Positions 1 through 35,256 of a stretch of DNA of 35,256 nt are shown piece by piece. The stretch is from contig DWWJ01000188.1 in the NCBI GenBank assembly GCA_019119795.1, positions 1 through 35,256 on the forward strand. Reading direction: 5' to 3'. Source of the stretch: Candidatus Intestinimonas pullistercoris. GTDB taxonomy: Bacteria; Bacillota; Clostridia; Oscillospirales; Oscillospiraceae. Positions within the stretch are counted from its first letter, which is position 1, and each line of letters opens with the position of its first letter. The translations under genes and the position numbers were made by a program. The notes under the pieces were generated by a model. That model was not told the DNA's origin and did not search any database. It saw only the letters and a list, made by a program, of their open reading frames with translations.

Positions 1-47
1 CGGTCCGTGATCGCGGCGCGCTGTTCCTCTGTGGGGGGAAACGCCAT
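1..47 (-). CDS. addA: AddA (ATP-dependent helicase/nuclease subunit A), N-terminal fragment, truncated by window edge
   Basis: Minus strand from 47 reads MAFPPTEEQRAAITDR, an AddA/UvrD-like N-terminus; SD GGAGG upstream; directly downstream of addB in the same orientation. Confidence 0.8.
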   Translation of the reverse strand, partial: MAFPPTEEQRAAITD

Positions 48-95
48 AGAGACACCTCCGATCCTTCTGAATATTCATGGAAAAGAGGGCCCCGC

Positions 96-3000
96 TCAGG
101 CCGGGTCCTCCTCCCCCTCCACCGATGCCCAAAACTCCTCGCCGCTGAGGCTAGGCAGATACCTCCGCCGGTCAGAGCCCCGCCCCTCCTCGAAGTGGCA
201 GGCGGCGGCATAATCGCAGTAGAGACAGGCGTTTTTCTCCGGCCCCCGCCAGAAGGGGTCGGCGTCAATGACCCCGGCGGCCAGCTCATGTCCGATCTCC
301 CGCAGGATGCGCTGGGTGTGCCGCTTCAGCTTTCCCAGCCGCTCCGCCGAGACCAGGGCCTCCCCGGTGATGGCCCCCGACTTTGCCGAGACCCGCACCG
401 GGAGGAACCGGGGCCCGCCGGCCTCCGGGCGCTCCATGGCCTCCAGGACCTCCGGGTCGTCCAGCAGCAGACCGTGCCGCCGCAGCTCTGCGTCCATCCG
501 CTTTTTCCGCTCCTGCTCGTCCATGCTCCGGCTCCCCTGGACCACCGCCGCCCGGGCGGGGAGATAGAGGACGCCGGCCGGTGTTACCGCGTAATTGTAA
601 AGGCTTTCTCCTTTTTCCTCCAGTGTAAAGAGATAGAGCAGCATCTGGAGCCCCAGGCCATTCCATATCTCTGTGAGGTCAAAGGATTTTCTCCCCGTTT
701 TGTAGTCCATCACCCGGAGGTAAAGCCTCCCGTCGTGGACCCAGCCGTCCAGCCGGTCCACAAAGCCGGAGACGCTCACCGTGACCCCGTCTACCGTCAG
801 CTCCACAGGGGGCAGGTCCTTCCCTGTCCCGAAGCCCAGCTCAAAGGCGATGGGCTGGAAGCTGGAGACAGAGAGCTCTTCCAGCACATTCTCCACCACC
901 TGGGCCACAGGCCACAGGAGGCGGTCGAAGAGGTAGACGAAGCGGGGCGTCTTGTTCTCCAGCCCCCCCAGCTCCTCCGCGATGTAGCGGTCCATGATGG
1001 CCCGAATGCGGGCCCGGACCTCTTTGGGGTCCCAGGTCCAGCCCCCCTGCCCATCCTCCACCTGCCAGCTTCTGTCCCGCAGGATGTGCTCCAGCACATA
1101 GTGGACGAAGGTGCCGTATTCCGGAGCCTGGAAGCCGGCGGCCTTCCTGGCCTTGGCCTTGAGCCCGAACTGCATGAAGTAGGAGAAGTGGCAGGACTTG
1201 TACTTGTCCATCCGGGAGGCCGACATGGGCACTCGGCGGCCGTAGAGGGCCGCCACCCCCTCCGGGGAGAGGCGCCCGCGCTCCGCCTGGGCACAGCGCT
1301 CCAGCCGTTCCACCAGGGGGGCATAGTCCGGGAGCTGCCGCAGGGCGGCACGGACCCCGGAAAGCCGCCCTGCCTGCTCCAAAGCAGGCCCCGGTGCCGA
1401 GAGCCGGAATGCCCCCCGCAGGGACTGTTCCCGGACAGGAAGGTTTTGCGGGAAGAGCAGCCGCAGGCGGGTCACCAGGAGAGAAGGCCGCTGCTCCTCC
1501 CCCTGCGTGGTCTGGGCGGCCCAGCTTACCGTCAGCCGCTCCGTGGGGCGGGCACAGGCCTCGTAGAGAATGGTCATCTCCCGGTCCAGCTTGTCAGAGA
1601 TCTGGGGAGAGAGCTCCAGGCCGAAGGATGCCAGCAGGCTTCGGTCGTCGTCGGTGAGGAGGCCCGGCGCGGGGGCGGTCTGGGGAATGGCCCCGTCATC
1701 CGCGCCCAGGAAGAAGAGGGCGCGCACGGGCCGGCTGCCCAGACGGGCGGCCTCTCCGGCGTTCACCCGGTCCAGAGAGACCGGGATGGTCCCCACCTGG
1801 TACTGGGAGAGCACCAGCTTCAACAGCTGGGCGAACTCCTCCAGCTCCATCGGGGTCTCACCCAACAGCTGGGCACACTGCTCCAGCCCTCCGCAGAGCA
1901 GCTCCCAGAGCTGCTCATACTCCGCGGCCCCCTGGAGCTCCCCCCGGTCCCGGAGGCCCTGGGCCCGCTCCAACAGCCGCTGGGGAAGCTCGATCTCCTC
2001 CAAATATCCGTAAAGGGAAAGAGCCTGCCCTCTTCCTGCCCGGTCCTGATTTTTCCGCAGGCGCTCCAGGGGCGTGGTCACCCGCCGCCGGAGGCCGTTC
2101 AGCCTCACCAGGAGTGCCTCGTCCTCCTCTGTCATAGGAAAACCGTAGCCTCTTGGATGCATGGTCCAGTCCTTCTGCGCCGTCCAGCGGCTGCCCTTCA
2201 GGTCCCATTTCAGGACATAGTTCTCCAGCAGGTCGCACTCTGACCGGGTCAGGCCGGCCAGGCCCGTCTTGAGATAGCGGAAGACATCCTCATAGCGGTA
2301 CTCCCCCGCCACCACATCCAGGGCTCCGGTGACCACTGCGAAGACAGGCTTTTGGAGGATATCGGTCATCGCGTCCAGGAAGACAGGAATGCCATACCGC
2401 CCAAAGACCTCCTCCGCCAGTGTGCTGTAGCGGTCGAACCCACGGGCGGCCACGGCGATCTCCCGGAACCGGAAGCCCTCTTCCCGGACCAGCCGCAGGA
2501 TCTCTGAGGCTGTCCACTCCAGCTCGGAACGAGGTGACACAGCAGAAAAGAGGGTGATCTCCCGGGCCGGTTCAGGGTGGATCTGTGGGAGATCTGCAAA
2601 TAAGTTTTTTTCTAAGTGGACAAGGGATTCTACTTTTCGGCCTTTGTATTCCAAGGAATAGACGGTTTCCGAGGGAACGCCCACCTCCTGGGCCAGGCGC
2701 AGAAGGCGGACCGCTGTCCGCCGTGCGGGGCGGAAAATGCCCCCCTCGTCCTCCTCTCCGCTCAGCCTCCCGCAGGTGAGGGCCACTGTGACCTCCTCCG
2801 CCTGGAGCAGGAGCTGCCGGAGCACCAGGAGCTGTTGGGGTGTAAAGTCTGTAAAGCCATCTACATAGACAGATATTTCACGGGCGTATCCGCACTCCGC
2901 AAGCCCCTGGGCCAGGCGGGTGAGCCGGTCCCTGGGGTCGGCCGCCACCCGGGCCGTCAGGGCGTCGTAGGCGCCGAAGATGAGTCCGAGGTCCTTGAGC

Positions 3001-3446
3001 TTGTCCCCCTCCTGCCCGCCGGTCTCCTGCCCCGCATTGTCCAGAGCCTCTGGGGTGACGCAGTACTGCTTGCACTCATCCAGGGTGGCCAGCAGTCCCG
3101 AGAGAAAGGCCGGCTTCCTGGAGGGGCGGGCATAGACGGTCAGGGCGTTGGAAACCGATTTCAAAGCGGCGTACATCAGTAGCAGCCGCCCTCCGGGGTC
3201 CAGGGTAGGCGCAGCCAGCCCACCCGCCTGGGCCAGAACACGGCTGCCCAGCCGGGTGAAGGACAATACCTCCGCATACAGGGAGACCTGGTTTCCGCCC
3301 ACTGCGCACAGGCGGCGCTCCGTCTCGTGGGACGCCTGCTCCGGCACGATCAGGAGCTGCCGCCTGGTCCCGCCGGAGGCGGCGATCTGCCGGAGGATGG
3401 ACGTGGTCTTCCCTGTGCCGGCCCTTCCCAGCAGCAATCTTAACAT
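96..3446 (-). CDS. addB: AddB, ATP-dependent helicase/deoxyribonuclease subunit B
   Basis: 1116 aa; N-terminal Walker A GRAGTGKT, C-terminal nuclease motif (VDRLDGW...VMDYKTG) and Cys cluster CLYCDYAAAC typical of the AddB Fe-S nuclease; addA follows. Confidence 0.95.
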   Translation of the reverse strand: MLRLLLGRAGTGKTTSILRQIAASGGTRRQLLIVPEQASHETERRLCAVGGNQVSLYAEVLSFTRLGSRVLAQAGGLAAPTLDPGGRLLLMYAALKSVSNALTVYARPSRKPAFLSGLLATLDECKQYCVTPEALDNAGQETGGQEGDKLKDLGLIFGAYDALTARVAADPRDRLTRLAQGLAECGYAREISVYVDGFTDFTPQQLLVLRQLLLQAEEVTVALTCGRLSGEEDEGGIFRPARRTAVRLLRLAQEVGVPSETVYSLEYKGRKVESLVHLEKNLFADLPQIHPEPAREITLFSAVSPRSELEWTASEILRLVREEGFRFREIAVAARGFDRYSTLAEEVFGRYGIPVFLDAMTDILQKPVFAVVTGALDVVAGEYRYEDVFRYLKTGLAGLTRSECDLLENYVLKWDLKGSRWTAQKDWTMHPRGYGFPMTEEDEALLVRLNGLRRRVTTPLERLRKNQDRAGRGQALSLYGYLEEIELPQRLLERAQGLRDRGELQGAAEYEQLWELLCGGLEQCAQLLGETPMELEEFAQLLKLVLSQYQVGTIPVSLDRVNAGEAARLGSRPVRALFFLGADDGAIPQTAPAPGLLTDDDRSLLASFGLELSPQISDKLDREMTILYEACARPTERLTVSWAAQTTQGEEQRPSLLVTRLRLLFPQNLPVREQSLRGAFRLSAPGPALEQAGRLSGVRAALRQLPDYAPLVERLERCAQAERGRLSPEGVAALYGRRVPMSASRMDKYKSCHFSYFMQFGLKAKARKAAGFQAPEYGTFVHYVLEHILRDRSWQVEDGQGGWTWDPKEVRARIRAIMDRYIAEELGGLENKTPRFVYLFDRLLWPVAQVVENVLEELSVSSFQPIAFELGFGTGKDLPPVELTVDGVTVSVSGFVDRLDGWVHDGRLYLRVMDYKTGRKSFDLTEIWNGLGLQMLLYLFTLEEKGESLYNYAVTPAGVLYLPARAAVVQGSRSMDEQERKKRMDAELRRHGLLLDDPEVLEAMERPEAGGPRFLPVRVSAKSGAITGEALVSAERLGKLKRHTQRILREIGHELAAGVIDADPFWRGPEKNACLYCDYAAACHFEEGRGSDRRRYLPSLSGEEFWASVEGEEDPA

Positions 3447-3471
3447 GGGGCCCCTCCTCTCCAGGCACCGC

Positions 3472-3735
3472 TCAGGGCTCTGCCAGCCCCGCCTCCTCCA
3501 GCCGCAGCAGGAGGCTCCGGTCTGTCAGCTTTTTGGCCATCAGCTCCCGGAATTTCACCGTCTTTTCCTTTCCGGCCGCACGCAGCTCCTCCAGCTCCGC
3601 GCTGATCTGCTCCAGCTCCCGGGGGAGCTCCTGGACAAAGCACTCATACCGGGCCAGCCGTTCCGCCGCCTCCGGCAGGCGGTCCGGGTCCAGTTCCCAG
3701 GTTCCGGCGGCATTCTTGCGGGTCAGTCTTTCCAT
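3472..3735 (-). CDS. small coiled-coil hypothetical protein (MERLTRK...ERLARYE), resembling short phage-associated hypothetical proteins
   Basis: 87 aa ORF, AAGGAG SD, between its own promoter and addB in the same orientation; MERLT...RLA.YE resembles small prophage-type proteins from memory. Confidence 0.65.
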   Translation of the reverse strand: MERLTRKNAAGTWELDPDRLPEAAERLARYECFVQELPRELEQISAELEELRAAGKEKTVKFRELMAKKLTDRSLLLRLEEAGLAEP

Positions 3736-3762
3736 CGACGTCGCTCCTTTCCAGCGCCAGAA

Positions 3763-3796
3763 AGGGCCCGCACCAGCTGAGCCTGGCGCGGGCCCT
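3763..3796 (-). other. 13-bp stem-loop in the 5' leader of the small ORF-addB-addA transcript
   Basis: Minus strand AGGGCCCGCGCCA-GGCTCAGC-TGGTGCGGGCCCT, one G.U pair, then TTTCTGG; lies between promoter and first start codon. Confidence 0.6.
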
Positions 3797-3821
3797 GCAA
3801 AAGATCGAAGGGTTTGGGTCT

Positions 3822-3850
3822 AGTATATCATATCCTGGCACCGCGTACAA
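3822..3850 (-). promoter_or_regulatory. sigma-A-type promoter for the small ORF-addB-addA operon
   Basis: Minus strand TTGTAC-N17-TATACT. Confidence 0.65.
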
Positions 3851-3885
3851 CCAAAAAGCGCCCGGCCCTCTGACCAGACGCTTTT
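3850..3885 (-). terminator. intrinsic terminator downstream of dapA
   Basis: Minus strand AGCGTCTGG-TCAGAGG-G-CCGGGCGCT followed by TTTTTGG. Confidence 0.6.
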
Positions 3886-3895
3886 GGACCGCTTT

Positions 3896-4795
3896 TCAGC
3901 AGGTTTGATCCAGCAGGCCGGAACGCTCCATAGCGCCCCGCAGGACCTCCAGGTTGGCGGGAGAGATATCGCACAGGGGCAGGCGCAGGCCGCCCACGTC
4001 CCGGCCCATCAGGTTCAGGGCCGCCTTCACCGGGATGGGGTTGACCTCCACAAAGAGGGCGTCCATCAGCTCGGTGTGCTGGAGCTGGAGCTGGAAGGCC
4101 TCCTGGAACTTTCCATCCAGGCAGAGGTGGGAGATATCCACCATGAGCCTGGGGGCCACGTTGGCCACCACAGAGATGACACCCTTGGCCCCCAGAGCCA
4201 TCATGGGCACCACCTGGTCATCGTTACCGGACCAGATGTAGAAATCGTCCCCGCAGAGGTAGCGGGTGTGGGCCACCAGGGAGAAATTCCCGCTGGCCTC
4301 CTTGACCCCGTTGATCTTGGGATTCTGGGACAGGACCCGGTAGGTCTCGGCGGTGAAGGAGACCCCGGTGCGGGAGGGGACATTATAGAGGATGATGGGC
4401 AGCTCCGTGCGGTCGGCGATGTACTCATAGTGGCGGATGAGGCCCTCCTGGGAGCACTTGTTGTAATAGGGGGTCACATGGAGGAGGGCGTCAGCGCCGG
4501 AGTCCTGGGCGTGCTGAGAGAGGTAGACCGCGGCGGAGGTGTCGTTGCTGCCCGCGCCGGCGATGACCTTTACCCGGTGGTTGACGTGCTTGACGCAGAA
4601 ATTGACGGCGGAGATGTGCTCCCGCAGGCTCAGGGTGGCGCACTCGCCGGTGGTCCCCAGGACGCAGATGGCATCCACGCCCCCGGCGATCTGCTCGTCG
4701 ATGAGCTGGGCGAAGCGGTCATAGTTGATGGCCCCTGTGGCGTCAAAGGGGGTGACGATGGCGGGACACGCGCCGGTAAAGACTGGCTCTCTCAT
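3896..4795 (-). CDS. dapA: 4-hydroxy-tetrahydrodipicolinate synthase
   Basis: 299 aa; GACPAIVTPF, GTTGECATL, YYNKCSQEGLIRHY and YNVPSRTG motifs of the DapA family; downstream of asd. Confidence 0.96.
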   Translation of the reverse strand: MREPVFTGACPAIVTPFDATGAINYDRFAQLIDEQIAGGVDAICVLGTTGECATLSLREHISAVNFCVKHVNHRVKVIAGAGSNDTSAAVYLSQHAQDSGADALLHVTPYYNKCSQEGLIRHYEYIADRTELPIILYNVPSRTGVSFTAETYRVLSQNPKINGVKEASGNFSLVAHTRYLCGDDFYIWSGNDDQVVPMMALGAKGVISVVANVAPRLMVDISHLCLDGKFQEAFQLQLQHTELMDALFVEVNPIPVKAALNLMGRDVGGLRLPLCDISPANLEVLRGAMERSGLLDQTC

Positions 4796-4834
4796 AAATC
4801 TGACCTCCTTAAAATCAAGTGCACCTCCGCATGG

Positions 4835-5914
4835 TCACCGGGAGAGATATCCCTCGGCGCACAGCAGCTCGGCCAGCTCCACCGCACCGCCGGCGGCGCC
4901 GCGGAGAGTATTGTGGGACAGGCACACAAATTTATAGTTGTACTGGGTATCGGGGCGGAGCCGGCCGATGGAGATGGTCATGCCGCCCCCCAGATCTCGG
5001 TCCAGACGGGCCTGAGGACGGTCGGGCTCCTCAAAGTAATGGAGGAACTGCTCCGGGGCCGTGGGCAGCTTCAGCTCCTGGGGCCGTCCCCGGTAGGAGG
5101 CCCAGAGCTCCTTGATCTCTTCCATGGAGGGCTTCTTCTCAAAGTCCACAAACACGGCGGCGGTATGGCCGTTGGACACCGGGACCCGGATGCACTGGGA
5201 GGTGATATCCGGAGTCCGGGCCTTGACGATGACGCCGTTTTCCACCCTGCCCCAGACCTTTAAGGGCTCCTGCTCGGACTTCTCCTCCTCGCCGCCAATG
5301 TAGGGGATGACGTTGTCCACCATTTCCGGCCAGGTCTCGAAGGTCTTTCCAGCGCCGGAGATGGCCTGGTAGGTACAGGCCAGCACCCGCTTGAGGCCGA
5401 AGGCCCGCAGAGGGTGGAGGGCGGGGACATAACTCTGGATGGAGCAGTTGGACTTGACGGCGATGAAGCCCCGCTTTGTGCCAAGCCGCTTTCGCTGGGC
5501 CTCAATGACCTGGAGGTGCTCCGGATTCACCTCCGGCACCACCATGGGCACGTCGGGCGTCCAGCGGTGAGCGGAGTTATTGGAGATGACAGGGCACTCA
5601 TGGCGGGCATAGGCCTCCTCCAGGGCCTGGATCTCCTCCTTCTTCATGTCCACAGCGGAAAAGACGAAGTCCACCTCTTCCGCGATGGAGGCGGCGTCTT
5701 CGGCATTCCGGACCACCAGCTTCCGGGCTCGTTCGGGAATGGGGACATCCATGGCCCAGCGGCTCCCAACGGCCTCCTCATAGGTCTTTCCGGCAGAACG
5801 GGGGCTGGCCGCGATGAGCGTGAGCTCAAACCAGGGGTGATGCTCCATCAGGGTGATGAAACGCTGGCCCACCATTCCGGTGCCGCCGATGACGCCGACC
5901 TTATATTTTTCCAT
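4835..5914 (-). CDS. asd: aspartate-semialdehyde dehydrogenase
   Basis: MEKYKVGVIGGTGMVGQRF N-terminus, KSNCSIQ active site; start placed at the ATG behind GGAGG rather than the ORF-track start at 5935. Confidence 0.95.
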   Translation of the reverse strand: MEKYKVGVIGGTGMVGQRFITLMEHHPWFELTLIAASPRSAGKTYEEAVGSRWAMDVPIPERARKLVVRNAEDAASIAEEVDFVFSAVDMKKEEIQALEEAYARHECPVISNNSAHRWTPDVPMVVPEVNPEHLQVIEAQRKRLGTKRGFIAVKSNCSIQSYVPALHPLRAFGLKRVLACTYQAISGAGKTFETWPEMVDNVIPYIGGEEEKSEQEPLKVWGRVENGVIVKARTPDITSQCIRVPVSNGHTAAVFVDFEKKPSMEEIKELWASYRGRPQELKLPTAPEQFLHYFEEPDRPQARLDRDLGGGMTISIGRLRPDTQYNYKFVCLSHNTLRGAAGGAVELAELLCAEGYLSR

Positions 5915-6040
5915 GTCACAGACCTCCAGACACACGACGCACAGTTCATTCTATCCACGCCGCCCCTTCTCCTTGCACGTCCCTGCTCCTTTTTGTGATA
6001 CGGGGCGCGGAGACTTGCGGCCCGGGACAAAAAACGGCAG

Positions 6041-6070
6041 TTGCAATCCTGTCGGCTTTTGTACTATAAT
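6041..6070 (+). promoter_or_regulatory. sigma-A-like promoter upstream of the SpoIID/LytB gene
   Basis: TTGCAA-N18-TATAAT. Confidence 0.5.
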
Positions 6071-6189
6071 GGGACCATTCCAGAGTCTTTCTGCCGGAGC
6101 GATGGCCGGCATGTGCGGGTGCATTTTTGTCAGTGTAACACAATTCTTTTTCACTGTAAAGTGTTGATTTGGAGAAATGGAGCGTCCCG

Positions 6190-7851
6190 ATGGGAAAATT
6201 TTTGATCCGATCCGCCCTTGTATTTCTTGCCGTGGTCACCGGCCTGTCCGGTGTAGCGTCAGCTGTGGACGCCTCGGCCGACGCTGTGCTCCGGGTGGGG
6301 CTCTATTACGACAGCAATGCCCTGCCAGGGGCCAATCTGGAAAACAGCGTGGGCAGCGGCTACCGCCTCGGCTATTACGAGGAGGACTTATCCTTTCACG
6401 AGCTGGGCCGCACCAGTGAGACCCAGATCTCCATGGTCAAGACCCAGAATGTGACCCTCTCCGATGGAAACTATGTGGACGGCACCGGCACTGTGACAGT
6501 GGGCTGCTACCATCTCCAGCTCCCGGGGACCTATGCCTCCTTCCAGGAGGCCCTTGACACGGCGGAGACCCTGTCAGACGGGTTCCCGGCGTGGATCGAC
6601 GGGAGCTACTATGTCCGGTCGGGGGCCTACACCACCAAGGAGGAGGCAGAAGCTGGAAAAGCCGCTCTCGGCCTCAACGATGCGGAGGTCGTCGGGACCA
6701 GCGGCTATGCCGTCTCTGTGGTGGTCACCAAAACGGGGGAGGTCCTCTTCCAGTTTGACGGCGGCAGCGCGCTTTCCCTGGGCGTCTGCCCCGGGCTGGA
6801 CGACTCCGTGAAGACGGTGACCTGGTTCAAGGGCTACCGCTATTACGGCGGCTTCCAGTATGTCCGGGACAACGGCGGGAATATAGAAGTGATCAATGTC
6901 GTCTCCCTGGATGACTATGTCCGGGGGGTCCTGCCCTACGAGATGAGCAACGACTGGCCTCTGGAGGCGCTGAAGGCCCAGGCGGTATGCGCCCGGACCT
7001 ACGCGGTGACCAACACCAGCGGGCACCGGGATTTCGACGTGTGCGCCTCCACCCACTGCCAGATGTACCAGGGCCTGAACCTGTCCAACGAGCGAACCGA
7101 CCAGGCGGTGGATGAGACGGCTGGCGAATTCGTCCGCTACGATGGGGAGCCGGCCATCACCTTTTACTCCGCCAGCGACGGCGGCGCCACCGAAGATGTC
7201 CGGAACATCTGGAACGCCAACGCCGATCTGCCCCACCTGAAGGGGGTCGTCGATCCTTATGAGGCCGATGTGGCCGACGGCATCTCCCAGTATCACTGGT
7301 CCTATACCTTCACCAGCAGTGAGCTCACTTCCAAGATGAACAGCTCGCTGAGCGGAAAAGGATATTCCTTTACAGGAATTACCGATGTATATGTCTCTGA
7401 GTACAGTGAGACCGGGAACCCCGCCTCCGTCACCTTTGTGGACCGCAGCGGCAAGACCTGGTCCTTCGGTCCGGAAACCATCCGGATCGCCCTGGGACTG
7501 CGCTCCAACCGGTTTGACGTGACCGGCGGGAGCGGCGGAGCCGGGTACGCCGTCAACGACGGCTCCGAGACGCTGTCTTCCATCAACGGCGCCTATGCCG
7601 TAAATGGAGATGGAAGCATTACTGCCATCAGCGGCACCCCTTACGTCATCACCTCCTCCGGCACAGAGCAGCTCTCCGCCCCCACCGCCTCTGCCTCGTC
7701 CTCGGCTGGAAGCGGCAGCTTTACCTTCGCCGGCTCCGGCTACGGCCACAATGTGGGGATGAGCCAGCAGGGGGCCCGGGCCATGGCCCTGCGCGGGATG
7801 GACTACATCGACATCCTCACCTTCTATTTCTCCGATGTGGAGATTTGGTGA
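6190..7851 (+). CDS. SpoIID/LytB domain protein with SPOR-like segment
   Basis: [39 protein letters not shown] and [17 protein letters not shown] are SpoIID/LytB signatures; signal peptide; SPOR-like region ([21 protein letters not shown]). ATG 6190 has a GGAG SD; the track's TTG at 6169 is less likely. Confidence 0.9.
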
Positions 7852-7879
7852 GAGATCACAGGAAAGCGGGAAGAATCGT

Positions 7880-8905
7880 TTGAAGACATCGGATTTTTAC
7901 TATGACCTCCCCCAGGAGCTCATCGCCCAGACCCCTCTGGACCGGCGGGACAGCTCCCGGCTCATGGTGCTGAACAAGCAGACCGGGGCCACCCGGCACC
8001 TGCACTTTTATGACCTGCCCACCCTGCTGCGGCCCGGCGACTGTCTGGTGCTCAACGATTCCCGGGTGCTGCCCGCCCGGCTGCTGGGCCACCGGGAGCC
8101 CAGCGGCGGCGCGGTAGAGGTCCTGCTGTTGGTAGACCGGGGCGATAAGGTCTGGGAGTGCCTGGTCCGGCCGGGAAAGAAGCTTCGAGAGGGGGCCCGG
8201 CTCTCCTTCGGAGACGGGCTTCTCACCGCCGAGGTCCTGGAGGTCTGCGAGGGAGGCAACCGCCTGATCCGCTTCCACTACGACGGCATTTTCCTGGAGC
8301 TGCTGGAGCGCTTGGGCCGGATGCCTCTGCCCCCCTATATCAAGGCGGAGCTCCAGGACCCGGAGCGGTACCAGACCGTCTACTCCCGGGAGGTGGGCTC
8401 CGCCGCCGCCCCCACGGCCGGGCTCCACTTTACCAAAGAGCTCCTCCAGCAGGTCCAGAACATGGGGGTGGACCTGGCCTATGTGACCCTCCATGTGGGA
8501 CTGGGCACCTTCCGCCCGGTAAAGGAGGAGGAGATCACCGACCACGAGATGCACGCAGAATTCTGCACCATCTCCCAGGAGGCGGCGGACACCATCAACG
8601 CGGCCAAGCGTCGGGGCGGCCGGGTCATCTGCGTGGGGACCACCTCCTGCCGGACCATCGAGTCCTGGGCGGCGGAGGACGGCACCCTCCAGGCCTCTTC
8701 CGGCTGGACCAGCATTTATATCTATCCGGGCTACCGCTTTAAGGTGCTGGACTGCCTCATCACCAACTTCCATCTGCCGGAGTCCACCCTGGTCATGCTG
8801 GTCTCTGCCCTGGCGGGGCGGGAGCACATCTTAGCCGCCTATGAGGAGGCGGTCCGGGAGCGCTACCGCTTCTTCTCCTTTGGCGACGCGATGTTTATTG
8901 GGTAA
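7880..8905 (+). CDS. queA: S-adenosylmethionine:tRNA ribosyltransferase-isomerase
   Basis: [28 protein letters not shown]...[13 protein letters not shown] start with GGAAAG SD chosen over the ORF-track start at 7835. Confidence 0.95.
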
Positions 8906-8920
8906 TTTTTATGAAAAAGG

Positions 8921-8962
8921 TTTCCGGCCCCCTGTTGGGGGGCCGGAAATCTTCTTTATTTT
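8921..8962. terminator. bidirectional intrinsic terminator between convergent queA and spoVAE
   Basis: TTTCCGGCCCCC-TGTT-GGGGGGCCGGAAA followed by T-rich TCTTCTTTATTTT; minus strand has a CCTTTTTC tail. Confidence 0.8.
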
Positions 8963-9001
8963 CTATAAAACCAGTTTTTCCATGTGTCAGTGCCTTTCTT
9001 C

Positions 9002-9370
9002 TCACCGCTTGGGACGCGGCTTGAAGATCAGGGCCACCAGATAACCGAAGAAAATGGCTGCGGCTATGCCGCCTGCCGCCGCGGTGACTCCCCCGGTAAA
9101 GGCCCCCAGCAGCCCGTCCTCACTGACGGCCTTTGCCGCGCCCTTGGCCAGGAGGTAGCCAAAGCCGGTAAGGGGGACAGTGGCTCCGGCCCCGCCGAAC
9201 TCCACCACGTATTTATAAATGCCCAGTCCCCCCAGGACCACGCCGGACACCACATAAATCACAAGAATCTTGGCCGGAGTCAGCTTGGTCTTGTCGATCA
9301 GCACCTGGCCGATGAGGCACAGGACACCGCCGCAGAGAAAGGCCCGGAGGTATTCGCTCAGCATTTCCAT
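9002..9370 (-). CDS. spoVAE: stage V sporulation protein AE
   Basis: 122 aa multi-TM; GGVLCLIGQVLIDKTKLTPAKILVIYVVSGVVLGGLGIY typical of SpoVAE; follows spoVAD. Confidence 0.92.
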   Translation of the reverse strand: MEMLSEYLRAFLCGGVLCLIGQVLIDKTKLTPAKILVIYVVSGVVLGGLGIYKYVVEFGGAGATVPLTGFGYLLAKGAAKAVSEDGLLGAFTGGVTAAAGGIAAAIFFGYLVALIFKPRPKR

Positions 9371-9373
9371 GGC

Positions 9374-10393
9374 TCAGTCTCCTTTCTGCGTGCTGATAGC
9401 GACAGCGTGGCAGATGCCGGGGATGCTCTCCCCCTGCATGGTGGATGTGGGCGAAAGGAGGGCCCCGGTACCGCAGAACAGAATGTGCTTCCAGCGCCCG
9501 CCCTTCATCCCCTTGAGCAGATAGCCCGTGAGAACAGTGGCGGAGCATCCGCAGCCCGAGCCGCCGCAGTGGACATCCTGGCTCTGAGCATCATAAATGA
9601 GCACGCCGCAGTCATCGTAATTCTGGAGGTCCATCCCATCCTTGTGGAAGAAGTCCAGCACGATCTCCTTGCCCAGGCTGCCCAGGTCGCCGGTGACGAT
9701 CAGGTCATAATAGGAGGGCTTCCGCCCGGTGTCCGCCAGGTGGGTGGAGATGGTGTCATAGGCGGCGGGGGCCATGGCCGCTCCCATGTTGTTGGCGTCC
9801 TTGATCCCCTTGTCCACGATCTTCCCGATGGTGGCGTGGGTCACATAGGGGCCATTTCCCTCCTGGGCCAGGATCACCGCCCCGGAGCCGGTCACCGTCC
9901 ACTGGGCGGTGGGGGTCCGCTGACCGCCGTACTCCAGGGGGGTCCGGTACTGCCGCTCCGCAGAGCAGAAGTGGGAGGAGGCCACCGCCCCAGCCAGTGT
10001 GCCGAAGCCGCCGTCCAGCACCATGGCCGCCAGGGCCAGCCCCTCCGCCATGGTGGAGCAGGCCCCGTACAGCCCCAGGAAAGAGGTGTCCTGGCCCCGC
10101 ACCGCGAAGGAGGAGGCGATGCACTGGTTCAGCAGGTCTCCGGCAAAGATAAAATCCATGGCGGAGGCAGCTTTCCCCGCCTGATTCAGGGCGCTCTGAA
10201 GAGCCAGGCGCTGCATGGTGCTCTCAGCCTTTTCCCAGCTGGATTCGCCAAAGGTGTCATCCTCGTTGATGAGGTCAAAGGAGGCTGCCAGCGGTCCCTC
10301 CCCCTCCTTCTTCCCCACTACGTTTCCGTAACCGGCGATGGTAGGTGGAGAGGCGAAGGCGACAGTCTGCCTCCCCAGCTTTTTGGTCGTCAT
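9374..10393 (-). CDS. spoVAD: stage V sporulation protein AD
   Basis: RQTVAFASPPTIAGYGNVVGKKEGEGPL... and GACSTMAEGLALAA motifs; start at MTTKK (cat 10391-10393) rather than track start 10420. Confidence 0.95.
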   Translation of the reverse strand: MTTKKLGRQTVAFASPPTIAGYGNVVGKKEGEGPLAASFDLINEDDTFGESSWEKAESTMQRLALQSALNQAGKAASAMDFIFAGDLLNQCIASSFAVRGQDTSFLGLYGACSTMAEGLALAAMVLDGGFGTLAGAVASSHFCSAERQYRTPLEYGGQRTPTAQWTVTGSGAVILAQEGNGPYVTHATIGKIVDKGIKDANNMGAAMAPAAYDTISTHLADTGRKPSYYDLIVTGDLGSLGKEIVLDFFHKDGMDLQNYDDCGVLIYDAQSQDVHCGGSGCGCSATVLTGYLLKGMKGGRWKHILFCGTGALLSPTSTMQGESIPGICHAVAISTQKGD

Positions 10394-10438
10394 ATGCTTC
10401 GCTCCTGTCCCACAGAACATCTCTGTGTGTCTGTGGAT

Positions 10439-10467
10439 TAGTTTGAACAGTTTTCCGCAAAATATCA
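10439..10467 (-). promoter_or_regulatory. possible sigma-G-like promoter for spoVAD-spoVAE
   Basis: Minus strand TGATA-N17-CAAACTA, 6/7 match to the sigma-G -10 consensus CATWMTA as remembered; -35 is weak. Confidence 0.3.
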
Positions 10468-10492
10468 GAACGGATTTTGGAGCGGGACAGGC

Positions 10493-10521
10493 TGGTCAAA
10501 CCGGAAAAGATGCGGTATAAT
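10493..10521 (+). promoter_or_regulatory. sigma-A-like promoter for the multi-CxxC gene
   Basis: TGGTCA-N17-TATAAT; lies downstream of the track's ORF start at 10477, so the real start must be further downstream. Confidence 0.5.
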
Positions 10522-10614
10522 AGAAACAGTTTGTTTCCGCGTTGTCAGCACACCCCGCCTGCGACGGTATGGTCTTCCCTTCTATCCACGGGGCGGCCGC
10601 TTTTTCAGGAAAGG

Positions 10615-11241
10615 ATGGATCCGAACAGCATGGTTGAAGAGCCCAAGCGCACCATTGCCTATTTCTGCCCGGAGTGCCGGCAGGCTGTCGTGGTGGAGAA
10701 GACGGTCTTCTCCCTCGCCGCCGGGCCGGGGCACATCCCATGTCCCTGCGGCAAATCCGCTCTGCGGACAGAGCTGCTGGGGGACCGGGTCAAGCTGACG
10801 GTCCCCTGCCTCTTCTGCGGGCGGGAGCACACCGTCACCTGCTCCACCCACGCCTTTCTCCATGAGCCCGCTCTGGCCTTCTCCTGCGCGGCTTCCGGTC
10901 TGGACTGCTGTTATGTGGGGGAGGAAGGCCCCGTCTTCGCTGCCGTCCGGCGGCTGGAGGAGGCCGTGGACAAGCTGGAGGCCGCGGCTGGGGCCGAGGG
11001 CACCTTCCTGGATGACATCATCATGCACGAGATCCTCTCTGAGCTCAAGGACATCGCCCAGCGGGGCGGGATCTCCTGCGCCTGCGGCTCCAGAGAGTGG
11101 CGGCTCCAGGTGAATTTCAGCTCGGTGGACCTGATCTGCGCCCAGTGCGGCAGCGCCCTCCGCATTCCGGCCGCCACCGCGGATGACCTGGAGGACCTCT
11201 GCTGTAAGTCCACCCTGCTCATCAAGGGGAGGAGGGACTGA
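10615..11241 (+). CDS. zinc-ribbon/CpXC-like hypothetical protein with multiple CxxC pairs
   Basis: YFCPECRQ, CPCGK, CLFCGRE, CACGS, CAQCGS; start at ATG 10615 or 10630 behind AGGAAAGG. Confidence 0.7.
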   Translation: MDPNSMVEEPKRTIAYFCPECRQAVVVEKTVFSLAAGPGHIPCPCGKSALRTELLGDRVKLTVPCLFCGREHTVTCSTHAFLHEPALAFSCAASGLDCCYVGEEGPVFAAVRRLEEAVDKLEAAAGAEGTFLDDIIMHEILSELKDIAQRGGISCACGSREWRLQVNFSSVDLICAQCGSALRIPAATADDLEDLCCKSTLLIKGRRD

Positions 11242-11243
11242 GC

Positions 11244-11996
11244 ATGTACCACGAAAAGCGGGTCCAGGTGGAGGCCCGGGACACCGACCTCTTCGGCCTG
11301 TGCCGCCCCTCCTCCCTGCTGGACTTTCTCCAGGAGACGGCTACGGAAGCGGCCGACGCCCTCCATGTGGGCCGGGAGGAAATGATCGAAAAGCACCACA
11401 TGTTCTGGATGCTGGCCCGGATGTGGTACCGGCTGGACCGCCCCCTCTTTTGGAAGGACGTCCTGACCGTCCGCACCTGGCACCGAGGCAGCAAAGGGGC
11501 CTCCATGTACCGGGATTTCGACCTCTTTCGGGAGGGTGAGCCCGTGGGAGAGGCGGTGAGCGTCTGGGTCCTGGCCGACTTCACCACCCACAGGCTCTGC
11601 CGCCTGGAGACGCTCCAGGAGCTGGAGGACACCTCCGGCGGGTCCTTGTGCAAGACGAAGCTCCTCCCCAAGCTCCGGCTGCCCGGCAGCCTGACGCCGG
11701 TGGAGCAGCGTTCCCTCCACTACAGTGACTGTGACATCAATGGGCATGTAAACAATGTCCGCTATGCTGATTTCGCCTGTGACGCCCTTCGGCTGGACCA
11801 GATGGGCGGCGGCTCTTTCGTCTCCTCTGTCCAGCTGGGCTACTTAAAGGAGTGCCGGGCGGGCGAATCCCTCCGTCTCTCCACTGGGACTTTTGATGGG
11901 ACCTGGTATGTCCAGGGGGACGGCCCGGAGGAGCGGCCGAGATTTGACGCCGCGCTGACCCTTTCCCCTCTTGACAATCCCCGGAATGGGGCATAA
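11244..11996 (+). CDS. acyl-ACP thioesterase family protein
   Basis: 250 aa double hotdog-type sequence: VEARDTDLFGLCRPSSLLDFLQETA...MFWMLARMWYRLDRPLFWKDVLTVRTWHRG... and SDCDINGHVNNVRYADF. Confidence 0.85.
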   Translation: MYHEKRVQVEARDTDLFGLCRPSSLLDFLQETATEAADALHVGREEMIEKHHMFWMLARMWYRLDRPLFWKDVLTVRTWHRGSKGASMYRDFDLFREGEPVGEAVSVWVLADFTTHRLCRLETLQELEDTSGGSLCKTKLLPKLRLPGSLTPVEQRSLHYSDCDINGHVNNVRYADFACDALRLDQMGGGSFVSSVQLGYLKECRAGESLRLSTGTFDGTWYVQGDGPEERPRFDAALTLSPLDNPRNGA

Positions 11997-11999
11997 AAT
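11971..11999 (+). promoter_or_regulatory. strong sigma-A promoter for guaB
   Basis: TTGACA-N17-TAAAAT; overlaps the end of the thioesterase CDS; spacer contains CCCC-GGAAT-GGGG. Confidence 0.8.
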
Positions 12000-12047
12000 A
12001 TCCCAAATATCGCGTTTTGACAGGAACTGACCAAATGATACGGATAA

Positions 12048-13535
<1,488 letters not shown>

Positions 13536-13556
13536 GTCATTCTTTTCCTATGAAAA

Positions 13557-13600
13557 GGCCCGAGATACCTGCCTTACAGGGGTATCTCGGGCCCTTTTGT
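13557..13600 (+). terminator. guaB intrinsic terminator
   Basis: GGCCCGAGATACC-N11-GGTATCTCGGGCC followed by CTTTTGTTTC. Confidence 0.9.
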
Positions 13601-13621
13601 TTCTTCCACGTATGTAAATGA

Positions 13622-13660
13622 CAGCGGGCCGGACGCCTGCTCCTGACGTCCGGCCCGCTG
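13622..13660. repeat. perfect 14-bp inverted repeat without a U-tract
   Basis: CAGCGGGCCGGACG-N11-CGTCCGGCCCGCTG. Confidence 0.85.
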
Positions 13661-13786
13661 CCAAAAAGGAAAGAGGATACAATGAAACGAAGAAACTGTC
13701 CCTTGCACTGTCTATCATAAGGGAAAGATATTAAAGAAGAAGGAGAAAGATGTTTCAAATGTGTGAAATTTATGAGAATTCTCTCC

Positions 13787-13836
13787 TCGAAAAAGAAGCA
13801 CGGGCCCATCTGAGATGGACCCGTGCTCTTTTTGTT
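13787..13836. terminator. bidirectional terminator-like hairpin
   Basis: AGCACGGGCCCAT-CTGAG-ATGGACCCGTGCT followed by CTTTTTG on +; on - the odd pair becomes a U.G wobble and the tail is TCTTTTTC. Confidence 0.75.
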
Positions 13837-13994
13837 TGAGAGAGGAGGAGGGGTAAATCTTTTCTTCTGCTTTCCTGACCACGATGATAGTGTACCACGT
13901 TCCAGGAGAAAATGATTGGACAAATTTTGAATGACCTGTAAATAAAATGTGAACCCTTTCCAATTTCACAGTCCAAGGCTCACTGGGGTCGACT

Positions 13995-14459
13995 CTAAAA
14001 AATCAGCTCCATCAGGTCTTCTTCCTCTGAGCGGAAGTTGCCTCCCGCCAGCCATGCCTGGATCTGCTCCATCAGGGCGGGCTGGATCTCCGGGTAGGTC
14101 ATTTCCGTCGGAAGACTGTCCATACAGCGGTTCTCCGCGATCTCAAAGCCGGCTGGGCGTGCGCCCAGCTCCCGGACCTCCGCGAAAAAGAGCGCCCCAA
14201 AGGAGGGCTCCTCCCCTTCCTGGAAAAGTCCGTAGGCCGCTACGGGCTCCAGCTGGCAGTCCGTGATGCCGGTCTCCTCCCACAGCTCCCGCCGGGCAGT
14301 GTCGTGGATGCTCTCTCCCGCCTCCCGGTGGCCCCCCGGGAACTCCCAGGTGGTCCGGTCCTGATGGCGGCAGAGAAGCCATTGACTCCCCACACGAGCC
14401 GCCACCACAGCAAACTTCAGGTCGCTGTCCAGCGCCTGGTCATAAAAACGGATCTCCAT
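13995..14459 (-). CDS. NUDIX hydrolase
   Basis: Nudix box GGHREAGESIHDTARRELWEETGI. Confidence 0.92.
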   Translation of the reverse strand: MEIRFYDQALDSDLKFAVVAARVGSQWLLCRHQDRTTWEFPGGHREAGESIHDTARRELWEETGITDCQLEPVAAYGLFQEGEEPSFGALFFAEVRELGARPAGFEIAENRCMDSLPTEMTYPEIQPALMEQIQAWLAGGNFRSEEEDLMELIF

Positions 14460-14474
14460 GTCTCCCTGCCGCCT

Positions 14475-15824
14475 TTAGTTCAAAAAGTCCTTGAGCTTCT
14501 TGCTCCGGCTGGGGTGGCGGAGCTTGCGGAGGGCCTTGGCCTCGATCTGGCGGATACGCTCCCTGGTGACGTTGAACTCCTTCCCCACCTCCTCCAGGGT
14601 GCGGGTCCGGCCGTCCTCCAGGCCGAAGCGGAGCTTGAGGACCTTCTCCTCCCGGGGTGTCAGGGTATCCAGCACGTCGATGAGCTGCTCCTTGAGCAGG
14701 GTATAGCTGGCGGCCTCAGAGGGCTCCGATGCGTCCTCATCGGGGATAAAGTCCCCCAGGTGGGAGTCCTCCTCCTCGCCGATGGGGGTCTCCAGGCTCA
14801 CAGGCTCCTGGGCAATCTTCAAAATCTCCCGGACCTTGTCCACCGGCATATTCATCTCCTCTGAGATCTCCTCCGGAGAGGGGTCGTGGCCCAGCTCCTG
14901 GAGCAGCTGCCGGGAGACCCGGATGACCTTGTTGATGGTCTCCACCATATGGACGGGGATGCGGATGGTCCGGGCCTGGTCGGCAATGGCCCGGGTGATG
15001 GCCTGGCGGATCCACCAGGTGGCATAGGTAGAGAACTTGTAGCCCTTGGTGTAGTCAAACTTCTCCACGGCCTTGATGAGGCCCAGGTTGCCCTCCTGGA
15101 TGAGGTCCAGGAAAAGCATGCCCCGGCCCACATACCGCTTGGCGATGGAGACCACCAGCCGGAGGTTGGCCTCAGCCAGGCGCTGCTTGGCGGCCTCGCC
15201 CCGCTTGATGGCGCGCTTGAGCTCCTTTTCCTCCTCGGGGCTCAGGGAGACCTCCTCGCCCCGGGCCCTGGCCGCCTCCAGCTCTTCCATCTGCTCCTTG
15301 GCAGCGTCTCCGGCACCCATATCCTGGGCCAGCTGGATCTCCTCATCCGGGGAGAGCAGATTGACCTTGCCGATCTCCTTGAGATACATCCGCACCGGGT
15401 CGTCGATGCCGAAGGAGTCCACCAGGGTGTTGGGGTCCACGATCTCCTCTTCTGGGATCTCCTCGATCTCCTCCAAAGGGGGCACCTCGTCCACCAGCTC
15501 GGGGAGGTAATCCTCGCCGGAGGTGTCGATCCCCATGTTCTCCATGGCGTCGTAGATCTTGTCCAACTGCTCGCTCTCCAGGTCCATCTCTTCCAGGACG
15601 TCCATGAGCTCACTGGAGGAGAGCTTTCCCTTCTTTTTTCCCTTGTCAAGGAGCTCCGCCAGCTTTTCCGCCCCCTGGACCCCTTCGACCACCTTCATCA
15701 GCTCGACCTTTCCAGCCTCCAGCTTTTCTCCGCTGATCATATCGGCCTTTTTCTGCGGCTGGCTGTTGGCCGGGGCCTGGACCAGGGGCTCAGACGGCAT
15801 ATCCAGCACTCTCTTCTCACTCAT
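14475..15824 (-). CDS. rpoD: RNA polymerase primary sigma factor (sigma-70/RpoD/SigA)
   Basis: [61 protein letters not shown] and C-terminal [18 protein letters not shown]; start at MSEKR 8 nt after GGAGG. Confidence 0.97.
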
Positions 15825-17586
15825 GGGCATATCCTCCATACGCTTTTTTCTCTAACAGCTTTTTCTGAAGCGTCAGCAGCGCGTCCCGGTCCCCGGGAAG
15901 ACTGCGCTTTTCCGCCTCATCCTCTATAATATCTATGTAGTCGGCCATGGCCTGACCGCCGTTTTGCAGGGATTCCGGCCGTTGGACGATCCCGGCCAGA
16001 CAGCTCATCTCTCCCGGCTCCAGCTCCCCGGCAAGGGCTGAAAGCTGGACCGCCAGGCCCTGCTCCCACCGCTCCCGGAGGAGGCGGTAGGTCTTGCCCA
16101 GCAGGGGCGAGGAAAAGTGCTCTGGGGTCAGGGACCCCGTCTTCCGGAAGAGCTCCGGGTCCAGCAGCACCAGCCGCAGGACTCCCTCCTCCGCCCGGGC
16201 GGAGCGGATGTTCTCATACCGCAGGGAACGCTCCTGGGGCTGGAGCTGGACTGCCGGGGTCAGGTCCCGGCGCTCCTGCTGCCGGAGCTCCTTTCTGGCC
16301 CGGCGGGTACGCTCCCCCTTGACCTCCTGGGCCATGGCCTCGGCGGAAATACCCGCCAGCTCGGCACACCGGGCGCCGTAGACCTCCCGCTCCACCGGGC
16401 TGTGGAGCCCGGCCACCACATCCACCGCCTCCCTGAGAAATTCCACCCGTTGGGCGTCGTCAGTGAGGTCGTATTTCGCCTTCACCTGCTCGATGCGGTA
16501 CTCGATGTGGTTTTCACTCTGGTCCAGGAGCTTGGCAAAGGCCTCCGGACCATACTGTTTCAGGAACTCGTCGGGGTCCTTGGCCCCCTTCACCCGCAGG
16601 ACCCGCACCTTCATGCCGGTCTTTTCCAGGATGGGGATGGCCCTCTGGGCCGCTGAGACCCCCGCCCCGTCTCCGTCATAGGCAATGACCACCTCTTTGG
16701 TATACCGGGACAGAAGCTGAGCATGCTCGGGGGTCAGGGCTGTCCCCAGGGAGGCTACCGCGCAGTCGAAGCCCCCCTGGTGGAGGGAGATGGTGTCCAT
16801 ATACCCCTCCGTGAGAATGATGCGGCCCAGCCGGGACCTTTTGGCGATGTTCAGGGCGAACAGGTTCCGCCCCTTGTTGAACACCGGCGTGTCCGGGGAG
16901 TTGAGATACTTCGGGGTGGAGTCGTCCAGGACCCGCCCTCCGAAGCCGATGACATCCCCCCGCAGGTCGATGATGGGAAACATGACCCGGTTACGGAAGC
17001 GGTCATAGACCCGGCCCTCCTTGCTCCGTACCACCAGACCGGCGTCCAACAGGTCGCTCTTTTCGTAGCCCTTGGCCGCCATGGCCGTGATCAGGTTGTC
17101 CCACCCCTCCGGGGCCATCCCCAGACCGAACCGGGTGACCGTGGCCTTGGAGAGCTTCCGCTTTCCGAAGAGGTACTCCACCCCGGCCCGGCCCTCCGGG
17201 CCCCGAAGGCTGGCGTGGAAGAAGCGGGCGGCCTCCCGGTTGAGCTCCAGCAGGCGCTCCCGCCGCCTGCGGTAGGCGCCGTTCTCCTCCCGGTCCTCCG
17301 GGACCTCCAGCCCGGCCCGCTTGGCCAGAAACCGTATGGCGTCCGGATAGGAGAGGTTCTCGATCTCCATGATGAAGTTGATGACGCCGCCGCCCTTGCC
17401 GCAGCCAAAGCACTTATACATCTGCCGCTCCGGCACCACATGGAAGGAAGGGGTCCGCTCGCTGTGAAAGGGGCAGCAGCCCCACAGGCTGCCCCCCTTT
17501 CGGGTGAGCGGAACGTAGTCGGCCACTACATCCGCGATGTCACAGCGGGCGACCAGCTCGTCAATAAAATGGGCTGGAATGGCCAT
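15817..17586 (-). CDS. dnaG: DNA primase
   Basis: CHC2 zinc finger [13 protein letters not shown]...[26 protein letters not shown]; dgt-dnaG-rpoD order. Confidence 0.97.
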
Positions 17587-17644
17587 CTCCGCTCCCCCCT
17601 TTCGGTCTATTTTGGCCGGATGACCGTTCTTTCATACGATTTTT

Positions 17645-18649
17645 TCATTTCACGCCCCAGGAAATGGGGATAAAGGCGTCGGAAAACTTCTCCACCGCGT
17701 ATTTATCGGTCATTCCTGCAATGTAGTCGCAGACCGCCCGCTCCACGCTCTCCCGCTCCCGGATGTCCTGAAACTCCGGCGGGAGCCTGTCCGGGTCGTG
17801 GCAGTAGTACTCGAACAGGTGAAGGAGCATCTCCTGGGCCTTGGACTCCTCCCCCTTGGCCACCGGATTCCGGTAGACATGCTCAAACATGAACGCCCGC
17901 AGGTTGGCCATAGCCTCCCGGCAGGGCTCAGACTGCCGGAGGACTCCGATGCCGGCGCTCTCCCGGATGATGTCGGTGGTCAGGGTGTCGATGCGCTCGG
18001 AGTAGGTAAAGCCCAGAACATTGGAGATCTCCAGCGGGATGTCCATGGGGTAGATGATGCCGCCCCGCATGGCGTCGTCGATGTCGGCATTGATGTAGGC
18101 AATCTTGTCCGCCAGCCGCAGGAGCTGTCCCTCCAGGGTCTCGGCCATGTCCGGCCCGGTGTGGCAGAGGATGCCCCGCCGCACCTCGTAGGTGAGGTTC
18201 AGGCCGTCCCCGTCGTTTTCCAGCCGGTCCACCACCCGCAGGGACTGGACATTGTGCTCAAATCCCCCGGGCATGATCTCGTTGAGGACCCGCTCTCCGG
18301 CATGGCCGAAGGGGGTGTGCCCCAGATCGTGTCCATAGGCGGCCGCCTCCGTGAGGTCCTCGTTGAGCTGGAGGCCCCGGGCGATGGTCCGGGCGATCCG
18401 CACCACCTCGATGGTGTGGGTCATCCGGGTCCGGTAGTGGTCCCCCTCCGGCTGGAGGAAGACCTGGGTCTTGTGCATCAGCCGCCGGAAGGCTTTGGAG
18501 TGGACGATGCGGTCGATGTCCCGCTGGAAGCAGGTCCGCACCGGGCAGGGCTCCACCGGGCGCATCCGCCCCCTGGAGTCGGCCGCCCGGCAGGCAAAGG
18601 GGGAGAGCATCCGCTGCTCCTGTTGCTCCCGCCGCTCTCTCTCCGTCAA
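17645..18649 (-). CDS. dgt: deoxyguanosinetriphosphate triphosphohydrolase-like HD protein
   Basis: DRDIVHSKAFRRLMHKTQVF-type region, RMTHTIEVVRIART and GHDLGHTPFGHAGE HD motifs; TTG start after AGGTG. Confidence 0.92.
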   Translation of the reverse strand: MTERERREQQEQRMLSPFACRAADSRGRMRPVEPCPVRTCFQRDIDRIVHSKAFRRLMHKTQVFLQPEGDHYRTRMTHTIEVVRIARTIARGLQLNEDLTEAAAYGHDLGHTPFGHAGERVLNEIMPGGFEHNVQSLRVVDRLENDGDGLNLTYEVRRGILCHTGPDMAETLEGQLLRLADKIAYINADIDDAMRGGIIYPMDIPLEISNVLGFTYSERIDTLTTDIIRESAGIGVLRQSEPCREAMANLRAFMFEHVYRNPVAKGEESKAQEMLLHLFEYYCHDPDRLPPEFQDIRERESVERAVCDYIAGMTDKYAVEKFSDAFIPISWGVK

Positions 18650-18740
18650 GGACTTTCACCTCCCACGCAAAAGCGTCTAAAAAGAGATACGCCGCGGGCG
18701 GGGGAAAATCCTGCTTCCCCCATGAAAATTCATAAATTAT

Positions 18741-19472
18741 TCACGATTTCTCCGCAGAGACCAGCAGCATCATGGGCCGACGGAGCTCGTCCCGCATTCC
18801 AGGCAGGTCCCGCATCCGCTCCGGGGGCTGGGGCTCCACCACCCGCAGCAGGCGGAAGCCCCGGGTCAGCAGTCCATCCAGATAGGTGGTGAGGGTCCTG
18901 TGGTATTTGACCACGTTCTCCCCTAAAAAGTTGGCCTTCCGCTCTCCCTCTTCAAAATAATGGTCCACCGGGAAGTGAAGGATCTTCCCCTCCCCATCCC
19001 GGTACCAGTCCTGGCTGCCACAGGCCGTGAAGATGGGGTGCTCCACCGAGAAGAGGAACCGCCCGCCAAGGACGAGCCAGCGCCACACCCGGTCCATCAC
19101 GACGCCAAAATCCTGGACATAGTGGAAAGCCAGGGAGCTGAACACCACATCCAGGCTCCCGTCAGGGACATCTATGTCCTCTATGGCGCATCTGCGGTAC
19201 TCGATGACCGGCCCGCTGTGTTGCTGCCGGGCCACCTCCAGCATCCGTTCCGAGAGGTCGATGCCCAATACGGAGGCCGCTCTGTGCTCCGCCGCGTAGG
19301 CGCAGTGCCAGCCATAGCCGCAGCCCAGGTCCAGCACCCGCTTCCCCTGAAACTCCGGCATCAGTTCCCGAAGGGCCTCCCACTCTCCGGCCCCGGCCAA
19401 CCCCAGCTTGGAGCGGTCCATCTGTCCATATTTTTCAAAAAAGACGGGATCGTCGTACTTGTTCTCCCTCAT
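18741..19472 (-). CDS. class I SAM-dependent methyltransferase
   Basis: RVLDLGCGYGWHCAYAAEHRAASVLGIDLSERML motif; overlaps the yigZ stop. Confidence 0.9.
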   Translation of the reverse strand: MRENKYDDPVFFEKYGQMDRSKLGLAGAGEWEALRELMPEFQGKRVLDLGCGYGWHCAYAAEHRAASVLGIDLSERMLEVARQQHSGPVIEYRRCAIEDIDVPDGSLDVVFSSLAFHYVQDFGVVMDRVWRWLVLGGRFLFSVEHPIFTACGSQDWYRDGEGKILHFPVDHYFEEGERKANFLGENVVKYHRTLTTYLDGLLTRGFRLLRVVEPQPPERMRDLPGMRDELRRPMMLLVSAEKS

Positions 19473-20122
19473 GTTCCACTCCGATCTGGGCGGCCTTCCA
19501 GAGGCACGTCCCGAAAATCCTCTCCTGTGACTGCGGGGATCACCGCCCCGGCGGTCAGCTCTGTGATCCGCTCTGTAAAGGGCTCAACCTTCCCCTCTGG
19601 CAGCAGGGCACGGAGGGTCACGTCGGCGGTGTAATCCGTCTCTCCCACCAGTCCCCCAGCCCCCTCCACCTCCAGCTTTACCCGCTCATAGAGGCTGTAG
19701 GGGAAGGTCAGCTCCACCGCCACCCAGCGGCGGACCACCGAGATGCCGGCGGCGTCCAGGGCATCCTTGGCGGAGCGGCTGTAGGCCCGGGTCAGTCCCC
19801 CGGCTCCAAGCAAAATACCGCCGAAGTACCGAGTCACCACACAGCAGACGTTGGTGACCCCCTCCCGGCGAAAGACCTCCAGCATGGGCTGTCCCGCCGT
19901 GCCCTGGGGCTCACCGTCGTCGGAGTACCGCTCCACGGCGGGGTCCCGGAGGAGGTAGCACCAGCAGTTGTGCCGGGCGTCGTGGTAGCGTTTTTTCATC
20001 TCGTCAATCCGGGCCCTGGCCTCCTCCTCAGTCTCCACCCGCCAGACATGGCCGAGAAAGCGGGAGCGCTTTTCTGTGAACTCGGTCTCCGACGGCCCGG
20101 TGGGGATATAATATTCCGTCAT
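19469..20122 (-). CDS. YigZ/IMPACT family protein
   Basis: KRSRFLGHVWRVETEEEARARIDEMKKRYHDARHNCWCYLL...DDGEPQGTAGQPML...VTRYFGGILLGAGGLTRAY is diagnostic; MTEYY start preferred. Confidence 0.93.
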   Translation of the reverse strand: MTEYYIPTGPSETEFTEKRSRFLGHVWRVETEEEARARIDEMKKRYHDARHNCWCYLLRDPAVERYSDDGEPQGTAGQPMLEVFRREGVTNVCCVVTRYFGGILLGAGGLTRAYSRSAKDALDAAGISVVRRWVAVELTFPYSLYERVKLEVEGAGGLVGETDYTADVTLRALLPEGKVEPFTERITELTAGAVIPAVTGEDFRDVPLEGRPDRSGT

Positions 20123-20171
20123 GGCGGCATCCATCCTTTCCGATCTGCTTCCGCTTTGAAAAAGGGGCGCA

Positions 20172-20197
20172 AGGGCGGAGGCTTTCGCCTCCGCCCT
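20172..20197 (-). terminator. terminator-like hairpin downstream of gatB
   Basis: AGGGCGGAGGC-TTTC-GCCTCCGCCCT; on minus strand followed by TGCGCCCCTTTTT. Confidence 0.55.
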
Positions 20198-20231
20198 GTT
20201 TCTCTGTCTGGAAGCAGACAGAGTTATTATA

Positions 20232-21677
20232 TCACATGGTCTTCCGTTGTTCCAGCCTTTCCCGGAGCGTTTGATTCACCACCTGGGGCGCGGCCTGTCC
20301 CTTGAGCTGCCGCATGACCTGCCCCACCAGGAAGCCGAAGGCCTTCTCCTTGCCGCCCAGGTAGTCCTCCACCGATTTGGCGTTGGCGGCCAGTACCTGC
20401 TCCACCACCTGGCCCACCAGTCCGGCGTCGGAGACCTGCTCCAGGCCGTGCTCTCTGACATAGGTGTCCACGTCGCCGTCCTCGGAAAAGACGGCATCGA
20501 AGACCTTCACCGCCGTGTTCCGGTTGACCTTTCCCTCCTGGACCAGGGCGATGAGCCGGGCCAGAGTCTTCGAGGTAAGGCGCATCTCCTTTTCCTCTAA
20601 TCCATCCACGGAGAGGCGCCGGAGGACCTCCCCCATGATCCAGTTGGCAGCCTGCTTGGGCGGGGCTCCCAGGGCCACCGTCTCCTCAAAGAAGTCGGCC
20701 AGGGCCTTCTCCCCGGTGAGCATCTGGGCGTCGTAGGCCGGCAGTCCCCACTGGGACTGATAGCGCGCCGCCTTCTCCTCCGCCATCTCCGGGATCTGGG
20801 CCCGGATGCGTTCCAGATATTCCTCCGTAATCTCCAGGGGCGGGATGTCGGGCTCGGGGAAATAGCGGTAGTCCTGGGCGTTCTCCTTGGAGCGCATGGC
20901 GAAGGTGGCGTCCTTGTTCTCATCCCAGCGGCGGGTCTCCTGGACCACCCATTTTCCCTCCTCCAGGGCCTCGATCTGCCGCCGGGCCTCGTAGGCGATG
21001 GACCGGGCGATGGCCTTGAAGGAGTTGAGGTTCTTCATCTCGGTCCGGGTCCCCAGCTCCTGGGAGCCCGCCGGACGCACGGAGAGGTTCACGTCGCACC
21101 GCAGGGAGCCCTCCTGCATCTTGCAGTCGGAGACCCCCAGGTATTGAAGGGTAGAGCGCAACTTCTCCAGGTAGGCGATGACCTCCTCGGCGGAGCGGAA
21201 GTCGGGCTCGGTGACGATCTCGATAAGGGGTACCCCGCAGCGGTTGTAGTCACACCGGGTCTGGTCGATCCAGGGGTCGTGGACCAGCTTGCCGGCGTCC
21301 TCCTCCATGTGGAGCTCGTGGATGCGGATGACCTTCTCCTCGCCGCTCTCGGTGCGGATGGGCACTCTGCCGTTCCGGACGATGGGCAGGTAGAGCTGGG
21401 AGACCTGGTAGGCCTTGGGCAGGTCGGGGTAGAAGTAGTTCTTCCGGTCGAACTTGCAGCGCCGGGTGATCTCTCCGTGCAGGGCCAGGCCCGCCTTGAC
21501 GGCGAACTCCAGCACCTTCTCATTGACCACCGGCAGGGTGCCGGGCATCCCGGTACACACCGGGCAGCAGTGGGTATTGGGCTCCCCCCCGAACGCGGTG
21601 GTGCAGGAGCAGAAAATTTTGGTCTGGGTGGAGAGCTCCACATGGGTCTCCAGCCCGATGACGGTTTCCCAGGTCAT
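20232..21677 (-). CDS. gatB: aspartyl/glutamyl-tRNA amidotransferase subunit B
   Basis: MTWETVIGLETHVELSTQTKIFC...FGGEPNTHCCPVCTGMPGTLP; track start at 21818 is inside gatA and rejected. Confidence 0.97.
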   Translation of the reverse strand: MTWETVIGLETHVELSTQTKIFCSCTTAFGGEPNTHCCPVCTGMPGTLPVVNEKVLEFAVKAGLALHGEITRRCKFDRKNYFYPDLPKAYQVSQLYLPIVRNGRVPIRTESGEEKVIRIHELHMEEDAGKLVHDPWIDQTRCDYNRCGVPLIEIVTEPDFRSAEEVIAYLEKLRSTLQYLGVSDCKMQEGSLRCDVNLSVRPAGSQELGTRTEMKNLNSFKAIARSIAYEARRQIEALEEGKWVVQETRRWDENKDATFAMRSKENAQDYRYFPEPDIPPLEITEEYLERIRAQIPEMAEEKAARYQSQWGLPAYDAQMLTGEKALADFFEETVALGAPPKQAANWIMGEVLRRLSVDGLEEKEMRLTSKTLARLIALVQEGKVNRNTAVKVFDAVFSEDGDVDTYVREHGLEQVSDAGLVGQVVEQVLAANAKSVEDYLGGKEKAFGFLVGQVMRQLKGQAAPQVVNQTLRERLEQRKTM

Positions 21678-21678
21678 C

Positions 21679-23154
21679 TCAGCACGCCTCCTTTCCGGCG
21701 GGGCTCTTTTTGTGGTAGTCGGTCTCCGTCTGGAAGGCGTGGGCAGCGGCCAAGACCTTGGCCTCCCCCAAAGCGGGGCCGATGAGCTGGGCCCCGATGG
21801 GCAGGCCCTGGCCGTCAAAGCCGCAGGGCATGGACAGCCCTGGCAGGCCCGCCAGATTCAGGGGGACGGTATAGATGTCCGAGAGGTACATCTTCAGCGG
21901 GTCCTGAAGGCTCTCCCCCAGCCGGGGGGCGGTGGTGGGGGCCACCGGGGTCAGGAGGAGGTCATACCGCTGGAAGGCGGCGTCATAGGCCTCCTTGATG
22001 ACCGCCTTGACCTGGAGGGCCTTCTTGTAGTAGGCGTCGTAGTACCCAGTGGAGAGGACGAAGGTCCCCAGCAGGATGCGGCGCTTCACCTCTGCCCCAA
22101 AGCCCTCGGTCCGGGTCTTCTGGTAGAGGTCGGTGAGGTCCTCATAGCCCTCCGCCCGCCAGCCGTACTTCACCCCGTCGAACCGGGAGAGGTTGCTGCT
22201 GGCCTCGGCGCAGGCGATGATATAATAGGTGGGGACTACATACTGCATGATGGGCAGGGCGCACTCCTCCACCACCGCCCCCCGGTCCCGGAGGACCTGG
22301 GCGGCGGCCAGGACTGCGGCGCGGACCTCCCCGTCCAGGCCCTCCCCGAAGCAGTCAGCGGGCAGGCCGATCCGCATGCCCCGGATGTCCCCGGTGAGGG
22401 AGGCCAGGAGCCCCCCCGCCGGCACGTCCAGGCTGGTGCCGTCCCGCCGGTCCCGGCCCATGACCAGGTCCAGGACGGCGGCGCAGTCGGCGGCCGACCG
22501 GGCCAGGGGACCCATCTGGTCCAGGGAGGAGGCGTAGGCGATGAGGCCGTACCGGGAGACGGTGCCATAGGTGGGCTTCATGCCGGTGACACCGCAGTAG
22601 GAGGCGGGCTGGCGGATGGACCCTCCGGTGTCGGAGCCCACGGCGTACCAGCACTCCCCGGCGGCCACCGCCGCCGCCGCGCCGCCGGAGGAGCCGCCGG
22701 GCACCCGCTCCAGGTCCCAGGGGTTCCGGGTGGGGCCGTACCAGGAGGTCTCCGAGGTGGAGCCCATGGCGAACTCGTCCATGTTCAGCTTGCCCAGCAG
22801 AACCCCTCCGGCGGCCTGGAGCCGCTCCACTAGGGTGGCGTCGTAGGGGGGAGCAAAGTCCCCCAGAATCTTGGAGGCACAGGATGTCTTGAGCCCCCGG
22901 GTGCAGATGTTGTCCTTCAGGGCCATGGGCACCCCGGCTAGAGGGGAGAGGGCCTCTCCCCTGCCCAGGGCCGCCTCTACTGCTTTCGCCCGCTCCAGGA
23001 CCCGCTCCTCCTCCAGAGCGGTGACAAAGGCGTTGTTCCGGGGCTGCTCCCCGGCAATTCTGTCCAGGGCCGCCCGGGCCGCCTCCACCGGGGAGACCTC
23101 TCTCTTTTGGATCAGGCCGCCCAGCTCCAGGGCGGTAAGTTCCCACAATTCCAT
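21679..23154 (-). CDS. gatA: aspartyl/glutamyl-tRNA amidotransferase subunit A
   Basis: Amidase signature GGSSGGAAAAVAAGECWYAVGSDTGGSIRQPASYCG. Confidence 0.97.
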   Translation of the reverse strand: MELWELTALELGGLIQKREVSPVEAARAALDRIAGEQPRNNAFVTALEEERVLERAKAVEAALGRGEALSPLAGVPMALKDNICTRGLKTSCASKILGDFAPPYDATLVERLQAAGGVLLGKLNMDEFAMGSTSETSWYGPTRNPWDLERVPGGSSGGAAAAVAAGECWYAVGSDTGGSIRQPASYCGVTGMKPTYGTVSRYGLIAYASSLDQMGPLARSAADCAAVLDLVMGRDRRDGTSLDVPAGGLLASLTGDIRGMRIGLPADCFGEGLDGEVRAAVLAAAQVLRDRGAVVEECALPIMQYVVPTYYIIACAEASSNLSRFDGVKYGWRAEGYEDLTDLYQKTRTEGFGAEVKRRILLGTFVLSTGYYDAYYKKALQVKAVIKEAYDAAFQRYDLLLTPVAPTTAPRLGESLQDPLKMYLSDIYTVPLNLAGLPGLSMPCGFDGQGLPIGAQLIGPALGEAKVLAAAHAFQTETDYHKKSPAGKEAC

Positions 23155-23169
23155 GTCGTTTCCCCTCCC

Positions 23170-23457
23170 CTATTCCACAGTCTTAGGCACCAGGAAGGCC
23201 TCCTGGTCCGGTACCGGGGCGTTCCGCAGCAGCTCCGCCCGGTCGGCGGAGGGCTCCACCACGTCGGGCCGCAGGACGTTCTTCACTGGAAAGACGTGGC
23301 TCATGGGCTCCACCTCAGAGGTGTCCAGGGCATTGAGCACGTCCATATACTCCAAGATCCGCTCCAGCTCCCCGGTCATCCGGGTCTTTTCCTCCTGGGG
23401 GAGCTTCAGCCGGGACAGGGTGGAGACATAGTCCACCATCTCTTCTGTGATCTTCAT
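23170..23457 (-). CDS. gatC: aspartyl/glutamyl-tRNA amidotransferase subunit C
   Basis: 95 aa; VDYVSTLSRLKLPQEEKTRMTGELERILEYMDVLNALDTSEVEPMSHV. Confidence 0.94.
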   Translation of the reverse strand: MKITEEMVDYVSTLSRLKLPQEEKTRMTGELERILEYMDVLNALDTSEVEPMSHVFPVKNVLRPDVVEPSADRAELLRNAPVPDQEAFLVPKTVE

Positions 23458-23477
23458 GTTTCAGACCTTCCTCTCTT

Positions 23478-24809
23478 TCAGGGCTCCAGCCGGGAGAGAT
23501 CCCGTGGGAACAGGCTGGCGTACCGCACATTTTCCAGGCCGCACAGCTGCATGGTCAGCCGCTCCAGGCCGATGCCCAGGCCGCCGTGTGGGGGCATCCC
23601 GTGCTTGTGGATCATAAGGTAGCTCTCAAACTCCGCCGGGTCCATGCCCCTGGCCTCCATCTTGGCCACCTGCTGGGCGTAGTCGTGGATGCGCTGTCCG
23701 CCGGTGGTGACCTCCACGCCCCGGAAGAGGAGGTCAAAGGAGAGGGTGTACCGGGGATCGGCGGGGTCATCCATGGCGTAGAAGGGCCGCTTTTTGCTGG
23801 GGTAGTGGGTGACGAAGACGAAGTCGCTCCCCCACTCCTCCCGGGCATACCGGCCGATGGCGTGCTCCTCCTCGGGCTCCAGGTCGTAGGGGTCCCGGAT
23901 GCGGTAGCCGTACTTCTCCGCTGCCAGGACCTTGGCCTCGTCAAAGCGGACGCAGGGGATGCGGCTCACGTCGGGGACCTGCACCTCCAGGCGCCGGAGG
24001 TCTTCCCCGTATTCCCGCTCCAGCAGGGCCATGGCATACCGGAGGTACCCGGCCTCCGCAGCCATCACGTCCTGGAAGGAGTCGATGAAGCCCATCTCCA
24101 GGTCCAGGGAGGTGTACTCATTGAGGTGGCGGGTAGTGGCGTGCTTCTCCGCCCGGAAGACCGGGGCCACCTCAAAGACCCGCTCGAAGACCCCCACCAT
24201 GGTCTGCTTGTAGAACTGGGGGGACTGGGCCAGGAATGCCTTTCGTCCAAAATAGTCCAGCCGGAAGATGTTGGACCCGCCTTCCGCCCCGGCGTGGACA
24301 ATTTTGGGCGTGTGGATCTCGGTAAAGCCCTGGTCCTGGAAGTATTCCCGGAAGGCACGGCCCAGGCCCGCCTGGAGCCGGAAGATGCTCCGCTCCCGGA
24401 GGTTACGCAGCAGCACCGGCCGCAGGCCCAGCTCCGTGTCCAGGCTCACGTTGAGCCTGGACTTGGGCACCGGCACCGGCATAGGGGCCGCCGGCCGGGA
24501 GAGGACCTCCACCGCCTGGGCCGAGAGCTCCACCCCGCCGGGGGCCCGTGGCTCGTCCCGGAGGGTGCCGGTGACCACCACGGCGGCCTCCTCCGGCACC
24601 TGAGAGAGGTCCAGCCCGTCACAGGTGCACTGGAGGACCCCCTCCCGCTTGCGCAGCTTCAAAAAGGTGAGCCCGCCCCCCATGGGGCGCTTGGCGTGGA
24701 CCATGCCGGAGACCTGAACGGTCTCATTCCGGTGGGCACCTCCCATGATGTCTTTCCATTCCAGCCTTGTGTCTTTCTTCTCTCCTGCCAGGAATTCCAT
24801 ACCGTTCAC
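23478..24809 (-). CDS. aspS: aspartate--tRNA(Asp/Asn) ligase, archaeal-type (no room for bacterial GAD domain)
   Basis: 443 aa class II aaRS; RAFREYFQDQGFTEIHTPKIVHAGAEGGSNIF, FRAEKHATTRHLNEYTSLDLEMGF, GGLGIGLERLTMQLCGLENVR; operon with gatCAB. Confidence 0.93.
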   Translation of the reverse strand: MNGMEFLAGEKKDTRLEWKDIMGGAHRNETVQVSGMVHAKRPMGGGLTFLKLRKREGVLQCTCDGLDLSQVPEEAAVVVTGTLRDEPRAPGGVELSAQAVEVLSRPAAPMPVPVPKSRLNVSLDTELGLRPVLLRNLRERSIFRLQAGLGRAFREYFQDQGFTEIHTPKIVHAGAEGGSNIFRLDYFGRKAFLAQSPQFYKQTMVGVFERVFEVAPVFRAEKHATTRHLNEYTSLDLEMGFIDSFQDVMAAEAGYLRYAMALLEREYGEDLRRLEVQVPDVSRIPCVRFDEAKVLAAEKYGYRIRDPYDLEPEEEHAIGRYAREEWGSDFVFVTHYPSKKRPFYAMDDPADPRYTLSFDLLFRGVEVTTGGQRIHDYAQQVAKMEARGMDPAEFESYLMIHKHGMPPHGGLGIGLERLTMQLCGLENVRYASLFPRDLSRLEP

Positions 24810-24845
24810 GTCCTTTCTTGTCGATCCTCTGGCGGGCGGAGCCCG

Positions 24846-25110
24846 GAAAAAACAAAAAATCCCGAAACTGCCTCATGCAGTCTCGGGACGGAACATTCCG
24901 CGGTACCACCCAAAGATTGCCGCCTCCCCATTGAAGCGGCCACTTGGCTCCCTTAACGCGGGAACACGGGAAGCCCTCCTCCCATTCAGGACTCGAACCT
25001 CCGGCTCAAAAAGTGTTGCGCATCCCCATCCTGCCGGACCGGGCTCTCAGTCGGTGACCCGGATTCTCTGGCGGCCCTCACGGGGCGCGGTCTTTGTCAT
25101 TGCCTTTGAT
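24846..25110 (-). ncRNA. T-box riboswitch controlling aspS-gatCAB
   Basis: Minus strand GGGTGGTACCGCG antiterminator core, then terminator CCCGAGACTGC-ATGAG-GCAGTTTCGGG-ATTTTTTGTTTTTT; upstream Stem I-like region with CGCAACACTTTTTGAGCC specifier context. Confidence 0.93.
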
Positions 25111-25116
25111 GGGGGT

Positions 25117-25145
25117 AGTATATGCGCTTTTCAAGAAAATGTCAA
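25117..25145 (-). promoter_or_regulatory. sigma-A promoter of the T-box-aspS-gatCAB operon
   Basis: Minus strand TTGACA-N17-TATACT. Confidence 0.85.
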
Positions 25146-25191
25146 GGGCCAATTTTGTCAAATATCGGGGTTTCCAGTCTTCTCCCTTTTG

Positions 25192-25200
25192 TGTTATACT
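25192..25200 (+). promoter_or_regulatory. extended -10 promoter for the uracil-DNA glycosylase
   Basis: TGTTATACT (TGn-TATACT) without a good -35. Confidence 0.5.
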
Positions 25201-25233
25201 TCTGTCAGACTCATGAGAAACGGAGAGAATGCC

Positions 25234-25815
25234 ATGCTGAATTGGGCTGAATTGGAGCACACCTGCCGCTCCTGCCAGAAGTGTGCCCTGGCCGAGACCC
25301 GCCACAATGTGGTCTTTGGAGAGGGAAACCGGGAGGCCGAGGTCATGTTCATCGGAGAGGGCCCCGGCGAGCAGGAGGACCTGACCGGCCGTCCCTTTGT
25401 GGGCCGGGCGGGGCAATTTTTGGACGAGATGCTGTCCATCATCGACCTGGACCGCTCCCAATATTTTATCGGCAACATGGTGAAATGCCGCCCGCCCCAG
25501 AACCGGGACCCCCTCAATGTGGAGATGGACGCCTGCATCGGCTACCTCAGAAATCAGGTGGCCCTCATCCGCCCAAAAATCATCGTCTGCCTGGGGCGCG
25601 TCGCCGCCATCCGGCTCATCCGGGAGGATTTCAAGATCACCAAGGAGCACGGCCTCTGGTTTGAGAAGGCCGGCACCTGGATGATGGCCATGTACCATCC
25701 CTCCGCCCTCCTCCGGGACCCTCGGAAGCGCCCGGAGGCCTTCGAGGACCTGAAAACGCTCCAGGCCAAAATTCGGGAGGTCTGTACCCATACCTATGGG
25801 CAAAATGTGCTCTGA
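25234..25815 (+). CDS. uracil-DNA glycosylase, type 4 (Fe-S) family
   Basis: CRSCQKCALAETRHNVVFGEG, FIGEGPGEQEDLTGRPFVGRAGQFLDEML, MVKCRPPQNRDP, MYHPSALLRDP; ATG behind GGAGAG. Confidence 0.93.
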   Translation: MLNWAELEHTCRSCQKCALAETRHNVVFGEGNREAEVMFIGEGPGEQEDLTGRPFVGRAGQFLDEMLSIIDLDRSQYFIGNMVKCRPPQNRDPLNVEMDACIGYLRNQVALIRPKIIVCLGRVAAIRLIREDFKITKEHGLWFEKAGTWMMAMYHPSALLRDPRKRPEAFEDLKTLQAKIREVCTHTYGQNVL

Positions 25816-25839
25816 TCTTAAGAAATCCCGTTGGAGGCG

Positions 25840-25868
25840 TTGAGCTGGACCGGAACCTGTGGTAAACT
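25840..25868 (+). promoter_or_regulatory. sigma-A-like promoter for the DivIVA-like gene
   Basis: TTGAGC-N17-TAAACT with TGG extended -10. Confidence 0.5.
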
Positions 25869-25899
25869 GTTGAAAAAGACGAGAGATGGGGGAACCTTC

Positions 25900-26604
25900 A
25901 TGAATCCTTCTGAAAGCACCTTCCGGACCGCCGTGGTGGGCGGCTTCAACCGGCAGGATGTCCTAAACTATATCGAGGCCAGCGCCAGACAGTCCAAAGA
26001 GCGGCTGGCGGAGCTCCGCAAAGAGGCCGACACCGCCCGAAAAGAGGCCGAGGCCGCTCAAAAAGAGAATCAGGAGCTCCGGGCGCGGACCGCCGCCCTG
26101 GAGGAGGAGGCAGAAGAACTCCGTGGCCTCCTCACAGGCACCACCGCCGGGCGGGACACGGCCCAGAGCGCCCTGTCCCAGCTCCAGGCGGAGGCGGAGG
26201 AGATGCGGAAGGAGCTGACCGTGCTCCGGGAAAAATGTGCCCAGTGGGAGCAGGGCGCCCAGGCCTATGCCGATCTGAAGGACCGTACCGCCACCATCGA
26301 GCTGGAGGCCCGCCGCCGGGCCCAGGCCATCGAGGACCAGGCCGCCGAGCGGGCCCGGCTGGTCCACGCCGAGACAGAGCAGCTCCTCCATCAGGTCCAG
26401 GCGGGCTATGCCCGGCTCCGGGAGGATGTGGGGGCCACCCTCTCCCACGCCTCCGGCGAGCTGGGCCGGGTGGACAAGGCCCTCTCCCAGGTCCTCACCG
26501 AGTTTTCGGAGCATGACGCCGCCCTGGAGCGGCTGCTGGCCTCCTGCCGGGAGGCGCCCCCCAAAAAGGAGGTCCCAGATCCCCTTCCTCTGGAAGACGC
26601 ATGA
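25900..26604 (+). CDS. DivIVA-domain-like coiled-coil protein
   Basis: FRTAVVGGFNRQDVLNYIEA N-terminus, then long E/A/R-rich coiled coil; ATG behind GGGGGA. Confidence 0.7.
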   Translation: MNPSESTFRTAVVGGFNRQDVLNYIEASARQSKERLAELRKEADTARKEAEAAQKENQELRARTAALEEEAEELRGLLTGTTAGRDTAQSALSQLQAEAEEMRKELTVLREKCAQWEQGAQAYADLKDRTATIELEARRRAQAIEDQAAERARLVHAETEQLLHQVQAGYARLREDVGATLSHASGELGRVDKALSQVLTEFSEHDAALERLLASCREAPPKKEVPDPLPLEDA

Positions 26605-26634
26605 TCTGACATCCGTGTGAAAGGAGTATTCGCC

Positions 26635-27117
26635 ATGGCCCTCCTCCCCTGCCCGGAATGTGGACGCTCGATCTCCGACCAGGCCGCCTGGTGCGTGCAC
26701 TGCGGCTATCCCCTGACCCGCTCAGGTCCCGGGGACCACTATGACCTGATCCTGGAGGATGCGGGGGAAGACCTGGAGCTGACCGCTCAGTGCCTTGCCC
26801 GCAAGCTGACCCTGTCCCTCCCCCAGGCCAGGGAGCTGCTTTTCGCCACCCCCTGCGTCCCGGCCCAGGGGCTCTCCTGGCAGGAGGCCTGGGAGCTCCA
26901 GAACGAATTGAAGCCCCTGTGCGCCTGCAAGGTCGTGCGGGGCCGGGCCCTCTGGACGGAGGAGACCGCCCTGGCCGCCGAGCCGGTCCCGCTGGACTGG
27001 GAGCCCCGTCGAACCAATGCCCAGGACAAGCCCTTGTCCTTTGGCAGGACGGTGGGGGCCATCCTGGCCGCTTTGGCCATCTGGAACCTGGTTTGGGCCG
27101 TTCTGTCCTCCCTTTGA
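26635..27117 (+). CDS. zinc-ribbon membrane protein with a C-terminal TM helix
   Basis: CPECGRSISDQAAWCVHCGYPL N-terminal zinc ribbon; C-terminal hydrophobic VGAILAALAIWNLVWAVLSSL; AAGGAG SD. Confidence 0.75.
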   Translation: MALLPCPECGRSISDQAAWCVHCGYPLTRSGPGDHYDLILEDAGEDLELTAQCLARKLTLSLPQARELLFATPCVPAQGLSWQEAWELQNELKPLCACKVVRGRALWTEETALAAEPVPLDWEPRRTNAQDKPLSFGRTVGAILAALAIWNLVWAVLSSL

Positions 27118-27131
27118 CCGCTGTCCCCTTT

Positions 27132-27158
27132 CGGGCCGCCTGTGGGCGGCCCGTTTTC
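27132..27158 (+). terminator. intrinsic terminator
   Basis: CGGGCCGCC-TGTG-GGCGGCCCG followed by TTTTCG. Confidence 0.75.
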
Positions 27159-27230
27159 GTATGTTTGTCCCCCTATCTGCACAAACTGATCCCTGTCAGA
27201 CCAAAAGAAACGTAAGGAGGACATGACCCT

Positions 27231-27944
27231 ATGAGTGAGGAGACCCGGGAGACGCGGGAGACCGAGACCAACGACACCGAGCGCCAGGACCGCCAGCAGC
27301 AGGTGGTGGACATGGGCTCGGCCACCATTCGGACGGAGCAGGGCACCATCCATACCCTGACCATCGTGGGACAGATCGAGGGCCACCAAATCCTGCCCCC
27401 TTCCAGCAAGTCCACCAAGTACGAGCACGTCATCCCCCTGCTGGCCGCCGTGGAGGAGAGTGAGGAGATCGACGGCCTTTTGATCCTCCTCAATACCGTG
27501 GGGGGAGATATCGAGGCGGGGCTGGCCATCTCGGAGCTCATCGCCGGCATGAAAAAGCCCACCGTCTCCCTGGTGCTGGGAGGCGGACACTCCATCGGCG
27601 TGCCCCTGGCTGTCTCGGCCCAGACCTCCTTTATCGCCCCATCGGCGGCCATGACCATCCATCCGGTGCGCCTGTCCGGGACCGTCATCGCTGTCAGCCA
27701 GACCTTCGCCTACTTTTCCCGCATCCAGGACCGGATCATTGACTTTGTCACCCGGAACAGCCATATCAAGCGGGAGGACTTTACCCGCCTGATGCTCCAG
27801 ACCGGAGAGCTGACCACCGATGTGGGCAGTGTCCTCTATGGGGAGCAGGCGGTGGAGCTGGGGCTCATCGACCGAGTCGGCAACCTCCGGGATGCCCTGG
27901 ACTGCCTCCACGAGAAGATCGCCGCCCGCCGGGAGACTCCGTGA
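27231..27944 (+). CDS. ClpP-family serine protease, TepA-like
   Basis: LLILLNTVGGDIEAGLAISELIAGMKKPTVSLVLGGGHSIGVPLAVSA; upstream of ftsK/spoIIIE, as tepA is in Bacillus. Confidence 0.85.
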   Translation: MSEETRETRETETNDTERQDRQQQVVDMGSATIRTEQGTIHTLTIVGQIEGHQILPPSSKSTKYEHVIPLLAAVEESEEIDGLLILLNTVGGDIEAGLAISELIAGMKKPTVSLVLGGGHSIGVPLAVSAQTSFIAPSAAMTIHPVRLSGTVIAVSQTFAYFSRIQDRIIDFVTRNSHIKREDFTRLMLQTGELTTDVGSVLYGEQAVELGLIDRVGNLRDALDCLHEKIAARRETP

Positions 27945-28055
27945 CCCCTCCCGCTCCGGCGAAAAAAGCTGGAAATGTTCCGCCCTGTGTGGTAATATAT
28001 TTTTATATGCCCTTCGGACCTGTCCGGCGGGACTTTATCACTAGGGGGAACCACC

Positions 28056-28904
28056 TTGAACTATCTGTATTCCATCGCCATGGGCATCCTCCAGGGCGTG
28101 ACGGAGTTTCTTCCCGTCTCCAGCTCCGGCCATCTGACCCTGTTTCAGTATTTCTTCTCCCCGGATCAGAGCGCCGGGGAGACCGACATGCTCTTCACCA
28201 TCCTCCTCCACTTCGGCACCCTGCTCTCGGTGTGCATCTATTACTGGCGGGACGTGGTGGGCATGATCCGGGAATTTTTCCTGGGCGTGCGGGACCTCTG
28301 TTTCCGCCGGGGCCAGACTGGACGGCCTCCGGAGGCCCGCCGGCTGGTCCTGATGGTCATTGTAGCCACCCTGCCCCTCTTTCTGGTGCTGCTGGTGAAG
28401 AAGGTGCTGGACGCCGCCTTCAACAACGTGACCTTTGTCTCCCTGGCCCTCATCGTCACCGGCTTCCTGCTCTTTTTCTCCGACCGGATGGCCCGGGGGC
28501 ATAAAACTGCCCGGACTGCCACCATGAAAGACGCCCTGGTGGTAGGCTGCGTCCAGGCGGTGGCCACCCTGCCCGGCCTCTCCCGGGCGGGCTCCACCAT
28601 CTCTGCCGGGATGCTCTGCGGCTTTGATCGCTCTTTTGCCGTCCGCTTCTCTTTCCTGATGTCCCTGCCCGCCGTTCTGGGCGCCAACATCCTGGAGATC
28701 GCGGATGCAGCTCAGGCCGGCGCCTTTGACGCCACACTGCTCCCCATGTACCTTCTGGGCATGGTGGTGGCCGGCGTGGTGGGCTATTTTGCCATCCGGC
28801 TGGTGAACCTCCTGGCCGACAAGGGGAAGTTCGGCAGCTTCGCTTACTACTGCTGGGCGGTGGGCCTGATCTCCCTGGTGGCCGGCATCCTGCTGCGGAA
28901 ATAA
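28056..28904 (+). CDS. uppP: undecaprenyl-diphosphatase
   Basis: ILQGVTEFLPVSSSGHL and LPGLSRAGSTISAGM motifs; TTG start after AGGGGG. Confidence 0.95.
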   Translation: MNYLYSIAMGILQGVTEFLPVSSSGHLTLFQYFFSPDQSAGETDMLFTILLHFGTLLSVCIYYWRDVVGMIREFFLGVRDLCFRRGQTGRPPEARRLVLMVIVATLPLFLVLLVKKVLDAAFNNVTFVSLALIVTGFLLFFSDRMARGHKTARTATMKDALVVGCVQAVATLPGLSRAGSTISAGMLCGFDRSFAVRFSFLMSLPAVLGANILEIADAAQAGAFDATLLPMYLLGMVVAGVVGYFAIRLVNLLADKGKFGSFAYYCWAVGLISLVAGILLRK

Positions 28905-28943
28905 AGGTCCGCCCCGTCTGACCCTCTCTGAAAGGATGATCCC

Positions 28944-31655
28944 ATGGCATCCACACAAAAGAAATCCTCCGGTGGGAAACGCGCAGGCACCTCCTCCGGC
29001 AAGCGGAATCCATCCACCTCCTCCCGAAAGGGGAGCACCGGCCGGGGCAAGGCCGCCGCGGCCCAGCCCAAGCCCATCCGCCGGGAGGTGGGGGCGGTGG
29101 TCTGCCTGCTGCTGGCCTTTTTCGCCGCCTTTGGCTACTTCCATATCGAGGCCCTGTTCATCCACTTCTTCTGCGGCCTGTTAAAGGGACTCTTCGGCTA
29201 TGGCTTCTGGCTGGCGCCCCCCATGCTGGCTGTGGCCAGTTACATACTGGCCTTCCACCGGGGCCGCCCTGTCCGCCTGCGGCTGTGCTGCGCCCTGCTG
29301 ACTCCCCTGGTCATGGGAGCTATCCTCCACCTCTTTCTGTACCGGGGGGAGTTCTCCTTCCAGCTTTCGTCCATTCAGGGCCTGTGGACCCAGGGCCTGG
29401 AGATGGCCTGCGGCGGAGTGGTCAGCGGCCTGCTGGCCGAGGGCCTGCGCCTGGTGTTCAGCGGCATCGGCGCGGGGCTCATCCTGATCCTGCTCCAGCT
29501 CCTCATGCTGCTGGGGGCCTTCCACCTCTCCATCCCGGAGATCGTGGATACCATCCGCTCCCGTTCCTGGGCCGAGTACGAGTATGAAGAGGACCAGGAG
29601 GAGCCCGCCCCCGCGCCGGCTCCCGCCCCCAAGCGGCCCGCCTCGGAGCGCCGGAGGGCCGCCATCGACATCCCGGTGGACGACGGGCCGGAACTTCCCC
29701 CGCAGCCGGAGCGCCCCAAGCCCTCCTTCCCCTTCGCCCCCAAAAAGGAGCGTCTCTTCAACCGGAAGGCCGGCGCTCTGCCCCCCGACCAGGTGCTGAC
29801 CGGCGGCCGGCCCATGGAGTCTGCCGCCCCCGAAGCGGCGGAGCCCGCCGCCCCGCCCCCCGTCCAGCAGCCTGCGGCGGAGGCCCCTGTGGCAGCGCCT
29901 GCCCCCATCCCGGTCCCTGAGGCGCCGCCGGTCCCCCCTGTGGAGGAGGAGCCCGCCCCGCCGCCCATGCCGGAGATCCAGCGGGAGCCCGCTGTGGAAA
30001 AGGTGACGGCCAAGGAGGCCCAGACCGCCGCCGCGGAGGTGGAGCAGGACATCGCCAGGACTCTCTCAGAGCCCACCCCCGCTGTCTACCAGTATCCGCC
30101 AGTCTCCCTCCTCACCGAGGGCAGCGGCGGCGTGGAGGCCGGGGCCCAGGCCGAGCTGAAGCTCAATCAGGAGCGGCTGGCCGAGACCATCCGGTCCTTC
30201 GGCATCGAGGCCCGCATCTCCGACGTCACCCGGGGCCCCTCGGTGACCCGGTACGAGGTGGAGCTGGACCAGGGGGTCCGGCTCAACAAGCTCACCAACC
30301 TCTCTGACGACATCGCCCTGGCCCTGGGGGCCACCGGGGTGCGCATCGCCCCCATCCCGGACAAGATCGCCACCGTGGGCATCGAGGTGCCCAACAAGCT
30401 GGTGAGCCCCGTCCACATCCACGAGGTCATCGACTCCAAGGCCTTCCGGGACCACCCCTCCAAGGTGGCCTTCGCCGTGGGCAAGGACATCGCCGGCAAC
30501 TGCATCGTGGGCAACATCGCCAAGCTGCCCCACCTCCTCATCGCCGGCACCACCGGCTCGGGCAAGTCGGTGTGTACCAACTCCCTCATCATCTCCCTGC
30601 TCTACAAGGCCACCCCGGAGGAGGTCCGCCTTATCATGGTGGACCCCAAGATGGTGGAGCTGGGCATCTACAACGGCATCCCCCACCTGCTCATCCCCGT
30701 GGTCACCGATCCCAAGAAGGCCGCCGGGGCCCTCCAGTGGGCGGTCACCGAGATGATGAAGCGCTACCGGGCCTTCTCTGAGATCGGGGTCCGGGACCTG
30801 GCCTCCTACAACGCCCACGCCGCCAAGACGGAGGGCATGGAGAAAATGCCCCAGATCGTGGTGGTCATCGACGAGCTGGCCGACCTGATGCTGGTGGCCG
30901 CCAAGGAAGTGGAGGAGTCTATCTGCCGAGTGGCCCAGATGGGCCGTGCCGCCGGCATGCACCTCATCATCGCCACCCAGCGGCCCTCCGCCGACGTCAT
31001 CACCGGCCTGATGAAGGCCAACATCCCCTCCCGCATCGCCTTCGCTGTGGCCTCCGCCCTGGAGTCCCGGATCATCCTGGACACCACCGGCGCCGAGAAG
31101 CTGGTGGGCCGGGGCGACATGCTCTACTTCCCCCTGGGCTCCGGCAAGCCCCAGCGGGTCCAGGGCTGCCTCATCTCCGACGAGGAGGTGGCCGCCGTGG
31201 TGGGCTTCATCAAGGAGCAGAGCACCGTGGAGTACGATGAGTCGGTCATCCACGAGATCGAGCGCCACGCCGCCGAGAAGGACAAGCAGGGCAAGGGCGT
31301 GGGCGGCTCCGCCCCCGAGGAGGCGGGCAGCGAGTACGACGAGCTCCTCCCCGCCGCCATCGAGGTGGTGGTGGAGACCGGCATGGCCTCGGTCTCCATG
31401 CTCCAGCGGCGGCTGAAGCTGGGCTATTCCCGGGCCGCCCGGCTGGTGGACCAGATGGAGGAAAAGGGCGTGGTGGGGCCCTTTGAGGGCTCCAAGCCCC
31501 GGCAGCTCCTTATCACCAAGGAACAGTGGCAGGAGATGCAGTTCAAGCAGGGCCTGGTGGACCAGGCCCCGGAGCCTGTCCCCGAGGAGATGCCCTTTGA
31601 GGGGGACGCCGTCCCCCAGAGCCGGGAGGCCCCTCCCTTTGACCCCGATGAATAA
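28944..31655 (+). CDS. DNA translocase FtsK/SpoIIIE
   Basis: N-terminal TM segments, A/P-rich linker, LIAGTTGSGKSVCTNSLI Walker A, C-terminal gamma winged helix (SVSMLQRRLKLGYSRAARLVDQMEEKGVVGP). Confidence 0.96.
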   Translation: MASTQKKSSGGKRAGTSSGKRNPSTSSRKGSTGRGKAAAAQPKPIRREVGAVVCLLLAFFAAFGYFHIEALFIHFFCGLLKGLFGYGFWLAPPMLAVASYILAFHRGRPVRLRLCCALLTPLVMGAILHLFLYRGEFSFQLSSIQGLWTQGLEMACGGVVSGLLAEGLRLVFSGIGAGLILILLQLLMLLGAFHLSIPEIVDTIRSRSWAEYEYEEDQEEPAPAPAPAPKRPASERRRAAIDIPVDDGPELPPQPERPKPSFPFAPKKERLFNRKAGALPPDQVLTGGRPMESAAPEAAEPAAPPPVQQPAAEAPVAAPAPIPVPEAPPVPPVEEEPAPPPMPEIQREPAVEKVTAKEAQTAAAEVEQDIARTLSEPTPAVYQYPPVSLLTEGSGGVEAGAQAELKLNQERLAETIRSFGIEARISDVTRGPSVTRYEVELDQGVRLNKLTNLSDDIALALGATGVRIAPIPDKIATVGIEVPNKLVSPVHIHEVIDSKAFRDHPSKVAFAVGKDIAGNCIVGNIAKLPHLLIAGTTGSGKSVCTNSLIISLLYKATPEEVRLIMVDPKMVELGIYNGIPHLLIPVVTDPKKAAGALQWAVTEMMKRYRAFSEIGVRDLASYNAHAAKTEGMEKMPQIVVVIDELADLMLVAAKEVEESICRVAQMGRAAGMHLIIATQRPSADVITGLMKANIPSRIAFAVASALESRIILDTTGAEKLVGRGDMLYFPLGSGKPQRVQGCLISDEEVAAVVGFIKEQSTVEYDESVIHEIERHAAEKDKQGKGVGGSAPEEAGSEYDELLPAAIEVVVETGMASVSMLQRRLKLGYSRAARLVDQMEEKGVVGPFEGSKPRQLLITKEQWQEMQFKQGLVDQAPEPVPEEMPFEGDAVPQSREAPPFDPDE

Positions 31656-31663
31656 ACGTCAAA

Positions 31664-31720
31664 ACGCCCCCGGCGGCGAACCGGCTTGAGGGCCAGTTCG
31701 CCGCCGGGGGCGTCTCCTTT
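31664..31720. terminator. terminator hairpin between convergent ftsK and SLOG gene
   Basis: Perfect 18-bp stem ACGCCCCCGGCGGCGAAC/GTTCGCCGCCGGGGGCGT followed by CTCCTTTCC; short U-tract. Confidence 0.7.
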
Positions 31721-31728
31721 CCGGGAAG

Positions 31729-32229
31729 TCAGATGTCCAGGACCACCGTCTCCAGGCCCTGGCGCATGGCGTAGGTCAGGGTATACATGGTCCCTCCCAG
31801 GGTCATGCCGTCATAGGCCGCGATGAGCAGGCCGGATCGGTCCACCATGTAGCGGTCCCGGCGCTGCATACAGCCGTGGGTATAGCGGTGCTGGACCATG
31901 GTCTCATAGTCGCACCGCTCTACCAGGGAGAAATAGCGCCGCCGGTCCTGCTCCCGCCAGCGGGCGGCCTGCTCCTCGCAGGGGATGGCCGCCTCCACCG
32001 TCACGCCAGGCCGGCGCTCCCGCAGGGCCAGGACGGTCTCGCAGAAATAGAGGTCGCAGCCCAGGGCCATTCCGCAGATAAAGTGGCGGTAGCCCCTCTC
32101 ATAGGCGTCCTCCACCGAGCCGGCCAGTTTTTCCTTCAGCGCCAGGCACCGGGGGTCCCCCTCGTCGTTCCGCCAGGGGAGCTTATCCGGCCGGTGGCCG
32201 GTAAAGCAGCAGGTATTCTCTCTCTTCAC
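31729..32229 (-). CDS. SLOG family (DUF1273/YpsA-like) protein
   Basis: CCFTGHRPDKLPW...YRHFICGMALGCDLYFCETVL...AAIPCEEQA; GTG start 6 nt after GGAGG preferred over track start at 32325. Confidence 0.85.
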   Translation of the reverse strand: MKRENTCCFTGHRPDKLPWRNDEGDPRCLALKEKLAGSVEDAYERGYRHFICGMALGCDLYFCETVLALRERRPGVTVEAAIPCEEQAARWREQDRRRYFSLVERCDYETMVQHRYTHGCMQRRDRYMVDRSGLLIAAYDGMTLGGTMYTLTYAMRQGLETVVLDI

Positions 32230-32240
32230 AGGGTACCTCC

Positions 32241-32264
32241 AAAAAGGCCGGCAGGCCGCCGGCC
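32241..32264 (-). terminator. terminator-like hairpin (possible attenuator) in the SLOG gene leader
   Basis: Minus strand GGCCGGC-GGCCT-GCCGGCC-TTTTT immediately followed by SD GGAGG. Confidence 0.6.
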
Positions 32265-32281
32265 GTTCCTCTTTCCTCTTC

Positions 32282-32310
32282 ATTGTAGTATATCCCGCCG
32301 GGCAAGTCAA
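32282..32310 (-). promoter_or_regulatory. sigma-A promoter of the SLOG gene
   Basis: Minus strand TTGACT-N17-TACAAT. Confidence 0.7.
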
Positions 32311-32318
32311 TGTGATAT

Positions 32319-32332
32319 CGAACATTCGTTCT
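32319..32332. promoter_or_regulatory. LexA/SOS-box-like site
   Basis: CGAACATTCGTTCT, close to the Gram-positive consensus CGAAC-N4-GTTCG. Confidence 0.4.
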
Positions 32333-32354
32333 CAAAATTCTCTGGAAAAGGGGC

Positions 32355-32382
32355 TTGCATTTTTTGTCCGGCTGTGTATAAT
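32355..32382 (+). promoter_or_regulatory. sigma-A promoter of the FMN riboswitch-ribU unit
   Basis: TTGCAT-N16-TATAAT. Confidence 0.7.
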
Positions 32383-32411
32383 ATCAGATAGGAAACAACT
32401 GAACAGTCAGA

Positions 32412-32549
32412 TGTCTTCAGGGCAGGGTGAAAATCCCGATCGGCGGTATAGTCCGCGACCCGCGCTCCCGCGCGGCTGACCCGGTGGAACTCCGGGACCG
32501 ACAGTGACGTGTCCGTTTTCACGGATGCGAAGTCTGGATGGAAGAAGAT
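32412..32549 (+). ncRNA. FMN riboswitch (RFN element)
   Basis: GGGCAGGGTGAAAATCCCGATCGGCGGTATAGTCCGCGA...CCGGTGGAACTCCGGGACCGACAGT...AGTCTGGATGGAAGAAG matches the RFN core; upstream of ribU. Confidence 0.97.
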
Positions 32550-32585
32550 GTGTTGTATCGCGCACCTTTCCCCATGTATGTGATC

Positions 32586-32620
32586 AGCACCTGGAAGACA
32601 TTGGGTCTTTCAGGTGCTTT
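32586..32620 (+). terminator. expression-platform hairpin of the FMN riboswitch
   Basis: AGCACCTGGAAGAC-ATTGG-GTCTTTCAGGTGCT followed by only TT. Confidence 0.6.
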
Positions 32621-32679
32621 CCACATTACATGGGACGTGGCCGGAGCTTTGGCCATGTCTGAAAGGAGCGCGTATTTTT

Positions 32680-33372
32680 ATGTCCGATCCCACCCTCGTC
32701 CGAACCGGGGCCCGCCCCGCCATGAGCACCAAGACCATCACCACCCTGGCCATGCTCTCCGGTATCGCCTATGTGGTGATGCTGGTCTCCAAGCTGCTGC
32801 CCAGCGTCAACGGCTTTTTGGACTTTGACTTCAAGGACGTGGTCATCTGCATCGGCGGCTTTACCTTCGGGCCTGTGGCAGCCGCCGTCATGGCCATCGT
32901 GGTGGCCTTCGTGGAGATGATCACCATCAGCACCACCGGCCTCATCGGCTTCGTCATGAATGTCTTGGCCACCTGCGGCTTCTGCTGCACTGCCACCTTC
33001 ATCTACAAAAAGCGCCATACCATGGTGGGCGCTGTCCTGGGCCTGGGCCTGGGCGTGGTGGTTCTCACCGTGGTAATGCTGCTGTGGAACTACTTCCTCA
33101 CCCCCATCTACCAGGGTCTGCCCCGGGAGGCCGTGGCCGACATGCTGGTGCCCATCTTCCTCCCCTTCAACCTGGCCAAGGGCGGCATGAACATGGCCGC
33201 CACCCTCCTGCTTTACAAGCCCGTGGTCACCGCCCTGCGGAAGGCCGGGCTGGTGGCCTCCTCCCAGAGCGCCCAGCCCTCCCGCCGGACCAGCGCCGGC
33301 TTCCTCCTCTTCTCCCTGGCCCTGCTGGCCACCTTCGTCATGCTGGCCCTGGTGCTGCTGGAAATCATCTGA
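32680..33372 (+). CDS. ribU: riboflavin ECF transporter S component
   Basis: Multi-TM; LPSVNGFLDFDFKDVVICIGGFTFGPVAAAVMAIVVAFVEMIT and PFNLAKGGMNM typical of RibU; downstream of FMN riboswitch. Confidence 0.92.
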   Translation: MSDPTLVRTGARPAMSTKTITTLAMLSGIAYVVMLVSKLLPSVNGFLDFDFKDVVICIGGFTFGPVAAAVMAIVVAFVEMITISTTGLIGFVMNVLATCGFCCTATFIYKKRHTMVGAVLGLGLGVVVLTVVMLLWNYFLTPIYQGLPREAVADMLVPIFLPFNLAKGGMNMAATLLLYKPVVTALRKAGLVASSQSAQPSRRTSAGFLLFSLALLATFVMLALVLLEII

Positions 33373-33387
33373 CATTCCCCCGCTTTT

Positions 33388-33417
33388 CAAAGACCGCCGG
33401 AAGGCGGTCTTTTTTTG
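33388..33417 (+). terminator. ribU intrinsic terminator
   Basis: AAAGACCGCC-GGAA-GGCGGTCTTT followed by TTTTT. Confidence 0.92.
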
Positions 33418-33458
33418 CCCCTGCTCCCCCTCCCTTCCGGCCCCCCCCAAAAATATCG

Positions 33459-33487
33459 TTGACAATATCATGCTTCGATATTATAAT
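33459..33487 (+). promoter_or_regulatory. consensus sigma-A promoter of padR
   Basis: TTGACA-N17-TATAAT, perfect to consensus. Confidence 0.85.
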
Positions 33488-33490
33488 ATC
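33477..33490. promoter_or_regulatory. palindromic operator candidate overlapping the -10
   Basis: GATATTATAATATC is a perfect palindrome; further ATATCG/CGATAT half-site-like repeats at 33453-33458, 33476-33481 and 33497-33504. Confidence 0.55.
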
Positions 33491-33535
33491 AATAGACGAT
33501 ATCGCAATTCGATGTTCAGAGAGGAGGGAGGCACT

Positions 33536-33853
33536 TTGTCCAAAAAAGCACTGGGGACCCTGACCGAGACCATGTTCTACGTCCTCATGTCCTTTTTGAA
33601 GACGGAGCGGTGCGGCACCGAGGTGGCCGAGTTCGTGGTGCAGAAGACCAGGGGCCGGGTGCGTCTGGGGCCCGGGACCCTCTACACCATCCTGGGGAAG
33701 TTCGAGGAGGAGGGCCTGCTGAAGGAGGTGGCGGTGGAGGGCCGGAAGCGGACCTACCAGCTCACCGACCAGGGCAGGGCCCTCTATCAGGAGGAGGTGG
33801 CCCGGCTGCGCGCCTGCGTGGCCGACGCCGACAGCGAGGAGGTGCAGGCATGA
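33536..33853 (+). CDS. PadR family transcriptional regulator
   Basis: TLTETMFYVLMSFLKTERCGTEVAEFV...RVRLGPGTLYTILGKFEEEGLLKEV...RKRTYQLTDQGRALY; TTG start behind GGAGGGAGG. Confidence 0.9.
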   Translation: MSKKALGTLTETMFYVLMSFLKTERCGTEVAEFVVQKTRGRVRLGPGTLYTILGKFEEEGLLKEVAVEGRKRTYQLTDQGRALYQEEVARLRACVADADSEEVQA

Positions 33854-35067
33854 AGAACGCTTTTGTACGCAGGCTCGTCCCGGTGGACTTTCTGGACCTG
33901 GACGGGTTGGAGCTTTGGCTGGAGGAGATGGCGGCCAAGGGGCTCCACTTCCAGGGATTCGGGGCCCTTTTCGCCCACTTCCAGCGGGGTGCGCCGGCCC
34001 AGGTCCGCTACCACGCCGAGCCCACCCCGGACAAGCGGCGGGACGTGATCCCGGGACAGGCCGCGGACTGCGGAGAGCTGGGCTGGCGCTATGTGGAGAA
34101 AATTGGCTGGCTGGCCATCTTCCGGACCATCGCCCCTGATGCCCCGGACTTCCACACCGACCCGGTGACCCAGAGCTACACCCTGGAGCGGATGACCCGG
34201 ACCATGACCCGCTACACCTGGCTCCTCCTGGCCTTTATGATCCCCCTGACCGCCTTCCTCATCTGGGCCCGTTTGGACAGCAGCTTCGGCCTAGTCCTCG
34301 ATCTGGTCCGATACGGCTCCCTCTACACCAGCTTTGTCTTTCTGCTGGACCTGGTCCTCACGGTCCACATTGTGCGGGAGGTCTGGGGCCTGTGCCGCCT
34401 GCGGCGGCGGCTCCGGGCGGGCATCCCCCACCAGCGGCCCGCCCGCTGGCGGCACACCGGCCTCGTCCGGCAGGGGTACACCCTTCTGCTCTGTGTCCTC
34501 GCCCTGGCCCAAAGCGGCGGAGCCTGTGCCTACTTTTTGGGCCCGACCCGCTGGAGCACAGAGCTCTCCTCCCTGGACCGCCCCGCCCCGGTGCTCTCCC
34601 TGGCGGAGCTGGAGGGGGAGGGATACGCCCCGGAGCCCTTCGGGTACCCCGGCTACGAGGGCCCCGACCGGGACAACTATGTCTCCTATGAGTGGAAGCT
34701 CCTGGCCCGCATCTATGAGGTGGACCAGGCGGGCGTTGTGGACGGGGACCGGCGCCGCCTGGACATGGAGTGGTACAGCCTGACCCTTCCCTTCCTGGCC
34801 GCTCCCCTGCTGGACGACCTCATGGACTACCACCTCTATGACTTGCCCTACCGGCCGGAGCGCTACGCGATAGAGGAACTCACCGTCTCCGGCTTTGACC
34901 GCCTGGTGGTCGTGGATAATGTAAGCTACGGCGGCCAGCAGCTCTTCGCCCAGGTGGGGCGGCGGGTGGTCTATCTGGACTACAGCGGACCCCTGGACCT
35001 GCGGGACCACCTGGAGGATGTGGCCGGACTGCTGGCTTGGAGCGGCCAGAATCGAACAGACGTTTGA
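33850..35067 (+). CDS. DUF2812 domain-containing membrane protein
   Basis: LEEMAAKGLHFQGFGALFAHFQRG and GWRYVEKIGWLAIFRT resemble DUF2812; TM segments follow; ATGA overlap with padR. Confidence 0.8.
   Translation: MKNAFVRRLVPVDFLDLDGLELWLEEMAAKGLHFQGFGALFAHFQRGAPAQVRYHAEPTPDKRRDVIPGQAADCGELGWRYVEKIGWLAIFRTIAPDAPDFHTDPVTQSYTLERMTRTMTRYTWLLLAFMIPLTAFLIWARLDSSFGLVLDLVRYGSLYTSFVFLLDLVLTVHIVREVWGLCRLRRRLRAGIPHQRPARWRHTGLVRQGYTLLLCVLALAQSGGACAYFLGPTRWSTELSSLDRPAPVLSLAELEGEGYAPEPFGYPGYEGPDRDNYVSYEWKLLARIYEVDQAGVVDGDRRRLDMEWYSLTLPFLAAPLLDDLMDYHLYDLPYRPERYAIEELTVSGFDRLVVVDNVSYGGQQLFAQVGRRVVYLDYSGPLDLRDHLEDVAGLLAWSGQNRTDV
35053..35066. promoter_or_regulatory. LexA/SOS box overlapping the dinB-like promoter
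   Basis: CGAACAGACGTTTG, 13/14 to the Gram-positive consensus CGAACRNRYGTTYC as remembered; overlaps the -35. Confidence 0.65.
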
Positions 35068-35092
35068 CAGCTCTCCCCCGGCGTGCTACACT
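35064..35092 (+). promoter_or_regulatory. sigma-A promoter of the dinB-like gene
   Basis: TTGACA-N17-TACACT. Confidence 0.8.
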
Positions 35093-35116
35093 GGAGGGGA
35101 AAGGGGGCGTTCCGCG

Positions 35117-35256
35117 GTGGACCGGACCATTCTGCACTGTGACCTCAACGGCTTCTACGCCTCGGTGGAGCTCCGGGAGCGCCCCGACCTGTGGGAAAAG
35201 CCCGTGGCGGTCTGCGGCGACCCGGAGAGCCGCCACGGCATCATCCTGGCCAAGAA
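35117..35256 (+). CDS. Y-family DNA polymerase (DinB/Pol IV-like), N-terminal fragment, truncated by window edge
   Basis: GTG start; VDRTILHCDLNGFYASVELRERPDLWEKPVAVCGDPESRHGIILAK contains the DxxxFYASVE motif. Confidence 0.9.
   Translation, partial: MDRTILHCDLNGFYASVELRERPDLWEKPVAVCGDPESRHGIILAK

Follow-up and report, generated by a model that had tools for sequence, protein, structure and literature searches.

T-box control of tRNA-dependent transamidation is known from Clostridium acetobutylicum, in which a T-box governs the operon for an AspRS and GatCAB (Saad 2012, 2013, via PMC4206432 and PMC4052509). The locus described here lies in a window of 35,256 nucleotides, the whole stretch of DNA that was analyzed, from Candidatus Intestinimonas pullistercoris, whose nearest named relatives belong to Intestinimonas (Oscillospiraceae), with AspRS identities of up to 92%. 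As far as the C. acetobutylicum aspS2-gatCAB system is described in those sources, the two are alike in that a T-box precedes an extra AspRS gene with GatCAB, in the sensing of tRNA-Asn (predicted for the window's leader), and in that some members also have AsnRS and AsnB as a redundant route. Set against the same accounts, the window's leader differs in having C at position -1 of the specifier, such that a second, overlapping codon would be CAA (Gln) instead of one for Glu, and in lacking the Stem I S-turn, and its genome encodes GlnRS. The regulatory logic, on those accounts, is already known from Clostridium and is not new. What is new, at the level of sequence, is the proof by comparison of the Oscillospiraceae specifier, a specifier loop without an S-turn that is unusually simple and conserved, and an implied conserved wobble between UGGU and G73 of tRNA-Asn. 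The comparisons described below indicate that the element is very probably a transcription-terminating T-box with an AAC specifier, which would sense uncharged tRNA-Asn and switch on aspS2-gatCAB.

A first-pass annotation, made from the letters of the sequence, had listed a promoter, a Stem I-like region, an antiterminator core and a terminator with a T6GT6 tract, and all of these are present on the minus strand, as judged from the sequence and from a match to the Rfam T-box family RF00230 (Table 1). The promoter, TTGACA-N17-TATACT, has perfect -35 and -10 boxes. The match to RF00230 is full length (1-219), with 68.3 bits and an E-value of 7.3e-15 by cmscan, or 9.2e-15 in a genome-wide scan. 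The default Rfam scan missed the leader because this score does not reach the curated gathering threshold of 93, which one of the genome's eight T-boxes passes and seven do not. The leader carries the UGGNACC bulge in the form UGGUACC, an antiterminator/terminator switch, and the distal double T-loop (AGAGA and UGxRA). With each structure folded in isolation, the terminator, of 12 bp, is at -22.7 kcal/mol, versus -10.8 kcal/mol for the antiterminator. The specifier region, CGCAACACTTTTTGAGCC, runs from 25020 to about 25003 on the minus strand, and GGGTGGTACCGCG is a further named element present in the minus-strand leader. A T-box core is found upstream of aspS in 79 of 79 related loci with upstream sequence, about 100-500 nt away, and a chance occurrence is therefore excluded. 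The operon behind the T-box encodes a non-discriminating AspRS (ND-AspRS) and GatCAB; the true start of gatB is placed near 21677 because the family match begins near residue 48 of the open reading frame at 20232-21818.

Table 1. Features of the aspS2-gatCAB locus, in window coordinates
Feature	Start	End	Strand	Basis
-35 box, TTGACA	25140	25145	-	read directly
-10 box, TATACT, 17 nt from the -35 box	25117	25122	-	read directly
T-box leader, RF00230	24881	25109	-	covariance-model match
AAAG, 5' half of the helix below the specifier loop; partner CUUU (25013-25010)	25092	25095	-	covaries in 60 leaders
AC, 5' side (2 nt) of the internal loop that holds the specifier	25090	25091	-	AC or AU in 60 Oscillospiraceae leaders
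CGC, pairs with GCG (25021-25019) at the usual site of the Stem I S-turn (AGUA/GAA)	25087	25089	-	covariation
AGAGA, T-loop 1 of the elbow-binding module in distal Stem I	25065	25069	-	read directly; motif definition PMC7583486
UGAGA (UGxRA), T-loop 2 of the elbow-binding module in distal Stem I	25045	25049	-	read directly; motif PMC7583486
Position -1, C; with the next two bases, overlapping CAA	25018	25018	-	constant C in Oscillospiraceae; other lineages have G
Specifier, AAC (Asn)	25015	25017	-	invariant in leaders with a readable loop
Conserved purine 3' of the specifier	25014	25014	-	A in 38, G in 22 of 60
CUUU, 3' half of the helix below the specifier loop	25010	25013	-	covariation
T-box bulge, UGGUACC (UGGU 24908-24905)	24902	24908	-	read directly
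Terminator hairpin, UCCCGAGACUGC-AUGAG-GCAGUUUCGGGA, competitor of the antiterminator	24860	24888	-	folding energies
T6GT6 tract of the terminator	24847	24859	-	read directly
aspS2, archaeal-type non-discriminating AspRS (ATG 24800; GTG 24809 also possible)	23478	24800	-	NF003483, 536.5 bits, cut-off 353
gatC	23170	23457	-	TIGR00135, 84.8 bits
gatA	21679	23154	-	TIGR00132, 591 bits
gatB	20232	21677	-	NF004014, 668 bits

The specifier had been proposed as AAC followed by A, with an Rfam covariance alignment as the suggested check. That alignment proved ambiguous, with GCAACAC and a gap assigned to the specifier columns of the window's leader and a posterior of about 50-80%, and was rejected as a specifier call by itself; the specifier was therefore fixed by covariation and comparison across relatives, which give AAC. 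Stem I could be read in 60 Oscillospiraceae leaders, the window's among them, and every one has the loop C-AAC-R. It forms a 2x5 internal loop, 5'-AC / 3'-C-AAC-R, between two covarying helices. The lower helix, of 4 bp, occurs as AAAG:CUUU, GGAG:CUCC, GAAG:CUUC, GACG:CGUC, GGGG:CCCC and AACG:CGUU, and the upper helix as CGC:GCG, CAU:AUG and CGU:ACG. Across these leaders (20 distinct sequences), 97.9% of cells are paired, a percentage biased upward because the helices were taken as the best-pairing register in a narrow range; 24 cells are changed on both sides, and none of 500 shuffles scores as high. All seven pairs are found in 57 of the 60 leaders, versus 1.5% in a shuffled best-of-16 control.

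Beyond this family, the loop of Lachnospiraceae leaders is G-AAC-R, and elsewhere in the class most ND-aspS leaders have GAAG-AAC, then a purine, and keep the canonical AGUA. AAC is the only triplet common to all readable Oscillospiraceae, Lachnospiraceae and wider class leaders, in a tally outside which stand some class-level leaders that are unreadable by eye (e.g. L184, L196, L230), and with a class-wide ND-aspS sample picked by a fixed core pattern that would miss leaders without the exact core. The comparison thus supports AAC as the specifier of the window's leader. The earlier placement is borne out by this invariant triplet, by the purine that follows it and by the covarying helices around it, and the spacing, noted as one nucleotide longer than in Bacillus subtilis glyQS, is real and common to several Intestinimonas leaders (L287, L289, L038). 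A naive Rfam alignment sets A-C-A-C in the specifier columns, which would allow another frame to be read, as ACA (Thr) or CAC (His), but the base after AAC varies between A and G, such that neither codon is conserved. The discriminators U73 (Thr) and C73 (His) also misfit UGGU, and the operon holds no Thr or His gene, leaving a Thr or His specifier with scarcely any probability.

The first gene of the operon encodes an AspRS, and would suggest that the leader senses tRNA-Asp. A GAC codon in the specifier loop, named beforehand as the finding that would speak against Asn, was looked for and is not there, whereas the Asp T-boxes of the genome and its relatives do have GAC, most of them with UGGC. 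A second T-box of the same genome (L007) reads GAA-GAC-G with UGGC and lies upstream of hisS, a gene identified in the window's own genome. The leaders before the bacterial-type AspRS (aspS1) of genus members and of one further genome, G008, also present GAC (L290-L293), with UGGC in three of the four and UGGU in the other; in these genomes, C mostly faces G73 in the Asp T-boxes, versus U in the aspS2 leaders. These hisS (aspS1) T-boxes share the RNA family with the aspS2 leader and resemble it in distal loop and discriminator domain, but differ in the GAC specifier, in keeping the AGUA/GAA S-turn, and in mostly having UGGC. With GAC absent from the loop and present in Asp T-boxes elsewhere in the genome, the sensing of tRNA-Asp was rejected, and its probability is close to nil. 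Since a separate GAC/UGGC T-box stands before hisS, it is well supported that Asp and Asn signals would be kept apart within one genome, and that the window's operon would listen to Asn rather than Asp.

T-boxes normally have an S-turn (AGUA/GAA) right above the specifier, which is described as keeping clear of the modified tRNA base 37 (PMC7583486). The AGUA/GAA S-turn is absent from Stem I of the Oscillospiraceae aspS2 leaders, which have Watson-Crick pairs instead (CGC:GCG in the window); AGTA text matches in two of them (L091, L092) are upstream of the loop. AGUA is present in the other seven T-boxes of the genome. Eight T-boxes of ND-aspS genes elsewhere in the class (L190, L193, L194, L197, L198, L209, L233, L237) likewise place AAC before an archaeal-type AspRS but differ in having the canonical AGUA ... 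GAAG-AAC loop, and either C or U as the N of the bulge. The S-turn is a usual, not an obligatory, T-box feature, and the window's leader is without it. tRNA-Asn normally carries the bulky t6A at base 37, and the conserved loop without an S-turn provides a natural test of the job of the S-turn in Stem I. The notion that its loss is unique to this clade was dropped: two T-boxes of other Oscillospirales (L267, L268), with specifiers that differ from those of the AAC leaders, are also missing the AGUA half.

The UGGU bulge is kept in 59 of the 60 Oscillospiraceae leaders. All 21 tRNA-Asn genes read in relatives, including three of the same genus, carry G73 as the discriminator. No tRNA-Asn gene was found in the recovered contigs of the source genome, which is 79% complete, and the tRNA-Asn bases are those of relatives. 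UGGU can meet G73 by wobble only, not by a Watson-Crick pair, and the two counts together therefore imply a conserved G.U wobble; at sequence level this agrees with the prediction that the bulge would pair by G.U with a G discriminator. A G.U exception of a comparable kind has been described in Trp T-boxes (PMC7778990). UGGU was also considered as a sign of a tRNA with A73, but this was rejected: among the tRNAs read, A73 occurs only in those for Glu and Lys, and the window's loop has no Glu or Lys codon. GAA is present in Lachnospiraceae loops. tRNA-Asn has U1-A72 in all three same-genus genomes read, a pair also described in PMC4206432 for surveyed bacteria with an extra AspRS and GatCAB. 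Four tRNA-Asn genes of Oscillospirales (L122, L176, L179, L180) have G1-C72, not U1-A72, and in at least one such genome (G018) no ND-AspRS exceeds the cut-off, which would be expected if GatCAB substrates are marked by U1-A72.

The conserved C at position -1 creates a Gln codon, CAA, that overlaps AAC. The leader might accordingly be a two-codon T-box, in which C-AAC is read both as AAC by tRNA-Asn and as CAA by tRNA-Gln, such that both tRNAs amidated by GatCAB would be sensed. The C is invariant in 60 of 60 species though unpaired; tRNA-Gln has the anticodon UUG and, like tRNA-Asn, G73; and an Asn/Glu two-codon T-box is reported for the C. acetobutylicum transamidation operon (Saad 2013, as cited in PMC4052509). 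Yet the genome and most relatives encode GlnRS and so do not require GatCAB for Gln, and CAA is followed by C where a purine is usual. Moreover, position -1 is G in other lineages, C also stands there in an unrelated T-box of the same genome (L001, GAA-C-GUC-G), and the -1 G of a related operon (L295) appears paired by inspection. Because the genome has GlnRS and CAA lacks the following purine, a single Asn reading is favored, and sensing of both tRNAs is improbable. It is likewise improbable that the leaders make up an Oscillospiraceae T-box subtype, with a plain helix for the S-turn and a minimal 2x5 loop C-AAC-R read in two frames, that would integrate tRNA-Asn and tRNA-Gln charging. Lachnospiraceae leaders from Enterocloster, Hungatella and relatives (L101-L116) have a similar loop with G at -1 (GAA overlapping AAC) and UGGU, and an AspRS about 61-66% identical to that of the window; because tRNA-Glu has A73, these are candidates for an Asn/Glu two-codon mode.

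With AAC as the single specifier, the scheme of tRNA-Asn binding, antitermination and physiological role that we infer is as follows. The Stem I specifier loop would present AAC and bind tRNA-Asn (anticodon GUU). The 3' GCCA end of the uncharged tRNA would pair with the UGGU bulge, by three Watson-Crick pairs and the G73.U wobble, and so stabilize the antiterminator, allowing RNA polymerase to read through into aspS2-gatCAB. ND-AspRS would load Asp on tRNA-Asn, GatCAB would then amidate it, and with charged tRNA-Asn the terminator would form. The first-pass annotation had likewise placed the operon under Asn-tRNA charging and assigned it the supply of Asn-tRNA by transamidation, a proposal supported by the AAC comparison, the separate Asp T-box and the presence of ND-AspRS with GatCAB. 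That annotation mentioned neither the absent S-turn nor the CAA that overlaps the specifier.

The source genome contains AsnB and GlnRS, and a search for asnS, suggested with that proposal, found AsnRS as two pieces on different contigs, which probably belong to a single broken gene. With AsnRS and AsnB also present, the operon would be a backup for asparagine starvation, in which Asn is made on the tRNA from Asp. Two genus members (G002, G004) have AsnRS, AsnB, GlnRS and the bacterial AspRS together with ND-AspRS, and in a third genome (G003, 97% complete) neither AsnRS nor AsnB was found over the cut-offs. The operon is probably a backup on shortage of free asparagine in some species and the only route in others. 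Where a species lacks AsnRS, the switch would respond to limitation of ND-AspRS or of Asp, not of Asn itself, because Asp-tRNA-Asn is also a charged tRNA. The specifier names the amino acid that is served, such that an AspRS gene under a tRNA-Asn regulator would make Asn and not Asp; this helps to annotate duplicated AspRS genes and to explain the two Asn-tRNA routes in gut Clostridia.

In two other genera of Oscillospiraceae, a bacterial-type AspRS replaces the archaeal type and is followed by gatA and gatB (L294, L295, L298, L299), with an unmatched open reading frame of 92-93 aa at the place of gatC. The loops of their T-boxes (L294/L298, G005:C86; L295/L299, G010:C8) also contain AAC by inspection, which suggests that this wiring has been assembled with either type of AspRS.

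Two further features of the window lie on the plus strand. A family-4 uracil-DNA glycosylase (24745-25815) is divergent from the T-box promoter; its reading frame as listed begins too early, within the leader, and the true start probably lies near 25233. The sole element reported by the default Rfam scan of the window is an FMN riboswitch (32409-32553, 95.5 bits), which precedes the substrate-binding component of an ECF transporter (32614-33372), probably a riboflavin transporter.
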